Shown in pieces: positions 1-64,000 of a DNA stretch of 64,000 nucleotides (within the stretch, counting starts at the first letter, position 1; the number at the start of each line of letters is the position of its first letter). Both the position numbers and the translations under genes were made by a program. A model generated the notes under the pieces. The model did no database searches. It had not been told where the DNA came from and saw only the letters and a list, made by a program, of their open reading frames with translations. The stretch covers positions 297,501-361,500 of the forward strand of contig NZ_CP029820.1 of assembly GCF_003226855.1 (NCBI RefSeq), in the 5' to 3' direction. Origin of the DNA: Blattabacterium sp. (Cryptocercus kyebangensis) (GTDB taxonomy: Bacteria > Bacteroidota > Bacteroidia > Flavobacteriales > Blattabacteriaceae).

Positions 1-1268
1 AACCCCCCCGCTAATTTAGCAGAACTTCTATTGGGAGCTATAGCCATTAAAGTTAAATTTCTTCTTCCTGTTCCTATATTCCATTCGGATTCTCCGTATT
101 CTTTCGCCAAATATTGAGTAGCTTTCTGAGATTCCAATTGTATATTTCTAAATATTTTATGAGTCAATATTTCAGATTTTACGGAAATAAAAGGAATCAT
201 TCTAGATTGTAAATAAGAATGCCAACCCAATGCCCCTAAACCTAGGGCTCTACTTTTTTCTGCAAAACGAACAGAATCTTCTATTCCCCGAATATTTTTT
301 CCTTTATCAATGAACTCTTGTAAAACCGCATCAAGAAATAAAATAGCATAAAAAACGGTCTTAGTATTTTTCCATTCTACATATTTATATAAGTTTAATG
401 AAGAAAGACAACATACAAGAGTATGACTTTCATCTGTAGGTAACATAATTTCTGAACAAAGATTGCTATGATGTATTTTCAATCCATGTTTTTTCCAATT
501 ATCCGGTATATTTTTATTAGCATTGTCTTTAAAAAAAAGATAAGGTTCTCCCGTTTTCACACGTTCTTTAAGGGTATTGATCCATAATGATCTTTCTTTT
601 CCATTTTTTTTCAAAATTTTATCCATAAAAGGATTAGAAATAATGGCTCCCTGATGAACATTATGACATTGACGATGGATATCCCCTTTAGGTTCTCTTA
701 TTTTTAAAAATTCTGGATATTCTTTATGTTCTATATTTAAATAAATAGCTACAGCTCCTCTTCGTGTTCTTCCTTGTTTGCTAGCAATAATGGTACTATC
801 GTACGACTTAATAAAAGGAATAATTCCATCCGAATAACCTAATGTTCCATTTTTGATAGGACTTCCTATAGGTCTAACAAAACTAAAATCATAAGAGGTC
901 CCTCCTCCATGTTTACTTAAAATAGCCATTTCTAAATTTTTCCTATATATCTCATACATACTATCACCAATACGTCCAGAAAAACAACTAATGGGCAAGC
1001 CTTTTTCTGTTCCTAAATTAACCATAACTGGAGTGGAAGGGATGAGCCATCCTCTCCATAGAATGTTAAAAAATTTTTCTTCCATATTTGGCTTTTTAAG
1101 AATCTTTGCAGCATTAATAGCCAATCTTTTATATCCTTCAAAAGGCGTTTCTCCATCTAATAAATATCCACCTTTAATTGTAGTTAAATACAGTTCATTA
1201 TTAGCCCATACGGGTAAATCCTTTCCTACTTTCCATCCTTTTTTTTCTGCAATAGGGTGTGTTTCCAT
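1..1268 (-). CDS. nrdA: Ribonucleoside-diphosphate reductase, class I alpha subunit (5' part; runs off the left edge)
   Basis: Catalytic subunit that reduces ribonucleoside diphosphates to deoxyribonucleotides. The visible 422 codons start METHPIAEKKGW and contain the three active-site cysteines: C95 in the PISCFSG motif, the thiyl-radical C271 in NLCSEI with its flanking Asn and Glu, and the partner cysteine in LVCCLSSLNL (286-287). A run of RNR family sequence ending GTGRRNLTLMAIAPNRSSA lies at the window edge; the C-terminal part with the radical-transfer tyrosines is outside. There is no N-terminal ATP-cone domain, so the enzyme is of a short form that probably lacks the usual dATP activity switch. 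It follows rpsA on the same strand after 26 bases. The family call is secure; which class I subtype depends on the unseen beta subunit. Confidence 0.93.
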   Translation of the reverse strand, partial: METHPIAEKKGWKVGKDLPVWANNELYLTTIKGGYLLDGETPFEGYKRLAINAAKILKKPNMEEKFFNILWRGWLIPSTPVMVNLGTEKGLPISCFSGRIGDSMYEIYRKNLEMAILSKHGGGTSYDFSFVRPIGSPIKNGTLGYSDGIIPFIKSYDSTIIASKQGRTRRGAVAIYLNIEHKEYPEFLKIREPKGDIHRQCHNVHQGAIISNPFMDKILKKNGKERSLWINTLKERVKTGEPYLFFKDNANKNIPDNWKKHGLKIHHSNLCSEIMLPTDESHTLVCCLSSLNLYKYVEWKNTKTVFYAILFLDAVLQEFIDKGKNIRGIEDSVRFAEKSRALGLGALGWHSYLQSRMIPFISVKSEILTHKIFRNIQLESQKATQYLAKEYGESEWNIGTGRRNLTLMAIAPNRSSAKLAGG

Positions 1269-1294
1269 TTTTAGTATTGAAATTTCCTTTTTTT

Positions 1295-3112
1295 TTACTT
1301 CTTCTCTTTTTCTATTTTTTCTTTTAATTTAGCTAAACCAACAATATCTCCAAGAGTAGATTTCTCGAATTTTCTATTTCTCATACGTTGTTCTTTTTTT
1401 TGTTCTTTATCACGATAAATCGCTGTATGAGAAACTACAATTTTTTTAGTTTCTTTATTAAACTCGATAACCTTAAAATTAATTTTTTCTCCTTTTTTAA
1501 GAATACTTCCATCCTTTTTTTCCAAAAAACGAAGTGGAGAAAATGCTTCTATTTCTGGATCTATAAATTGGATATAGGCTCCTTTATCAAATAAATTTTC
1601 TATCATTCCATTATGAATACTACCTACATAATAAATTTTTTCATATTTATCCCATGGATTTTCCGTTAGTTGTTTATGGCCTAAGTTTAATTTTCTTGTT
1701 TGGGAATCTAAAAAAAGAACAATTACTTCTAATTGATCATTAATATGGCAAAATTCAGAAGGATGTTTTATCTTCTTAATCCATGAAAGATCATTTGTAT
1801 AAATAATTCCAGATATCCCTTTTTCCAATTCTAAAAAAACTCCGAAATTAGTAAATTTTCGAACGAAACCCATATGTTTTGATCCTATAGGATATTTCTT
1901 TTGAATGTCGATCCAAGGATCTGGAGTAAGTTGTTTTATACTCAAAGACATTTTTCTTTCTTGACGATCTATAGTCAGTATAATCGCTTCTAATTCATCT
2001 CCTATTTGTACAAAATCTTGTGTAGAAGATAAATCGGAGTACCAAGACATTTCACTAATATGCAATAAAGCCTCTACACCTGGAATAATTTCTACAAAAG
2101 CACCATAATCAGCTAAAACACTAACTTTTCCTTTAACTTTACTTCCTATTTTTAATTCTTCATCCAAAGAATTCCAAGGATGAGGTTGCAATTGTTTTAA
2201 CCCTAGCTGTACACGATTTTTATCTTTATCTACACCTAGAACAACAAATTTTAATTCCTGTTCTAATTGGACTACTTCTGTAGGATGATTAATATGATGC
2301 CAACTCATATCGGTAATATGCAATAATGCATCGACTCCTCCTAGATCTACAAAAGCACCATAAGGAAGAATATTTTTTATTTTTCCTTCTAAAACTTGAC
2401 CTTTATCTAACTTAGAAATCATTTCTTTTCTTTGTTCTTCAATATCTCTTTCTATTAAAACTTTATGGGATACAACAACATTTTTTGTTTTTTTATTTAT
2501 TTTTACAACTTTGACCTCCATGGTTTTACCAACATAAGTATCATAATCTCGAACAGGTTTTACATTAATATGCGATCCTGGTAAAAAACATTCAATATCA
2601 AAAATTTCTACAATTAATCCACCTTTAGTTCTAGCAGCTACATAACCTAAAATGACTTTTTCTTTTATATATGCTTCATTGATCCTTTGCCAATTTCTTA
2701 ACGTTTTTGCTTTTTGATAGGAAAGTATACATTGTCCTTTATAATCCATTTTAACAACCATAACCTCCATATTACTTCCTACTTCAAAATTAAAATTTTC
2801 TCTAAATTCTCTAATTGGAATAGCCCCTTCCGCTTTGAATCCTATATCTACAATCACATTGTTATCCATAATATGTGTAACAATCCCCTTATATATTTCC
2901 AATTCTTGTATATCTGGCAAAGTTTCTTCGTATATTTTTTCCCACTTTTTTTTTTCTTCTTGTATCTCATTATTTAAATGAGTTTCGTATTTTGTCCAAT
3001 CGAAATTTTTGTTTTTTTCCTGATATTTCAATTTTATGTTTCTATCACTCCCATTGATCCTATCAGATGAATGGGTGGTTCCTTTTTTAGTTTCTTCTTT
3101 TTGATTAGACAT
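1295..3112 (-). CDS. rpsA: 30S ribosomal protein S1
   Basis: Ribosomal protein S1, which binds mRNA leaders and helps recruit them to the 30S subunit. The 605-residue protein has a charged N-terminal extension (about 1-70) and then six S1/OB-fold repeats starting near residues 72, 153, 240, 325, 412 and 497. Repeats 3 and 4 show the classical core (YGAFVDLGGVDALLHITDMSW and YGAFVEIIPGVEALLHISEMSW patterns); repeats 1, 2 and 6 are more diverged, as is usual. The ATG at 3112 is the first in frame. The length and repeat number match Bacteroidetes S1. The gene is divergent from dnaE across a 251-base spacer in which I see no gene, and it is followed by nrdA. Confidence 0.95.
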   Translation of the reverse strand: MSNQKEETKKGTTHSSDRINGSDRNIKLKYQEKNKNFDWTKYETHLNNEIQEEKKKWEKIYEETLPDIQELEIYKGIVTHIMDNNVIVDIGFKAEGAIPIREFRENFNFEVGSNMEVMVVKMDYKGQCILSYQKAKTLRNWQRINEAYIKEKVILGYVAARTKGGLIVEIFDIECFLPGSHINVKPVRDYDTYVGKTMEVKVVKINKKTKNVVVSHKVLIERDIEEQRKEMISKLDKGQVLEGKIKNILPYGAFVDLGGVDALLHITDMSWHHINHPTEVVQLEQELKFVVLGVDKDKNRVQLGLKQLQPHPWNSLDEELKIGSKVKGKVSVLADYGAFVEIIPGVEALLHISEMSWYSDLSSTQDFVQIGDELEAIILTIDRQERKMSLSIKQLTPDPWIDIQKKYPIGSKHMGFVRKFTNFGVFLELEKGISGIIYTNDLSWIKKIKHPSEFCHINDQLEVIVLFLDSQTRKLNLGHKQLTENPWDKYEKIYYVGSIHNGMIENLFDKGAYIQFIDPEIEAFSPLRFLEKKDGSILKKGEKINFKVIEFNKETKKIVVSHTAIYRDKEQKKEQRMRNRKFEKSTLGDIVGLAKLKEKIEKEKK

Positions 3113-3363
3113 ATATTTTTATATTTTTTATAAAGAGGACCTCACTAGTTGACGTACAAGGTTATAAACTAGGAATATACATTAAAAATATCCACTATGA
3201 TTAGGTCTATTGTTTAGGTCGTTTAGGAATACAAAACTAATAATTTTTCAGAACATAAAATTTTTGATCCTTTCTTTTATTTTTAAAGATCAGAAAAAAC
3301 AAAAAACTTATTCCATAAATTCATTGTGATAGTGTAAATTGATTGATTTTAAAGTAAAAAATA

Positions 3364-6300
3364 ATGTATCTCATTGTTGATACCGAAACCACAGGGTTAC
3401 CTGAGTCCTATAATCTTCCTATTACCAATTCCGATAATTGGCCAAGAATAGTGCAAATAGCATGGCAGTGCCATGCTATTTCAGGAAAAATAATAGAATT
3501 TAAAAATTTTATTATAAAACCGGATGGTTATGATATTCCTTACAATGCTTTTAAAATTCATGGAATTACTAATGAAAAAGCAGAAAAAGAAGGACAAAAT
3601 TTAGATTTTGTTCTTAAAAAATTTAAGGAATCCTTTGAAAGATCTAAATGTTTAATTGGCCATAATTTGGATTTTGATATAAAAGTTATTGAATGTGAAT
3701 TTTTTAGAATAAAAGAAGAAATTTCTTTTAAAAGAAAAAAATTTTTAGATACTAAAGAAGTCTCTGTTAATTATTGCAAATTACCTGGTATTAGAAAAAA
3801 ATTTAAATGGCCTACATTAACCGAATTATATTATAAATTATTTGGAATAGATTTATCTAATTTTCATCATAATGCGGAAAATGATGTAAAAGCAACATCT
3901 CGTTGTTTTTTGGAACTCCTACGTATGGGAGTTATATCCTACAATGATATTGGAATAGATGAACCAATAATCAAAAATTTTAGAGAATTGTTCCATACTA
4001 CTATTTCTTCCTCTATAGTCTCTTTTGATCTCCATCATCTAAAAAAAAATACAGAAAAAAGAATAGAAAATAAAAGAATTAATAATAATAAGGAAAAATT
4101 ACAAAAAAAAAGATATTCTCATCTTCATAATCATACTTCTTTTTCTATTCTTTTTTCAACTATGGATATTTCCTCTATGATAAATAGAGCTATATCCTGC
4201 AATATGCCTGCTATTGGAATAACAGATTATGGAAACATGATGGGGACTTTTCATTTTCTAAATACTATCCATTCTGTAAACCAAAAATATGCTTCATTAA
4301 AAAAATCCATAAAAGGAATTATTGGTTGTGAAGTATTTATTTCCGAAAGCTATTTACAGAAAAAATTTACTAAAGAAAAACCGGACAAACGTTATCATCA
4401 AGTTCTATTGTCTAAAAATAAAGCAGGATATCATAACTTATCCAAACTTTGTTCTCATGGATTTATAGAAGGATTTTATGCTGGAATTCCTAGGGTTGGA
4501 AAGAATTTGATTGAAAAATATAAGGGAAATTTAATAGCTCTTACCGGAGATCTCAATGCAGAAATTCCACAGATAATTCTTAATCAAGGAAAAAGAAAAG
4601 CAGAAAAGGTTTTTCTATGGTGGAAAGAACTTTTTGAAGAAGATTTTTACATAGAATTATTACGTCATGGATTAGAAGAAGAAGACTATGTTAATAGGAT
4701 TCTTCTTCAATTTTCCGAAAAATATCATGTAAAGTATATTATACAAAATAATACTTTTTATTTAGATCAAAAAGATTCTTATGTTCATGATATTTTGCTT
4801 TGCGTAAAAAATGGAGAAAAAAAATCCACTCCTATAGGTAGAGGAAGAGGGTATAGATTTGGATTTCCAAATCCAGAATTTTATTTCAAAAGTACAGAAG
4901 AGATGAAAGAAATATTTTCGGATGTTCCAGAATCTTTTGACTTTTTAGATGAATTAGTCAGTAAAATTGAATTTTACCATCTATCACAAAAAATATTACT
5001 TCCAAAATTTCAAATACCAAAACATTTTGAAACCCCTTTAGATGAAAAAGATGGAGGGAATAGAGGGGAAAATTTTTTTTTAAAAAGGATTACATATGAA
5101 GGAGCTAAAAAACGTTATAAAAATATAACTAAGGAAATAGAAGAAAGAATTCACTTCGAATTAAAAACAATTGAAAAAATTGGATATCCTGGTTATTTTC
5201 TTATTGTTCATAATTTGGTTTCTCAAGCTAGAAAAATGAATATTTCAGTAGGACCTGGAAGAGGTTCTGTTGCTGGATCTATAGTTTCCTATTGTATAGG
5301 AATTACTGATATAGATCCCCTGAAATATCATCTTCTTTTTGAACGATTTTTAAATCCGGACAGAATATCTTTACCTGATATTGATATCGATTTTGATGAT
5401 CGAGGGCGTGAAGAAATTATTGAATGGGTAGTCCAAAAATATGGAAAAAATAAAGTAGCACAAATCATAACATATTCCACAATGGGAGCAAAATCTTCTA
5501 TTCGAGATACGGCTCGTGTCTTAAATTTATCTTTAAGAGATACAGATCGTATAGCAAAAATGGTCCCTAACTTTATTCCATTAAAAGTTCTCTTATCTTC
5601 GGAAGATAAGGTACTAGGAAATAGAAGTAAGGAAGAAATGGACAATATAAAAAAACTTAGAAAAATTGCAGAAAATGGAGAAACTTTGGAGGGAAAAATT
5701 TTGCAGAAAGCAAAAATTTTAGAAGGTTCTATAAGAAGTACGGGGATACATGCTTGTGGAATAATTATAAGTCCATACGATATAAAAGAATATATTCCCG
5801 TTACTCTTTCCAAAGAATCCGATTTATTGTTAACGCAATTTGATAACAATGTAGTAGAACGTGTTGGATTATTAAAAATGGATTTTTTAGGATTAAAGAC
5901 TCTTACTATTATTAAAGATTCCTTGAATCTTATCAAAAAAAACATCAATATTACAGAATTCTCATTTCCTATAGAAGATTTAAAGACTTATTCTCTTTTT
6001 CAAAAAGGAGAAACCGTAGCTGTTTTTCAATATGAATCTCCAGGAATGCAGAAATATTTACGACAACTTAAACCTGATAAATTTGATGATTTAATTGCAA
6101 TGAATGCCTTATACCGACCTGGTCCATTACAATACATTCCTAACTTTATTTCCAGAAAACATGGAAAAGAGGCGATAACCTATGATTTACCAGAAATGGA
6201 AGAATTATTGAAAGAAACTTATGGAATAACTATATATCAAGAACAGGTGATGTTAATATCCCAAAAAATAGCAGATTTTAGCAAAGGAGAAGCCGATTTT

Positions 6301-7668
6301 CTTAGAAAGGCTATGGGTAAAAAACAAAAAGAGGAACTAAATAAAATGAAAAATAAGTTTCTTCATAAAGCTATGAAAAAAGGATATCCGAAAAATATAT
6401 TAGAAAAAATATGGAAAGATTGGGAGTCTTTTTCTTGCTATGCTTTTAACAAATCTCATGCTACCTGTTATGCTTATATAGCTTTTCAGACCGCTTATCT
6501 TAAAACGCATTTCCCCTGTGAATATATGGCTTCTGTATTAAGTAATAACATGGATAATATTAAACAGCTTACTTACTTTATAAAAGAATGTAAGCGTATG
6601 GATATATCGGTTTTAGGTCCAAATATTAATGAAAGTGATGATTTTTTTAAAGTAAAAGATAAAAATTGTATTCAATTCGGTCTTAGAGGAATAAAAGGTG
6701 TAGGAGAAAATTCTGTAAAAATGATTGTTCAGGAAAGAGAAAAAAATGGACCATTCACTTCTATTTTTAATTTGGTAAAACGTATTAATTTACGTATAGT
6801 GAATAAGAAAACTTTGGACAGTTTAGTTTTATCTGGAGGATTGGATAAATTCCATTTACGTAGAGAACAGTATTTCCACTTTGAAGAAAAAAGTAAGTTT
6901 AGTACTCTAGAAAAGATCATTCAATTTGGATCTAAATACCAAAAAATGAAAAAAAGGGAGAATATTTCCAAAAAAAATATGGAAATAGAAAAACCCATGA
7001 TTTCAGAATGCCCTCCATGGAGCAATATATATAAATTATATAAAGAAAAAGAAGTATTGGGGATTTACGCTTCTTCACATCCTTTAGATGATTATTTTTA
7101 TGAAAGAAAATATTTTACAAATTTATCTTTATACCAATTAAATAAAAATGAACAGAAACTTATAGGAAAAAAAATATATATATGTGGAATTCTATCTAAA
7201 ATAGAAAAAAAAATATATATAAAAAATGGAAAAAAATATGGCGTTTTCTTATTAGAAGATGATCATTCTTCTAAATTGTTTCGTATTTATGGACAACAGT
7301 ATTTAAAGTATGAACATTTACTATTTAGTAATAGCCTATTATATTTATATATTTTTATTGAACCATCTAAATATAAAGAAGGGAAAATACATATATTTCA
7401 TATCGAAAGTCTACAAAATGTTTTAAAAAAATTTTCCCATAAATTGGTAATAAAGATCAATATAAAAAACTTAGACAGCATGATTATTGATGATATAGAA
7501 AAATTATTTTCTGAACATATAGGAGATAAAAAGCTTAATATTCTTCTTTATGATAAAGAAAATCATATTTCTTTAAATTTTGAATCCGAGAAATATGGAG
7601 TTGATATTAATTCCAGTTTTTTAAAAAAGTTGGAAAAAATAAAAGGATTGGATTTTTGTTTGAATTAA
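3364..7668 (+). CDS. dnaE: DNA polymerase III alpha subunit with fused N-terminal 3'-5' exonuclease domain
   Basis: Replicative DNA polymerase, 1434 residues. Residues 1-185 are a DnaQ-like DEDDh exonuclease: Exo I DTETTGLP near residue 7, Exo II HNLDFDIKV near 100, Exo III HNAENDVKA near 175. The PHP domain begins at 251 with HLHNH (253-257). The polymerase palm carries the metal-binding PDIDIDFDD at 671-679, followed by family-C blocks such as GPGRGSVAGS, STGIHACGI, YRPGPL and SFNKSHA-like CYAFNKSHAT. A C-terminal OB-fold region (from about 1270) is diverged. Proofreading is thus carried in cis rather than by a separate epsilon subunit, an arrangement I recall from other Flavobacteria. It stands alone between divergent rpsA and the arginine operon. 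The ATG at 3364 directly gives the conserved N-terminus. Confidence 0.96.
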   Translation: MYLIVDTETTGLPESYNLPITNSDNWPRIVQIAWQCHAISGKIIEFKNFIIKPDGYDIPYNAFKIHGITNEKAEKEGQNLDFVLKKFKESFERSKCLIGHNLDFDIKVIECEFFRIKEEISFKRKKFLDTKEVSVNYCKLPGIRKKFKWPTLTELYYKLFGIDLSNFHHNAENDVKATSRCFLELLRMGVISYNDIGIDEPIIKNFRELFHTTISSSIVSFDLHHLKKNTEKRIENKRINNNKEKLQKKRYSHLHNHTSFSILFSTMDISSMINRAISCNMPAIGITDYGNMMGTFHFLNTIHSVNQKYASLKKSIKGIIGCEVFISESYLQKKFTKEKPDKRYHQVLLSKNKAGYHNLSKLCSHGFIEGFYAGIPRVGKNLIEKYKGNLIALTGDLNAEIPQIILNQGKRKAEKVFLWWKELFEEDFYIELLRHGLEEEDYVNRILLQFSEKYHVKYIIQNNTFYLDQKDSYVHDILLCVKNGEKKSTPIGRGRGYRFGFPNPEFYFKSTEEMKEIFSDVPESFDFLDELVSKIEFYHLSQKILLPKFQIPKHFETPLDEKDGGNRGENFFLKRITYEGAKKRYKNITKEIEERIHFELKTIEKIGYPGYFLIVHNLVSQARKMNISVGPGRGSVAGSIVSYCIGITDIDPLKYHLLFERFLNPDRISLPDIDIDFDDRGREEIIEWVVQKYGKNKVAQIITYSTMGAKSSIRDTARVLNLSLRDTDRIAKMVPNFIPLKVLLSSEDKVLGNRSKEEMDNIKKLRKIAENGETLEGKILQKAKILEGSIRSTGIHACGIIISPYDIKEYIPVTLSKESDLLLTQFDNNVVERVGLLKMDFLGLKTLTIIKDSLNLIKKNINITEFSFPIEDLKTYSLFQKGETVAVFQYESPGMQKYLRQLKPDKFDDLIAMNALYRPGPLQYIPNFISRKHGKEAITYDLPEMEELLKETYGITIYQEQVMLISQKIADFSKGEADFLRKAMGKKQKEELNKMKNKFLHKAMKKGYPKNILEKIWKDWESFSCYAFNKSHATCYAYIAFQTAYLKTHFPCEYMASVLSNNMDNIKQLTYFIKECKRMDISVLGPNINESDDFFKVKDKNCIQFGLRGIKGVGENSVKMIVQEREKNGPFTSIFNLVKRINLRIVNKKTLDSLVLSGGLDKFHLRREQYFHFEEKSKFSTLEKIIQFGSKYQKMKKRENISKKNMEIEKPMISECPPWSNIYKLYKEKEVLGIYASSHPLDDYFYERKYFTNLSLYQLNKNEQKLIGKKIYICGILSKIEKKIYIKNGKKYGVFLLEDDHSSKLFRIYGQQYLKYEHLLFSNSLLYLYIFIEPSKYKEGKIHIFHIESLQNVLKKFSHKLVIKINIKNLDSMIIDDIEKLFSEHIGDKKLNILLYDKENHISLNFESEKYGVDINSSFLKKLEKIKGLDFCLN

Positions 7669-7789
7669 AACTTAATTATTAATAAGACTTTCTTAAATTT
7701 GCACTTAGAATAAAGTAAATATTATGAATCTATTTATTTATAAATCAATAAATTACATTTTTTTTTCGTAGTTATTGGTTTTTTTTAAG

Positions 7790-9559
7790 ATGAAAATAAA
7801 AGTTAGAGTATCTCATGAAGAGGATACAAAATATGCTTCCTTAATTTGCAAAAAAATACAGGAATCAGCAAAAATTAGAGGAACTGGTATTGCTAAGAAA
7901 GATCCAGAATATATTAAATCAAAAATGATTAATGGAAATGCAGTAATTGCTTTCTGTAATGGAAAAATAGCAGGGTTTATTTACCTTGAAGTTTTTCAAA
8001 ATCAAGAATTTGTTGTTAATTCTGGTTTAATTGTTTTTCCTGAATTTAGAAAAAAAGGATTGGCAAATATTATAAAAATTGAAATATTTAAACTTTCTAG
8101 AAAAAAATTTCCAAATTCTAAAATTTTTAGCATTACAACAAGCCATTCCGTGATTAGAATGAATACAAAATTGGGTTTTAATCCTGTTTCTTTTAGTGAA
8201 TTAACTCAATCAGAAGAATTTTGGAAAGGATGTAAAAGTTGTGCTAACTTCGATATATTAACCAGAAATAAAAGAAAAATGTGTCTTTGTACAGGTCTTT
8301 TATATAACCCATATAAATCTTATGAAGATGAAAACGTTAAAAAAAAGAATCTAGAGGATTTAATTCTTGGTGATAAAATTGTTTTGGCCTATAGTGGTGG
8401 TTTAGACACATCTTATTGCTTAAAATATCTTATCCAAAAAGGATACGAGGTGCATACAGTGATTATTAATACAGGAGGATTTAAAGAAGAGGAATTGAAA
8501 AAAATTGAAGAAAGAGCTTTAAATATTGGATCTAAATCACACAAAACTATCGATGCTATAGAAGATTATTATCAAAATTGCATAAAATATCTTATATTTG
8601 GAAACATTCTTAAAAACAATACCTATCCACTTTCAGTAAGCTCTGAAAGAATTTTTCATGCTATTAAAATTGCACAATATGCCACTCTTATTAAGGCAAA
8701 AGCGATAGCTCATGGGAGTACAGGAGCCGGGAATGATCAAATTAGATTTGATATAGCTTTTCAAATTATTTGTCCAGATAAAATTACTTTATCCCCTATA
8801 AGAGATTTAAGAATTTCCAGAAAAGAAGAAATTGAATATTTACGAAATAGTGGTATATACATTTGTTGGGATAAGGCAAAATATTCTATTAACAAAGGAA
8901 TTTGGGGAACTAGTATCGGAGGAAAAGAAACTTTAACCTCTTACCAAGATTTTCCAGATGAGGCCTATCCAACAAAATTAAGCAGAAAAAAAAGTGAAAA
9001 TCTAGAATTAGAATTTGAAAAAGGAGAATTAGTAAGTGTTAATAAAGAAAAGGAAGACGCTATAAAAAATATCCTAAAAATTGAAAAAATAGCCTCCAAA
9101 TTTGCTATAGGAAGGGGGATACATATAGGAGATACTATTTTAGGTATTAAGGGAAGAGTGGCTTTTGAAGCTTCTGCAGCTATTATTATTATTAAAGCCC
9201 ATCATTTGTTGGAAAAACATATTCTTACAAAATGGCAACTTTATTGGAAAGATCAATTATCCAATTGGTATGGAATGTTGCTTCATGAAGCTCAATATTT
9301 AGATCCTGTCATGCGTGATATAGAAATGTTTTTAAACAGTACACAAGAAAGACTTACTGGAACCGTATATATAATTTTACATCCTTATAGATTTCATTTA
9401 GTTGGAATTAAATCTGAATTTGATTTAATGGAATCTAACATGGCTCAATACGGAGAAATGAATTATGCTTGGACGGCAGAGGATGTTAAAGGTTTTACAA
9501 AAATATTGAGTAATCAAATGAAAATGTATCATAATTTAAATAAAAATAAAAAAGAATAA
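7790..9559 (+). CDS. argG: Fused GNAT acetyltransferase (candidate N-acetylglutamate synthase) and argininosuccinate synthase
   Basis: Two-domain protein of 589 residues. Residues 1-165 form a GNAT acetyltransferase with an acetyl-CoA loop around RKKGLA (87-92) and a cysteine cluster C148, C151, C165, C167 that looks like a metal site. Residues about 190-589 are a full-length argininosuccinate synthase (citrulline + aspartate + ATP to argininosuccinate), with the PP-loop SGGLDTS at 202-208, HGSTGAGNDQ and the downstream ISR and GRGIHIGDT blocks. I start at the ATG at 7790; an in-frame TTG at 7775 would add five residues. As first gene of the arginine operon, which has argE but no argA or argJ, the GNAT half is the best candidate for making N-acetylglutamate (inference). 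The argG half is certain, the acetyltransferase substrate is not. Confidence 0.92.
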   Translation: MKIKVRVSHEEDTKYASLICKKIQESAKIRGTGIAKKDPEYIKSKMINGNAVIAFCNGKIAGFIYLEVFQNQEFVVNSGLIVFPEFRKKGLANIIKIEIFKLSRKKFPNSKIFSITTSHSVIRMNTKLGFNPVSFSELTQSEEFWKGCKSCANFDILTRNKRKMCLCTGLLYNPYKSYEDENVKKKNLEDLILGDKIVLAYSGGLDTSYCLKYLIQKGYEVHTVIINTGGFKEEELKKIEERALNIGSKSHKTIDAIEDYYQNCIKYLIFGNILKNNTYPLSVSSERIFHAIKIAQYATLIKAKAIAHGSTGAGNDQIRFDIAFQIICPDKITLSPIRDLRISRKEEIEYLRNSGIYICWDKAKYSINKGIWGTSIGGKETLTSYQDFPDEAYPTKLSRKKSENLELEFEKGELVSVNKEKEDAIKNILKIEKIASKFAIGRGIHIGDTILGIKGRVAFEASAAIIIIKAHHLLEKHILTKWQLYWKDQLSNWYGMLLHEAQYLDPVMRDIEMFLNSTQERLTGTVYIILHPYRFHLVGIKSEFDLMESNMAQYGEMNYAWTAEDVKGFTKILSNQMKMYHNLNKNKKE

Positions 9560-10533
9560 TGATTGAAGTAGGCATTATAGGAGGGACTGGATATACTTCT
9601 GGAGAATTAATTAGATTAATAATTAATCATTCAAAAGCAAGGATCAATAGTGTGGTTAGCCGAAGTGAACCAGGAAATTTAATTCATTCGGTTCATCAAG
9701 ATTTATTAGGGGAAATAGATGATTTTAAGTTTACTGATTCCTTAAGCAAGGAAATTGATGTAGTATTTATATGTTCAGGACATGGACAATCTAGAAAAGA
9801 ATTAAAAAATATATCAGAAAGTATAAAAGTGATTGATCTTAATCAAGATTTTAGGATTATAAATCATTCAGTTTTCAGAGATAGAAATTTTATTTATGGA
9901 TTACCAGAATTACAGAAAGATATCATTAAAAAATCTAGTAATATTGCCAATCCAGGATGTTTTTCTACAGCTATTCTTTTAGCTATTTTACCTTTAGCTA
10001 AAGAAAAATTATTAAAAAAGGATATTCATATAAGTGCGATAACTGGTTCCACAGGATCTGGTAAAAGAAATCTAGATACGAATCATTTTAGCTGGAGAAA
10101 TAATAATATTTCTTCTTATAAAATATTTAAACATCAGCATTTGAAAGAAATAAAACAAACTATTCGTCAAATACAAAATAATTTCCATTCGGAAATTTAT
10201 CTTATTCCTTATAGAGGAAATTTCTCTAGAGGTATTATAGTTACTTTATATACTTATTCTAGTTTTCCTTTAGAAAAGAATAAGGAAATCTATAAGGAAT
10301 ATTATAAAAATCATCCATTTGTAGAAATATCGAATACAAACGTTGATGTAAAACAAGTGGTAAATACCAATAAGTGTATTTTGTATCTTCTTAAAGAAAA
10401 GGATCAACTAATTGTTATAAGTGTTATAGACAATCTTATAAAAGGAGCTTCTGGTCAAGCTATACAGAATATGAACCTTTTATTTAATTTGGATGAAACT
10501 TGTGGTTTGAGATTAAAATCCGTTCGTTTTTAA
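9559..10533 (+). CDS. argC: N-acetyl-gamma-glutamyl-phosphate reductase
   Basis: Third step of acetylated arginine synthesis: NADPH-dependent reduction of N-acetylglutamyl-5-phosphate to the semialdehyde. The N-terminus EVGIIGGTGYTSGELIRL is the Rossmann nucleotide-binding motif, and the catalytic cysteine is in NPGCFSTAILLAILPL near residue 134. The end region IDNLIKGASGQAIQNMNL is typical of the family. Length 324 is normal. Its ATG shares one base with the argG stop (TAATG), implying translational coupling in the operon. Confidence 0.96.
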   Translation: MIEVGIIGGTGYTSGELIRLIINHSKARINSVVSRSEPGNLIHSVHQDLLGEIDDFKFTDSLSKEIDVVFICSGHGQSRKELKNISESIKVIDLNQDFRIINHSVFRDRNFIYGLPELQKDIIKKSSNIANPGCFSTAILLAILPLAKEKLLKKDIHISAITGSTGSGKRNLDTNHFSWRNNNISSYKIFKHQHLKEIKQTIRQIQNNFHSEIYLIPYRGNFSRGIIVTLYTYSSFPLEKNKEIYKEYYKNHPFVEISNTNVDVKQVVNTNKCILYLLKEKDQLIVISVIDNLIKGASGQAIQNMNLLFNLDETCGLRLKSVRF

Positions 10534-10542
10534 TAAAAAAAA

Positions 10543-11691
10543 ATGGAGCTATTTGACGTTTATCCTATTCTAGACATAGAATTGACCAAGAGTAAAGGGG
10601 TCTATGTTTTTGATAAAAAAGGACATATGTATTTAGATTTTTATGGAGGACATGCCGTCATTTCCATTGGTCACTCACATCCATATTATGTTAGAGCCTT
10701 AACAGAACAAATTCATAAGATATCCTATTATTCGAATAGTGTTTTTATTTCTCAAAAGAAAGAATTGGCGTATTTACTTGGCTATATTTCAGGATATGAA
10801 AACTATTCGTTGTTTCTTTGCAATTCCGGTTCTGAATCTAATGAAAATGCATTGAAGATAGCTTCTTTTCATACGGGAAAGAAAAAAATTATTGCTTTTA
10901 AAGGTGCTTTTCATGGAAGGACGAGCGGTAGTTTATCCGTTACGGATAATCATAAAATTATATCTCCTTTTAATGCGCAACATAAAACTATCTTTATAGA
11001 TTATAAAGATCTTAATTCTTTAGAAAAGGAATTAAAAAATGGCGATATTTGTGCTTTAATAACGGAAGGAATACAAGGGGTTTCTGGAATTATAGATCCT
11101 GGTTTAAATTATTTTCGTAAATATTGGGAACTTTGTATAAAATATCACACAATTTTTATTATTGATGAGATTCAAAGTGGATATGGAAGAACTGGATCTT
11201 TTTTTTCTCACCAGTTATATCCTATCAAACCAGATTTAATTACTATTGCTAAAGGGATGGGAAATGGATTTCCCATAGGAGGAGTCCTTATCCATCCTAA
11301 ATTTAAGCCATATTACGGTATGTTAGGAACTACATTCGGTGGGAATCATCTAGCTTGTGTTGCTGGTATTGCTGTATTAAAAATTATTCTAAAAGAAAAT
11401 TTAATGGAAAATGCAAAAAAAATGGGAAAAATACTATTGAAAGAATTACGTATGATTCCTAAAATAAAAAAAATAAGTGGTAGAGGACTTATGTTAGGGT
11501 TAGAATTTGATTTTCCTATTCATGATTTAAAAAATATTTTAATTTACAATGAAAAAGTATTTGTAGGAACATCCAATAACTCATATATTTTACGATTGCT
11601 CCCTCCACTGAGTATCAACGTAAATCATATAAAATTGTTTATTAAAAAACTAAAAAAAGCCTTAGCATATCTAACGAATGAAAAAAAATAA
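10543..11691 (+). CDS. argD: Acetylornithine aminotransferase
   Basis: PLP-dependent class III aminotransferase that converts N-acetylglutamate semialdehyde to N-acetylornithine. Visible motifs are the substrate/PLP region NSGSESNENALKIA, FHGRTSGSLSVT, the metal-like IIDEIQSGYGRTG containing the PLP-contacting Asp, and the Schiff-base lysine in TIAKGMGNGFPIGG near residue 240. Length 382 fits the family. It starts nine bases after argC. Related omega-aminotransferases look similar, but the position between argC and carA makes ArgD by far the best call. Confidence 0.94.
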   Translation: MELFDVYPILDIELTKSKGVYVFDKKGHMYLDFYGGHAVISIGHSHPYYVRALTEQIHKISYYSNSVFISQKKELAYLLGYISGYENYSLFLCNSGSESNENALKIASFHTGKKKIIAFKGAFHGRTSGSLSVTDNHKIISPFNAQHKTIFIDYKDLNSLEKELKNGDICALITEGIQGVSGIIDPGLNYFRKYWELCIKYHTIFIIDEIQSGYGRTGSFFSHQLYPIKPDLITIAKGMGNGFPIGGVLIHPKFKPYYGMLGTTFGGNHLACVAGIAVLKIILKENLMENAKKMGKILLKELRMIPKIKKISGRGLMLGLEFDFPIHDLKNILIYNEKVFVGTSNNSYILRLLPPLSINVNHIKLFIKKLKKALAYLTNEKK

Positions 11692-11707
11692 TAGGAGAAG
11701 AAATGCT

Positions 11708-12799
11708 ATGCTTATACTGGAAGATGGAACTAGGTATGAAGCTTATCATTTTGGAGCTCCAGTTTCCTCTTCCGGAGAAGTAGTATTTAATACAGCTATG
11801 ACCGGATATACGGAAAGTATGACGGATCCCTCTTACAAAGGTCAAATTTTGACTTATACTTATCCTATAATCGGGAATTATGGTATTCCTTCACCATCTT
11901 CCAAAGAATCTATCCAGGAATTTTACGAATCCGATAAGGTTCAAGTGTCCGGACTTATTATTTCATATTATTCCAACCGTCCGTATCATTGGAATATGTA
12001 TACGACTCTATCGGATTGGTTAAAAGAAAATGGTATTCCTGGAATCTATGGGATAGATACTAGATTTATTGCAAAAAAACTTAGAAATAAAGGAGGATCC
12101 ATGTTAGGGAAAATTTTAATAATGGAACAAGAAGATATTCCTTTTTATGATCCTAATCAAGACAATCTTTCTAAAAAAGTTTCTACCTATAAAAAAATCA
12201 TATATGGAAATGGAAAATATAAAATATTACTTGTAGATTTTGGATTAAAAAATAATATTTTACGTTGTTTATTGCGAAGAAATTGTACCATAATAAGGGT
12301 CCCATGGGATTATGATTTTACGAAGGAAGAATATGATGGACTGGTCCTTTCTAATGGACCTGGAAATCCAAAGATTTATGAAAAACCAATATCCTATATT
12401 CGTATGGCTATGAAAAAAGAACGACCTAGACCTATATTTGGGATCTGTTTAGGAAATCAACTTTTGGGTATTGCTGCAGGAGGATATACTTATAAACTTC
12501 AGTATGCACATAGGGGACATAATCAACCTGTTGTATTTTTAGAAACAGGACAAAATTTTATTACATCACAAAACCATGGATATGTTTTGGACACTACCAA
12601 TATTTCTAGAGAATGGAAGATGTTCTTTAAAAATTTAAATGATAACACTTGCGAAGGAATCATTCATGATTGTAAACCTTTTTTTTCGGTTCAATTTCAT
12701 CCAGAAGCCTCAAGTGGACCTACAGATACCGAATTTTTATTCGATTTTTTTATCAATTCAATTGGATCTTCCAGAAAATTGATTACAAAAATAGTATGA
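11708..12799 (+). CDS. carA: Carbamoyl-phosphate synthase, small (glutaminase) subunit
   Basis: Glutaminase subunit supplying ammonia to CarB. The start is placed at the ATG at 11708 (MLILEDGTRYEAYHFG), 363 residues, because an AGGAG sequence lies at 11693-11697 and the family N-terminus aligns there; an upstream in-frame ATG at 11678 would overlap argD. The N-terminal CPSase domain (FNTAMTGYTESMTDPSY) is followed by a class I glutamine amidotransferase domain with the nucleophile Cys in FGICLGNQLLG and the His/Glu pair in VQFHPEASSGP. Its place inside the arginine operon suggests carbamoyl phosphate is made chiefly for arginine, although pyrimidine synthesis would use the same pool. Confidence 0.96.
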   Translation: MLILEDGTRYEAYHFGAPVSSSGEVVFNTAMTGYTESMTDPSYKGQILTYTYPIIGNYGIPSPSSKESIQEFYESDKVQVSGLIISYYSNRPYHWNMYTTLSDWLKENGIPGIYGIDTRFIAKKLRNKGGSMLGKILIMEQEDIPFYDPNQDNLSKKVSTYKKIIYGNGKYKILLVDFGLKNNILRCLLRRNCTIIRVPWDYDFTKEEYDGLVLSNGPGNPKIYEKPISYIRMAMKKERPRPIFGICLGNQLLGIAAGGYTYKLQYAHRGHNQPVVFLETGQNFITSQNHGYVLDTTNISREWKMFFKNLNDNTCEGIIHDCKPFFSVQFHPEASSGPTDTEFLFDFFINSIGSSRKLITKIV

Positions 12800-12800
12800 A

Positions 12801-15800
12801 ATGAAAATAGATAAAGTACTTATCCTGGGATCAGGGGCCTTAAAGATAGGAGAAGCTGGGGAATTTGATTATTCTGGAACACAAGCTTTAAAAGCTCTTA
12901 AAGAGGAGGGAATTTATACTATATTGATTAATCCAAATATCGCAACTGTTCAAACTTCGAAAGAAGTTGCTGATAAAGTTTATTTTCTTCCTCTCACATT
13001 TTTTTTTATAAAAAGCGTCATCGAAAAGGAAAAACCAAAAGGAATTTTTCTTTCTTTTGGAGGACAAACTGCCTTAAATTGTGGAATACAACTTTTTAAA
13101 GAAGGAATTATAGAAAAATATAAAATTCAAGTTTTAGGTACGTCTATTGAATCTATAATTCACAGTGAAGATAGAAATCTATTTAGAAATAGGTTAAGTC
13201 GTATTAATATAAAAACGGCAAAAAGCTTTGTAGTCCATTCTATGGATCATGCCATATTCTATTCTTTAAAAATTGGGTTCCCTATTATAATTAGGTCTTC
13301 TTATACACTTGGAGGTTTAGGGAGTGGTTACGCAAAAAATATTCATGATTTAAAGGAAATCGTCAGTAAAGCTTTCTATTATTCCTCTCAAGTTGTTGTA
13401 GAAGAATATTTAGAAGGATGGAAAGAGATTGAATATGAAATAGTTAGAGATAAATACAATAATTGTATTGCAGTATGCAATATGGAAAACTTTGATCCTA
13501 TAGGAATTCATACAGGGGAAAGTATTGTAGTATCCCCATCGCAGACTTTAACAAATTCAGAATATTATGGGTTAAGAAATTTAGCTATCCATATAGCTAG
13601 GGATTTAAAGATAGTTGGAGAATGTAATGTTCAATTTGCATTAGATCCTAGATCGGAAGATTATCGTGTTATTGAAGTGAATGCACGTCTTTCTCGTTCT
13701 AGCGCTCTTGCTTCTAAAGCAACTGGTTATCCATTAGCTTTTGTTTCTGCAAAATTAGCTATAGGATATGGATTGCATGAATTAAAAAATTCTGTGAATA
13801 AAACTACTTATGCTTTTTTTGAACCAGCATTGGATTATGTAGTATGTAAAATTCCAAGGTGGGATCTAAATAAATTTTATGGTGTTTCCAATAGAATTGG
13901 AAGTAGTATGAAAAGTATAGGAGAAGTCATGGCTATTGGAGGTTCGTTTGAAGAGGCCTTACAAAAAGGAATTAGAATGTTAGATATTGGAATGCTAGGA
14001 TTCATAAATTCTAAAAAAAAAATGGGATCTACTCTTTTACTTAAGGAATTTTTGAAAAACCCAACTGATCAAAGAATTCTATTTTTAGAAGAAGCTTTCG
14101 AAAAAGGAATTTCTATCAAAGAAATACATGATCTTACAAAGATAGATCCATGGTTTTTATCCCAGTTGGATAACATATTTCAAACAAAAAAAGAGATTAC
14201 TTCTTATGACGATTGGAGGGATATTCCGGATGAATTATTCCGTAAAGCTAAGCAAGAAGGGTTTTCTGATATGCAAATTGCTAACCTTTTTATTGATAAG
14301 GATAAAGAGAGTATTTATGCTATGGAAGAAAAAATAAGAAAATATAGAAAAAAAAAAGGAATTATTCCATATGTTCGACAAATTGATACTTTGGGGGCTG
14401 AATATCCATCATATACAAATTATTTGTATTTAACCTACCATTCTATTCAACATGACGTTCTTTATGAAAAAGATCATCAATCTGTAATAACTTTAGGATC
14501 CGGAGTTTATAGAATTGGAAGTAGTGTCGAATTTGATTGGTGTTGTGTCAATACATTAAATACTATTAATAAAGAATCTTATAGATCAATAATGATTAAT
14601 TACAATCCAGAAACAGTTAGCACAGATTTTGATGTTTGTGATCGTTTATATTTTGAGGAGATAACTTTAGAACGTGTATTAGATATTATTGATTTAGAAA
14701 AACCAAAAGGAACAATAGTATCTATGGGAGGACAAATACCCAATAACTTAGTTTTAAAACTTTATGAAAAAGGAGTAAAGATTCTAGGAACATCTCCTAT
14801 TTCTATAGACAAAGTGGAAAATAGATATAAATTTTCTAACGCTATGGATGTTTTAGGGATAGGACAACCTAGATGGAAAGAATTATCAGATTTTGATAGT
14901 ATTTATCAGTTTGTAGAAAAAGTAGATTATCCTATATTAGTTAGACCCTCTTATGTTCTTTCAGGTTCGGATATGAATGTTATTTCCAATTATGAAGAAC
15001 TCCAGCATTATCTTCTTCGTAATAAAGAATCGGTTTCTCCTGATCATCCATTGGTGATTACGGAGTTTATTAGAAATGCAAAAGAGATGGAATTAGATGC
15101 TGTTTCTCAAAATGGAGAGATATTGTATTATGCTATATCAGAACATGTAGAATTTGCTGGTGTCCATTCAGGAGATGCGACTTTGGTCTATCCTCCACAT
15201 AATTTATATTTATCTACATTAAAGGAAATCATCCGTATGTCTAAGAAAATAGCAAAATATTTTAATATATCTGGACCTTTTAATATTCAATTTTTATCTA
15301 AAGAAAATGAAGTCAAAGTAATTGAATGTAATTTGAGAGCTTCTAGGAGTTTCCCTTTTGTATCAAAAATATCTCAGTTCAATATGATAGAACTAGCGAC
15401 TCAAGTACTTCTTGGAAAGAAAAAAAAGAAAACGAAACCTAATTTTTTTACTACGAATTTTTTAGGGATAAAAGCCTCTCAATTTTCTTTTTCCCGTTTA
15501 CAAGATGCAGATCCTATTTTAGGTGTGGATATGACTTCAACTGGAGAAGTCGGATGTTTAGGATATACCTTTGATGAAGCTCTTCTAAAATCCATGCTTT
15601 CTGTTGGTTATACTATTCCAAAAAAAAATATTCTGATATCTAGTGGTCCAATTGATTCTAAATTAGATCTGTTAAATATGGTTAAACTTTTGCATAAAAA
15701 AAGATATATATTATTTGCTACAGAAGGAACAAATAATTTTTTATCCGATTGTGGAGTTCCATCAATAAGGGTTCATTGGCCAAATGAAAGAAAATATCCC

Positions 15801-16025
15801 AATGTTATTGACTTGATCAAAGATAGAAAATTCGATCTTATTATCAATATTCCTAAAAATTTAAGTAAATTCGAGTTAGATAATGATTATGCGATAAGAC
15901 GTTGTTCCGTAGATTTTAATATTCCTCTACTAACTAATACGCGTTTGGCTAAAGCTTTTATACAAGCTTTTTGTAATTTATCTATGGATAAGCTATCCAT
16001 CAATTCTTGGGATGAATATCAATAA
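12801..16025 (+). CDS. carB: Carbamoyl-phosphate synthase, large subunit
   Basis: Makes carbamoyl phosphate from ammonia, bicarbonate and two ATP. The 1074 residues contain the two homologous ATP-grasp halves: the first starts VLILGSGALKIGEAGEFDYSG with SSYTLGG and EVNARLSRSSALASKATGYPLA, the second starts TLGSGVYRIGSSVEFDWC with PSYVLSG and ECNLRASRSFPFVSK. A C-terminal MGS-like regulatory domain (about 940 onwards, LLATEGT-like FATEGTNNFL) is present. One base separates its ATG from the carA stop. Length and all domains are complete, so the enzyme looks intact. Confidence 0.97.
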   Translation: MKIDKVLILGSGALKIGEAGEFDYSGTQALKALKEEGIYTILINPNIATVQTSKEVADKVYFLPLTFFFIKSVIEKEKPKGIFLSFGGQTALNCGIQLFKEGIIEKYKIQVLGTSIESIIHSEDRNLFRNRLSRINIKTAKSFVVHSMDHAIFYSLKIGFPIIIRSSYTLGGLGSGYAKNIHDLKEIVSKAFYYSSQVVVEEYLEGWKEIEYEIVRDKYNNCIAVCNMENFDPIGIHTGESIVVSPSQTLTNSEYYGLRNLAIHIARDLKIVGECNVQFALDPRSEDYRVIEVNARLSRSSALASKATGYPLAFVSAKLAIGYGLHELKNSVNKTTYAFFEPALDYVVCKIPRWDLNKFYGVSNRIGSSMKSIGEVMAIGGSFEEALQKGIRMLDIGMLGFINSKKKMGSTLLLKEFLKNPTDQRILFLEEAFEKGISIKEIHDLTKIDPWFLSQLDNIFQTKKEITSYDDWRDIPDELFRKAKQEGFSDMQIANLFIDKDKESIYAMEEKIRKYRKKKGIIPYVRQIDTLGAEYPSYTNYLYLTYHSIQHDVLYEKDHQSVITLGSGVYRIGSSVEFDWCCVNTLNTINKESYRSIMINYNPETVSTDFDVCDRLYFEEITLERVLDIIDLEKPKGTIVSMGGQIPNNLVLKLYEKGVKILGTSPISIDKVENRYKFSNAMDVLGIGQPRWKELSDFDSIYQFVEKVDYPILVRPSYVLSGSDMNVISNYEELQHYLLRNKESVSPDHPLVITEFIRNAKEMELDAVSQNGEILYYAISEHVEFAGVHSGDATLVYPPHNLYLSTLKEIIRMSKKIAKYFNISGPFNIQFLSKENEVKVIECNLRASRSFPFVSKISQFNMIELATQVLLGKKKKKTKPNFFTTNFLGIKASQFSFSRLQDADPILGVDMTSTGEVGCLGYTFDEALLKSMLSVGYTIPKKNILISSGPIDSKLDLLNMVKLLHKKRYILFATEGTNNFLSDCGVPSIRVHWPNERKYPNVIDLIKDRKFDLIINIPKNLSKFELDNDYAIRRCSVDFNIPLLTNTRLAKAFIQAFCNLSMDKLSINSWDEYQ

Positions 16026-16029
16026 ATTT

Positions 16030-16989
16030 ATGAAAAATTTTTTTAGCGTAAAAGATGTCTTAAACGTATATGATCTCATTAAAGAAGCCATCAATTTGAA
16101 GAAAGATCCATATTGTTTTCAACATATTGGGAAGAATAAAACAATTGGATTGGTATTTTTTAATCCTAGTTTACGTACAAGAATTAGTTGTCAAAAAGCC
16201 GCTTTTAATTTAGGATGCAATACTTGGTTGTTAAATATTCATCGGGATTCCTGGAATATCGAAATGAAAGATGGAAATGTGATGAAAGAGACTCAAGAAC
16301 ATCTTAAGGAGGCTATTTCTGTAATGAGTTTATATTGTGATATTCTTGCAGTAAGAACTTTTCCTCATCTTATAGACAGAGATTATGATTATAATGAAGT
16401 TCTTTTTAAGAAAATATTGAACTATTCTAAAGTTCCAGTAGTAAACATGGAAAGTGCGACCTTGCATCCTTTGCAATCATTAGCTGATCTAATGACCATT
16501 TATGAATTTACCCCTTTTTTTTCTAAAAAAAAATGTAAAGTCGTGTTAAGTTGGGCTCCTCATGTAAAGGCATTGCCACATTCTGTGGCAAATTCCTTTT
16601 CCCAATGGATATCCAAAATAAAAGAAATAGATTTTACCATTACTTGTCCAGAACAGTACGATTTATATGAAGAATTTTCTAATGGAGTTTATACTACATA
16701 TAACCAAAATGAAGCCTTTTTAAATGCAGATTTTATTTATGCAAAAAATTGGAGTAGTTATATAAATTATGGAAAAATACTCTGTCATAGTTCTGATTGG
16801 ATGATTAACGAAAGAAAAATGAGAATAACAAATAAGGCAAAATTTATGCACTGTTTACCTGTAAGGAGAAATATGGTAGTGGAAGATTCTGTTTTGGATA
16901 GTCCCAATTCCATTGTTTTGCAACAAGCAGAAAATAGAATTTATTCTTCGCAAATAATTTTCTTGAAAATTTTACAATCTTTATCATGA
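16030..16989 (+). CDS. argF: N-acylornithine carbamoyltransferase (acetyl- or succinyl-ornithine type)
   Basis: Transfers the carbamoyl group to an N-acylated ornithine. Membership of the acylornithine branch rather than ordinary OTCase is indicated by FFNPSLRTR (43-51) in place of the STRTR motif, by HPLQSLADLMTI, by WAPHVKALPHSVANSF, and by the HCLPVRRN motif near the C-terminus. The product would be N-acylcitrulline, to be deacylated by ArgE. Whether the acyl group is acetyl or succinyl cannot be settled by eye. I use the ATG at 16030 (MKNFFSVKDVL), which resembles family N-termini; an ATG at 16012 would add six residues and overlap carB by 14 bases. The stop overlaps the argB start (ATGA). 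Confidence 0.9.
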   Translation: MKNFFSVKDVLNVYDLIKEAINLKKDPYCFQHIGKNKTIGLVFFNPSLRTRISCQKAAFNLGCNTWLLNIHRDSWNIEMKDGNVMKETQEHLKEAISVMSLYCDILAVRTFPHLIDRDYDYNEVLFKKILNYSKVPVVNMESATLHPLQSLADLMTIYEFTPFFSKKKCKVVLSWAPHVKALPHSVANSFSQWISKIKEIDFTITCPEQYDLYEEFSNGVYTTYNQNEAFLNADFIYAKNWSSYINYGKILCHSSDWMINERKMRITNKAKFMHCLPVRRNMVVEDSVLDSPNSIVLQQAENRIYSSQIIFLKILQSLS

Positions 16990-17777
16990 AAATACATATA
17001 GTAAAAATTGGAGGAAATTTAATTAGTGATCAAAAATGGCTTCATTATTCTTTAGAAGAATTTTTAAAACTAGAAGGAAATAAGATATTAATTCATGGAG
17101 GAGGAAGAAAGGCTACCCTTATTTCTGATAAAATGGGGATTACTCCAAAATTTATACAAGGAAGAAGGGTTACGGATAAAGAAACTCTTGATCTAGTTGT
17201 CATGACCTATGCAGGTCTTATCAACAAAAATATTGTCGCAAAATTACAATCTTATGATTGTAATGCTTTGGGATTGTGCGGAGCGGATGGGAATAGTCTT
17301 CAGTCATGCTTCCGTTTAAAAAAAACCAATACCGATATTGATTATGGATATGTAGGGGATATAACAAATAAAAGTGTTAATACGTATTTTATAAAATTTC
17401 TTTTGAAAAACAATATTGTTCCTGTATTATGTTCTATCACTCATAATGGAACAGGAAATCTTCTAAACACGAATGCAGATAGTATAGCTGCATGGATTGC
17501 CATCTCATTGAAAAAGGATTTTAAGGATGAAATAGAGTTACATTTTTGTTTCGAAAAAAAGGGGGTATTACGAGATTTACAGGATGAAGATTCCTATTTA
17601 AAAAGAATAGATTTTCGTTTATTTCAAATAATAAGAAAGAATCATACTATTAAAAATGGGATGATTCCAAAATTAGAAAATGCATTTCTTGCATTAAGAA
17701 ATGGGGTATCTAAGGTAAGTATCGGTCAACCTTATTATTTAAATGATGTTAAGAATAAGACCATTATATGTCTTTAG
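16986..17777 (+). CDS. argB: N-acetylglutamate kinase
   Basis: Amino-acid kinase family enzyme that phosphorylates N-acetylglutamate, the second and often controlled step of the pathway. The N-terminus IHIVKIGGNLISD carries the Lys/Gly-Gly ATP site; ILIHGGGRKATLISDKMG is the substrate loop and NTNADSIAAWIAISL the adenine-binding segment. Length 263 is typical of the short form. I see no N-terminal extension of the kind needed for arginine-sensitive hexamers, so feedback inhibition may be weak (inference). ATGA overlap with argF and a ten-base overlap with argE. Confidence 0.95.
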   Translation: MKIHIVKIGGNLISDQKWLHYSLEEFLKLEGNKILIHGGGRKATLISDKMGITPKFIQGRRVTDKETLDLVVMTYAGLINKNIVAKLQSYDCNALGLCGADGNSLQSCFRLKKTNTDIDYGYVGDITNKSVNTYFIKFLLKNNIVPVLCSITHNGTGNLLNTNADSIAAWIAISLKKDFKDEIELHFCFEKKGVLRDLQDEDSYLKRIDFRLFQIIRKNHTIKNGMIPKLENAFLALRNGVSKVSIGQPYYLNDVKNKTIICL

Positions 17778-18850
17778 TGAAATTGAAAGTTTTAAAGGAA
17801 GAAGCTATACAACTTCTTATACGAATAATCAATACGCCATCTATATCTAAAAAAGAAAAAAAGGTATCTTTTCTTATAGAAGACTATATTTCTAAATATG
17901 GATTTCACATCAAAAGAAAATATAACAATATATGGACAGAAAGTACTAATTATACTAAAAAAAAAGAAAATATTCGTACAATCCTATTGAATTCTCATCA
18001 TGATACAGTTAAACCAGGAAAAAATTGGGAAACGGATCCTTTTACTTCAATACAAAAAGAGGATAAGTTAATAGGTTTAGGAAGTAACGATGCTGGATCT
18101 TCCGTGGTTTCCTTAATTGCTACCTTTATATATTTAAGTAATTTATGTGTATTACCTTACAGATTGATCCTTTCTATTACTGCAGAAGAAGAAATTTCTG
18201 GACCATTAGGCGTAAGATCAATTTTACCTGAATTGGGATTTATAGACTTAGGAATAATAGGAGAGCCAACAAAAATGCAAGTGGCAATAGCTGAAAAAGG
18301 ATTGATCATATTAGATGGAATTTCAGAAGGAAAAACAGGCCATTCTGCAAGAAATACAGGGGTTAATGCCATATATATTGCTACAAAAGACATAGAATGT
18401 TTAAGAAATTTACAATTTGATCGAAAATCAAAATTGCTCGGATTTCCAATATTAACGGTCACTCAAATACAAGGGGGTATACAGCATAATGTTATCCCTG
18501 ATTTTTGCTCTTTTGTCATAGATATTAGAAACAATGAATTATATTCCAATGAGGAATTAATTGAAATAATCCAAAAAAAAATTCGTTCTAAAATAAAACC
18601 ACGTTCTTTTCATTCCCATTCTTCTTTCATCAACCAAAGACATCCAATTGTATTAAAATCAAAACTCATAGGTCTAAAAACTTATGGATCTCCTACCCTA
18701 TCTGACCAAAGTATTATGCCATTTCCCACTATTAAAATTGGGGTAGGAGATAGTATACGTTCTCATACTCCTAATGAGTATGTTCTTATTTCAGAAATAA
18801 TAGATGGAATAGATATTTACATCCGTTTGTTAAAAGACTTTCAATTTTAA
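17768..18850 (+). CDS. argE: M20-family acetylornithine/acetylcitrulline deacetylase
   Basis: Zinc-dependent deacylase of the M20 family. Metal-binding motifs are visible: NSHHDTVKPG with His and Asp near residues 77-80, LGSNDAGSS with the bridging Asp, the catalytic Glu pair in ITAEEEISGPLG, and the late His in SHTPNEYV. Because the operon encodes an acylornithine carbamoyltransferase, its natural substrate is probably N-acetylcitrulline, giving citrulline for ArgG (inference from pathway logic). Length 360. Last gene of the operon; argH, the final enzyme, is instead found at the right edge of the window. Confidence 0.92.
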   Translation: MSLVKLKVLKEEAIQLLIRIINTPSISKKEKKVSFLIEDYISKYGFHIKRKYNNIWTESTNYTKKKENIRTILLNSHHDTVKPGKNWETDPFTSIQKEDKLIGLGSNDAGSSVVSLIATFIYLSNLCVLPYRLILSITAEEEISGPLGVRSILPELGFIDLGIIGEPTKMQVAIAEKGLIILDGISEGKTGHSARNTGVNAIYIATKDIECLRNLQFDRKSKLLGFPILTVTQIQGGIQHNVIPDFCSFVIDIRNNELYSNEELIEIIQKKIRSKIKPRSFHSHSSFINQRHPIVLKSKLIGLKTYGSPTLSDQSIMPFPTIKIGVGDSIRSHTPNEYVLISEIIDGIDIYIRLLKDFQF

Positions 18851-18869
18851 AACAAAAAAGGTAAATTTG
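18839..18869 (+). promoter_or_regulatory. Candidate Bacteroidetes-type promoter for trxA
   Basis: TTTC at 18839-18842, 19 bases, then TAAATTTG at 18862-18869 resembles the Bacteroidetes sigma-ABfr consensus TTTG-N19-TAnnTTTG with one mismatch. The trxA ATG lies 28 bases downstream. Its upstream part overlaps the 3' end of argE. AT-rich sequence produces chance matches, so this is tentative. Confidence 0.4.
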
Positions 18870-18897
18870 TCTTGTTCTTATTTAAACGGAAAAAAGT

Positions 18898-19224
18898 ATG
18901 ATACAAGAAATAAACGATGAGAACTTTGAAAAAGTTGTTCTTGAATCGGATAAACCTATTTTAGTAGATTTTTGGGCTCCATGGTGTGCTCCATGTAGAA
19001 CTTTATCTGCTATATTAAAAGATCTATACATAGAGTATAAAGAAAAAGCTATTGTTTTCCAGTTAAATGTAGATAACAATCCAAAAATTTCTTCTAAATA
19101 TGGAATAAGAAGTATTCCGACCCTGTTTTTTTTTAAAAACGGAGAAAAAAAAGATATGCATATTGGAGTCGCCTCTAAAGAGGAGATAAGAAAAAAATTA
19201 GATTCTTTAATAAAAATTCAATAA
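18898..19224 (+). CDS. trxA: Thioredoxin
   Basis: Small cytoplasmic dithiol-disulfide reductase, 108 residues, a complete thioredoxin fold. The redox site is WCAPC (C30, C33) rather than the canonical WCGPC; the cis-proline region SIPTLFFFKNGE is conserved. It is probably the electron donor for the ribonucleotide reductase and the peroxiredoxin also encoded in this window (family knowledge). It follows argE after 47 bases and may have its own promoter; tRNA-Asp follows immediately. Confidence 0.95.
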   Translation: MIQEINDENFEKVVLESDKPILVDFWAPWCAPCRTLSAILKDLYIEYKEKAIVFQLNVDNNPKISSKYGIRSIPTLFFFKNGEKKDMHIGVASKEEIRKKLDSLIKIQ

Positions 19225-19229
19225 ATTTT

Positions 19230-19303
19230 GGTCTGGTAGTTCAGTTGGTTAGAATACATGCCTGTCACGCATGGGGTCGCGGGTTCAAATCCCGTCCAGA
19301 CCG
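19230..19303 (+). tRNA. tRNA-Asp (GTC)
   Basis: A 74-nucleotide cloverleaf: acceptor GGTCTGG pairs with CCAGACC, D-arm TAGTTCAGTTGGTTAGA, anticodon loop CTGTCAC with GTC at 19264-19266, T-arm GCGGGTTCAAATCCCGT, discriminator G. No complete CCA is encoded. It starts five bases after the trxA stop. Confidence 0.96.
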
Positions 19304-19334
19304 CATTAAAAAAGAATAAACGACTCTATGATGC

Positions 19335-19969
19335 TTATTTATTATATTTGATGAGATTTTCTATGGAAATAATTTTCATATGAAATTTTTGAGACAATTG
19401 AATTAATTGTGGAAGACGCGCCATAGATCCGTTTTTATTAAGAATTTCTACTAAAACACCTCCAGGCGTACATCCTGATAATCTGGTTATATCAATCGCA
19501 GCTTCTGTATGTCCTGGTCTTTCTAGGACTCCCCCTTTTTTTGCTCGAAGAGGAAAAATATGACCTGGTTTGTTAAAGGATTCTGGGTTATCTTCATGGA
19601 CTAGTGCTAGTATAGTCTTTGCTCTATCGAAAACAGATATTCCTGTGCTAACTCCATATCCTCGTACATCTACAGATACCGTAAAAGCCGTTTTTCTAGG
19701 ATCTGTGTTATTTTTTACCATCATTTTAAGTTCTAATTGATCACATTTTTCCTCTGTTAAGGAAACACAAACCAACCCTCTTCCATGAGTGATCAGAAAA
19801 TTTACAATTTTAGGGGTTACTTTTTCTGCTGCAACAATGAAATCCCCTTCATTTTCACGGTTTTCATTATCAACCACAATAATCATTTTTCCATTTTGGA
19901 TATCCTGTAAGGCTTCTTCAATACCATTTAGATTAAAGTTTTTTTTTTATCAGAAAAATAAAAAGCCAT
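19335..19969 (-). CDS. ribB: 3,4-dihydroxy-2-butanone-4-phosphate synthase, frameshifted in an A10 tract
   Basis: Riboflavin precursor enzyme (ribulose 5-phosphate to dihydroxybutanone phosphate and formate). Conserved blocks are VDNENRENEGDF with the metal-binding Glu, THGRGLVC, FPLRAKKGGVLERPGHTEAAIDI and GVLVEIL. An uninterrupted frame reaches only an internal ATG at 19886 (183 residues). The usual N-terminal helix (NGIEEALQDIQNGK) is present just upstream in the same frame but has no start: it is cut off by a stop beside a run of ten A's. An ATG at 19969, after a GAGG, leads into that run in another frame; one added A would join MAFYFSDKK to the rest and give 211 residues, the normal length. 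No GTP cyclohydrolase II domain is attached. Either slippage-rescued, started internally, or a sequencing error. Confidence 0.85.
19939..19948 (-). repeat. A10 tract (T10 on plus strand) at the ribB frameshift
   Basis: Ten A's on the coding strand, between codons GAT and CTT in ribB. Eleven would keep the full-length RibB frame open. It is the same length as the nadD tract and needs the same one-base correction. Confidence 0.9.
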
Positions 19970-20015
19970 ATAAATCCTCTATTTTTATTTTCTTATATTT
20001 TTATTTTATTAGTAT

Positions 20016-21323
20016 TTAAAAATCATCCATTACAGTTTTATAAGTAATCCATATACTTATAGGAAAAAAAGTAAAATTTGGAATCCAAGCACTTATCCAT
20101 GGATAAATATCAGCTTTCTCTCCTTTATTTTGTGTAATGGTAAGTAAAGTATGATAAATGATGAATATGGTTATAGCCATAATAGTTGGTAAACCAATTC
20201 CTCCTTTTCGTATAAGAGCTCCTATTGGAGCTCCAGTAAGAAACATTATAATGCATGTTACTGGAAATGTAAATTTTTTTTGCAATTCTAATTGATACTT
20301 TGCTAAATATATTTTTCTTTTTTTCAGAAATTTTTTTTGATGTTGAAGTTTTTCTATCAAAAAGGATAAACGATCTATCATTATCCTATATAGGATAGTA
20401 GATCTATTATTTGAAATTTTTTCCAATTTTTTTTTTAAAAAAAGAAAATCGTAATTTTCCTTCTTAAATTCAGAATAAAATTTATTCTTTTCTTTTTTTA
20501 AAAAATTAATTTTTTCGATCAAATTGATTGTATCAAAAGTTTGATAAGAATCATAATCCTCTAATTTTTTTATTTTTTCTTCTATCAAAGGTATTTTAAA
20601 ATATTGAATTAAAGTATCAAATTGGACGATTTGATAAGAGGGTCCTTTTTTTTCATAATGGTGGTCACTATAAAAAAACCCATTAATTAGTTTGATTCGA
20701 AAAGACCCATCTTCTCTATTTGGTATCAAAATTCCTTTTTTAGCAAGAATAGTATTGATAAATAAATTTTTTTCATAAAAAAAAATGAATATTCCATTCA
20801 GATAATTTTTATCTTTTCCTGATTGTTTATCTATCTTTATGAAAAGATCTGGAAAAATGTTCACAAACATTCCTTCCTTTAACTTTAAAGAGGGATTGGC
20901 TACTGAAATTTGATAACCTAATTTTTTTGCTTTTCTTTTTGCTCTTGGAATGGCATAATCAGAGAAAAAATATAAACCTACGGAAAGGAGTAATGTTAAA
21001 ACTAAAATAGGTTTCATAATCCTAAAAAGGGAAATTCCAGAAGATTTAATGGCTATAAGTTCTTGGTTTTCTGAAACTTCTCCATAAGTCATGATAGAAG
21101 TTAACAATATAGTAACAGGAGTGACTAAAGGAACTATCGTAATACCAAAATAAAATATAAATTTTAGGATGATGAAAATATTAATATTTTTTCCTGTTAA
21201 TTCATCAATTTTACTCCAAAAGAATTGAACGATAAATACAAAAATAACCGAAAAAAAAATGACTAAAAAAGGAACTATAAATAAACGAATCATATATAGA
21301 TCCAGTTTTTTTAGTTTTAACAT
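20016..21323 (-). CDS. LptF/LptG-family permease (YjgP/YjgQ)
   Basis: Inner-membrane permease of the lipopolysaccharide transport system, which extracts LPS from the inner membrane with LptB. There are three N-terminal membrane segments (about residues 10-35, 50-75, 100-125) with the family motif TYGEVSENQELIAIKSSGIS, a periplasmic region of about 230 residues containing a Lys-rich predicted coiled coil (roughly 250-330), and three C-terminal membrane segments with GAPIGALIRKGGIGLP. Length 435 is slightly above the usual 360-400 because of the inserted coiled region. F and G paralogues cannot be told apart by eye. An in-frame A10 tract lies at 20427-20436. Confidence 0.85.
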   Translation of the reverse strand: MLKLKKLDLYMIRLFIVPFLVIFFSVIFVFIVQFFWSKIDELTGKNINIFIILKFIFYFGITIVPLVTPVTILLTSIMTYGEVSENQELIAIKSSGISLFRIMKPILVLTLLLSVGLYFFSDYAIPRAKRKAKKLGYQISVANPSLKLKEGMFVNIFPDLFIKIDKQSGKDKNYLNGIFIFFYEKNLFINTILAKKGILIPNREDGSFRIKLINGFFYSDHHYEKKGPSYQIVQFDTLIQYFKIPLIEEKIKKLEDYDSYQTFDTINLIEKINFLKKEKNKFYSEFKKENYDFLFLKKKLEKISNNRSTILYRIMIDRLSFLIEKLQHQKKFLKKRKIYLAKYQLELQKKFTFPVTCIIMFLTGAPIGALIRKGGIGLPTIMAITIFIIYHTLLTITQNKGEKADIYPWISAWIPNFTFFPISIWITYKTVMDDF

Positions 21324-21370
21324 TATGTTATTTTTCTTAATTTATTCTTAAGATAAGAAAAGTATTTTAC

Positions 21371-23269
21371 TCATTTTTCATCCGGATACGGTAAAAAAAA
21401 GTATTCGTTTTTTTTTAAGTTCTTTCTTCCATAAAAAGAAATTATTTTTTGAAGATCTGATAGATCTATGAAAGGACATTGTAACCGTATTAATTCATTT
21501 TTATTGGAAAATAAAAGGTCTCCTCTTCCAATTAGTTGTTCCGCTCCTGTACAATCTAGTATTGTTCTAGAATCTATTTTAGAACTAACTCTAAAGGAAA
21601 TTCTTGCGGTAAAATTAGATTTAATTAATCCAGTAATCACATCTACCGATGGACGTTGTGTAGCAATAATCAAATGAATACCTACAGCACGGGCTAACTG
21701 TGCTAAACGGGTAATATATATTTCTATTTTTTTTTGTTGAAAAGAAAGACTTAAATCTGCAAATTCATCAATAATTAAGATAATATAAGGTAAATGATAT
21801 TTTTTTTCATATTTTCTATTGTATTCTTTAATATTTCTTACCATAGATTTTTCCAAAAGATCATATCGTTGATCCATTTCTTTGCATAAAGAATTTAATA
21901 TATTTTTTACTTCATATATGTTTGTAATAATAGGGTCTTTGGAATTAGGCAACATCGCAAAATAAGATTTAGAAATTTTTTTGTAAATAGATAATTCTAC
22001 TTTTTTTGGATCAATCAAAATAAATTTTATTTCTTCTGGATTTTTTTTACATAATAAGAATACAATCATAGAATTTAATCCTACGGATTTTCCTTGTCCA
22101 GTTGATCCTGCTATAAGCAAATGAGGCATTTTTGTTAGATCTACAATAAAAATTTCATTAAATACGGTTTTTCCTAAGGAAATGGGAAGTTCCATATTGC
22201 TACTTTTCTTGAAACTTTCTTCTGAAGAAAGGATATTTTTCATATATACGGTAGTAGGTTGATTATTGGGAACTTCTATTCCAATAGACCCTTTACCAGG
22301 TATGGGAGCTATAATTCTTATACTTAAAGAAGATAAATTTAAAGCTATCTCATTTTCTAAATTTTTTATTTTTGAAATTCGTACACCTACCTTAGGAAAT
22401 ATTTCGTACAAAGTGATATTAGGTCCTATAGTGTACTTTATTTTATCTATTCCTATTTTATAATAGTTAAGTATTTGTATGATTTTTTTTTTATTATCTT
22501 TTTCTAGATATTTTTCTTTTTTTTCTTCATGAAGAGAAATAGCAGAAGATAAAATAGGGATATCTATCCTTCTTTTTTTTTCTTTAAGATTAATAAAAAA
22601 TGGAGGATTATCAATAGCATATTCCTTTTTTTCATATTTTTCATAATTGAAAAATTTTTTTTTTAAATTATGGAATAGTTTGAGTAGGCCACCCTTATTT
22701 TCTTTGCAAGTTTTTTCCTTTTCTTTTTTTAATTTTTTAGTATTTTTTATATGACGAAATATGATTACGGAATAAAGTAATAAAATAGTAAATACTAGGA
22801 TCCCTAATCCTACTTTTCCAAATAAACTGATCAAAAAATTTCCTATTTCAAAACCAAAAATACCACTTAATATTCCATAATTAGGAAAAATTAGATAAAA
22901 GGTTATTGGGATCCATATGCTAAAAAATAAAAATTTATATGTTATGAATTTATAAATATTTAGTATAAGTCTTCCTCCAAAAAGGATTTTTAACCCTGTT
23001 ATGAACAAGAATATTGGAAAAAAAAAGGAACTAATTCCTATTCCACAGTGTATAAAATAGTGAGAGAGAGTGGCTCCTATTTTTCCAAGTAAATTTTCTG
23101 CTACTATATCTTTATCAAAGAGTTGGTTAATTTGACTTTGATCATTTTTCCAATGAAAAATAAAAGAAAAAAAGCTTAAAAATAAGAATAGGCTATTCCC
23201 TAATAAAAAAAGACCCAAAACAGTTTCAATAATATTTTTTTCCTTTTTTTTCGTAAAATTTTTGTACAT
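21371..23269 (-). CDS. ftsK: FtsK/SpoIIIE-family DNA translocase lacking the C-terminal gamma domain
   Basis: Membrane-anchored ATPase that pumps chromosomal DNA through the division septum. Four hydrophobic N-terminal segments are followed by a short charged linker, then the motor: Walker A GSTGQGKSVGLN, Walker B LIIDEFADLS, and ATQRPSVDVITGLIKSNF and RISFRVSSKIDSRTILD. The protein stops about 30 residues after the motor (DLQKIISFYGRKNLK), so the winged-helix gamma domain that reads KOPS and touches XerD is missing. I start at ATG 23269; an in-frame GTG at 23296 would add nine charged residues. An in-frame A10 tract lies at 22483-22492. Confidence 0.93.
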   Translation of the reverse strand: MYKNFTKKKEKNIIETVLGLFLLGNSLFLFLSFFSFIFHWKNDQSQINQLFDKDIVAENLLGKIGATLSHYFIHCGIGISSFFFPIFLFITGLKILFGGRLILNIYKFITYKFLFFSIWIPITFYLIFPNYGILSGIFGFEIGNFLISLFGKVGLGILVFTILLLYSVIIFRHIKNTKKLKKEKEKTCKENKGGLLKLFHNLKKKFFNYEKYEKKEYAIDNPPFFINLKEKKRRIDIPILSSAISLHEEKKEKYLEKDNKKKIIQILNYYKIGIDKIKYTIGPNITLYEIFPKVGVRISKIKNLENEIALNLSSLSIRIIAPIPGKGSIGIEVPNNQPTTVYMKNILSSEESFKKSSNMELPISLGKTVFNEIFIVDLTKMPHLLIAGSTGQGKSVGLNSMIVFLLCKKNPEEIKFILIDPKKVELSIYKKISKSYFAMLPNSKDPIITNIYEVKNILNSLCKEMDQRYDLLEKSMVRNIKEYNRKYEKKYHLPYIILIIDEFADLSLSFQQKKIEIYITRLAQLARAVGIHLIIATQRPSVDVITGLIKSNFTARISFRVSSKIDSRTILDCTGAEQLIGRGDLLFSNKNELIRLQCPFIDLSDLQKIISFYGRKNLKKNEYFFLPYPDEK

Positions 23270-23359
23270 TCTTTTATTTTGAATTTTCTTATTCACAATT
23301 AATTTAATTATGGATAAAGAAATTTAATTATTATATTATATAAAAAAATATTGAAAAAA

Positions 23360-24499
23360 ATGAAAAAAATAAAAACTATCTTTTTTCTTCTTCTTTTAGT
23401 TTTTTTTTATCCTTTGTATGGGATACATAGCGAAATAAAAAAAGAAGAAATATTAAAAAAAAACATAGAAAAACATGAGGATCGTAATTTTAACATGTAT
23501 ATAGATTTTATTAGTAGTATTTATTCTAAAGTTGAAAAAGAGGTTTTTGATGGTGGAATTTTTTCTGAAGAATCTTTGAAATTAGACTTGATAGGAAAGG
23601 CAAATGAAAATATTGATTATCGTTTTGTAAAAAAAATTAATATGTATCCTGAATCTAATAGGATTGATAAAAAAATAATGGATATAGCTTATTTGAAATG
23701 CAAATTAAACGATCAACTATCTTTTTTGATAGGGAAACAACCAATTTCTTTTGGAAGTATGGAATATAATTCAAAATATCTTCAGGTCTATCAGTATCCA
23801 GATATATACAAAAACGAGGATAATCCTGTTGGGATAAATTTTATTTATACTCCAAAAAAAAATCAGGAATTTCGATTTCAAATTGTAAATAATTTGAATA
23901 AGGAAAATAATTTCTTTAAAAAAGGAAGGAATCCTATGGGATATTCTTTGAATTGGAATTGGAATTTATTCCATAAAAAAATCCAAAATAGATGGTCATA
24001 TTCTATTTTTCAAGAGAAGGAACCGGATCACTTTTGGAAAGTTTTAGCATTGGGAAGTAAATTAGATTTAAAACCTGTTTCTATGGAATCAGATTATATA
24101 TTGAGTGATGAAGATATAGAAAAAAATGGAAATTTGACAAAAATTTTTCGTTCCATTACCAAGGATTATCAGGATTTTGCCTCTATAAAATATGGGACTT
24201 ACTTCCTTAAAGTTAAGTATAACTTTATTCCAAGATGGAACTTGTTTGCTAAAGGAGTGTATGAAATAGGAAGATCTAAAAAAGAAATTAAGCAAATTAT
24301 TGTAAAAGATCAATTATTCAAAAAGGGATATACTTATTATGGGGGTATAGAATACCAACCTATTAAACATAATGAGGATCTCAGTTTATATTTTTTATAT
24401 CAAAGAAAATATGTAAAATATATGGATAAGATTAAACAAGAAAATAAAAATAATCATTTTATTTCTTTAGGATTGAGTTATCGTGTGAAGTTACTTTAA
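23360..24499 (+). CDS. Predicted outer-membrane porin, OprO/OprP-like
   Basis: A 379-residue protein with a clear Sec signal peptide (KKIKTIFFLLLLVFFYPLYG) and then alternating short segments rich in aromatic residues and ending in SLGLSYRVKLL, consistent with an outer-membrane beta-barrel. Phrases such as LSFLIGKQPISFGSMEY and NPVGINFIYTP resemble phosphate-selective porin O/P family barrels common in Bacteroidetes, but I assign the family only by resemblance. I use the ATG at 23360; the TTG at 23351 would add three residues. Divergent from ftsK and followed by a strong terminator, so it is probably transcribed alone. In a reduced genome it may be a main route for small solutes across the outer membrane (inference). 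Confidence 0.65.
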   Translation: MKKIKTIFFLLLLVFFYPLYGIHSEIKKEEILKKNIEKHEDRNFNMYIDFISSIYSKVEKEVFDGGIFSEESLKLDLIGKANENIDYRFVKKINMYPESNRIDKKIMDIAYLKCKLNDQLSFLIGKQPISFGSMEYNSKYLQVYQYPDIYKNEDNPVGINFIYTPKKNQEFRFQIVNNLNKENNFFKKGRNPMGYSLNWNWNLFHKKIQNRWSYSIFQEKEPDHFWKVLALGSKLDLKPVSMESDYILSDEDIEKNGNLTKIFRSITKDYQDFASIKYGTYFLKVKYNFIPRWNLFAKGVYEIGRSKKEIKQIIVKDQLFKKGYTYYGGIEYQPIKHNEDLSLYFLYQRKYVKYMDKIKQENKNNHFISLGLSYRVKLL

Positions 24500-24511
24500 A
24501 AGATAACACAA

Positions 24512-24552
24512 AAAAAAATATCGAGTCTGCAATGCAGCTCGGTATTTTTTTT
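24512..24552 (+). terminator. Rho-independent terminator after the porin gene
   Basis: Stem AATATCGAG / CTCGGTATT with an inner stem CTGC-AAT-GCAG and a single bulged T, flanked by an A-run before and eight T's after. It is the clearest hairpin in the window and isolates the porin from nadD. Confidence 0.85.
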
Positions 24553-24568
24553 ATTCTTTTTCGGTATT

Positions 24569-25155
24569 ATGAAAATAGGACTTTATTTTGGATCCTTTAA
24601 CCCCATTCATTTAGGACATATTATTCTTTCTAACCATATCGTAGAATTTTTAGATATAGATCATATTTGGTTCGTGGTCTCTCCACAAAATCCACTAAAA
24701 AAAAAACGAATCTTTTAGATTATGTTCATCGAGTTAAAATGGTTCGTATAGCCGTTTCAGATTATAAAAAAATGAGTGTTCTAGATATAGAATCTGGATG
24801 TTATCCTTCTTATACCATTCATACACTTGATGTGATAGAAAAAAAATATCCTAAAGAGAAATTTACTCTCATTCTAGGAATAGATTCTTTATTTTCTATA
24901 AAAAAATGGAAGAATTATAAAATAATTTTAAATAAATATGATATTTTTGTATACCCTCGTATTGGTTATTTATCTAACTCTAATCATTTTTTTATACCTA
25001 TTAGACATAATAAAATATTTCTTTTGAAAGCCCCAATTATTGAAATATCTTCTTCTTTCATTCGAAATTCTATTCAAAAAGGAAAAAATATGAACTCTTT
25101 ACTTCAACCAGAAGTTTGGAAGTATATAAAAAAACATAAGTTTTATAGAAAATAA
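24569..25155 (+). pseudogene. nadD: Nicotinate-nucleotide adenylyltransferase, split by an A10-tract frameshift (possibly still expressed)
   Basis: NadD adenylates nicotinate mononucleotide in NAD synthesis. The ATG at 24569 opens [18 protein letters not shown], with the nucleotidyltransferase GSFNPxHxGH motif, and runs to NPLKKK; it then meets TAG at 24716-24718. The rest ([17 protein letters not shown], then LILGIDSLFSIKKWKNY and ISSSFIRNSI, the ISSTxIR-type motif) continues in the next frame to 25155. The switch falls exactly in a run of ten A's at 24697-24706; eleven would restore a protein of about 195 residues, the normal size. All motifs are conserved on both sides, which argues against simple decay. 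The downstream part alone lacks the ATP site. Confidence 0.88.
24697..24706 (+). repeat. A10 tract at the nadD frameshift
   Basis: Ten A's following CT within codons for the family's NPLKKK stretch. One additional A joins the two NadD reading frames exactly where homologues continue. Confidence 0.9.
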
Positions 25156-25171
25156 AATCTAATTTTATTTT
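25149..25171. terminator. Possible bidirectional AT-only terminator between nadD and polA-exo
   Basis: Perfect ten-base inverted repeat AAAATAAAAT-CTA-ATTTTATTTT between two convergent genes, extending by T's on one side. It contains the nadD stop codon. An all-AT stem is weak and could arise by chance in this base composition. Confidence 0.35.
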
Positions 25172-25173
25172 TT

Positions 25174-26073
25174 TTATCCAATTCTAAAAAGAAAATATTG
25201 ATAGGCCTTTTTTAATAATATTCTAAATTCTAGTTCCAAAAATATTTTTTCTATGGAATTCCAATTTGGTTTTTTTATGTAAAATTTTTCATCATGAAAA
25301 TAGAAAAGAGGAATATTAGTAACAATAGTTGCTAATCTTTTAGATAAAAAACCTAACTCTTTATTTTGTTCAATATTTTTTTTAATTTTTCCGCGAAGAT
25401 CATGAGTGGAATTTAAAAAATTTTCAAGACTTCCATATTTTTGAATAAATTTTCTAGCATTTTTTTCTCCTATTCCTGGTAGTCCTGGAATATTATCAGA
25501 AGAATCCCCCATCATACTCCATAAATCTATAACTTGTTTTGGGTTGTTTACCCCAAACTTTTCTTTTATTTCTTCAATACCTAATATTTTTTTTGGATTT
25601 CCTTTAAAAGAAGGTCTGTAAATTTTTATATTTTTTGTGACAAGTTGGCAAAAATCTTTATCCAAAGTAATTATATAAATTAGATATCCTTTTTTTTCTG
25701 CTTTATTTGCTATAGTTCCGATAAGATCATCTGCTTCGTAGCCATATTTAGCATAAAAAAAGGAAACACTAAAAGATTTTAAAATATTTATAATATAAGG
25801 AATAGAAATAGAAATATCTTTTGGTGTTTTTTTTCTATGAGCTTTATATTTATGGTATTCTTTTTTACGAATAGTTTGTTTACTGCTATCAAAAATAGCA
25901 GCCATATAGGAAGGTTTTTCTTCATTCAGGATTTTGATCAACAAATAAGTAAAATTTAGGATAGGAGAAGTATTTAGGCCTTTGGAAGTACAAAGAGGAT
26001 TCTTTATATAAGCATAATATCCTTGATAAAGGATTGTATATGTATCTATTAAAAATAATTTTTTATTATTCAT
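25174..26073 (-). CDS. polA: Stand-alone 5'-3' exonuclease domain of DNA polymerase I
   Basis: A 299-residue protein matching only the N-terminal 5' nuclease of Pol I, which removes RNA primers and flaps. Acidic metal-binding residues are seen in LIDTYTILYQGYYA, AIFDS, YEADDLIGT, TLDKDF and MMGDSSDNIPGLPGIGEKNARKFI (helix-hairpin-helix). There is no 3'-5' exonuclease or polymerase domain: the sequence beyond the stop is the convergent nadD gene. It could be a reduced polA whose polymerase portion was lost, so gap filling would fall to another polymerase (inference). The reading frame is clean with an ATG start at 26073. Confidence 0.92.
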   Translation of the reverse strand: MNNKKLFLIDTYTILYQGYYAYIKNPLCTSKGLNTSPILNFTYLLIKILNEEKPSYMAAIFDSSKQTIRKKEYHKYKAHRKKTPKDISISIPYIINILKSFSVSFFYAKYGYEADDLIGTIANKAEKKGYLIYIITLDKDFCQLVTKNIKIYRPSFKGNPKKILGIEEIKEKFGVNNPKQVIDLWSMMGDSSDNIPGLPGIGEKNARKFIQKYGSLENFLNSTHDLRGKIKKNIEQNKELGFLSKRLATIVTNIPLFYFHDEKFYIKKPNWNSIEKIFLELEFRILLKKAYQYFLFRIG

Positions 26074-26151
26074 ATTTCATAATAATTTTTATGAAAAATT
26101 TCTTTTTCATAAGAATGCTATTAATTTTGCAAGATTAGGTAGTTATAATTT

Positions 26152-27837
26152 ATGAAAAAATCAAATAAATATACAGTAACAGCGGCCTTTCCATATGCAA
26201 ATGGCCCCATACATATAGGACATTTGGCGGGTGTTTATTTACCTGCAGATATTTTTGTTCGTTTTCTTAGACGAAAAAATAAAGAGGTTGTTTTTATATG
26301 TGGGTCGGATGAACATGGAGTCCCTATTACTATACAAGCGAAAAAGGAAAATACGACTCCTAAAGAAATAGTAAACAAATATCATTTCATGATTAAAGAT
26401 AGCTTTACGAATTTTGGAATACATTTTGACAATTATTCCAGAACTTCTACCATTATTCATCACGAAATTTCGACTTCTTTTTTTAAAAAACTCTATCAAG
26501 AAAAAAAAATTTTTGAAAAAGTATCTGAACAATATTATGATAACGAAGCTAAACAATTTTTAGCAGATAGATATATATCCGGAATATGCCCTCATTGTAA
26601 AAAAAAGGATGCTTATGGAGATCAATGTGAAAATTGTGGTTCTTCGTTAAGTTCTGATGAATTAATAGATCCAAGATCTACTATAAGTGGTAGTTTACCC
26701 GTTTTAAAAAAAACCAAACATTGGTATTTACCTTTAAACGAATATCAAGATTTTTTAGAAAAATGGATTTTAACGGATCATAAAAAAGATTGGAAAGTCA
26801 ATGTCTATGGACAATCAAAATCATGGTTAGATCAAGGATTACAACCTCGTGCTATAACAAGAGATCTGAATTGGGGGATTCCTATTCCTTTTTCGGAAGA
26901 ACTAGGAAAAGTTCTATATGTATGGTTTGAGGCGACCATAGGATATATTTCCTCTACTATAGAATGGGCAAATCGTAAAAAAATAGACTGGGAGCCTTAT
27001 TGGAAAGATAAGAATACTAGATTAATTCAATTTATAGGAAAAGATAATATTGTATTTCATTGCATTATTTTTCCAGTTATACTTAAAGCGTGTAATCTTG
27101 GATATATTTTACCGGATAAGATTATTGCTAATGAATTTCTTCATTTAGAAAATGAGAAAATTTCTACTTCTAGAAATTGGGGCGTATGGCTACATGAATA
27201 TTTAGAGGATTTTCCAAATCAACAGGATTCACTTCGTTATATTCTCATAGCCAACATGCCAGAGAAAAAAGATAATAATTTTAATTGGAAAGATTTTCAA
27301 ATAAAAAATAATACGGAATTAGTAGCTATATTAGGAAATTTCGTTAATAGAAGTATAACTTTAATTCAAAAATATAATAATGGAATTATTCCAAATCCTG
27401 GAATCCTATCGATTAGGGATCAATATATTTTAAAAAAAGTAAAAAAATATCCAGAAAATATAGGTAATTTGATTGAATCCTTTCGATTTCGTGATGCTTT
27501 AGTATGTTTTATGGATTTGGCTAGGATTGGGAACAAGTATTTAACAAAAGAAGAACCTTGGAAAGGGCCATCTACTCAAAGAGTAGAAACCATTCTTTAT
27601 GTCTCTTTCCAAATCGTTGGAATGTTAGCGCAATTATCAGAGCTTTTTCTTCCATATACAGCAAAAAAATTATTAAAAATGCTTCGTTTGAAAGCTTTTT
27701 TTTGGAAAAAAATAGAAAATACAGAAGAAATTTTATGTCCAGGACATGTATTGGGGAAATCCATATTGTTATTTAATAAAATAACAAATGAAAATGTTGA
27801 AAAACAACTAAAAAAATTAGAAAAAAGGAATATATGA
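26152..27837 (+). CDS. metG: Methionyl-tRNA synthetase
   Basis: Class Ia synthetase charging tRNA-Met. The HIGH motif is in FPYANGPIHIGHLAG, the zinc knuckle is CPHCKKKDAYGDQCENCG (residues about 144-161), and the KMSKS loop is represented by KISTSRNW, a variant in which the first Met and second Lys are replaced. The alpha-helical anticodon domain is complete (GNFVNRSITL, EPWK). The protein ends at 561 residues without the EMAPII-like tRNA-binding C-terminal domain present in longer forms of about 680 residues. Its stop overlaps the start of the next gene (ATGA). Confidence 0.95.
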   Translation: MKKSNKYTVTAAFPYANGPIHIGHLAGVYLPADIFVRFLRRKNKEVVFICGSDEHGVPITIQAKKENTTPKEIVNKYHFMIKDSFTNFGIHFDNYSRTSTIIHHEISTSFFKKLYQEKKIFEKVSEQYYDNEAKQFLADRYISGICPHCKKKDAYGDQCENCGSSLSSDELIDPRSTISGSLPVLKKTKHWYLPLNEYQDFLEKWILTDHKKDWKVNVYGQSKSWLDQGLQPRAITRDLNWGIPIPFSEELGKVLYVWFEATIGYISSTIEWANRKKIDWEPYWKDKNTRLIQFIGKDNIVFHCIIFPVILKACNLGYILPDKIIANEFLHLENEKISTSRNWGVWLHEYLEDFPNQQDSLRYILIANMPEKKDNNFNWKDFQIKNNTELVAILGNFVNRSITLIQKYNNGIIPNPGILSIRDQYILKKVKKYPENIGNLIESFRFRDALVCFMDLARIGNKYLTKEEPWKGPSTQRVETILYVSFQIVGMLAQLSELFLPYTAKKLLKMLRLKAFFWKKIENTEEILCPGHVLGKSILLFNKITNENVEKQLKKLEKRNI

Positions 27838-28448
27838 GGAATAAATTGATTTTCATATTTTTTTTCTTATTTTTTTCATGTAATAACGAGGATTTTTTAT
27901 TAGAAAATAATTCCAAAAAAAAATTACAAAATAGGAATAATTATTTCCTACTTTATAGAAAAAATATATATAAATATTCATTTTTTAAGAATAGTGTAAG
28001 TAGGATTATTAAAGCTCCTTTGGATGGAGAATTTATAATATTTGGGGATATGAGATCGAGTAACATTAAGAATAAAAAAAAAAAATATAACACTATCATT
28101 TATGGGGTAGGTGTATTTATCAATGATTCCTTAAAATATGAAAATTATTTCAAAGATTTTTTCCATGAGGATAAAAAAAGACTTTCTAAGTTAGACTTAA
28201 AAGGTAATTTTGAATTCAAAATTCCAGTAAAAAAAAATGATAAATTATATTTAAAATATTCTATAAAAAATAGGAATTTCATTCCATCCTCTTCTTTGTA
28301 TTTTTATGAAAATAAAAACTTTTTAAGTAGTGAATGGGATCATATAAAAATTTATTTCAATCCATATGAAAATTATAGCGGAGAGAGAGGGATTCGAACC
28401 CCCGGAGGAATAATAAACCTCAACGGTTTTCAAGACCGCCGCAATTAA
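27834..28448 (+). CDS. Unrecognised predicted lipoprotein; frame runs into the antisense of tRNA-Ser
   Basis: I do not recognise this protein. It has a short hydrophobic leader ending in a lipobox-like FFSC with the lipidated Cys at residue 16 (MRNKLIFIFFFLFFSC), then a Lys/Asn/Tyr-rich, probably beta-rich region of about 165 residues. The reading frame does not stop before the tRNA-Ser gene: about the last 23 residues (from near 182, GERGIRTPGG...) are the translation of the tRNA's complementary strand. The native stop may have been lost or the tail may be dispensable. Translationally coupled to metG through ATGA. It could be a fast-evolving envelope lipoprotein (inference). Confidence 0.6.
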   Translation: MRNKLIFIFFFLFFSCNNEDFLLENNSKKKLQNRNNYFLLYRKNIYKYSFFKNSVSRIIKAPLDGEFIIFGDMRSSNIKNKKKKYNTIIYGVGVFINDSLKYENYFKDFFHEDKKRLSKLDLKGNFEFKIPVKKNDKLYLKYSIKNRNFIPSSSLYFYENKNFLSSEWDHIKIYFNPYENYSGERGIRTPGGIINLNGFQDRRN

Positions 28449-28466
28449 CCACTCTGCCATCTCTCC
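28379..28466 (-). tRNA. tRNA-Ser (TGA)
   Basis: An 88-nucleotide class II tRNA with acceptor GGAGAGA/TCTCTCC, D-arm TGGCAGAGTGGTTAATTGC, anticodon loop containing TGA (plus-strand 28430-28432), long variable arm, T-arm GGGGGTTCGAATCCC and discriminator G. It overlaps the 3' end of the plus-strand lipoprotein frame and lies just downstream of lysA. Confidence 0.95.
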
Positions 28467-28473
28467 ATTTCTT

Positions 28474-29703
28474 TTATATTTTTACATCCACGATATTTCT
28501 AAGAAGATCTTGCATAGTTTCTCTTCTTCTTATCAGAAAATCTTTTCCATTAATAATCATAACCTCAGAAGGTCTATAACGAGAATTATAATTGGAGGAC
28601 ATAGAAAAACAGTAAGCTCCCGCATTTTTAATACACAAAACATCCCCTTCCCTGATTTCTGAAATTTTACGATTAAACCCAAATGTATCTGATTCACAAA
28701 TATATCCTACTACTGTGTAGAAACGAAAACGACCATACGGATTAGAAATATTTTCAATGTAGTGATAAGCCTCATAAAACATGGGGCGAATAAAATGATT
28801 AAATCCGGAATCTACTCCAGCAAATACGGTAGAAGTGGTATGTTTGATCACATTAACATTAACCAAAAAATATCCGGATTCACTAACCAAAAATTTTCCT
28901 GGTTCCAATATCAAAGTAACTTGTCTTCCATAATCTTTACAAAAAGATTGAAATTCCTCTATAAGATAATTACTTAAAAAATAAAGATCCGTTTTGATAT
29001 CATTTTTTTTATATGGAACTGGAAATCCACTTCCAAAATCAATATAATCAAGGTTTGGAAAATCGATAGCTATTTGAAATAAAACTTTAGCTCCTCGTAA
29101 AAAAGCTTTGATATCTGAAATATCAGATCCTGTATGCATATGAAATCCCTCTATTTTAAGTCCTGTATTTTTTAATATTCTTTTCATATGAGGAATTTGA
29201 TGGTAAGATATTCCAAATTTAGAATCTACATGACCCACTGAAATTTTAGAATTTCCTCCAGCCATAATATGTGGATTTATTCTTATTCCTACAGGATAAT
29301 CTTGATGATCATCTCCAAACTGTTCTAAAATAGATAGATTATCTATGTTGATTCGAACTCCTAAATCAACCGCTTGTTTTATCTCTTGTATAGAAACACA
29401 GTTAGGAGTGAATATAATATGTTTTGGATGGAATCCAGATTTTAATCCTAGTTCTACTTCTTGAATAGATACGGTATCTAATCCACTTCCTAAGTTTTGT
29501 AAAAATTTTAAAATATTCAAATTGGTGTTCGCTTTACAAGCATAATTAATTCTAAAATTTTTAACACTACTAAAAGCCTTTTTCATCTTTATATATTGTA
29601 TCTCTATTTTTCCAGAATCATATATATAAAGGGGGGTCCCGTATTTTATTCCTATTTGTATTAACTGTTCTCTATGAACTGTATGATTCATCTTTTTCAA
29701 CAT
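28474..29703 (-). CDS. lysA: Diaminopimelate decarboxylase
   Basis: Last step of lysine synthesis, meso-diaminopimelate to lysine and CO2, a PLP alanine-racemase-fold enzyme. The Schiff-base lysine is in INYACKAN near residue 57; HMHTGSDI, DFGSGFPVPY (PLP phosphate loop) and the second-domain motif YICESDTFGF with the catalytic Cys are present. Length 409 is normal. Preferred start is ATG 29703; a second ATG four codons later is equally possible. The gene would serve lysine provisioning to the host. Upstream on the same strand is lon, 50 bases away. Confidence 0.95.
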   Translation of the reverse strand: MLKKMNHTVHREQLIQIGIKYGTPLYIYDSGKIEIQYIKMKKAFSSVKNFRINYACKANTNLNILKFLQNLGSGLDTVSIQEVELGLKSGFHPKHIIFTPNCVSIQEIKQAVDLGVRINIDNLSILEQFGDDHQDYPVGIRINPHIMAGGNSKISVGHVDSKFGISYHQIPHMKRILKNTGLKIEGFHMHTGSDISDIKAFLRGAKVLFQIAIDFPNLDYIDFGSGFPVPYKKNDIKTDLYFLSNYLIEEFQSFCKDYGRQVTLILEPGKFLVSESGYFLVNVNVIKHTTSTVFAGVDSGFNHFIRPMFYEAYHYIENISNPYGRFRFYTVVGYICESDTFGFNRKISEIREGDVLCIKNAGAYCFSMSSNYNSRYRPSEVMIINGKDFLIRRRETMQDLLRNIVDVKI

Positions 29704-29753
29704 ATAAAAAAAACAAAAATAGAATGAAATTTGGACTATAAAATCTATCTATT

Positions 29754-32156
29754 CTATAATAGGGATAAATGAATGACATCATTCATGTCTCTAACATAAT
29801 CAAAGGTTAATCCTTTTAAGTGGTCTTGTTTAATTTCTTCTACATCTTTTTTATTGTCCTGTGAAAGAATAATTTCTTTTATATTAGCCCTTTTAGCAGC
29901 TAATATTTTTTCTTTAATTCCTCCTACAGGTAGGACTTTCCCTCTTAAAGTGATTTCCCCTGTCATAGCTAAATGAGGTTTTAATTTTCTATTTTTATAA
30001 CTGGATACAAGAGCCGTTAACATAGCAATTCCTGCGGATGGACCATCTTTAGGTACAGCCCCTTCAGGAACATGGACATGTACATTTTTTTCTTCAAACA
30101 TTTTAGGATCAATATGAAATTCTTCATAATGAGCTTTAATATATTGCAAAGCAATTGTTGCAGATTCTTTCATAACATCTCCTAAATTTCCGGTAATACT
30201 TAAATTTCCTTTTCCTTTGGAAAGACTGGATTCAATATATAAAATATCTCCCCCAAAATTAGTCCAAGCTAAACCTGTAACTACTCCTGTAACATTATTT
30301 CCTTCATAACGATCTGGATCATTTGGAATTCCAAGAATTTCCTCTATTTTTTCAATATTTAAACGTTTTACATATTTTTTATTCATAGCAATATTCTTTG
30401 CTGCATAACGTGCTAATTTAGCAATATATTTCTCTAGAGTTCTTAAACCAGATTCTCTGGTATAACTTTCAATGACCTTTTCAATTTGTTTATTCCCAAG
30501 TATTAAATCCGATTTTTTCAATCCATTTTCTTTCAATTGCTTAGGTAGAATATGTTTTTTTACAATTGGAGTTTTTTCTTCCACCGTATATCCATTCATT
30601 TCTATGACCTCCATCCTATCTATAAGAGCTGGTTGTATGGTTGAAAGAGAATTTGCTGTAGCAATAAACAATACTTTTGATAAATCATAACCCATTTCCA
30701 AAAAATTATCGTAAAAAGAAGTATTTTGTTCCGGATCTAAAACTTCTAACATTGCAGAAGATGGATCTCCATTAGTTCCTAAACCCATTTTATCGATCTC
30801 GTCAATCACAAAAACAGGATTGGAAGTTCCTACTTTTCGTATAGATTGTAACAGCCTACCTGGCATAGCTCCAATATAAGTTCTTCTATGACCACGTATT
30901 TCCGATTCATCGTGTAATCCTCCTAAAGAAACACGGACATACTTTCTTTTAAGAGCGGTCGCTATAGATCTACCCAAAGAGGTTTTCCCTACTCCAGGTG
31001 GACCATAAAAGCATAGAATAGGAGAACGCATATCTCCTCTTAATTTTAAGACAGCTAAATATTCTATAATACGTTCTTTCACTTTTTCCAAACCGTAATG
31101 ATCTCTATCCAATATTTTTTGTGCAAATTCTAAATTGAAATTATCTTTTGAATATCGACCCCATGGAAGATCAATCATTAATTCTAGATAATTTCTTTGA
31201 ACCGTATATTCTGGCATTTGGGGATTAGTTCTTTGCATTTTAAGTAGTTCTCTATCAAACTGTTTTTTAGCCTCTTTAGGCCATTTTTTTCTGGAAGCTT
31301 TAGCACGCATTTCATCAATCTCTTTTTCATAAGATATATCCCCTAATTCTTCTTGTATGGCTTTAATTTGTTGATGTAAAAAATATTCTCTCTGTTGCTG
31401 ATCCATATCACTACGAACACGGGACTGAATGTCGTTTTTTAACTTTATTTGTTGATGTTCTACGTTAAGAAAACGTAATGTTTCCATGGCTCTTTTTTTT
31501 AAATCATTGTATTCTAACAATTTTTGTTTATCTCTAGTAGCTAAATTCATATTAGCGGCTACAAAATTGATTAAAAAAGAAGGGCTTTCTATATTACGAA
31601 TAGCAATACTGGCTTCTGATGGAATATTTGGATTATCCTGAATAATTTTTATGGCAATTTCCTTGATTGATTCTACCAAAGCAAGATATTCCTTATCTTT
31701 GCAAGACGGTTTATTTTCTTTTAACGCTATAATTTCTGCTTTAAAATATGGATCTTTTTGAATAAAACGGTTCACTTTAAATCTCCTTTTTCCTTGTAAA
31801 ATTACAGTGGTATTTCCATCAGGCATTTTTAATAATTTCAATATTTTAGCTACTGTTCCTATAGTGTACAAATCTTTTTCACTAAGATTTTCTATGACAG
31901 AATTTTTTTGGGTTAATACCCCAACCGTTTTATCCAATCCATAAGCATCTTGTAATAATTGAATAGATCCACTTTTCCCTGCTATAATAGGAAAAACAAT
32001 CCCAGAATACAAAACCATATTTCTCACTGTTAATATACATAATTGTTCTGGGATATCATCTTTAAGAAGCTGGTCTTCTTCATCTTGACTCATTAAAGGT
32101 ATAAATTCTGCTTCAGACTCGAATCCAGATTCGGTAAATATATTTTTTAGTAACAT
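29754..32156 (-). CDS. lon: ATP-dependent protease La (Lon)
   Basis: Cytoplasmic AAA+ serine protease for damaged and regulatory proteins. Domains in order: N-terminal LON substrate domain (about 30-230), coiled linker, AAA+ ATPase with Walker A GPPGVGKTSLGRSIA and Walker B FVIDEIDKMG, then the S16 protease with catalytic Ser in PKDGPSAGIAM and catalytic Lys in PVGGIKEKILAAKRA. 800 residues, complete. ATG at 32156. Together with ligA and prmC it sits in a minus-strand run, though a 150-base spacer to ligA suggests a separate promoter. Confidence 0.97.
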   Translation of the reverse strand: MLLKNIFTESGFESEAEFIPLMSQDEEDQLLKDDIPEQLCILTVRNMVLYSGIVFPIIAGKSGSIQLLQDAYGLDKTVGVLTQKNSVIENLSEKDLYTIGTVAKILKLLKMPDGNTTVILQGKRRFKVNRFIQKDPYFKAEIIALKENKPSCKDKEYLALVESIKEIAIKIIQDNPNIPSEASIAIRNIESPSFLINFVAANMNLATRDKQKLLEYNDLKKRAMETLRFLNVEHQQIKLKNDIQSRVRSDMDQQQREYFLHQQIKAIQEELGDISYEKEIDEMRAKASRKKWPKEAKKQFDRELLKMQRTNPQMPEYTVQRNYLELMIDLPWGRYSKDNFNLEFAQKILDRDHYGLEKVKERIIEYLAVLKLRGDMRSPILCFYGPPGVGKTSLGRSIATALKRKYVRVSLGGLHDESEIRGHRRTYIGAMPGRLLQSIRKVGTSNPVFVIDEIDKMGLGTNGDPSSAMLEVLDPEQNTSFYDNFLEMGYDLSKVLFIATANSLSTIQPALIDRMEVIEMNGYTVEEKTPIVKKHILPKQLKENGLKKSDLILGNKQIEKVIESYTRESGLRTLEKYIAKLARYAAKNIAMNKKYVKRLNIEKIEEILGIPNDPDRYEGNNVTGVVTGLAWTNFGGDILYIESSLSKGKGNLSITGNLGDVMKESATIALQYIKAHYEEFHIDPKMFEEKNVHVHVPEGAVPKDGPSAGIAMLTALVSSYKNRKLKPHLAMTGEITLRGKVLPVGGIKEKILAAKRANIKEIILSQDNKKDVEEIKQDHLKGLTFDYVRDMNDVIHLSLL

Positions 32157-32306
32157 AAAAAAATAGATTTCTTACTTAAATGATGCAAATGATGATTAAT
32201 AAAATCATCATCACCTATCTAAATATACTGTTTTCTATATGAAAAAAAAAACCTTCAAGATAGACTCCAGATCCCCTTTTTTTTGATACTATTCTTAATA
32301 ATTCTG

Positions 32307-34346
32307 TTAAGATTGGATTTCCTTTTCTTTTTTTTCCTCTTTAAGGAGCTCAATAAAAATATCTTCAGTCAAAATTTTCACATTATCTTTTTTCATCCCT
32401 TTTTCTAATTTGGAACCAAAATTTTTTCCAACAACGATAAAATTAATTTTATTATTAACAGTACTAAATACTTTTCCACCTAAAATTTCTACCATATTTT
32501 TAGCGATATTACGTGACATACAAGACAGTTTCCCTGTAAAAACAAAAGATTTTCCTTCAATCATAGATTTTCCTTCAATCATAGAATATTTTTTTGAAAA
32601 ATTTAATCCATATTTTATAAGTTTTTCCACCATTTTTTTGTTTTCCATGATTGAAAAATAAGTACTTATACTTTTTGCTATTTTTCCCCCTATACCTGAA
32701 ATAGACGTTAAAATATTATAATCTGCATTTATTAAATGATTTATATCTGGAAAGGTTTCTGTTAACTTTTTAGAAATATATTCTCCTACATGAGGAATTC
32801 CTAATCCATATAAAACTCTATAATAAGAATTGTATTTAGATTTTTCTATATTTTTTATTATCTTATCTGTTAATTTTTCTTTAACTCCCTTTATTTGAAG
32901 AAATTCTTCTCTTTTTAATCTATATAAATCGGAAATTCTGTATAAAAAACCATTTTTGTATAGTTTTTGAATCATTTCACTTCCAATCCCTTGTATATTC
33001 ATTGCTCGTACACTTACAAAGTGTTTTATTTTTCCAATTCTTTGATAAGGACAGTTTCTATTGGGACAGTATAACAATTTATTTTTTTTTCTTAAAGAGC
33101 TATCACATGATGGACATTTTTTTAAGAAAAATATAGGATCGGCATTGATTAATCGTTTTTTTACATTTATTTTGGTAACTTTAGGAATGATATCCCCTCC
33201 TTTTTCCAAAAAAATAGAATCTCCATAATGGAGGTCCATTTTTTGTATAAAACGATCATTATAAAGAGAAACTCTTTTTACCACGGTTCCAGAAATCTGT
33301 GTAGGAAGGACATAAGCTACAGGGGTAATGATCCCAGTACGTCCTACTTGAAATTTTATGTTTAATAACTTGGTTTCTGATAATTTTTGTCTAAATTTAT
33401 AAGAAATCGCCCATCGTGGATATTTATTCGTGCATCCTAAAAGGTATTGTTTTTGGTACTCATTTACCTTAAGGACTATCCCGTCAATATGGTAGGGTAG
33501 ATGATTCTTCCATCGATTCCAATAATCCATGAAATGAAATATCTCCTTTTTTGTTTTACAAATCATAGCCGTTTCTGGTACTTTGAATCCCCAATTTTGT
33601 AGGTATTTGAAAGATTGATATTGTGTATTAAAAGGAAGATTTTTTCCTATAACAGTGTATACAATACAAGATAGAGTTCTTTTATAGACTTCTTTTTTAT
33701 CCTTAATTTTTAGGGTTCCACTAGCCGTATTTCTTGGATTAGAATAAGGAATTTTTCCTTTTTTTTTTCGTTCTATATTGATTTCTATAAATTTATTTTT
33801 AGGAATAAAAATTTCTCCACGTATTTCAAGATACGTAGGATAGTTTTCTCCACTTAATTTTATGGGAATCGATTGTATGGTTCGTACATTTTCTGTAACA
33901 TTTTCTCCTTTTTCCCCATCTCCACGAGTTACGGCATTGGTTAATAATCCGTTCTTATAGATTAAATTAATGGATACTCCATCATATTTTAGTTCGCACA
34001 CGAAAGAAGAAGAAGAAATAGATTTATCAATTTTATTTTTCCAAAACATTAATTCTCTTTTGGAATAGGTATTTTGAAGGGAGTACATTTTATATTTATG
34101 ATGAATTATTATTGTAGATCCATATTTTTTTGAGGGAACACCTCCACCTATTCTGATTGTAGGGGATGTAGGATCATAAAATTCTGGATTTTCTTTTTCT
34201 AATAAATATAATTCTCTCAATTTTTTATCAAATTCGTAATCCGATACATTATAAGTATCCAATATATAATATTGATAATTGTATTCTGATAATTCTTTTC
34301 TTAGTTTTTCTATTTTTTCTTTTATATATTTTTTTCTATTATCCAT
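32307..34346 (-). CDS. ligA: NAD-dependent DNA ligase
   Basis: Seals nicks in replication and repair using NAD. The adenylation domain carries the active lysine in CELKYDGVSINL near residue 115; an OB fold, a four-cysteine zinc finger (CPSCDSS...CPNRNCPYQ, about 410-435), helix-hairpin-helix repeats (GLGIPHVGEYI, SISGIGGKIAKSI) and a C-terminal BRCT domain (FVFTGKLS...) follow. Length 679 is normal. An 18-base tandem duplication just before the BRCT domain repeats SMIEGK. Preceded by prmC on the same strand after 12 bases. Confidence 0.96.
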   Translation of the reverse strand: MDNRKKYIKEKIEKLRKELSEYNYQYYILDTYNVSDYEFDKKLRELYLLEKENPEFYDPTSPTIRIGGGVPSKKYGSTIIIHHKYKMYSLQNTYSKRELMFWKNKIDKSISSSSFVCELKYDGVSINLIYKNGLLTNAVTRGDGEKGENVTENVRTIQSIPIKLSGENYPTYLEIRGEIFIPKNKFIEINIERKKKGKIPYSNPRNTASGTLKIKDKKEVYKRTLSCIVYTVIGKNLPFNTQYQSFKYLQNWGFKVPETAMICKTKKEIFHFMDYWNRWKNHLPYHIDGIVLKVNEYQKQYLLGCTNKYPRWAISYKFRQKLSETKLLNIKFQVGRTGIITPVAYVLPTQISGTVVKRVSLYNDRFIQKMDLHYGDSIFLEKGGDIIPKVTKINVKKRLINADPIFFLKKCPSCDSSLRKKNKLLYCPNRNCPYQRIGKIKHFVSVRAMNIQGIGSEMIQKLYKNGFLYRISDLYRLKREEFLQIKGVKEKLTDKIIKNIEKSKYNSYYRVLYGLGIPHVGEYISKKLTETFPDINHLINADYNILTSISGIGGKIAKSISTYFSIMENKKMVEKLIKYGLNFSKKYSMIEGKSMIEGKSFVFTGKLSCMSRNIAKNMVEILGGKVFSTVNNKINFIVVGKNFGSKLEKGMKKDNVKILTEDIFIELLKEEKKEKEIQS
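32548..32583 (-). repeat. Two tandem copies of an 18-base unit inside ligA
   Basis: The 18-base unit GATTTTCCTTCAATCATA (plus strand) occurs twice without mismatch, at 32548-32565 and 32566-32583. It adds six residues to the linker before the BRCT domain and keeps the frame. Confidence 0.9.
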
Positions 34347-34358
34347 TTAATTTAATAA

Positions 34359-35246
34359 TTAATAATATGTTGCACGAATCATTCGGAAAAAACCTTGAAA
34401 ATCTTTTCTAATTTCTATATCCATAAAGCCTGATTTTTTCATAAAATGAATAAAATCTAAATGAATAAATTGGTTTATCTCAAAATAAACACATACTACT
34501 ACACCAGTAAACATTTTTTTTATCCAAAAAATAATTTTTTTATAAAAAATAAAGGGGTCCTCATCTGGAACAAATAAAGCTTGAAAAGGTTCATATTGAA
34601 AAATGTTTGGATGCATAAATTTTTTCTCAGATACTCTTACATAAGGAGGATTACTAACGATAATATTAACGGTATATTTTTTTATTCTTTGGAAAAAAAT
34701 CAAATTATGAAGAATATCAACTTTTCTTAAAAAAATTTTTACGTTATGTAATTTTGAATTTATTCTTGCTATAGAAAGGACTTCATGAGAAAAATCTATG
34801 GCATGAATATAACGTATTTTAGGAAGTTTTTTTTTTAAAGTAATACTAATACATCCACTTCCTGTTCCAATATCAAATATTTGAACGTTTTCACTATTTT
34901 TTATTTTGTAATCCTCTATGATCCATGATACTAGTTCTTCTGTTTCTGGTCTTGGAATAAAAACTTTTTCATTAACAAGGAAATCCATTCCAAAAAAGGA
35001 GGTCTTTCCAATTATATATTGAATGGGTCTATTTTTTTTCAATTCCCATAATTTTCTTATCAATTTTTTGTATATGAAATCATCTATTTTTTCCTTTCTA
35101 CTTAATTTTAAGATAATTTTCGTTTTATCGCATTCCAAAACGTGAGTGGTTAGAATAAAAAATAGATTATTTAATTCCTTTATTTCTGGATATACTTTTT
35201 TAAGAGTATCATAAAATAAATGGTAAAATTCATAGAAATAAATCAT
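34359..35246 (-). CDS. prmC: Release-factor glutamine N5-methyltransferase
   Basis: Methylates the GGQ glutamine of RF1 and RF2 for efficient termination. SAM-binding motif FDIGTGSGCISITL near residue 125, and the family hallmark NPPYV in IVSNPPYVRVSEK near 190. The N-terminal helical domain contains RPIQYIIGKTSFFGMDFLV and FIPRPETEEL, as in PrmC/HemK. 295 residues, complete. ATG at 35246. Divergent from mnmE with about 70 bases between. Confidence 0.94.
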   Translation of the reverse strand: MIYFYEFYHLFYDTLKKVYPEIKELNNLFFILTTHVLECDKTKIILKLSRKEKIDDFIYKKLIRKLWELKKNRPIQYIIGKTSFFGMDFLVNEKVFIPRPETEELVSWIIEDYKIKNSENVQIFDIGTGSGCISITLKKKLPKIRYIHAIDFSHEVLSIARINSKLHNVKIFLRKVDILHNLIFFQRIKKYTVNIIVSNPPYVRVSEKKFMHPNIFQYEPFQALFVPDEDPFIFYKKIIFWIKKMFTGVVVCVYFEINQFIHLDFIHFMKKSGFMDIEIRKDFQGFFRMIRATYY

Positions 35247-35317
35247 AAAATAAAAAATGAATTAAAAAAAATACTTATTTTTTGTGGAATTTTATTTTAT
35301 TAAGAAATAATTTTTTT

Positions 35318-36721
35318 ATGTTAGATGATGATACCATTGTTGCTTTAGCCACTCCTAGTGGTTCCAGTGCTATTTCTGTTATTCGTATTTCTGGAGAAAT
35401 ATCGATATCCACTGTGGAAACCATTTTTATTTCCGTTCATTCTGGAAAAAAATTGGAAAATCAATCCACACATACTATTCATTTAGGATATATTGTGGAT
35501 CATATAGATGATAGAAGGAATTCATTGGATCAAGTTTTAGTCTCTATATTTAGATCTCCTTTTTCTTATACAGGAGAAAATATGATAGAAATATCTTGTC
35601 ATGGATCTTATTATATTCAACAACAGATTTTACAATTGTTAATCAGAAAAGGAATACGTTTAGCTCGTCCTGGAGAATTTACATTTCGTGCATTTTTAAA
35701 TAAAAAAATGGATTTATCACAAGCAGAAGCTATAGCAGATCTCATCTTATCGGATAATCAAGCCTCTCATGAATTATCTTTTCAACAAATAAAGGGGAGC
35801 TTAACTAGTACTATTAAAGATTTACGGAAAAAATTATTGGATTTTTATTCCTTATTAGAACTGGAACTGGATTTTTCTGAAGAAAATGTGATTTTTGCAA
35901 AAAGATCCGAACTTTTTTCTTTCTTAAAAGATTTAGAAGAAATCTTAAAAGATTTAATTGAATCTTTTGCTCTAGGAAATTCCATAAAAAAAGGAATTTA
36001 TGTAGTAATTATTGGAGAACCAAATGTAGGTAAATCTACGTTATTCAATTACGTAATTAAGGAGAACCGTTCTATTATCTCTCATATAGAAGGGACTACT
36101 AGAGATAGTATAGAAGGAGAATTGATTTTGAATGGAATCCATTTTCATTTTGTGGATACAGCAGGAATTAGAGATACGAAAGATACAATAGAAAGAATGG
36201 GGGTTCGAAAGACTATGGAAAAAATACAAGAGGCTCAAGTCCTATTATACCTTTTTGATGCCTCTAAAAATGATAGAAAAAAACAGAAAAAAATTATCAA
36301 AGAAATTCAAATTATACACGAAAAGAATCCACTTAAAAAAATTTTAGTGATTGCTAATAAATCGGATATATCCTCTTTTAAAGACTTCTATAACCTAAAA
36401 TCAAAGGTTGCTTATTTTTTTGAAATTTCTGCAAAAAATCATCACGGGATAAAAAGAATTCTCTATACTATAAGTAAGTTATTCATTGAAAAATTAAAAG
36501 AAAAAAATATTATTGTGACACAAAACAGACATTATGAAGCATTGAAACAATCCTTGAAGGAAGTCTTACTTGCTCATGAAGCTTTAAGTAAAAGGATACC
36601 AGAAGATTTAGTTTCTATACATATAAAAGAGGCTTTGCATCATTTAGGAAAGATTACAGGAGAAATCACTAATGAAGAGGTACTAAAAAACATCTTCTCC
36701 AAATTTTGTATTGGAAAATAA
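35318..36721 (+). CDS. mnmE: tRNA uridine-5-carboxymethylaminomethyl modification GTPase
   Basis: With MnmG, modifies the wobble uridine (cmnm5U34) of tRNAs. N-terminal THF-binding domain begins DDDTIVALATPSGSSAISVIRISG; the G domain in the middle has GEPNVGKSTL (P-loop), DTAGIRDT and ANKSD; the helical domain ends with the required FCIGK motif containing the catalytic Cys. I start at ATG 35318 (467 residues) because family members begin at this point; an in-frame TTG at 35282 would add 12 atypical residues. Confidence 0.95.
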   Translation: MLDDDTIVALATPSGSSAISVIRISGEISISTVETIFISVHSGKKLENQSTHTIHLGYIVDHIDDRRNSLDQVLVSIFRSPFSYTGENMIEISCHGSYYIQQQILQLLIRKGIRLARPGEFTFRAFLNKKMDLSQAEAIADLILSDNQASHELSFQQIKGSLTSTIKDLRKKLLDFYSLLELELDFSEENVIFAKRSELFSFLKDLEEILKDLIESFALGNSIKKGIYVVIIGEPNVGKSTLFNYVIKENRSIISHIEGTTRDSIEGELILNGIHFHFVDTAGIRDTKDTIERMGVRKTMEKIQEAQVLLYLFDASKNDRKKQKKIIKEIQIIHEKNPLKKILVIANKSDISSFKDFYNLKSKVAYFFEISAKNHHGIKRILYTISKLFIEKLKEKNIIVTQNRHYEALKQSLKEVLLAHEALSKRIPEDLVSIHIKEALHHLGKITGEITNEEVLKNIFSKFCIGK

Positions 36722-36736
36722 AAAAACAAGAAAAGT

Positions 36737-38269
36737 ATGTCATGTATAAGAGTTCGTTTTGCCCCTAGTCCTACAGGTCCATTACATTTAGGTGGAATAA
36801 GAACGGCTTTATATAACTATCTTTTTGCTAAAAAAAATAGAGGAACATTTATTCTTAGAATAGAAGATACGGATAGAAAAAGATTTGTTCCAAATTCTGA
36901 ATCGTATATTTTGGAAACATTAAAATGGTGCCAGATAGAACCTGATGAAGGAGTTGGTTATGGGGGCCTTTATTTTCCTTATTATCAATCTAAACGTGGA
37001 GATATTTATCGTATTTATCTAAATAAACTGTTAGAAAAAGGGGAGGCTTATTATGCTTTTGATACAGATCAAGAACTTAATAGAAAAAGGAAGGAATATT
37101 ACGATCGGGGATTAACTTTTTCTTATAATTCCAGAGTAAGAATGTTCCTTAACAACTCCTTAAGAATGACAAAAAAACAATTATCTTACAAATTAAATTC
37201 TGGTTCTTCCTATGTCATTAGATTTAAAATTAAACCTGGAGAAAAATTGAAAATACATGATATGATACGTGGAACTATTATGGTAAATACAGATAATTTA
37301 GACGATAAAGTATTATTAAAATCTAATGGAGTTGCTACTTATCATTTAGCTAATACTATAGACGATTATTTAATGAAAATAACTCATGTAATAAGAGGAG
37401 AAGAATGGATCCCCTCCATGTCCTTGCATATATTGTTGTATCGTTCTTTTGGTTGGATCCCTCCAATTTTTGCACATTTACCTTTAATATTAAGAGATGA
37501 TGGAAAAGGAAAAATAAGCAAACGAAATGCAGAAAGTTTAGATTTTCCTATATTTCCTTTGCAATGGAAAGTTCCAGGAAATAAAACCATTATTCAAGGA
37601 TACAGAGAACTAGGTTATTTTCCAGAAGCTTTTGTTAATATGCTAGCTTTTTTAGGATGGAATCCTGGAGGAAAGAAAGAAATTTTTTCTTTACAAGAAT
37701 TAAAAAATTCTTTTTCTTTAGAAAGAATCAATAAATCTGGAGTTTTTTTTAATCTAAAGAAGGCAAATTGGTTCAATAAACAATATTTAAATAAAAAAAA
37801 AGAAGAAATATTTTCATTTCTTTATAGAGAACTACAAAAGCGTTCTCTTTTCTATGAAAAAGATTATTTATGGAAAGTCATCCATCTAACAATAAATAGG
37901 ATCTATTTTATTCATGAAATTTGGGAACATTCTTTTTACTTTTTTGTTTCTCCTAGTTCTTATGATCCCAGTTTTTTTGATAAAATTTGTCATCAAAATA
38001 CTATTGATCAATTAACCCTTTGTAAAGAATCATTATCAGATGTTCATAAATTTACATCCGTAAATTTAAGATTTTTGTTGAAAAAAAGAATATACGATAA
38101 AAATATACGAAAAATAATGCAACTATTTCGTTTATCTTTAGTAGGTTCTTTAAAAGGATCTGATATTTTCATGATTTTGGAAATGCTAGGAAAAGAAGAA
38201 AGTATACGACGTATAGAGAACATGATGAAAAAAATTAAAGAAAAAATTTATAATGATTCTTTTTGTTGA
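36737..38269 (+). CDS. gltX: Glutamyl-tRNA synthetase
   Basis: Class Ib synthetase. The HIGH-like motif is in RFAPSPTGPLHLGGIRTALYNYLFA and the KMSKS-like loop in KGKISKRNA; RIEDTDR binds glutamate/ATP. 510 residues, with the C-terminal anticodon-binding helical domain present. I see tRNA-Gln in this window but no glnS; whether GltX also charges tRNA-Gln with later amidation is an open question. Starts 15 bases after mnmE. Confidence 0.96.
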   Translation: MSCIRVRFAPSPTGPLHLGGIRTALYNYLFAKKNRGTFILRIEDTDRKRFVPNSESYILETLKWCQIEPDEGVGYGGLYFPYYQSKRGDIYRIYLNKLLEKGEAYYAFDTDQELNRKRKEYYDRGLTFSYNSRVRMFLNNSLRMTKKQLSYKLNSGSSYVIRFKIKPGEKLKIHDMIRGTIMVNTDNLDDKVLLKSNGVATYHLANTIDDYLMKITHVIRGEEWIPSMSLHILLYRSFGWIPPIFAHLPLILRDDGKGKISKRNAESLDFPIFPLQWKVPGNKTIIQGYRELGYFPEAFVNMLAFLGWNPGGKKEIFSLQELKNSFSLERINKSGVFFNLKKANWFNKQYLNKKKEEIFSFLYRELQKRSLFYEKDYLWKVIHLTINRIYFIHEIWEHSFYFFVSPSSYDPSFFDKICHQNTIDQLTLCKESLSDVHKFTSVNLRFLLKKRIYDKNIRKIMQLFRLSLVGSLKGSDIFMILEMLGKEESIRRIENMMKKIKEKIYNDSFC

Positions 38270-38310
38270 AAAAAAATATAGATTTACATTTTTGCAAAAA
38301 AAAAATTCAA

Positions 38311-38652
38311 ATGCTAAAAAATTATGAAAATATCATGATAATTACACCCGTTTTGTCTGATGATCAAGCAAAAAAAACGGCAAAGGAATATGAAAATTAT
38401 CTAATACAACAAAATGGGAAAATAGTTTATCAGGAACATTGGGGTTTAAAAAAATTAGCTTATCCAATTCAAAAAAAACAAAGTGGTTGTTATCATTTGT
38501 TTGAATTTTTATTCCATTCTAATTTAGTATCTGATTTAGAATTGAAATTAAGACAAGATGAACGAATTTTACGTTTTATTACTGTAAAATTAAATAAATA
38601 TGGGATAGAATATGCAGAAAGGAGAAGAAATAAATTTTTTAACAAGGACTAA
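38311..38652 (+). CDS. rpsF: 30S ribosomal protein S6
   Basis: S6 pairs with S18 on the 30S platform. The 113-residue product starts MLKNYENIMIITPVLSDDQ and contains the family block WGLKKLAYPIQKKQSGCYHLFEF. I choose ATG 38311; a TTG at 38263 would add 16 residues overlapping gltX and unlike the family. First of the conserved rpsF-rpsR-rplI cluster. Confidence 0.96.
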   Translation: MLKNYENIMIITPVLSDDQAKKTAKEYENYLIQQNGKIVYQEHWGLKKLAYPIQKKQSGCYHLFEFLFHSNLVSDLELKLRQDERILRFITVKLNKYGIEYAERRRNKFFNKD

Positions 38653-38663
38653 AGAATAGAATT

Positions 38664-38972
38664 ATGATTTTAGAGGATATCGATCAAAACAATATAAAAA
38701 AAAAAGGAGGAGATAGCGATTTAAGATACTTATCTCCTCTTAAAATAGAAACAAAATTAGAAAAAAAATATTGTTTTTTTGAAAAAAGTAATATAAAGTA
38801 TATAGATTATAAGGATCCTACATTTTTAATAAAATTTCTGAATGCACAAGGTAAAATTTTACCACGTCGTATCACAGGGACTCTAAAAAAAAATCAAAAA
38901 AAATTAAATTCTGCTATAAAAAGATGCAGACAAATAGGTCTTTTACCTTTTGTTACAGATGATTTAAGATAA
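38664..38972 (+). CDS. rpsR: 30S ribosomal protein S18
   Basis: 102-residue S18 with KYCFFEKSNIKYIDYKDPTFL and KILPRRITGTLKKNQKKLNSAIKRCRQIGLLPF. The N-terminal extension (about 30 residues, with DLRYLSPLKIETK) is as in Bacteroidetes S18. Eleven bases after rpsF and one base before rplI, so the three genes are co-transcribed. Confidence 0.96.
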   Translation: MILEDIDQNNIKKKGGDSDLRYLSPLKIETKLEKKYCFFEKSNIKYIDYKDPTFLIKFLNAQGKILPRRITGTLKKNQKKLNSAIKRCRQIGLLPFVTDDLR

Positions 38973-38973
38973 T

Positions 38974-39423
38974 ATGAAAATTATTCTAAAAAAAGACGTG
39001 GAAAATTTGGGTTTTCAATACGATGAATTAGATGTTAAACCAGGTTATGCTAGAAACTATCTAATTCCTAAGGGTTATGCTATTTTAGCTCTTCCTGGAA
39101 CAGTAAAAAATATTCATGAAATATTGAAACAGCGCTATAAAAAGGAAAGTTTTTTAATCGAAAAATCCAAAGAAATAGAAAAAAAATTAAAAAAATTAAC
39201 TATAAAAATAAAAGCTAAAGTAGGAAAAGTAGGAAAACTATTCGGTTCCATTAACAATCAAGAACTGATGAAAGCTTTAAATAAAACAGGAATATCTATA
39301 GATAAAAAATCTATCAGGATCCCTGGTAATAAAGTTATTAAAACAATTGGGAAACATCAGGTCAATATACGTTTACATCGTAAAAAAGAGTTCACTATAA
39401 ATGTTGAAGTATTGTCTTCCTGA
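38974..39423 (+). CDS. rplI: 50S ribosomal protein L9
   Basis: 149-residue L9 with the N-terminal signature KIILKKDVENLGFQYDELDVKPGYARNYLIPKGYA, the long connecting helix (about 45-75, Lys/Glu-rich) and the C-terminal domain with KLFGSINNQEL. Ends two bases from the convergent mntH stop, leaving no room for a dedicated terminator. Confidence 0.96.
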   Translation: MKIILKKDVENLGFQYDELDVKPGYARNYLIPKGYAILALPGTVKNIHEILKQRYKKESFLIEKSKEIEKKLKKLTIKIKAKVGKVGKLFGSINNQELMKALNKTGISIDKKSIRIPGNKVIKTIGKHQVNIRLHRKKEFTINVEVLSS

Positions 39424-39425
39424 TA

Positions 39426-40760
39426 TTATTGAAAGGTATTGTATAATAAGAATAAATTTAGTAGAACAATGATAATCGTGATGAACCAAGATAATATTTT
39501 TAAAACAGGGCCATTGACAAATAATCCCATTTTATCATAATCTCCTGTAAAATTAACTAAAGGAATAATGGCGAAACTTAATTGTATTGATAAAATTATT
39601 TGACTAATTATTAGTAATTCTGCAGTTCCTTTTTCTCCATAAATAATAGAGGCTATCATAGCCGGTACAATAGCTATTAATCTAGTTATAAGTCTTCTAA
39701 CCCAAGGTTTTAATCGTATATGAAGAAATCCTTCCATCACAATTTGTCCAGATAAAGTTCCAGTAAGTGTAGAATTTTGTCCTGATGCTAGTAAAGCTAG
39801 TGCAAAAAAAACTCCTGAAAGACTAGATCCTAGTATAGGAGATAAAAGTTTATGTGCGTCCATAATATCGGCTACTTCTGTATGTCCATATTTATGAAAA
39901 GTCGCTGCAGATATGATTAATATTGATGCATTGATAAAAAATGCTAAGGATAAAGATAATGTACTATCTATAGTCGCATATTTTATGGCCATTTTCTTAC
40001 CTTCAATAGTTCGTTGGTAGTTCCTGGTTTGTATGATACTTGAATGTAGGTAAAGATTGTGAGGCATTACAGTTGCTCCTAGGATTCCAATAGAAATGTA
40101 GAAAGAATGTGAATTTTTAATTATTTCAGGATTAGGAATAATTCCTTTTAAAATGGGGAAAATTTCTGGTTTAGAACTAATAATTTCAAAACCAAAACAA
40201 ATCAAAATTGTAAAAATTAATACGGCTACCACACTTTCAATGTATCTGAATCCTTTATATTGAAAAAATAAAATGAGCAAAACATCTATAGTCGTAATTA
40301 ATACCCCCCACGTAATTGGAATTCCAAAAAGTAATTTTAAGGCTAATACAGAACCAATGATTTCTGCTAAATCACATGCAGAAATAGCTACTTCGCATAA
40401 TATCCATAATATAAAACTAATAAAGGGAGAATAATGATCCCTACAGGCTTGTGCTAAATCTCGTTCACAAACAATCCCTAATTTTAAAGCTAAATGTTGT
40501 AAAATGATAGCAAAAATATTGGATATAAAAATAACGGACAAAAGCATGTATCCGAATTTAGACCCTCCAGCAATATCTGTAGCCCAATTTCCGGGATCCA
40601 TATACCCTACAGCAATTAATAGTCCTGGTCCAGTAAAAGCAAAAAATTTTCTCCATATTCCTTTTTGTTTAGGAACAGAAACAGTAGAAAAAACCTCAGA
40701 AAGGGAAGGAACCTTATTCTCTTTTCTCCATCCTTTTATTGGATATTTATTTTTTAGCAT
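39426..40760 (-). CDS. mntH: Nramp-family divalent metal transporter (Mn2+/Fe2+)
   Basis: Proton-coupled importer of manganese or ferrous iron in the inner membrane. The metal-binding DPGNW motif is in GYMDPGNWATDIAGGS (TM1) and the TM6 counterpart is MPHNLYLHSSI. About eleven hydrophobic segments; 444 residues; the cytoplasmic N-terminus before TM1 is about 40 residues, a length I recall in Bacteroidetes homologues. The 221-base spacer to the divergent pheA shows no gene and no regulator box that I can name. Confidence 0.93.
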   Translation of the reverse strand: MLKNKYPIKGWRKENKVPSLSEVFSTVSVPKQKGIWRKFFAFTGPGLLIAVGYMDPGNWATDIAGGSKFGYMLLSVIFISNIFAIILQHLALKLGIVCERDLAQACRDHYSPFISFILWILCEVAISACDLAEIIGSVLALKLLFGIPITWGVLITTIDVLLILFFQYKGFRYIESVVAVLIFTILICFGFEIISSKPEIFPILKGIIPNPEIIKNSHSFYISIGILGATVMPHNLYLHSSIIQTRNYQRTIEGKKMAIKYATIDSTLSLSLAFFINASILIISAATFHKYGHTEVADIMDAHKLLSPILGSSLSGVFFALALLASGQNSTLTGTLSGQIVMEGFLHIRLKPWVRRLITRLIAIVPAMIASIIYGEKGTAELLIISQIILSIQLSFAIIPLVNFTGDYDKMGLFVNGPVLKILSWFITIIIVLLNLFLLYNTFQ

Positions 40761-40991
40761 AAAAACATAATTAGTAGAGTATGAAAATATAAAGTTAACC
40801 GTTTTACTATTTTTATGTTTTTTTTACGATTATCTCCTTAGGATAAAATTTTTAAAAAGAATTGTATAAAATAAAATTATTTTTTACCTTTAATTTTTAT
40901 TTTGATTCCGCGAATAAAGAAAAAGAATAGGACTCCTTTCCTTATTCCTTATCGGTTATGTGGTTTATGAGGTTTATTAAATATTTCTTAC

Positions 40992-41825
40992 ATGAAAAAA
41001 ATAGCTATACAAGGGATAAAGGGGTGTTTTCATCATGCTGCAGTTTCTAGATATTTTGAAGGATGTCATTACAAATTGATGGAATGTTCTTCCTTTAGAG
41101 ATCTTGCCTTTTCTGTCGCTAAATCCAATGTAGATATTGGTGTAATGGCTATAGAAAATACTATAGCTGGGACTATATTGACTAATTATAGTCTTTTATA
41201 TGAATATAAATTAAGAATAGTTGGAGAAATATATATGCCTATAAGACATCATTTGATGGCTTTTCCTGGACAAAATATGAAAGATATAAAAGAAATTTAT
41301 TCTCATCCAATGGCCATTTTGCAATGTGAGTTATTTATAGATTCACATCCTGATGTAAAGATATCCAAGTATTCTGATACCGCTGCTGCCGCTAAATACA
41401 TTTCTATATGTAAGAAAAAAGGGTTAGCTGCGATTGCATCAGAATATGCTTCTAAGGAATATGGATTAGAAATAATTTCTAGAAATATACAAACCATTAG
41501 AAGAAATTTTACCAGGTTTTTTATTATTAAAAATTTTTCCAATAAAGAAGATAATTTTAATAAAGCTTCACTAAGATTCAAAATTTTCCATACTACTGGT
41601 AGCTTATCTCAAATATTGAGTCTTATCTCGAATCTTGGAATAAATATGACTAAAATACAATCTATTCCTATAATACAAAAACCTTGGGAATATTCCTTTT
41701 ATGTGGATATTATATTTAACAATATAAGAGATTATGAGAGAATGAAAAAACGTATACAAAGGATTCCATGTCTTCATAAACTTTCTATTATGGGGGAATA
41801 TAAAAATGGCAGAATTAGTTCTTAA
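40992..41825 (+). CDS. pheA: Prephenate dehydratase
   Basis: Converts prephenate to phenylpyruvate. The catalytic domain (1-175) starts KIAIQGIKGCFHHAAVSRYF and holds IENTIAGTI and the TRF motif in RNFTRFFII; an ACT regulatory domain follows (about 190-277) with GSLSQILSLISNLGINMTKIQSIPI, where IQS replaces the usual ESR phenylalanine-binding triplet, so feedback inhibition may be altered (inference). There is no chorismate mutase domain; that activity is in the last gene of this operon. The stop overlaps the next ATG (TAATG). Confidence 0.94.
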   Translation: MKKIAIQGIKGCFHHAAVSRYFEGCHYKLMECSSFRDLAFSVAKSNVDIGVMAIENTIAGTILTNYSLLYEYKLRIVGEIYMPIRHHLMAFPGQNMKDIKEIYSHPMAILQCELFIDSHPDVKISKYSDTAAAAKYISICKKKGLAAIASEYASKEYGLEIISRNIQTIRRNFTRFFIIKNFSNKEDNFNKASLRFKIFHTTGSLSQILSLISNLGINMTKIQSIPIIQKPWEYSFYVDIIFNNIRDYERMKKRIQRIPCLHKLSIMGEYKNGRISS

Positions 41826-42979
41826 TGATTGTTGTAGCAAAAAGAATACATAAAATATCGGAATATTTTTTTTCCGAAAAAATGAAAGAGATTCAGACTC
41901 TTGAAAATAAGGGGATAGATATCATTAATTTAGGAATTGGAAATCCGGATATTCTTCCTCCAAATGGAGTTATTCATAAAATGAAAGAAGCATCAGAAAT
42001 AAAAAAGGCTAACACTTATCAAAGTTATATAGGTATAGAAAGGTTACGTAATGCTATTTCTGATTGGTATGGAAATACATATAAAGTGGATGTGGATCCT
42101 CAAAAAGAAGTGTTGCCTTTGATGGGGTCCAAGGAGGGAATTATGGATATAAGCCTTTCTTATTTGGACAAAGGAAATCAAGTTTTAATTCCAAATCCTG
42201 GGTATCCTATTTATTCTTCCATATCCAAACTTTTAGAATCGGAAGTTATTTATTATGATCTTTATGATAGGGAGGATTGGTGCCCTAATATAAAACTATT
42301 GGAAAAGAAAAATCTATCTAAGGTGAAGATTATGTGGATCAATTATCCTCATATGCCAACAGGTGCAACTATCACTTTTGAAAAGTTGGAAGAAATAGTC
42401 TTTTTTGCGAAAAAAAATCGTATTTTACTAGTGCACGATAACCCTTATAGTTTCATATTAAACAACAACCCCCCTTTGAGTGTATTTAATATTAAAGGAT
42501 CTAAAGATATTGCTTTAGAATTAAATTCTTTAAGTAAAAGTTATAATATGGCTGGATGGAGGATTGGAATGATAATAGGAAAAAAAGAATATATTAAAAA
42601 TATTTTAAAAGTAAAAAGTCTAATCAATTCTGGAATGTATTATCCAATACAAATTGGGGCTATAGAAGCAATGAATCAAGATTCAGAATGGTTTAAAAGA
42701 CTCAATATAGAATATTTAAAACGTAAAAAAATTATATTGGAGATATGTGATCGTCTATATTTAAAATATAGAAGAAAAAGTTCCGGAATATTTGTTTGGG
42801 CTAAAATTCTAGATTTAGATCAAAATGATCGTGAATGGTCCGATAAAATTCTCAAAAATTATCACATATTTATTACACCTGGAAGCATTTTTGGAAATAA
42901 TGGAAAAGGGTATGTAAGATTTTCTATGTGTTGTCCTGTAAAAACTTTGGAAAAAGCAAAAAATAGAATTTTTTCATGA
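41825..42979 (+). CDS. Class I/II PLP aminotransferase, probably for aromatic amino acids
   Basis: Fold-type I aminotransferase, 384 residues. NLGIGNPDILPP, the PLP lysine in SLSKSYNMAGWRIG near residue 239 and VHDNPYSF with the PLP-contacting Asp are present. The sequence resembles DapC/LL-diaminopimelate-type and aspartate-type aminotransferases. Its location between prephenate dehydratase and prephenate dehydrogenase, coupled at both ends by overlapping start/stop codons, points to transamination of phenylpyruvate and hydroxyphenylpyruvate (inference). A role in lysine synthesis as LL-DAP aminotransferase is the main alternative. Confidence 0.85.
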   Translation: MIVVAKRIHKISEYFFSEKMKEIQTLENKGIDIINLGIGNPDILPPNGVIHKMKEASEIKKANTYQSYIGIERLRNAISDWYGNTYKVDVDPQKEVLPLMGSKEGIMDISLSYLDKGNQVLIPNPGYPIYSSISKLLESEVIYYDLYDREDWCPNIKLLEKKNLSKVKIMWINYPHMPTGATITFEKLEEIVFFAKKNRILLVHDNPYSFILNNNPPLSVFNIKGSKDIALELNSLSKSYNMAGWRIGMIIGKKEYIKNILKVKSLINSGMYYPIQIGAIEAMNQDSEWFKRLNIEYLKRKKIILEICDRLYLKYRRKSSGIFVWAKILDLDQNDREWSDKILKNYHIFITPGSIFGNNGKGYVRFSMCCPVKTLEKAKNRIFS

Positions 42980-43809
42980 ATATTGGAATTATAGGATTAG
43001 GTTTAATCGGGGGATCTATTAGTTTAGGATTAAGAAAATCCAATTTTGGAGATAAATTTATAGGAATAGATTCTAATAAAGAAAATGCTATTCATGCTGT
43101 AAGACTTGGAATTGTAGATGAAATAATTCCTTTTCAGGATCTTATTCTACAATCTTCCGTTATTATTTTATCCATTCCTGTAGATGGAATAGAAAAAATA
43201 CTTCCAATCATTCTTAACAAAATCAGTAGTGATACAGTTATTTTAGATACTGGATCTACTAAGTATGAAATTTGTAATAGTGTCTATTCTCATCCAAAAA
43301 GAAGTCGTTTTGTGGCTACACACCCTATTGCAGGAGTAGAAAATTCTGGACCTACTTATGCTCATTCAGATCTTTTCCATAAAAAAAATTGTATTCTTTG
43401 TGATTCTGAACTTAGTGATCCAGATGCGATATTCATGGCAGAAAAAATTTACTCTATAATGGATATGCGTATGATTTATATCACATCTAAAGAACATGAT
43501 TTTTATATTTCTTACGTATCTCATTTACCTCATGTGGTTTCTTTTTCTTTAGCTAGCACCGTTTTAGAAAAATTTAAAAATGAAAAAGAAATTTTTAATA
43601 ATATGATGGGTAGCGGATTGGATTCTACTACACGTTTAGCAAAAAGCAAACCTGAAACGTGGTTACCTATTTTTATTTCTAATAGAAATAATCTGATTCA
43701 AGCTATGGATGTTTATATAGATCACTTAAAGATATTTCGTAAATATTTAAGAAAAAAAGAGTTTCATCAAATTGATCGGTATATAAAAAAAGCAAATGAT
43801 ATAAAATAA
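42976..43809 (+). CDS. tyrA: Prephenate dehydrogenase
   Basis: NAD(P)-dependent oxidative decarboxylation of prephenate to 4-hydroxyphenylpyruvate for tyrosine. The dinucleotide-binding motif is NIGIIGLGLIGGSISLGLR; DTGSTKYEIC, ATHPIAGVENSGP (catalytic His) and the all-alpha dimerisation region with GSGLDSTTRLAKSKPETW follow. 277 residues, no ACT or chorismate mutase domain. ATGA overlap with the upstream aminotransferase. Confidence 0.95.
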   Translation: MNIGIIGLGLIGGSISLGLRKSNFGDKFIGIDSNKENAIHAVRLGIVDEIIPFQDLILQSSVIILSIPVDGIEKILPIILNKISSDTVILDTGSTKYEICNSVYSHPKRSRFVATHPIAGVENSGPTYAHSDLFHKKNCILCDSELSDPDAIFMAEKIYSIMDMRMIYITSKEHDFYISYVSHLPHVVSFSLASTVLEKFKNEKEIFNNMMGSGLDSTTRLAKSKPETWLPIFISNRNNLIQAMDVYIDHLKIFRKYLRKKEFHQIDRYIKKANDIK

Positions 43810-43843
43810 AAAAAAATATGTATAATGTATAAATTGTATTGTG

Positions 43844-44920
43844 ATGGAAAAAAATATTCTAAATAATAGTATAGACAGATCTTGGATTGAAAAATTTGAC
43901 AAACCCCTAGTCATATCTGGTCCTTGTAGTGCAGAGAGCGAACAACAAATAAAAGAAACAGCTATAAGGTTGGACCAATCCTATGTAAAAGTATTTAGAG
44001 CCGGTATATGGAAACCTAGAACTAAACCGAATAACTTTGAAGGAATTGGGAAAGATGGACTTCAATGGCTAAAAAATGTAAAAAAAAATACAGGATTAAT
44101 GGTAGCTACGGAAGTAGCCAATGCAGAACATGTAAAATTGGCGTTATCTTTTGATATAGATATTCTTTGGATAGGAGCAAGAAGTACAGCAAGTCCATTT
44201 ACTGTTCAAGAAATTGCGGATTCTTTAAAAGGAAAAGAGGATAAAATTGTCTTAGTAAAAAATCCTATACATCCTGATCTAGAATTATGGATAGGAGCTT
44301 TAGAACGTTTATTTGTAAAAGGAGTGAAAAAATTAGGGGTTATCCATCGTGGTTTTTATACCTATAAAACATCGAAATATCGTAATCAACCTAACTGGAA
44401 TATATTATTGAATTTTAGGAGTATTCTTCCTAGAATTCCTGTTATTTGTGATCCTTCACATATTTGTGGAAATAAAAAAGGAATTTTGGAAATTTCCAAA
44501 ATAGCTTTTCATTTTTTTAGATGTGACGGATTGATGATAGAAAGTCATTGTGATCCTGATCATGCTTGGAGTGATGCTAAACAACAAATCACTCCTGAAA
44601 AACTTTTGGAAATGTTAAAAAATTTGATATATTCTAATAATTATGATGAAAAATATCAAAATCAGTTAGATTCTTTAAGAATCCTAATTGATGAAATAGA
44701 TGAAAATATTATTACTCTTTTAGCAGAAAGAATGAAAATTTCCAAAAAATTAGGAATTCTTAAAAAAGAATATAATATAGCTTTATTACAGAAAAATAGA
44801 TGGGAGGATATTTTGAATAAAGCTATAAAATTAGGAAAAGGGTTAGGTGTTTCGGAAGAGCTTATTGAAGAAATTTTCAAACTATTGCATAAAGAATCCA
44901 TTAAAATTCAAAAATTTTAA
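43844..44920 (+). CDS. aroG: Bifunctional DAHP synthase / chorismate mutase
   Basis: Fusion of the first shikimate step with chorismate mutase. Residues 1-265 are a KDOPS-like type I-beta DAHP synthase: ISGPCSAESEQQI, KVFRAGIWKPRTKPNNFEG, IGARSTASPF, VICDPSHICG, and ESHCDPDHAWSDAKQQ. Residues about 270-358 are an AroQ chorismate mutase (LDSLRILIDEIDENIITLLAERMKIS...K...R). I start at ATG 43844; the preceding GTG would add one residue. In related enzymes the mutase half acts as an allosteric sensor for the synthase (family knowledge). It closes the pheA-aminotransferase-tyrA operon after a 34-base gap. Confidence 0.94.
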   Translation: MEKNILNNSIDRSWIEKFDKPLVISGPCSAESEQQIKETAIRLDQSYVKVFRAGIWKPRTKPNNFEGIGKDGLQWLKNVKKNTGLMVATEVANAEHVKLALSFDIDILWIGARSTASPFTVQEIADSLKGKEDKIVLVKNPIHPDLELWIGALERLFVKGVKKLGVIHRGFYTYKTSKYRNQPNWNILLNFRSILPRIPVICDPSHICGNKKGILEISKIAFHFFRCDGLMIESHCDPDHAWSDAKQQITPEKLLEMLKNLIYSNNYDEKYQNQLDSLRILIDEIDENIITLLAERMKISKKLGILKKEYNIALLQKNRWEDILNKAIKLGKGLGVSEELIEEIFKLLHKESIKIQKF

Positions 44921-44972
44921 AATAAAAAATAGAATTTAGGAGAAGAACAAGCTAAGTCATCAAAGAAAAAAA

Positions 44973-46229
44973 ATGCCTTATTTATTCACTAGCGAATCTG
45001 TTTCAGAAGGACATCCTGATAAAATATCGGACCAAATATCGGATGCTATATTAGATCATTTTTTGGCCTATGATTCAGAAGCAAAAGTAGCTATAGAAAC
45101 TTTAGTTACTACGGGGCAAATTGTATTAGCAGGAGAAGTAAATTCTAAAACTTGGGTGAATGTTCAAAAAGTAGCTCGTGATATTCTTAGGAAGATTGGA
45201 TATACTAAAAATGAATATAGATTCAATGCAGATTCTTGTGGTGTTATTTCTTCTATTCAAGAACAATCTAGAGATCTATTCCAGGGTATACAAAATAAGA
45301 AAAAAGAAAATCAAGGAGCTGGAGACCAAGGGATTGTATTTGGGTATGCTATTAAGGAAACAGAAAATTATATGCCTTTATCATTAGAAATGTCTCATCA
45401 TCTATTAAGGGAACTTTCATCCATACGAAATGAAGGAGAAAAGATGCCTTATTTACGTCCAGACGCAAAATCGCAAGTTACTATGGAATATTCTGATAAA
45501 AATATCCCTATCCATATTCACACCATTGTAATTTCAACTCAACATGATGAATTTGACACAAAAGAAAAAATGCATAAACGGATAGTTCAAGATATTAAAA
45601 ATATTTTGATACCAAGGGTAAAGAATAATATCCTATCGAAGGATATAAAAAAATTATTTACCGATAGAACGAAGTATTACATAAATTCTACAGGTAAATT
45701 TGTTACTGGAGGACCTCACGGAGATACTGGAATTACCGGAAGAAAAATTATAGTGGATACTTATGGAGGAAGAGGTTCTCATGGAGGAGGGGCTTTTTCT
45801 GGAAAAGACCCTTCTAAAGTGGATAGATCGGCGGCTTATGCTGCTAGGCATATTGCAAAAAATCTTGTTGCAGCAGGAGTCGCCGATGAATTATCGATAC
45901 AAATATCTTATGCCGTTGGTGTTGCAGAACCGATAGGAATTTTTGTGAATACTTATGGGTCCTCTAGAAGAGAACTTATGGATGAAGATATTGTACTAAA
46001 AATTAAGAAAATTTTTGATTTTCGTCCTTACTCTATAACAAAAAGATTAAAATTGTGTAACCCAATATATGAGGAAACGGCTGTTTATGGACATATGGGA
46101 AAAATTCCAAAAAAAGTATGGAAATATTTTTCGGATATAGAAGGAAATAAAAAAAAACAAGAAGTAGAACTTTTCACATGGGAAAAATTGGACTATTTGC
46201 CTTTAATAAAAGAAGTTTTTGAGATTTAA
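44973..46229 (+). CDS. metK: S-adenosylmethionine synthetase
   Basis: Makes SAM from methionine and ATP. GHPDKISDQISDAILD, GAGDQGIVFGYA and GGPHGDTGITGRKIIVDTYGG (P-loop) are intact, as is GGGAFSGKDPSKVDRSAAYAARH. 418 residues, a normal length. The short 52-base leader has an AGGAG (near 44939) too far upstream to act as the ribosome site, and is too short for the SAM riboswitches I know. Confidence 0.97.
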   Translation: MPYLFTSESVSEGHPDKISDQISDAILDHFLAYDSEAKVAIETLVTTGQIVLAGEVNSKTWVNVQKVARDILRKIGYTKNEYRFNADSCGVISSIQEQSRDLFQGIQNKKKENQGAGDQGIVFGYAIKETENYMPLSLEMSHHLLRELSSIRNEGEKMPYLRPDAKSQVTMEYSDKNIPIHIHTIVISTQHDEFDTKEKMHKRIVQDIKNILIPRVKNNILSKDIKKLFTDRTKYYINSTGKFVTGGPHGDTGITGRKIIVDTYGGRGSHGGGAFSGKDPSKVDRSAAYAARHIAKNLVAAGVADELSIQISYAVGVAEPIGIFVNTYGSSRRELMDEDIVLKIKKIFDFRPYSITKRLKLCNPIYEETAVYGHMGKIPKKVWKYFSDIEGNKKKQEVELFTWEKLDYLPLIKEVFEI

Positions 46230-46268
46230 TTCAAGAAAAAATAGGTATTTTTGGTTTAATTTTTAACT

Positions 46269-47069
46269 ATGTCTTATAATCTATTGAAAGGGAAAAAAGG
46301 AATTATATTTGGAGCTTTTGATGAAAATTCTATTGCTTGGAAGGTAGCAGAACGTGCTTATAAAGAAAAAGCGTCTTTTATTTTAACAAATACCCCGGCT
46401 TCTTTAAGAATGGGAAAAATTTATGAATTATCTCATAAAACAGAATCCATGGTAGTCCCTGCAGATGCCACTTCTATTAAAGATCTTAATTTTTTGTTTG
46501 ATAAAACTTTAGATCATTTTGGAGGAAAAATAGATTTTCTATTGCATTCCATTGCTATGTCCATAAATATTCGAAAAGGGATCCCTTATACCTCTATGAA
46601 TTATGAATTTTTGAGAAAGGGATGGGAAATATCTGCCGTATCCTATCATAAAATCATGCAAACGGCTTGGAGTAAAGACGCCATGAATAAATGGGGATCT
46701 ATTGTGGCTCTAACTTATGTTGCTTCTCAACGAAGTTTTCCATATTATGGAGATATGGCGGATTATAAATCTTATTTAGAGAGTATTACACGTAATTTTG
46801 GTTATCATTGGGGAATAAAAAAAAAAGTAAGGGTTAATACGGTTTCACAATCTCCTAGTGTGACAAGAGCAGCAAAATCTATTAAAGGATTCAATCAATT
46901 TTTTATTTTATCTGAAAAAATATCTCCTTTAGGAAATGCTTCTGCACAAGATTGCGCAAACTATATAATTACACTTTTTTCAGATTTTACAAGAAAAGTA
47001 ACAATGCAAAATTTGTATCATGATGGAGGTTTTTCTAAAACAGGTATTAGTGAAACGATGATTTCATGA
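46269..47069 (+). CDS. fabI: Enoyl-[acyl-carrier-protein] reductase (NADH)
   Basis: Last reduction of each fatty-acid elongation cycle. The N-terminus LLKGKKGIIFGAFDENSIAWKVA is the FabI-type nucleotide motif, LHSIAMS follows, and the catalytic Tyr/Lys are in YYGDMADYKSYLE. C-terminal GGFSKTGI matches the family. 266 residues, complete. Confidence 0.95.
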   Translation: MSYNLLKGKKGIIFGAFDENSIAWKVAERAYKEKASFILTNTPASLRMGKIYELSHKTESMVVPADATSIKDLNFLFDKTLDHFGGKIDFLLHSIAMSINIRKGIPYTSMNYEFLRKGWEISAVSYHKIMQTAWSKDAMNKWGSIVALTYVASQRSFPYYGDMADYKSYLESITRNFGYHWGIKKKVRVNTVSQSPSVTRAAKSIKGFNQFFILSEKISPLGNASAQDCANYIITLFSDFTRKVTMQNLYHDGGFSKTGISETMIS

Positions 47070-47111
47070 TTTTTATTGATTCATTTCAATTTTTTTAGAA
47101 AAATATAAAAT

Positions 47112-47768
47112 ATGAAAAAAATTATTTCTCCATCTTTACTTTCAGCAGATCTGGCTTTTTTATATCGTGATATAGAAATGCTGAATAAAAGTGAAGCAGA
47201 TTGGTTCCATATTGATATTATGGATTACTCTTTTGTTTCTAATATTTCTTTTGGGACTTTGTTTATCAAACATGTAAAAAAATATACCCATAAACCTATA
47301 GATGTTCATTTAATGATTATGCAACCAGAACACTATATAGAAGAATTTAAATCCTGTGGAGCAGATAACTTACATGTTCATTATGAAGCTTGTCTTCATT
47401 TGAACAGAACTATTTATGCCATTAAAGAATATGGAATGAAAGTGGGTGTAGCAGTAAATCCTCATACTCCCATTTTTCTTTTACAAGATGTTATTAAAGA
47501 TATAGATTTTGTTTTGTTAATGAGCGTAAATCCTGGTTTTAGCGGACAAAAATTTATTCATCAAACTTATCAAAAACTAGAAGATACTAAAGATTTGATT
47601 TTAAAAAAAAATTCTTCTGCACTTATCGAAGTAGATGGAGGTATTAATTTAGAAAATTCTTCTTTATTATTCAAAAATGGAGCAGACATATTGGTAGCAG
47701 GAACTACTATTTTTTCGAATTCTAATCCAAAAAAAATTATTCATAGAATGAAATTAGGAAGCATTTAA
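47112..47768 (+). CDS. rpe: Ribulose-phosphate 3-epimerase
   Basis: Pentose phosphate TIM-barrel enzyme interconverting ribulose and xylulose 5-phosphates. SPSLLSADLAFL, the metal-binding FHIDIMDYSFV, DVHLMI, VNPGFSGQKF and VDGGINLENS are conserved; catalytic Asp residues are in HIDIMD and EVDGG. 218 residues. Ahead of dnaG with a 41-base gap. Confidence 0.95.
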   Translation: MKKIISPSLLSADLAFLYRDIEMLNKSEADWFHIDIMDYSFVSNISFGTLFIKHVKKYTHKPIDVHLMIMQPEHYIEEFKSCGADNLHVHYEACLHLNRTIYAIKEYGMKVGVAVNPHTPIFLLQDVIKDIDFVLLMSVNPGFSGQKFIHQTYQKLEDTKDLILKKNSSALIEVDGGINLENSSLLFKNGADILVAGTTIFSNSNPKKIIHRMKLGSI

Positions 47769-47809
47769 AATCATATTTTTGTATTCTTATTCTTTTTTTT
47801 TAAAGAATC

Positions 47810-49654
47810 ATGATTTCTAAAGAAACTATAAAACGAATATTTTCTGCTTCTTTGATAGAAGAAGTTATCGGAGATTTCGTTTTTTTAAAAAAAAGTGGTC
47901 TAAACTATAGAGGTCTTAGTCCTTTTTCTAATGAAAAAATACCTTCTCTGATCGTTTCTCCTACAAAAAAAATATGGAAAGATTTCAGTTCTGGAAAAGG
48001 TGGAAATATCATCACTTTTCTTATGGAATACGAAAAATTAACTTATGTAGAATCCTTGCATTATCTAGCTAAAAAGTATAATATAAAGATTCATGAATCT
48101 GAAAAAAATACAGATTTTAGGAAAATAAATCATGAAAAATATGAAATTTTATACTTAATACAGAATTATGCAAAATGTTTTTTCATTAAACAATTGCATT
48201 CCACAAAAGAAGGTCAAGAAAAGGGATTGAATTATTTAATGAAAAAAAGAGGCTTTGATATGAAAACGATTCATAAATTTGAATTAGGTTATGCCAATTC
48301 CTCTTGGAAATTATTTACGGAAACAGCTTTAAAAAAAGGATTTAAAATATGTGATTTAAAAAAATCGGGTCTTACTGGATTAAAAAAATCCAATAATTTC
48401 GACTGTTTTCGTGAACGTGTCATTTTTCCAATACATGATTTGTCAGGTGGGGTTATAGGATTTGGTGGGAGGACCATTAATAGTTATTCCCGTACAACGA
48501 AATATCTAAATTCATCCGAAAACGATATTTTTCAAAAAAGTAAAATTTTGTATGGTTTATTTCAAGCGAAAAAAACTCTCTTAAGAGAGAATCTTTGTTA
48601 TTTAGTAGAGGGATATGCAGATGTAATTTCTTTGTATCAATCTGGGATAAAAAATGTGGTTTCCTCTTCTGGTACTTCCTTGAGCATCGATCAAATATTG
48701 TTAATCAAGAAATTTACAAAAAATATTGTTCTTTTTTATGATGGGGATCGTTCTGGAATTCAAGCTTCTTTAAGAGTAATAAATATGTTCTTGGAACAAG
48801 AAATGAACTTACGTATATTATTTACTCATAACGGAGAAGATCCAGATACTCTTTCAAAAAAATATTCTTATTCTCAATTGAGAGATTTTTTAGGAAAAAA
48901 AAGTTATAATTTTGTTTCTTTTAAACAAAAAATGTTTGAAAAATTCTTTCAAGATGATCCAATTAAAAAATCGTTTTTAGTTTTGAATATTTTGAAGAGC
49001 ATTTCAAAAGTATCCAATCTTATCCAAAGAGAATTATACATAGAAGAAGCTTCCAAAAAGCTAAAAATTCGTAAAGAAATTATAATTTATGAATTGGAAA
49101 GAATAAGTAATAAAAAAATTTATAAGAAGAAAAATAAGACTATTAGTAGTATTAGTTCAGAAAAAAACAACAAAAATATTCTTCTTCTAATTGAAGAAAA
49201 ATTGATTCAGTTTATTTTAAATTATGGAGATAAGGAGGTAAAAATAGAAGGATACAAGACTACAGTTTCCGAAAAAATATTCCAGACTTTTCAATTCCAT
49301 AACTTTCGTTTTTCTTTGGATTTTCATCAGAAAATATTTGACCAAATTTGTTTACAAAAAGATCCCATAAAAAAATGGAAATTTTTTGATAATCAAAATC
49401 AAAAATCCTATTCCTTATCCAAATGGAATAGAAAAGGAATTGAAGTTCCCTCCAAAGAGGAAAACATAGATCGATATCTTATGGACCTTTTATTGAAATA
49501 TAAGTCCCAATATTTTTTGAAATTAATTCAACAAGAGATCAGTAATTTTCGAAAAAATATTAAAATTGATAATAAAAAAGATCTTTTGGAAAAGATAATG
49601 AATTTAACAAGTTTAAAAAATGAACTTAATAAAAAATTACATAGATATGTATAA
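47810..49654 (+). CDS. dnaG: DNA primase, N-terminal domain without zinc ligands
   Basis: Synthesises RNA primers at the replication fork. Three domains: an N-terminal zinc-ribbon-like domain (1-100), the TOPRIM catalytic core with YLVEGYADVISLYQSG and the acidic VLFYDGDRSGIQAS, and a C-terminal helicase-interaction region (about 430-614). In the N-terminal domain the four zinc ligands expected in CCPFH and CFGCG are replaced (GLSPFSNEK and WKDFSSGKGGN), so it probably does not bind zinc. I recall the same pattern in other Flavobacteria, so this is likely lineage-wide rather than decay. 614 residues, complete core. Confidence 0.93.
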   Translation: MISKETIKRIFSASLIEEVIGDFVFLKKSGLNYRGLSPFSNEKIPSLIVSPTKKIWKDFSSGKGGNIITFLMEYEKLTYVESLHYLAKKYNIKIHESEKNTDFRKINHEKYEILYLIQNYAKCFFIKQLHSTKEGQEKGLNYLMKKRGFDMKTIHKFELGYANSSWKLFTETALKKGFKICDLKKSGLTGLKKSNNFDCFRERVIFPIHDLSGGVIGFGGRTINSYSRTTKYLNSSENDIFQKSKILYGLFQAKKTLLRENLCYLVEGYADVISLYQSGIKNVVSSSGTSLSIDQILLIKKFTKNIVLFYDGDRSGIQASLRVINMFLEQEMNLRILFTHNGEDPDTLSKKYSYSQLRDFLGKKSYNFVSFKQKMFEKFFQDDPIKKSFLVLNILKSISKVSNLIQRELYIEEASKKLKIRKEIIIYELERISNKKIYKKKNKTISSISSEKNNKNILLLIEEKLIQFILNYGDKEVKIEGYKTTVSEKIFQTFQFHNFRFSLDFHQKIFDQICLQKDPIKKWKFFDNQNQKSYSLSKWNRKGIEVPSKEENIDRYLMDLLLKYKSQYFLKLIQQEISNFRKNIKIDNKKDLLEKIMNLTSLKNELNKKLHRYV

Positions 49655-49688
49655 AAATGAAAAAATATTCCTTCTAGAATTTATGTAA

Positions 49689-49715
49689 AAGGATAGAATC
49701 CTTGTTTTATTTTTG
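49689..49715 (+). terminator. Short hairpin terminator candidate after dnaG
   Basis: AAGGAT-AGA-ATCCTT, a perfect six-base stem with a three-base loop, followed by GTTTTATTTTT. It ends inside the candidate ahpC promoter. The stem is short, so confidence is low. Confidence 0.4.
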
Positions 49716-49742
49716 ATTCTTATAAGAATTTTGGTAAATTCG
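49712..49742 (+). promoter_or_regulatory. Candidate ahpC promoter with a perfect 14-base palindrome in the spacer
   Basis: TTTG at 49712-49715, a 19-base spacer, and TAAATTCG at 49735-49742 match the Bacteroidetes promoter consensus TTTG-N19-TAnnTTTG with one mismatch. The spacer contains the perfect palindrome ATTCTTATAAGAAT at 49716-49729, a plausible operator for a dimeric regulator such as a peroxide sensor. The regulator is unknown, and the operator idea is inference. Confidence 0.5.
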
Positions 49743-49762
49743 TTCATATAAAATATTGAAAA

Positions 49763-50389
49763 ATGAATACATTAATTGCAAAAAAAGCGCCTGATTTTAC
49801 AGCTAATGCAGTATTGAATGGGAAAGAAATTGTTCCAAATTTTACTTTGGAACAATTTAAGGGAAGGAAGTATGTCTTGCTATTTTTCTATCCTAAAGAT
49901 TTTACTTTTGTATGTCCAACAGAAATATATGCATTTCAAGAAAAGATGAAGGATTTTGAATCTAGAAATGTACAAATAATTGCTATATCTACAGATACAG
50001 AACAATCTCACTGGGCTTGGTTGCAGATTCCAAAAGAAAAAGGGGGTATATATGGAGTTACATATCCTATCGTTTCCGATATCAATAAAACTATATCCCA
50101 TAACTATGGAGTTTTGTCTGCAAATTGGATTTGCAATAATGAAGAATTGAAATCAACGGGAGAAATGATTGCTTATAGAGGATTGTTTTTAATAGATAAA
50201 AAGGGGATTATAAGACATCTTTTAATTAATGACTTTCCTTTGGGTAGAAATGTAGATGAAGCAATTCGTATGATAGATGCACTTCAGTATTATGAAAAAA
50301 TTGGAGAAGTTTGTCCAGCAAATTGGAAAAAAGGGGAAAAATCTATGGTTGCTAGTCATAGTGGAATTTTAGATTATTTCTCTTCTTAA
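49763..50389 (+). CDS. ahpC: 2-Cys peroxiredoxin (AhpC/TSA family)
   Basis: Thiol peroxidase that detoxifies hydrogen peroxide and organic peroxides. Peroxidatic Cys51 is in FYPKDFTFVCPTE and the resolving Cys184 in GEVCPANWKKG; the GGxG and C-terminal tail regions typical of peroxide-sensitive 2-Cys enzymes can be traced (KEKGGIYG). 208 residues. The trxA product in this window is a likely reductant, as no ahpF is seen here. Has its own candidate promoter. Confidence 0.95.
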   Translation: MNTLIAKKAPDFTANAVLNGKEIVPNFTLEQFKGRKYVLLFFYPKDFTFVCPTEIYAFQEKMKDFESRNVQIIAISTDTEQSHWAWLQIPKEKGGIYGVTYPIVSDINKTISHNYGVLSANWICNNEELKSTGEMIAYRGLFLIDKKGIIRHLLINDFPLGRNVDEAIRMIDALQYYEKIGEVCPANWKKGEKSMVASHSGILDYFSS

Positions 50390-50430
50390 AAAAGGTTTAT
50401 TTCCGGTAAATAATATTATTTTTCATAGAA

Positions 50431-51750
50431 ATGGATAAAAAAAAAGTTGCATTTTATACAATGGGGTGCAAACTGAATTATGCAGAAACTTCCACTATAG
50501 AGAGAAAATTTTCTAATTTAAATTATGAACATGTTTCTTTCAAGGAAGTTGCAGATATTTATGTGATAAATAGTTGTTCTGTAACAAAAAATGCAGATTC
50601 GGAATTTAAGTACATTGTACGTTCTTTTATGAAGAAAAATTCAAAATCTTTTATTATTGCAGTAGGATGTTATGCACAACTGAATCCTAAAGAAATTTCT
50701 TATATACGTGGCGTAGACATGGTATTGGGTTCTGAAGAAAAATTTAAAATAACTGATTATCTAAATAAAGTCCTTTTATTCAAAAGATATCCTGCAAAAA
50801 TTATTTCAAAAAAAACATCTTCTTATTTTTCATCGTATTCTATTGGAGATAGAACTCGTTCTTTTTTAAAAATACAGGATGGATGTGATTACAAGTGTAG
50901 TTATTGTATTATTCCTATGGCAAGAGGGCCCTCTCGATCTGAGAGTATAGAAAATATATTGAAAAAAATAAGGCTACTTTTTAATAAGGGGGTCAAAGAG
51001 ATAGTATTAACGGGGATAAATATTGGAGACTATGGGAAAAAAATATATGGGATCCATGAACGTCGCCCCTATACATTTTTTGATTTAATACAGGCTATAG
51101 ATCAAATCAAAGAAAAGGGTAGAATACGTTTATCTTCAATAGAACCTAATTTATTGAAAAAAGAATGTATTGAATTTTTATCGAAAAGCAAACATTTTGT
51201 TCCACACTTTCATATTCCTTTACAATCTGGAAGTAACGATATATTGGGAAAAATGCAAAGACGTTATAGAAGAGAACTTTATCAAGAAAAAGTGAAAATT
51301 ATCCGGAATTTAATTCCAGATGCTTATATAGGTTCAGATATTATTGTTGGATTTCCTGGAGAAACACATAAACATTTTTTAGAAACTTTTCATTTTTTGA
51401 AAAAATTAGAAATTTCTTCTTTACATATATTTTCTTATTCTGAAAGACCCCATACTAAATCTATAGCTATACATGGAAAAGTATCTAAAAAAATACAATG
51501 GAAACGGAACAAAATATTAAGAATTCTTTCCAAAAAAAAATATCTTTTTTTTTGTGAAAGACAAATTTATACGAAAAAAACTGTTTTGTTTGAGAATGAT
51601 TCTACGAATAACGAATATTTGTATGGATATACAGAAAATTATATTCGAACAAAGATATCTTCAAATCCCACATTTCAAAATACATTACAAAATGTACTTT
51701 TAACGGAAGTAGATAAAGATGGAATCATGATTTCTAAATCTATTAGATAA
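50431..51750 (+). CDS. mtaB: tRNA t6A37 methylthiotransferase (MtaB-type radical SAM)
   Basis: Adds a methylthio group to t6A37 in tRNAs reading ANN codons. N-terminal MTTase domain with three Fe-S cysteines (TMGCKLNYAETSTIE, NSCSVT, VGCYAQLN), then the radical-SAM cluster CDYKCSYCIIP near 151-158, and a C-terminal TRAM-like region. KLNYAETS at the first cysteine separates MtaB from MiaB and RimO (both have different motifs there). 439 residues. Its 3' end overlaps the convergent lipB by eight bases. Confidence 0.92.
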   Translation: MDKKKVAFYTMGCKLNYAETSTIERKFSNLNYEHVSFKEVADIYVINSCSVTKNADSEFKYIVRSFMKKNSKSFIIAVGCYAQLNPKEISYIRGVDMVLGSEEKFKITDYLNKVLLFKRYPAKIISKKTSSYFSSYSIGDRTRSFLKIQDGCDYKCSYCIIPMARGPSRSESIENILKKIRLLFNKGVKEIVLTGINIGDYGKKIYGIHERRPYTFFDLIQAIDQIKEKGRIRLSSIEPNLLKKECIEFLSKSKHFVPHFHIPLQSGSNDILGKMQRRYRRELYQEKVKIIRNLIPDAYIGSDIIVGFPGETHKHFLETFHFLKKLEISSLHIFSYSERPHTKSIAIHGKVSKKIQWKRNKILRILSKKKYLFFCERQIYTKKTVLFENDSTNNEYLYGYTENYIRTKISSNPTFQNTLQNVLLTEVDKDGIMISKSIR

Positions 51751-52465
51751 CTTTTCTTTTTATATTTATAAGAAATTCTACATTAAAAATTTCTTTAAAA
51801 GATCTTTTTAATAGATATTTTGTATCGGAAAAGGATATCTTATTTTTTAATTCTTTCTCTAAAGAAGTTACTTCTTTATTGAGAAGACCACAAGGAATGA
51901 TGTAATCAAAATATCGTAAATCTGTATTTACGTTTAGAGCAAAACCATGCATGGTTACCCAACGACTCATTCTAATTCCTATCGAACATATTTTCTTATA
52001 TTTACCGTTTTTTTTCTTTAACCAAACTCCAGTTTTTCCTTTTTCTCGTTCCCCTTTTATTCCATGATTTTTTAAAAAATGGATAATTACTTCTTCTAAG
52101 AAACGTAGATATTTGTGAATATCAGTAAAAAAATAGTCCATATTTAAAATGGGGTATACCACTAATTGTCCAGGACCATGATAAGTTATATCTCCTCCTC
52201 TATCTGTTTGATAAAATGTAGCATCTATTTTTTTTAAAAAATCCGATGATACTAATAAATGTTTATATTTTCCATTTTTTCCTATAGTATATACATGTGG
52301 ATGCTCTACAAATAGTAAATATCCTGCTATTTCTTTTTTAGTATGAAAAAATCTATTTTTTACTTTTTTTTGGATAATATCATCAAATAATATTTTTTGA
52401 TATTTCCAAGTTTCTTGATATTCTTTTTTTCCTAAGTCTTCGAAAAAGAGTATTTTTTTTTTCAT
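51743..52465 (-). CDS. lipB: Octanoyl-[acyl-carrier-protein]:protein octanoyltransferase
   Basis: Moves octanoate from ACP to lipoyl domains of 2-oxoacid dehydrogenases; LipA then inserts sulfur. Signature RGGDITYHGPGQLVVYPILN, the catalytic Lys region KKICSIGIRMSRWVTMHGFALNV and the conserved Cys in IIPCGLLNKEVTSL are present. 240 residues. ATG 52465, divergent from lysS with 98 bases between. Confidence 0.94.
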   Translation of the reverse strand: MKKKILFFEDLGKKEYQETWKYQKILFDDIIQKKVKNRFFHTKKEIAGYLLFVEHPHVYTIGKNGKYKHLLVSSDFLKKIDATFYQTDRGGDITYHGPGQLVVYPILNMDYFFTDIHKYLRFLEEVIIHFLKNHGIKGEREKGKTGVWLKKKNGKYKKICSIGIRMSRWVTMHGFALNVNTDLRYFDYIIPCGLLNKEVTSLEKELKNKISFSDTKYLLKRSFKEIFNVEFLINIKRKVI

Positions 52466-52563
52466 AATTTTTTAATTTTGAAAAATTAATAATACAATAA
52501 AAAAAACAAATGTACCTTCGTGTTGTTTTTATAAACGTACAATTCTCTGCATGAAATATTTTT

Positions 52564-54078
52564 ATGCCTAATTTATCAGAACAACAAATTATACGTAGAA
52601 AAAAATTAAATCAACTAAGACTATTAGGGATAAATCCTTATCCTCCAGAGGAATATTTCATTAAAAACACTATTTTTGATATAAAAAAAAATTTTATAGA
52701 AAAAGACCCCATAAGCATAGCTGGACGTTTAATACGTTTGAGAATTTTAGGAAAAGCTTCGTTTGGAGAAATGAAAGACCACACGGGATGTATACAAATA
52801 TACTTTAATAAGAATCATTTTTACTCAGAAAAAATGGGAAAAGAGGAATCCTACAATATTCTTTTAAAAAAACTTATAGATATAGGAGACATTATTGGAG
52901 TGAAAGGTCTTTTATTTAAGACAAAAATGGATGAAATTACTATACATGTCCATAGATTAACTATTTTATCTAAATCTTTACGACCATTGCCACAAGTAAA
53001 AATAGATAAAAATAAAAAAATATATGATGCTTTTTCTAATACAGAACAACGTTATCGCATGCGTTATGTAGATCTTATTGTGAATGATCATGTTAGAAAA
53101 ATTTTCTTAAAACGGACTCGTATAATACGAGAAATTAGAAATTTCTTAGACGATAAAGGTTATTTAGAAGTGGATACTCCTATTCTACAATCTATTCCAG
53201 GTGGAGCTGTAGCTCGTCCTTTTATTACCTATCATAATTCACTTGGAATTCCATTGTATTTACGTATTGCTAATGAACTTTATTTAAAAAGACTAATAAT
53301 TGGTGGATTTCACGGAGTCTATGAATTTTCTAAAAATTTTAGAAATGAAGGAATGGATCGTATTCATAATCCAGAATTTACTGTATTAGAACTTTATGTT
53401 GCTTATAAAGATTATTATTGGATGATGAAATTTACAGAAGAACTTATGAAGTGTATTTACAAAAAAGTTCAAAAAGAGGATAAGGACATTTTAATAGAAA
53501 AAAATAGTATTAATTTTAAAACTCCATTTCCACGAATCCCTATATTGGATTCTATTCAAACACATACTGGATTTGATCTTAGAGATATGGAAGAGGAAGA
53601 GTTAAGAAAAGTTTGTAAAAAATTGCATATAGAGATGGAGGAAAATATAAAAATTAGCAAAGCTAAAATGATTGAAAACATTTTTGAAGAAAAATGCGAA
53701 AAAAATTACATAAATCCTACTTACATTATCGATTTTCCTATAGAAATGAGCCCTTTAACGAAAAAACATCGTCATAAAAAAAATTTGTCAGAACGTTTTG
53801 AACTTCTTATAAACGGACAAGAAATTGCTAATTCTTATTCAGAACTTAATGATCCTATAGATCAACTTGATCGTTTTAGAGAACAAATAAAATTATCCGA
53901 AAAAAATACAGATGAATCTATGTTTCTTGATAAAGATTTTATACGAGCTTTAGAATTTGGTATGCCTCCTACTGCAGGTATTGGAATTGGAATAGACCGA
54001 TTGGTCATGTTATTTACGAATAAAAGTTCTATTCAAGAAGTATTATTTTTTCCGCAAATGCGACCAGAAAAGAAATAA
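52564..54078 (+). CDS. lysS: Lysyl-tRNA synthetase, class II
   Basis: N-terminal OB-fold anticodon domain (about 55-150, ISIAGRLIRLRILGKASFGEM) followed by the class II catalytic core: motif 1 FLDDKGYLEVDTPILQSIPGGA, motif 2 FRNEGMDRIHNPEFTVLELY, motif 3 GIGIGIDRLVML. 504 residues, complete. LysS uses lysine that lysA in this window can supply. Convergent with the amidohydrolase gene, 11 bases apart. Confidence 0.97.
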   Translation: MPNLSEQQIIRRKKLNQLRLLGINPYPPEEYFIKNTIFDIKKNFIEKDPISIAGRLIRLRILGKASFGEMKDHTGCIQIYFNKNHFYSEKMGKEESYNILLKKLIDIGDIIGVKGLLFKTKMDEITIHVHRLTILSKSLRPLPQVKIDKNKKIYDAFSNTEQRYRMRYVDLIVNDHVRKIFLKRTRIIREIRNFLDDKGYLEVDTPILQSIPGGAVARPFITYHNSLGIPLYLRIANELYLKRLIIGGFHGVYEFSKNFRNEGMDRIHNPEFTVLELYVAYKDYYWMMKFTEELMKCIYKKVQKEDKDILIEKNSINFKTPFPRIPILDSIQTHTGFDLRDMEEEELRKVCKKLHIEMEENIKISKAKMIENIFEEKCEKNYINPTYIIDFPIEMSPLTKKHRHKKNLSERFELLINGQEIANSYSELNDPIDQLDRFREQIKLSEKNTDESMFLDKDFIRALEFGMPPTAGIGIGIDRLVMLFTNKSSIQEVLFFPQMRPEKK

Positions 54079-54089
54079 AATAAATAGGT

Positions 54090-55049
54090 CTATTCTAAAC
54101 CTAATACTTTTAATCCGTTTTTTGTAGAAATTTCAACCAAATGGTCTATGTCATAATAATGACAAGCTTCTAACATAACTCGTAATTCTATCCAAAGATT
54201 TCCATCAGAAAAAGGTTTGTATATATCGCATATATTATCTGTTCCAAAAGCCACTATAATTCCTTCAGGAATCATTTCATCTACTGGAGTAATAGAATTA
54301 TGGCTAGGTGTCAACCGTTCACTTCTAGTATGGTCAATCCAAGCAATAGGACAAGATATTACCATTAAATTAGCTTTTTTCATTAATCTATATATTTCAT
54401 AACGATATTTTCTATCATGTGCTGCTAAAGAAATACTATGTATGGCTACTACCTTTCCTTGCATACCATGTTCAATAGTTTTTTTTGCTAGTTTTTCAGT
54501 TTCTTTTTCTTCACTTGTATTAAATTGATCTACATGTACATGTACTAATTTTCCCTTTTTTTTAGCTGTTTTTAATAATACATCTAGATGTTCATTTTCT
54601 TTTCCATAATCTTTAGCAGGTAATCCACCAATGATATCTACAAATTCTACTGATTTATCGAACCAATATTTAGATTTTTTATTCAAAACCCCTTTAAGTA
54701 GTTGATTTGCAAAACGAATATGGATTGAATTTCCATAATTATTTCTCAATTTTTTAGCAGCTTTTAATGCCCGGTCTTCAATAATTTCATCCACATCAAT
54801 AAAAGTACATAAAGCTTGTGTCCCTTGTTTTAAAAAGTATTCCAAAGCTTTTTCCATTCTAATATAAATGTCTTCTTCTGTAGCTAAACGTTTCATTTCA
54901 TCAACTAAATACCATTTTTTATTAAGGGAATAATAAGAATATTTAAAATTTTTTTTCGTTAGAGTATAAGCTCTATCCAAGTGAGAATGCGCATTTACCC
55001 ATCCTCCTTTTTTTTTTACTTTTTCAATAAAATTTTTTTTAGGATTCAT
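54090..55049 (-). CDS. Metal-dependent amidohydrolase, cytosine-deaminase-like
   Basis: TIM-barrel amidohydrolase of 319 residues. Metal ligands are NAHSHLDRA (HxH, near 19-23), HVHVDQF near 176-180, AIHSISL (later His) and the catalytic Asp in FGTDNICD near 273. The spacing and the block PFSDGNLWIELRVMLEACH resemble E. coli cytosine deaminase (CodA) and chlorohydrolase relatives. It probably hydrolyses a C-N bond of a heterocyclic or guanidino-type substrate and releases ammonia, but the substrate is not predictable from the sequence alone. The protein is shorter than CodA (about 427), lacking much of the beta-sandwich. An in-frame A10 tract lies at 55008-55017. Confidence 0.75.
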   Translation of the reverse strand: MNPKKNFIEKVKKKGGWVNAHSHLDRAYTLTKKNFKYSYYSLNKKWYLVDEMKRLATEEDIYIRMEKALEYFLKQGTQALCTFIDVDEIIEDRALKAAKKLRNNYGNSIHIRFANQLLKGVLNKKSKYWFDKSVEFVDIIGGLPAKDYGKENEHLDVLLKTAKKKGKLVHVHVDQFNTSEEKETEKLAKKTIEHGMQGKVVAIHSISLAAHDRKYRYEIYRLMKKANLMVISCPIAWIDHTRSERLTPSHNSITPVDEMIPEGIIVAFGTDNICDIYKPFSDGNLWIELRVMLEACHYYDIDHLVEISTKNGLKVLGLE

Positions 55050-55088
55050 CTTTATTTTTTTTAATTGGTATTTTATAATAAAAAAATC

Positions 55089-55709
55089 TTAAATATTGGA
55101 AATCCAAATAACTTTTTTGGTAATGAAAAATGGTTCTCTAAAATAATTCATTAGAGGATATTCTACCGCATGAGGAAATTTTTCTAATTCTTTAGAAAGG
55201 TCACCTCCTTTTAGATATAAGGATCCATTTTTAATTATATAGTTGGATTTGTATCTAAATTTATTTTTTATCCATTTTTGAGTTTTGGATATTTTTGTTA
55301 CAAATCTGCTAACCACGAAATCAAATCTATATTCTAATTTTTCTGCACGTATACAAATAGCATGTGCATTTTTTAATTGTAGATCATAGATTATTTTCTC
55401 TACAATTTTAATTTTTTTTCTAATGGAATCAACCAATATAAATTTTGTATTAGGAAAAATTATAGATAAAGGGATCCCTGGAAATCCACCTCCTGTACCT
55501 AAATCCATAACAAAGGATCCAGGGTAAAAAGGAAAAACTTTAGCAATTCCTAAACAAAAAAGAACATGCTGTTGATAAAAATTATAGAATGTTTTTCTAG
55601 AAAGAAGATTGACATAAGTATTCCAATATTCATATAAATTTTTTAAAGAATATAATTGATGTATTTGATGATCCAATAGATTTGGAAAATACTTTTTAAT
55701 TAATTCCAT
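55089..55709 (-). CDS. rsmG: 16S rRNA (guanine-527-N7)-methyltransferase
   Basis: SAM-dependent methylase of G527 in the 530 loop. The SAM motif VMDLGTGGGFPGIPLSIIFP and the KKIKIVEKI and VVSRFV blocks are typical. I start at ATG 55709 (MELIKKYFP, 206 residues); the ATG at 55727 adds six residues and would overlap the neighbouring divergent region. Loss of this enzyme gives streptomycin resistance in other bacteria, so an intact gene shows it is retained. Confidence 0.93.
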   Translation of the reverse strand: MELIKKYFPNLLDHQIHQLYSLKNLYEYWNTYVNLLSRKTFYNFYQQHVLFCLGIAKVFPFYPGSFVMDLGTGGGFPGIPLSIIFPNTKFILVDSIRKKIKIVEKIIYDLQLKNAHAICIRAEKLEYRFDFVVSRFVTKISKTQKWIKNKFRYKSNYIIKNGSLYLKGGDLSKELEKFPHAVEYPLMNYFREPFFITKKVIWISNI

Positions 55710-55765
55710 ATGGATAAATGAATACAAATTTATTTAGATTTGCAATCATTTCAAATTATCTATCC

Positions 55766-56962
55766 ATGAAAAATAGATTATTATCCAAACGTTTACAAAA
55801 TATATCTTATTCGCAAACTTTAGCTATGTCTAATAAAGCTAGAAAATTAAAAAATAAAGGGTATGATATTATTAACTTAAGTTTGGGAGAACCAAATTTT
55901 TATCCACCAAATTTTGTTTTAAACGATGCTAAAAAAGCTATTGATGAAGGGCTCTATCATTACTATACTCCCGTATCTGGATATTTAGAACTTAGAGAAG
56001 TAATATGCAAAAAATTTTATCGTGATAATGGATTGAAATATTTTCCATCTCAGATTGTGGTTTCTACTGGTGGAAAACAATCTATTATGAATGTTCTTTT
56101 ATCTTTACTTAATCGAAAGGATGAAGTTATTATTCCAGCACCCTATTGGGTAAGTTATTATCAAATGGTGAAATTATGTGAAGCGATTCCTGTGATTATT
56201 CCAACAATTATGGAAAAAAATTTTAAAATTAATCCAAAAAATTTAGAAGAATCTATTACACCAAAAACAAAATTATTTATTTTAAATACACCATGTAATC
56301 CTACAGGAAGTGTTTACTCTTATAAAGAATTAAAAAATTTAGTAGATATTTTTAAGAGACATCCAAAAATAATTATTCTTTCTGATGAAATTTATGAACA
56401 CATTTGTTACTCAGGAAAACATATTAGTATTGCCAGTTTTACTGATATTTATGATAGAGTAATAACCCTAAATGGATTATCTAAAGCTTTCTCTATGACT
56501 GGATGGAGAATTGGGTATATTGGAGCTCCGGAATGGATTGCTAAGTCTTGTGATAAAATACAGGGACAAATAACTTCTTGTGCTAATTCTATCGCACAAC
56601 GTGCAGCTATTTCTGCATTAAACGCTTCACCAATTGAAATAGAATATATGATCAAGGAGTTTAAAAAAAGAAGAAATTTAGTTTTGGATATGATGAAGGA
56701 AATTCCTGAATTTCAAATAATAAATAAACCAAATGGAGCTTTTTATGTATTTCCAAAAGTTTCAGATCTTTTTGGAAAAAAGTTCCATGGAAGAATTATT
56801 AAAAATTCGGAGGATTTATCTTCTTTTTTTCTTGAAAAAGCTCAAGTTTCCACTGTTAGTGGAAGTGCTTTTGGGGATAATGAATGTTTACGTATTTCTT
56901 ATGCTTCCACAGAAGATAAAATTATAGAAGCCCTTACAAGGATAAAAAAAGTATTAAATTAA
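55766..56962 (+). CDS. aspC: Aspartate aminotransferase
   Basis: PLP aminotransferase making aspartate from oxaloacetate and glutamate. NLSLGEPNFYPP, YTPVSGYLELREVI, NTPCNPTGSVYS, SDEIYEHI and the PLP lysine in NGLSKAFSMTGWRIGYIGAP are all present. I start at ATG 55766 (398 residues) because the upstream ATG at 55718 adds an atypical extension; a TAGATTTG promoter-like element lies at 55735-55742. Aspartate also feeds ArgG and the lysine pathway. tRNA-His follows on the opposite strand. Confidence 0.93.
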   Translation: MKNRLLSKRLQNISYSQTLAMSNKARKLKNKGYDIINLSLGEPNFYPPNFVLNDAKKAIDEGLYHYYTPVSGYLELREVICKKFYRDNGLKYFPSQIVVSTGGKQSIMNVLLSLLNRKDEVIIPAPYWVSYYQMVKLCEAIPVIIPTIMEKNFKINPKNLEESITPKTKLFILNTPCNPTGSVYSYKELKNLVDIFKRHPKIIILSDEIYEHICYSGKHISIASFTDIYDRVITLNGLSKAFSMTGWRIGYIGAPEWIAKSCDKIQGQITSCANSIAQRAAISALNASPIEIEYMIKEFKKRRNLVLDMMKEIPEFQIINKPNGAFYVFPKVSDLFGKKFHGRIIKNSEDLSSFFLEKAQVSTVSGSAFGDNECLRISYASTEDKIIEALTRIKKVLN

Positions 56963-56972
56963 TTTAATTTTG

Positions 56973-57048
56973 GGTGGAAGACCGGATTCGAACCGGCGCC
57001 CCTCAGAACCACAATCTGATGCTCTAAACCAACTGAGCTACATCCACC
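56973..57048 (-). tRNA. tRNA-His (GTG)
   Basis: Cloverleaf with anticodon GTG (complement at 57010-57012), D-arm TAGCTCAGTTGG, T-arm GCCGGTTCGAATCCGGT and the extra 5' G (G-1) at 57048 paired with C73, the histidine identity element. The sixth acceptor pair is a T-T mismatch, which is a little unusual. Confidence 0.93.
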
Positions 57049-57097
57049 ATTTATTCGTGTATAGTAATACTCTAACAAATATAGACAATCAATTAAT

Positions 57098-58161
57098 TTA
57101 TTGACAAAAACTTTCTATAATTTTTTTGCAATAATAGATAAGATCACTATATATCCACCTTATTATGGCCTCTCTTTCTTGAATAGGATACAAAAGGTGA
57201 ACATTTGCACCTGCATCTAGTGTAAAATAGATGTTTTTTTTGCTTTGTTTTCTAAAATCCCATACTTTATGAAGTACGTGAAGGGTATTCGGTCTCATCC
57301 ATAAAAAATAGGGATTAGAGGTCATGATCATAGCATGAAGATTTAAAGATTCATGTTCTATTAATTCTCCAAATTTTGTAAAATCTCCTATTTTTAATAT
57401 GGATATCAGTCTATCCATATTTCTATTAGCACATTTTAATCTTTCCTTAGCATAAGGATGGTTATTCATTAATTGATGTCCTTTTGAACTTAAAATTTTT
57501 TTAGGTTCTTCATCTATTACCAAAATAGTATCCCCCATTTTTGTAAATATTGGGTGTATCTTATAGGGATAAGGGATAGAATAAAGATTATTACTCCCTT
57601 TTATTGATTTATGTTTTCCCCAAACTACAAGTCCAGGATATATAGATCTACAAGCACTTCCAGATCCTAATCTAGCTAAAAAAGAAGCTTTTTTTAAAAA
57701 AAAATCTTCTTTTAAAGAAGAATCTAATTTTTTTTCTATTTCCATAATACATAAAGCTAAAGCGCTCATGGAAGAAGCAGAAGAAGCAATTCCACTACTG
57801 TGTGGAAAAGTATTATCGGTTTTTATAACAAAATTAAAATATCGCAAATAAGAACAATAAAATGATATTCTATGAAAAAATTCCAAAATTTTGGGAAGAA
57901 AATTAGTTTTTTCTTTTCCAGAAAAGAAAATTCTTATAGATCTTTTTTTTTTTTATCTCTAAGATGATAAATTAGTCTTGTTACCGTGTAAACCTCTCCT
58001 AGAGAATAACTAATAGACGAATTCAACGGTATTTGAATTTTATTTTTTTGTTTCCCCCAATATTTTATTAGAGCTATGTTTGAATGGCTCTTTTTGGTTA
58101 CTACTCCATTTGAAACTATAGAATAGTTTTTTTTCTTATAAAAGAAACAATTACTTTTCAA
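57098..58161 (-). pseudogene. mvaD: Diphosphomevalonate decarboxylase, split by an A12-tract frameshift (possibly still expressed)
   Basis: Final mevalonate-pathway enzyme making isopentenyl diphosphate, a GHMP-fold kinase. The first frame (from 58161) gives KSHSNIALIKYWGKQ, PLNSSISYSL and ends ...HLRDKKKKDL at a TAA. The continuation RSIRIFFSGKEK, then DNTFPHSSGIASSASSMSALAL (GHMP ATP loop), LGSGSACRSIYPGLVVWG and FTLDAGANVHLL lies in a second frame to 57098. Both meet at a run of twelve A's (57943-57954); 13 or 10 would join them into about 354 residues, the family size. The start is odd too: no ATG is available in frame and the best candidate is TTG at 58161. All catalytic blocks are conserved. 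Confidence 0.87.
57943..57954 (-). repeat. A12 tract (T12 on plus strand) at the mvaD frameshift
   Basis: Longest A run noticed inside a gene here. Between GAT and the codons for RSIRIFFSG in mvaD. One more A (or two fewer) restores the frame. Confidence 0.9.
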
Positions 58162-58197
58162 AAGTTCTGTAAAAAAATACGATTAAATTTATTAACT

Positions 58198-59607
58198 TTA
58201 TAAACCGTTATCACGGTTTTTTTTTATATAATCTAACATTTTTTCATCATCTAATTCTCCTTCGGAACGAGCAATGACGCAACTAGCTAATCCGTTTCCT
58301 ATAACATTTACGGTAGTACGAGCCATATCCATTAATTCATCTATTCCTATAATCGCTAATATAGGCCAAGTAGGTAGACCAAAAGAAGAAACAGTTGCTA
58401 AAAGAATTACTAAAGAGGCTCTAGGGACTCCAGCCACACCTTTACTAGTTAAAATTAAAGTTAAACCTATAAATATTTGCTGACTAAAACTTAAAGGGAT
58501 TCCAGAAGCTTGCGCTACAAAAACAGTGGCTAAAGATAAATAAAGAGTAGTTCCATCTAAGTTAAAGCTATAACCTGTAGGAATCACAAAAGCAATAATT
58601 TTCCTTGGAACACCTAATTTTTCTAAATTTTCCATAAGAAGGGGTAAAGCAGATTCGGAACTTGTAGTGGCAAACGCTAATGATACAGGCTCCATTAAAG
58701 CTTTTACAAATCCCCTTAAAGGAACTTTAATCCATAAAAGAATGGGAAATAAAACCACTATCAAAAATATTAACAAAGCAATATAAAGTGTAAATAATAA
58801 CTGAAAAAGATTATATAATATATCCAAACCCATATGTCCTACTGTATAAGCTATAGCAGAACCGACTCCGATAGGGGCAAAATACATGATTATCTTAGTA
58901 AATTTAAACATGATCTCTGAAATACTCTCTGTAAATGACAATATAGGTCTACGTTTTTTTTCATCTAAAAAAAGCATAGATATTCCGAAAATTACGGAAA
59001 AAACAACAATAGGCAATACATCTCCATGATATATAGATTTAATGAAATTTTCTGGAAATACGTGAAGAATGGTATCTTGCCAAGTTTTACTTTCTACTTT
59101 TGGAAATTGATGTGAAGTTATTCCTGAAGGCATAACAATTCCCACTCCAGCTTGAGAAACATTAATGGCAATAAGACCAATGAACAAGGCTAAAGTAGTA
59201 ACTATTTCGAAATACAATAAGGATTTCCACCCCATACTTCCTAATTGTTTAATGTTAGAGTGACTGGCTATACCAACTACCAAAGTGGAAAATAATATTG
59301 GAGCTATAATAGTTTTTATAAGTCTCAAAAATATTTGAGATAAAAATCTCAATTCTACAGCAATTTCAGGGTGATCTATACCGAATTCTATTCCTATGAT
59401 TATGGATAATAAGATCCAAGTGGTTAAGTCTTTTTTCAAAAAAGCATAAAATATGAAAATAGAAATAACGAAATATCTAAACAGGCAAAGAGTTAATTTA
59501 TCTAATCCAAAAAAGTTTTTTGATAAGTGAATAAACACGTATGCGAAAAAACTTAAAAATGCTATTAGTAAAATTTTTTCTTTTTTTACTTTCATTCCAA
59601 TACTCAT
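58198..59607 (-). CDS. Dicarboxylate/amino-acid:cation symporter (DAACS family)
   Basis: Inner-membrane symporter importing glutamate, aspartate or C4-dicarboxylates with H+ or Na+. Eight or so membrane segments and two re-entrant loops; motifs TSSESALPLLMENLE (HP1), GYSFNLDGTTLY (TM7), SKGVAGVPRASLV (HP2) and GIDELMDMARTTVNVIGN (TM8). I start at ATG 59607 (469 residues). The longer open frame back to 59799 is spurious because it crosses the tRNA-Gln gene. Substrate cannot be decided from sequence; glutamate uptake (gltP-like) would supply the nitrogen donor of the pathways seen here (inference). Confidence 0.88.
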   Translation of the reverse strand: MSIGMKVKKEKILLIAFLSFFAYVFIHLSKNFFGLDKLTLCLFRYFVISIFIFYAFLKKDLTTWILLSIIIGIEFGIDHPEIAVELRFLSQIFLRLIKTIIAPILFSTLVVGIASHSNIKQLGSMGWKSLLYFEIVTTLALFIGLIAINVSQAGVGIVMPSGITSHQFPKVESKTWQDTILHVFPENFIKSIYHGDVLPIVVFSVIFGISMLFLDEKKRRPILSFTESISEIMFKFTKIIMYFAPIGVGSAIAYTVGHMGLDILYNLFQLLFTLYIALLIFLIVVLFPILLWIKVPLRGFVKALMEPVSLAFATTSSESALPLLMENLEKLGVPRKIIAFVIPTGYSFNLDGTTLYLSLATVFVAQASGIPLSFSQQIFIGLTLILTSKGVAGVPRASLVILLATVSSFGLPTWPILAIIGIDELMDMARTTVNVIGNGLASCVIARSEGELDDEKMLDYIKKNRDNGL

Positions 59608-59645
59608 TTTGTAAAATTCAACATCTATAAAAGGATAATCGGTAA

Positions 59646-59716
59646 CAGACCCGTAGGGACTCGAACCCCAACTAACAGAACCAAAATCTGCTGTGCTACC
59701 GTTACACAACGGGTCT
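59646..59716 (-). tRNA. tRNA-Gln (TTG)
   Basis: Acceptor AGACCCG/CGGGTCT, D-arm TGTGTAACGGTAGCACA, anticodon loop TTTTGGT with TTG (complement at 59682-59684), T-arm TGGGGTTCGAGTCCCTA and discriminator G; about 71 nucleotides. Upstream of the DAACS symporter on the same strand. Confidence 0.94.
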
Positions 59717-59948
59717 ATGAAAAATGTAAATATATACCATTTTTTTTCAAAAACATTACAATTATGGATAAGGATATTTTTTGGGATGATAGGATCCATC
59801 TAGAAAATTTACGAATAGACTCCCATATAAAATAGGAAAAAAAATTAGTTAGTATATTAGAAAGGGAAAAAACGATATTTTGAATAGATTAAAAAAAAAT
59901 TTTTTTAGAATATAAGTTTTTTTGATCATTACCAGAATTCATCAAATT

Positions 59949-60287
59949 ATGTCTGTAAAAATACGTTTAAAAAGAATTGGAAAAAAACATAGGCCTATTT
60001 ACCATATAGTTGTAGCCGATTCTCGTTCCCCACGAAATGGGAAATTTATTGAAAAAATAGGGACTTATAATCCTAATACGAATCCTCCTTCAACAGTATT
60101 AAAAATGAAAAATGCTGTATCATGGTTGATCAAAGGGGCACAACCTACTGATACGGTAAGATCCATTTTTTCTAAAAATGGAGTATTACTAAAAAAACAT
60201 TTATTAGAAGGAGTTAAAAGAGGAGGATTAAGTGAGGAAGAAGTTCATCAAAAATTTCATATTTGGAAAAATAAGAACTTATCATAG
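59949..60287 (+). CDS. rpsP: 30S ribosomal protein S16
   Basis: 112 residues: [42 protein letters not shown] is the family N-terminus. I use ATG 59949; a TTG-like start at 59922 would add an unrelated stretch. The protein stops at 112 residues, whereas many Bacteroidetes S16 proteins carry a longer C-terminal tail (my recollection). No rimM follows; the convergent truB is next. The 232-base spacer before it holds only a 23-codon open frame (59764-59835) without recognisable similarity. Confidence 0.95.
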
Positions 60288-60325
60288 AGGATATAGAAAG
60301 AGAACATGGTAATTTTATTTTAAAG

Positions 60326-60994
60326 TTATAGTTCCATAGAAGAATCTTTTATAGAAAAGGGGCCTATACGTTCTCTTCTTAAAGAAAGAAGATAGGCACC
60401 ACTTTTTATCTCTATTCCGAAATCTTGGGCTATAGATCGAATATAAGTTCCTTTTCCACATTCTATAAAAAATTTGATATAGGGTATTCCAATTTTTAGG
60501 ATATGAAATTTATAAATTTTTACTCGTCTAGGTTTCATATTTTTTATTTTTTCCCCTTTTCTAGCATATTCATAAAATCTCTTTCCTTCTATTTTTAATG
60601 CTGAAAAATAGGGTGGAAATTGATCTATTTCACCAATAAATTTTTGAGATATTTTTTGAATAAGTTCAGAATTTATGTGGGAGGTAGAAGAAAAATTATA
60701 TTCTTTTGTTTCTGAATCAAAAGATGGAGTGACACATCCCATTTTTATAATACCTGTATAAGTTTTCTTATAATTTTGAATAGAATCTACTTTTTTTGTG
60801 TATTTTCCTGTAAGAATAATTAAAAGACCTGTAGCAAGAGGATCTAGAGTTCCAGCATGTCCTATTTTTATTCTATTATAAAAACCAATCATTTTTTTCT
60901 TAATTCTTTTAACTACTTCAAAAGAAGTCCATCCCCAAGGTTTATCTATTAATAAGAGCTTCCCATTTTCAAATTCTGAAAAATTTTTTATCAA
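60326..60994 (-). CDS. truB: tRNA pseudouridine-55 synthase
   Basis: Makes pseudouridine 55 in the T-loop. The catalytic Asp is in [14 protein letters not shown] near residue 47; [14 protein letters not shown] at the N-terminus and [15 protein letters not shown] are conserved. 222 residues, with little C-terminal PUA-like extension. Overlaps the uppP stop by four bases on the same strand. Confidence 0.94.
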
Positions 60995-61839
60995 AGCTTT
61001 TCAATTGGTTTAATAAAATAATGTATCATAATGAATAGAAGGCCCAAAATAATTCTATAATATCCGAATATTTTAAAATTATTTTTTTTTAGATAGGACA
61101 TAAAGCATTTTATGGATAAAATTCCTGTAATAAAAGCTACTATATTTCCAACTAATAATAATTTTATATCTTCTTGTAAAAAAAATTTATTATCTATAAA
61201 AAATCTACGAAAATTAAATGAAAAACTGAAATACTTGAATTGAAAGTAATGGTCAAATAATTTTTTACATGTAGCAATGAAAATAATAGGAAAAGATAAA
61301 AAAAAAGAAAATTCAATAGCCTTTTTTCTTTTAATGTTTTGTAACATACAAGATACTATAGTAGTCGCACTTCTAGATACTCCAGGAATAATAGAAAAAC
61401 ATTGACCTAATCCAATAATAAAAGCTTTAAAATAAGTTATTCTGTAATCTTTTTTTTTAGAAAAATTTTTTTCATAAAAATTTTCCACTATCAAAATAAC
61501 TATTCCTCCTATAAAAAGAGAAATAGATACCATAAGTGGATTTTCTAAAAAAAAATTTATTTTATTTTTTAATAAAAAACCAAAAATAAATATGGGGAAA
61601 CTAGCTATAAAAATCTTTAAATAAAAATCCCATTTTTGAAAAAAAAACTTTTTTCCATATAAAAAAACTAACGAAAAAATAGCTCCAAGTTGAACAGATA
61701 TTAGAAATAATTTTGTTATCTTTTTCTCTAGAATTCCCATTAAGGAAGATGCAAGTATCATATGTCCTGTAGAAGAAATAGGAAAAAACTCTGTAATTCC
61801 TTCAATAATTCCTAATAGGATTGACTGAATATAATTCAT
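60991..61839 (-). CDS. uppP: Undecaprenyl-diphosphatase
   Basis: Recycles undecaprenyl pyrophosphate for peptidoglycan and LPS assembly. Two family motifs: EGITEFFPISSTGHMILAS at the N-terminus and PGVSRSATTIVSCM near 155. About eight membrane helices; 282 residues. Sits between gyrB and truB in a minus-strand run with gap 10 bases to gyrB. Confidence 0.94.
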   Translation of the reverse strand: MNYIQSILLGIIEGITEFFPISSTGHMILASSLMGILEKKITKLFLISVQLGAIFSLVFLYGKKFFFQKWDFYLKIFIASFPIFIFGFLLKNKINFFLENPLMVSISLFIGGIVILIVENFYEKNFSKKKDYRITYFKAFIIGLGQCFSIIPGVSRSATTIVSCMLQNIKRKKAIEFSFFLSFPIIFIATCKKLFDHYFQFKYFSFSFNFRRFFIDNKFFLQEDIKLLLVGNIVAFITGILSIKCFMSYLKKNNFKIFGYYRIILGLLFIMIHYFIKPIEKL

Positions 61840-61849
61840 AAATTATTAA

Positions 61850-63784
61850 CTAAACATCAATTTTTGCATGTATCGCATTTTTTTCTATGAAATTTCTACG
61901 TGGTGGAACTTCATCACCCATAAGAATGGAGAATATTTTATCTGCCTCCGAAATATTTTCTATATTAATCTTTCGTAAGGTTCTTTTTTTAGGATTCATA
62001 GTCGTTTCCCAAAGTTGTTCTGCATTCATTTCTCCTAATCCTTTGTAACGTTGTATGTTGACCTTATTTCTCCTTCCTCCTAATTTATGAATAATATTTT
62101 CTCTTTCTTGATCACTCCAAGCGTATTGAGAACGATTACCTTTTCGGATTAAATAAAGTGGAGGCGTAGCAATATAAATATGTCCTTTTTCTATTAATGG
62201 TTTCATATAACGAAAAAATAAGGTTAAAATCAAAGTAGAAATATGACTACCATCTATATCCGCATCTGTCATAATAATAATTTTATTGTATCTAAGTTTT
62301 TTTATATTTAAATTTTTTTTATTTTCTTCTTTCTCAATAAAAACTCCTAAAGAGGTAAATATATTTATTATTTCCTCATTTTCAAATATCTTATACTCCA
62401 TTGCTTTTTCTACATTTAGAATTTTTCCTCGTAAAGGTAATATAGCTTGAAAATTTCTATCTCTACCTTGTTTAGCAGTACCCCCTGCAGAATCTCCTTC
62501 TACCAAATAAATTTCGCAATTTTCTGGATCATTGAATGAGCAGTCAGCTAATTTTCCAGGTAAAATATTATTGTAGATTGGATTTTTTTTTTGGATCAAT
62601 TCTCGCGCTTTTTTGGATGCTTGACGAGCTTTAGCCGCTAATATTACTTTATCGATAATCTTTTTTCTATCATTAGGGTTTTCTTCTAGATAACTGTTCA
62701 ACCTTTCCCCAACAAATTTTTCTACAATTCCTCCTACTTCATGATTGCTTAATTTTGTTTTAGTTTGTCCTTCAAATTTTGGTTCCATAACTCTTATAGA
62801 AAGAATAACTGTAATTCCTTCTCGAAAATCATCTCCCGTAAATTCTATTTTATCTTTGTTGGATAAAAGGCCATATCCATCAGTGTATTTCTTTAACGTT
62901 CGGGTTAAGGCTCTTCGAAATCCAGAAAGATGAGTTCCTCCATCATAAGTATGAATATTATTAACATAAGAATAAATTCTTTCTTTGAAAGAAGTATTGT
63001 ATTGCATAGCTACTTCTATAATGGTATTTTCTTTCTCCCCTTCAAAAGAAATAATATTTTTTGTTAAGGATTCTTGATTTTTATCTAGAATAGAAAGATA
63101 TTCTTTTAATCCATTTTTAGAGAAAAAGTATTCTTTTTTTTGGATTTCTATGTTATTCCTTTCGTCTTTTAAAAATAAGTGTAGTCCTTTATTTAGAAAA
63201 GATAATTCTTGCAAACGTGTGAATAATATGTTATAATCATATGTTATAGAACTAAAAATAGAATTATCAGCTATATAATATATTTTGGTCCCTCTCTTAT
63301 TAGTGTTTCCTAAACACTTTACATCATAAAGGGCTTTTCCTTTAAAATATTCCTGTTGGTAAATTTTTCCGTTACGATAAATGGTAACAATAAGGGTTCT
63401 AGATAAGGCATTTACACAGGAAATTCCTACACCATGTAATCCTCCAGAAACTTTATAGGAATTTTTATCAAATTTTCCACCTGCTCCAATTTTAGTCATT
63501 ACCACTTCAAGAGCTGATTTTCCTTCTTTTTTATGAATTTCTATTGGAATTCCACGACCATTATCAATAACTGTAATAAATCCATTTTTATGAATTGTAA
63601 CCAATATTCTATTACAAAAACCTGCTAAGGATTCATCTACAGAATTATCTATCACTTCGTAGACCAAATGATGTAAGCCTCTCATCCCTATGTCTCCAAT
63701 GTACATGGAAGGTCTCATCCTTATATGTTCAATTCCTTCTAAAGATTGTATACTATCTGCAGTATAATCTGTTTTTTTACTCAT
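61850..63784 (-). CDS. gyrB: DNA gyrase subunit B
   Basis: ATPase subunit of DNA gyrase. GHKL ATPase domain with IDNSVDESLAGFC, VIDNGRGIPIEIHKKEGK and VSGGLHGVGISCVNALS; transducer with the GEG-like EFTGDDFREGIT; TOPRIM domain with YLVEGDSAGGTAKQGRDR and the acidic MTDADIDGSHI; C-terminal RYKGLGEMNAEQLWETTM. 644 residues is normal. ATG 63784. The conserved E-G-DSAGG loop with PLRGKILNVEKA distinguishes it from ParE only weakly, but total length and RYKGLGEM fit GyrB. In-frame A10 at 62583-62592. Confidence 0.95.
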   Translation of the reverse strand: MSKKTDYTADSIQSLEGIEHIRMRPSMYIGDIGMRGLHHLVYEVIDNSVDESLAGFCNRILVTIHKNGFITVIDNGRGIPIEIHKKEGKSALEVVMTKIGAGGKFDKNSYKVSGGLHGVGISCVNALSRTLIVTIYRNGKIYQQEYFKGKALYDVKCLGNTNKRGTKIYYIADNSIFSSITYDYNILFTRLQELSFLNKGLHLFLKDERNNIEIQKKEYFFSKNGLKEYLSILDKNQESLTKNIISFEGEKENTIIEVAMQYNTSFKERIYSYVNNIHTYDGGTHLSGFRRALTRTLKKYTDGYGLLSNKDKIEFTGDDFREGITVILSIRVMEPKFEGQTKTKLSNHEVGGIVEKFVGERLNSYLEENPNDRKKIIDKVILAAKARQASKKARELIQKKNPIYNNILPGKLADCSFNDPENCEIYLVEGDSAGGTAKQGRDRNFQAILPLRGKILNVEKAMEYKIFENEEIINIFTSLGVFIEKEENKKNLNIKKLRYNKIIIMTDADIDGSHISTLILTLFFRYMKPLIEKGHIYIATPPLYLIRKGNRSQYAWSDQERENIIHKLGGRRNKVNIQRYKGLGEMNAEQLWETTMNPKKRTLRKINIENISEADKIFSILMGDEVPPRRNFIEKNAIHAKIDV

Positions 63785-63876
63785 AATTACGAATTTTATT
63801 AGAAATTTTTTCTAAAAAATTTATAGTTTTATATTTGATTTATCTATTTGATAAAGATAGAAAAAATATAAAAAAT

Positions 63877-63888
63877 GTGATCACGTGA
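63877..63888. promoter_or_regulatory. Overlapping palindromes at the argH start
   Basis: GTGATCAC (63877-63884) and TCACGTGA (63881-63888) are two overlapping perfect eight-base palindromes in an otherwise AT-rich spacer, sitting on the argH GTG start. Could be an operator or chance; no regulator is assignable. Confidence 0.25.
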
Positions 63889-64000
63889 AAATTGGGAAAA
63901 AAGAGACTAATAGAGAAATAGAAAATTTTACCTCAGGGAAAGATTCGGAATTGGATCTACTTTTAGCTCCACATGATATCATTGGAACGATAGCTCATGT
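63885..64000 (+). CDS. argH: Argininosuccinate lyase, N-terminal fragment (runs off the right edge)
   Basis: Last enzyme of arginine synthesis, argininosuccinate to arginine and fumarate. Only 38 codons are visible, but they read KIGKKETNREIENFTSGKD then SELDLLLAPHDIIGTIAHV, matching the ArgH N-terminus (FTxGxDxELD...L..YD..GS.AH). The start looks to be GTG at 63885, as no in-frame ATG is found upstream before the region turns to spacer sequence. The gene is divergent from gyrB and lies about 45 kb from the rest of the arginine genes. Confidence 0.82.
   Translation, partial: MKIGKKETNREIENFTSGKDSELDLLLAPHDIIGTIAH

Follow-up and report, generated by a model that had tools for sequence, protein, structure and literature searches.

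The window analyzed here, a stretch of 64,000 nucleotides with a GC content of 28%, belongs to the 637 kb genome (G000) of a Blattabacterium, the endosymbiont of cockroaches, and contains mvaD on the minus strand (58161..57098), in which the reading frame changes at a tract of twelve A's (A12; 57943..57954, minus strand, equivalent to T12 on the plus strand). A dicarboxylate/glutamate symporter gene of the DctA/GltP family (58198..59607, minus strand), which is intact in 21/21 genomes compared and served as a control, lies upstream, and tRNA-His (56972..57047, minus strand) lies directly downstream. The 5′ part of mvaD (57934..58161, minus strand) comprises 75 codons from a TTG start to a TAA at 57936-57934, contains the KYWGK substrate motif, and has the C-terminal end RDKKKKDL before the stop; the 3′ part (57098..57952, minus strand) is open from the tract to a TAA, spanning 284 codons with the first TTG at 57886, and contains the ATP-binding motif PHSSGIASSASS, GSGSACRS, and the catalytic motif LDAGANVHLL. 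The 0-frame at the tract reads AGA GAT AAA AAA AAA AAA GAT CTA TAA, with the stop 6 nt past the tract.

The halves differ in frame by a single indel within this long homopolymer, neither contains a further stop, and the gene is uninterrupted in one frame in the nearest relatives, G001 and G042. The split in the assembled sequence is real, beyond chance, and its placement at the A12 tract in the earlier note was borne out by both reading frames and by these relatives. In total, the window contains 19 A/T runs of at least 10, of which 16 are within long open ORFs and two are outside ORFs near gene ends; the mvaD tract was the only one of the 19 seen to break a recognized gene.

Profile searches matched the 5′ ORF to MVD-like_N (positions 1-42) and TIGR01240 (positions 4-48), and the 3′ ORF to MVD-like_N (81-151), MDD_C, and TIGR01240 (87-294), with each of the separate TIGR01240 matches under the full-length cut-off; the 3′ part also matched PDB 3lto (E 4e-30). 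The two ORFs match consecutive regions of the profiles and so belong to one diphosphomevalonate decarboxylase, of which they are the two parts. The motifs for substrate, ATP, and catalysis (KYWGK, PHSSG.ASS, and LDAG) are all kept, in agreement with the previous claim that the GHMP loop and catalytic motifs were retained.

Recurrence of out-of-frame mvaD and mvaK across the genus

The comparison set consisted of 49 genomes of the genus, namely the window genome and 48 sisters, and mvaD was kept in all of them. Seven of the 49 were out of frame at the mvaD tract (G000, G044, G005, G029, G019, G041, and G008), and mapping this state onto the 49-genome tree required five changes, indicating at least five origins. 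Two of these changes involve sister pairs with a common out-of-frame state, G005/G029 and G019/G041, which received support of 99 (SH-aLRT) and 100, respectively, in a tree of six neighbouring proteins; a tree of the mvaD protein only paired G005 with G031, and the six-gene pairing with G029 was adopted. The G000 frameshift is private to that genome, with G001 and G042 both in frame. The longest A run at the tract ranged from 4 to 16 among species, the motifs flanking it were 273-285 nt apart among in-frame relatives, and the region is a lysine-rich stretch tolerating indels. All split alleles of mvaD and mvaK need one added base to restore the frame, except mvaD of G005/G029, where the correction runs the other way. 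An eighth mvaD split, in G011 (locus L049), falls in a separate A10 just 5′ of the KYWGK motif and stands apart from this comparison of directions. The mvaK match of that genome has one in-frame stop near its end and a prenyl synthase match was not found; because of these three features together, the isoprenoid pathway may really be decaying in the G011 lineage.

The start codon was the second irregularity named in the earlier note, which counted the lack of an ATG alongside the A12 split. Only the split stands as such. The TTG at 58159..58161 (minus strand) is common to the genus, with an ATG at the same position in G045 and G008; the KYWGK frame has TTG and no ATG upstream in most of the 49 genomes, and the pattern ATT-TTG-AAA is widespread. 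TTG is therefore the normal start of the gene and no sign of damage, and the absent ATG was ruled out as a second defect of the G000 copy.

The mevalonate-kinase-like GHMP kinase gene mvaK, intact in G000 (G000:C1:81095-82033; loci L080-L127 in the other genomes), had lost its frame at a tract of A10 or A11 in 17/49 genomes, always one base short, and the A10 tract was out of frame in 15 species; the split genomes fall mostly within one large clade. Among control genes, nadK was split in 0/49 genomes, prenyl synthase, for which G011 and G040 gave no match, in 1/47, and the seven genes of the neighbourhood in 1/147 cases. The frequent splits in mvaK and mvaD and their rarity in controls thus make two enzymes of one short pathway stand out. 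Split alleles always had at least 10 A's (p 0.015 for mvaD and p 2.6e-5 for mvaK, in statistics that ignore kinship), and the absence of AAG within the tracts was at chance level once codon bias was taken into account (P 0.13 and 0.08). Because mutation is also more frequent in long tracts, and missing AAG codons fit chance, selection for an uninterrupted tract is not claimed.

HMG-CoA synthase and reductase are absent from the G000 genome, in agreement with a published model in which the host is the source of mevalonate (PMC3819652). G000 keeps the mevalonate-kinase-like GHMP kinase, MvaD, a type I isopentenyl isomerase (Idi), and a prenyl synthase; the genes for the latter two are intact, and the MvaD product therefore still has users. 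Two matches to a type II isopentenyl isomerase were rejected as other FMN-domain-like proteins, the second of which reads as dihydroorotate dehydrogenase. Second, partial prenyl-synthase-like matches were observed in G004 (G004:C1:356439-356840, 83%) and G035 (G035:C1:358929-359249, 48% identity to the G000 protein), each ∼2 kb from the main gene. Gene losses were also seen elsewhere: the undecaprenyl-diphosphate phosphatase gene uppP of G001 (L059, G001:C1:340000-359999, around 14015-14867) occupies two frames and contains a stop, with the gene whole in the 20 other genomes of that comparison, and, within the syntenic 20 kb, truB was not found in four genomes (G044, G008, G015, and G033) and rsmG was absent or broken in three (G030, G015, and G039).

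Selection on the two halves

Pairwise codon-model estimates for the sister genomes G019 and G041, both split, gave an omega of 0.055-0.056 in the 3′ half (2dlnL vs omega = 1 of 141-146; dS about 0.9) and 0.17-0.18 in the 5′ half (2dlnL vs omega = 1 of 9.5-9.8). Over a dS of 0.88, neutral evolution would be expected to put 47.8 stops into the 3′ half of this pair, and none was observed; the reading assumes that the defect was inherited from the common ancestor, which is the simpler interpretation, not a proven one. For G005 and G029, also both split, omega was 0.10 in the 3′ half and 0.04-0.08 in the 5′ half, and the neighbouring genes were mostly at 0.02-0.12. The short 5′ half in G029-G031, a pair with one split member, gave 0.56, indistinguishable from neutral. 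In split mvaK pairs omega was 0.01-0.23 in both halves for nearly all, with some synonymous distances near saturation; the short mvaK 5′ half in the close pair G016-G017 gave 0.42, with no difference from 1. On these estimates, purifying selection acts on both mvaD halves in the split sister pairs, and by the same measure mvaK in the split genomes is under purifying selection. The relaxed constraint and further lesions that mark a pseudogene were found in none of the omega values, stop counts, or branch counts. A dN/dS near 1 across both halves, named in the earlier note as the outcome that would speak against its preference for selection on the protein, was not seen against the related genomes, and the low values in both halves of the split pairs bear that preference out.

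On the G000 branch itself, the nonsynonymous to synonymous counts were 3/6 for mvaD and 37/75 for the controls, the same ratio in a test of low power. Since the frameshift is private to G000, the normal selection recorded on this branch may predate it. The gene could then have been inactivated recently, being already dead with its decay still unmarked, and host isoprenoids or residual pools would suffice. Single genes have been lost elsewhere in the genus in a compatible way, including rsmG in G015, G030, and G039, truB in four genomes, and uppP in G001, as has the prenyl synthase, with no copy found in G011 and G040. However, the out-of-frame states common to two sister pairs remain under strong constraint, both G000 halves have counts like those of the controls, and 0/49 genomes have lost mvaD, a recurrence without loss that is unlike ordinary decay; recent inactivation is accordingly considered unlikely, although it fits the private origin of the lesion.

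Proposed slippage, competing mechanisms, and known systems

A sequencing or assembly error at the A12, or a mixture of genome copies differing in tract length, would leave the resident gene largely in frame. The tract is a long homopolymer known here from the consensus assembly, its length differs among species, and error could explain any single genome, G000 included. Against this, the intact control ORFs (21 genomes) contain 27 A/T runs of at least 10, several in split genomes, and every one is in frame; the mvaD defect is common to sister species; mvaK is out of frame at its A10 in 15 species; and PMC6039017 likewise lists mvaK of the P. fuliginosa symbiont among pseudogenes. Because the control runs are in frame and the splits are shared by sisters and genus-wide, error cannot, on these comparisons, explain the pattern as a whole, and we regard it as a rather improbable account of the mvaD split.

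The reading favored here, held to be likely, is that mvaD is an active gene and that part of its products is brought back in frame by slippage at the A tract. The length error of one base would affect an A tract that encodes lysines and lies where changes in length are tolerated. RNA polymerase would slip on the A12, adding one A or losing two, so that a fraction of the mRNA would be in frame and yield full-length enzyme while the remainder would terminate just past the tract. With a low isoprenoid demand in the endosymbiont, reduced MvaD output would be tolerated, and because of this tolerance length errors would arise repeatedly and persist, selection meanwhile purging changes in both halves. 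Slippage, how efficient it is, and the small need for isoprenoids are our inferences. In frameshifted genes of aphid and ant endosymbionts, 12-50% of transcripts were corrected at poly(A) (PMC5009743), and in Buchnera transcripts most errors at A/T runs insert a single base and increase exponentially with the length of the run (PMC5574713). Against slippage, the latter study reported no Buchnera case of frame restored by transcription error, and the mvaD copies of G005/G029 would have to be corrected in the other, less common direction. The decay in G001 of uppP, another isoprenoid-related gene, also counts against this reading.

The same protein product would also result if ribosomes shifted frame by −1 at the A-rich codons (AAA AAA or A AAA AAC). 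The re-reading of one base is what all split alleles need except mvaD of G005/G029 (G011 aside), and the mvaK splits mostly have GAA AAA AAA AAC in the 0-frame, which contains the A AAA AAC heptamer. On the other hand, the 115 nt of RNA downstream of the G000 tract folded no better than shuffled sequences (z −0.48), and neither folding nor Rfam returned a recoding structure 3′ of that tract; the base following the tract is not constant (C, G, or T), the opposite shift required in G005/G029 departs from a constant −1 direction, and the endosymbiont precedent is transcriptional. Recoding by the ribosome is thus given a slim chance. More speculative still is that the out-of-frame mvaD and mvaK tracts are more than tolerated damage and form an adjustable brake, with the slipping fraction as a selected level of expression; if so, tract length would set the output of the lower mevalonate pathway from host-supplied mevalonate. 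It is hardly credible that each half is translated on its own and that the two products combine into a functional enzyme, since, although the break lies within an indel-tolerant and probably exposed stretch and G000 has an in-frame TTG soon past the tract, no start codon is conserved 3′ of it (in G008 and in G019 the 3′ frame contains none within its first 45 codons) and the 5′ part with the KYWGK substrate motif would need to act in trans; internal initiation past the tract was ruled out for lack of a usable conserved start.

Transcriptional rescue of poly(A) frameshifts has been shown by experiment in Buchnera and in Blochmannia (Tamas et al., 2008; Wernegreen et al., 2010, both as cited in PMC3017870, on Blochmannia vafer, and PMC5009743). 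The mvaD case shares with these an AT-rich obligate insect endosymbiont, one length error in a long A tract, conservation of both halves, and retention of the frameshift across species, here in the two mvaD sister pairs and widely in mvaK. Unlike those gammaproteobacterial examples, the mvaD split is hosted by a member of the Bacteroidota; it also has at least five to six separate origins and is accompanied by mvaK splits of the same pathway in 17/49 genomes. With dnaX-type programmed −1 frameshifting, mvaD has in common the A-rich lysine codons and a direction that suits most split alleles, whereas there is no stimulatory structure near the G000 tract, the direction in G005/G029 differs, and no functional shorter product is apparent. 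The mvaD frameshift, which looks ordinary by itself, proves recurrent and constrained in comparison and is probably rescued by slippage, adding a well-replicated new example to the Buchnera and Blochmannia kind.

How long genes survive out of frame while relying on copying errors is a question so far studied in few Buchnera and Blochmannia genes, for which this genus gives many natural replicates. Within it, mvaD alleles that are in frame, that need +1, or that need −1 occur side by side, their tracts varying from 4 to 16 A's, and mvaK is split in many cockroach lineages; slippage as a function of tract length could thereby be quantified directly in existing fat-body RNA. Related endosymbionts of the Flavobacteria type likewise have genes labelled as pseudogenes, some by frameshift: PMC3971599, on Walczuchella, holds that genes frameshifted in homopolymers may still work, and PMC6039017 calls mvaK, metG, gltX, and dnaN pseudogenes in Periplaneta symbionts. 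The cited portions of both papers contain no selection tests on the halves, whereas the mvaD halves of Blattabacterium are both constrained; "pseudogene" calls in such genomes, and the metabolic models resting on them, may be wrong. Elsewhere in the window, a 204-codon ORF (27834-28448) also contains an A12 (28074-28085); it has no Pfam match, extends into tRNA-Ser on the opposite strand (28378-28466), and is possibly either another frame change or a chance ORF.
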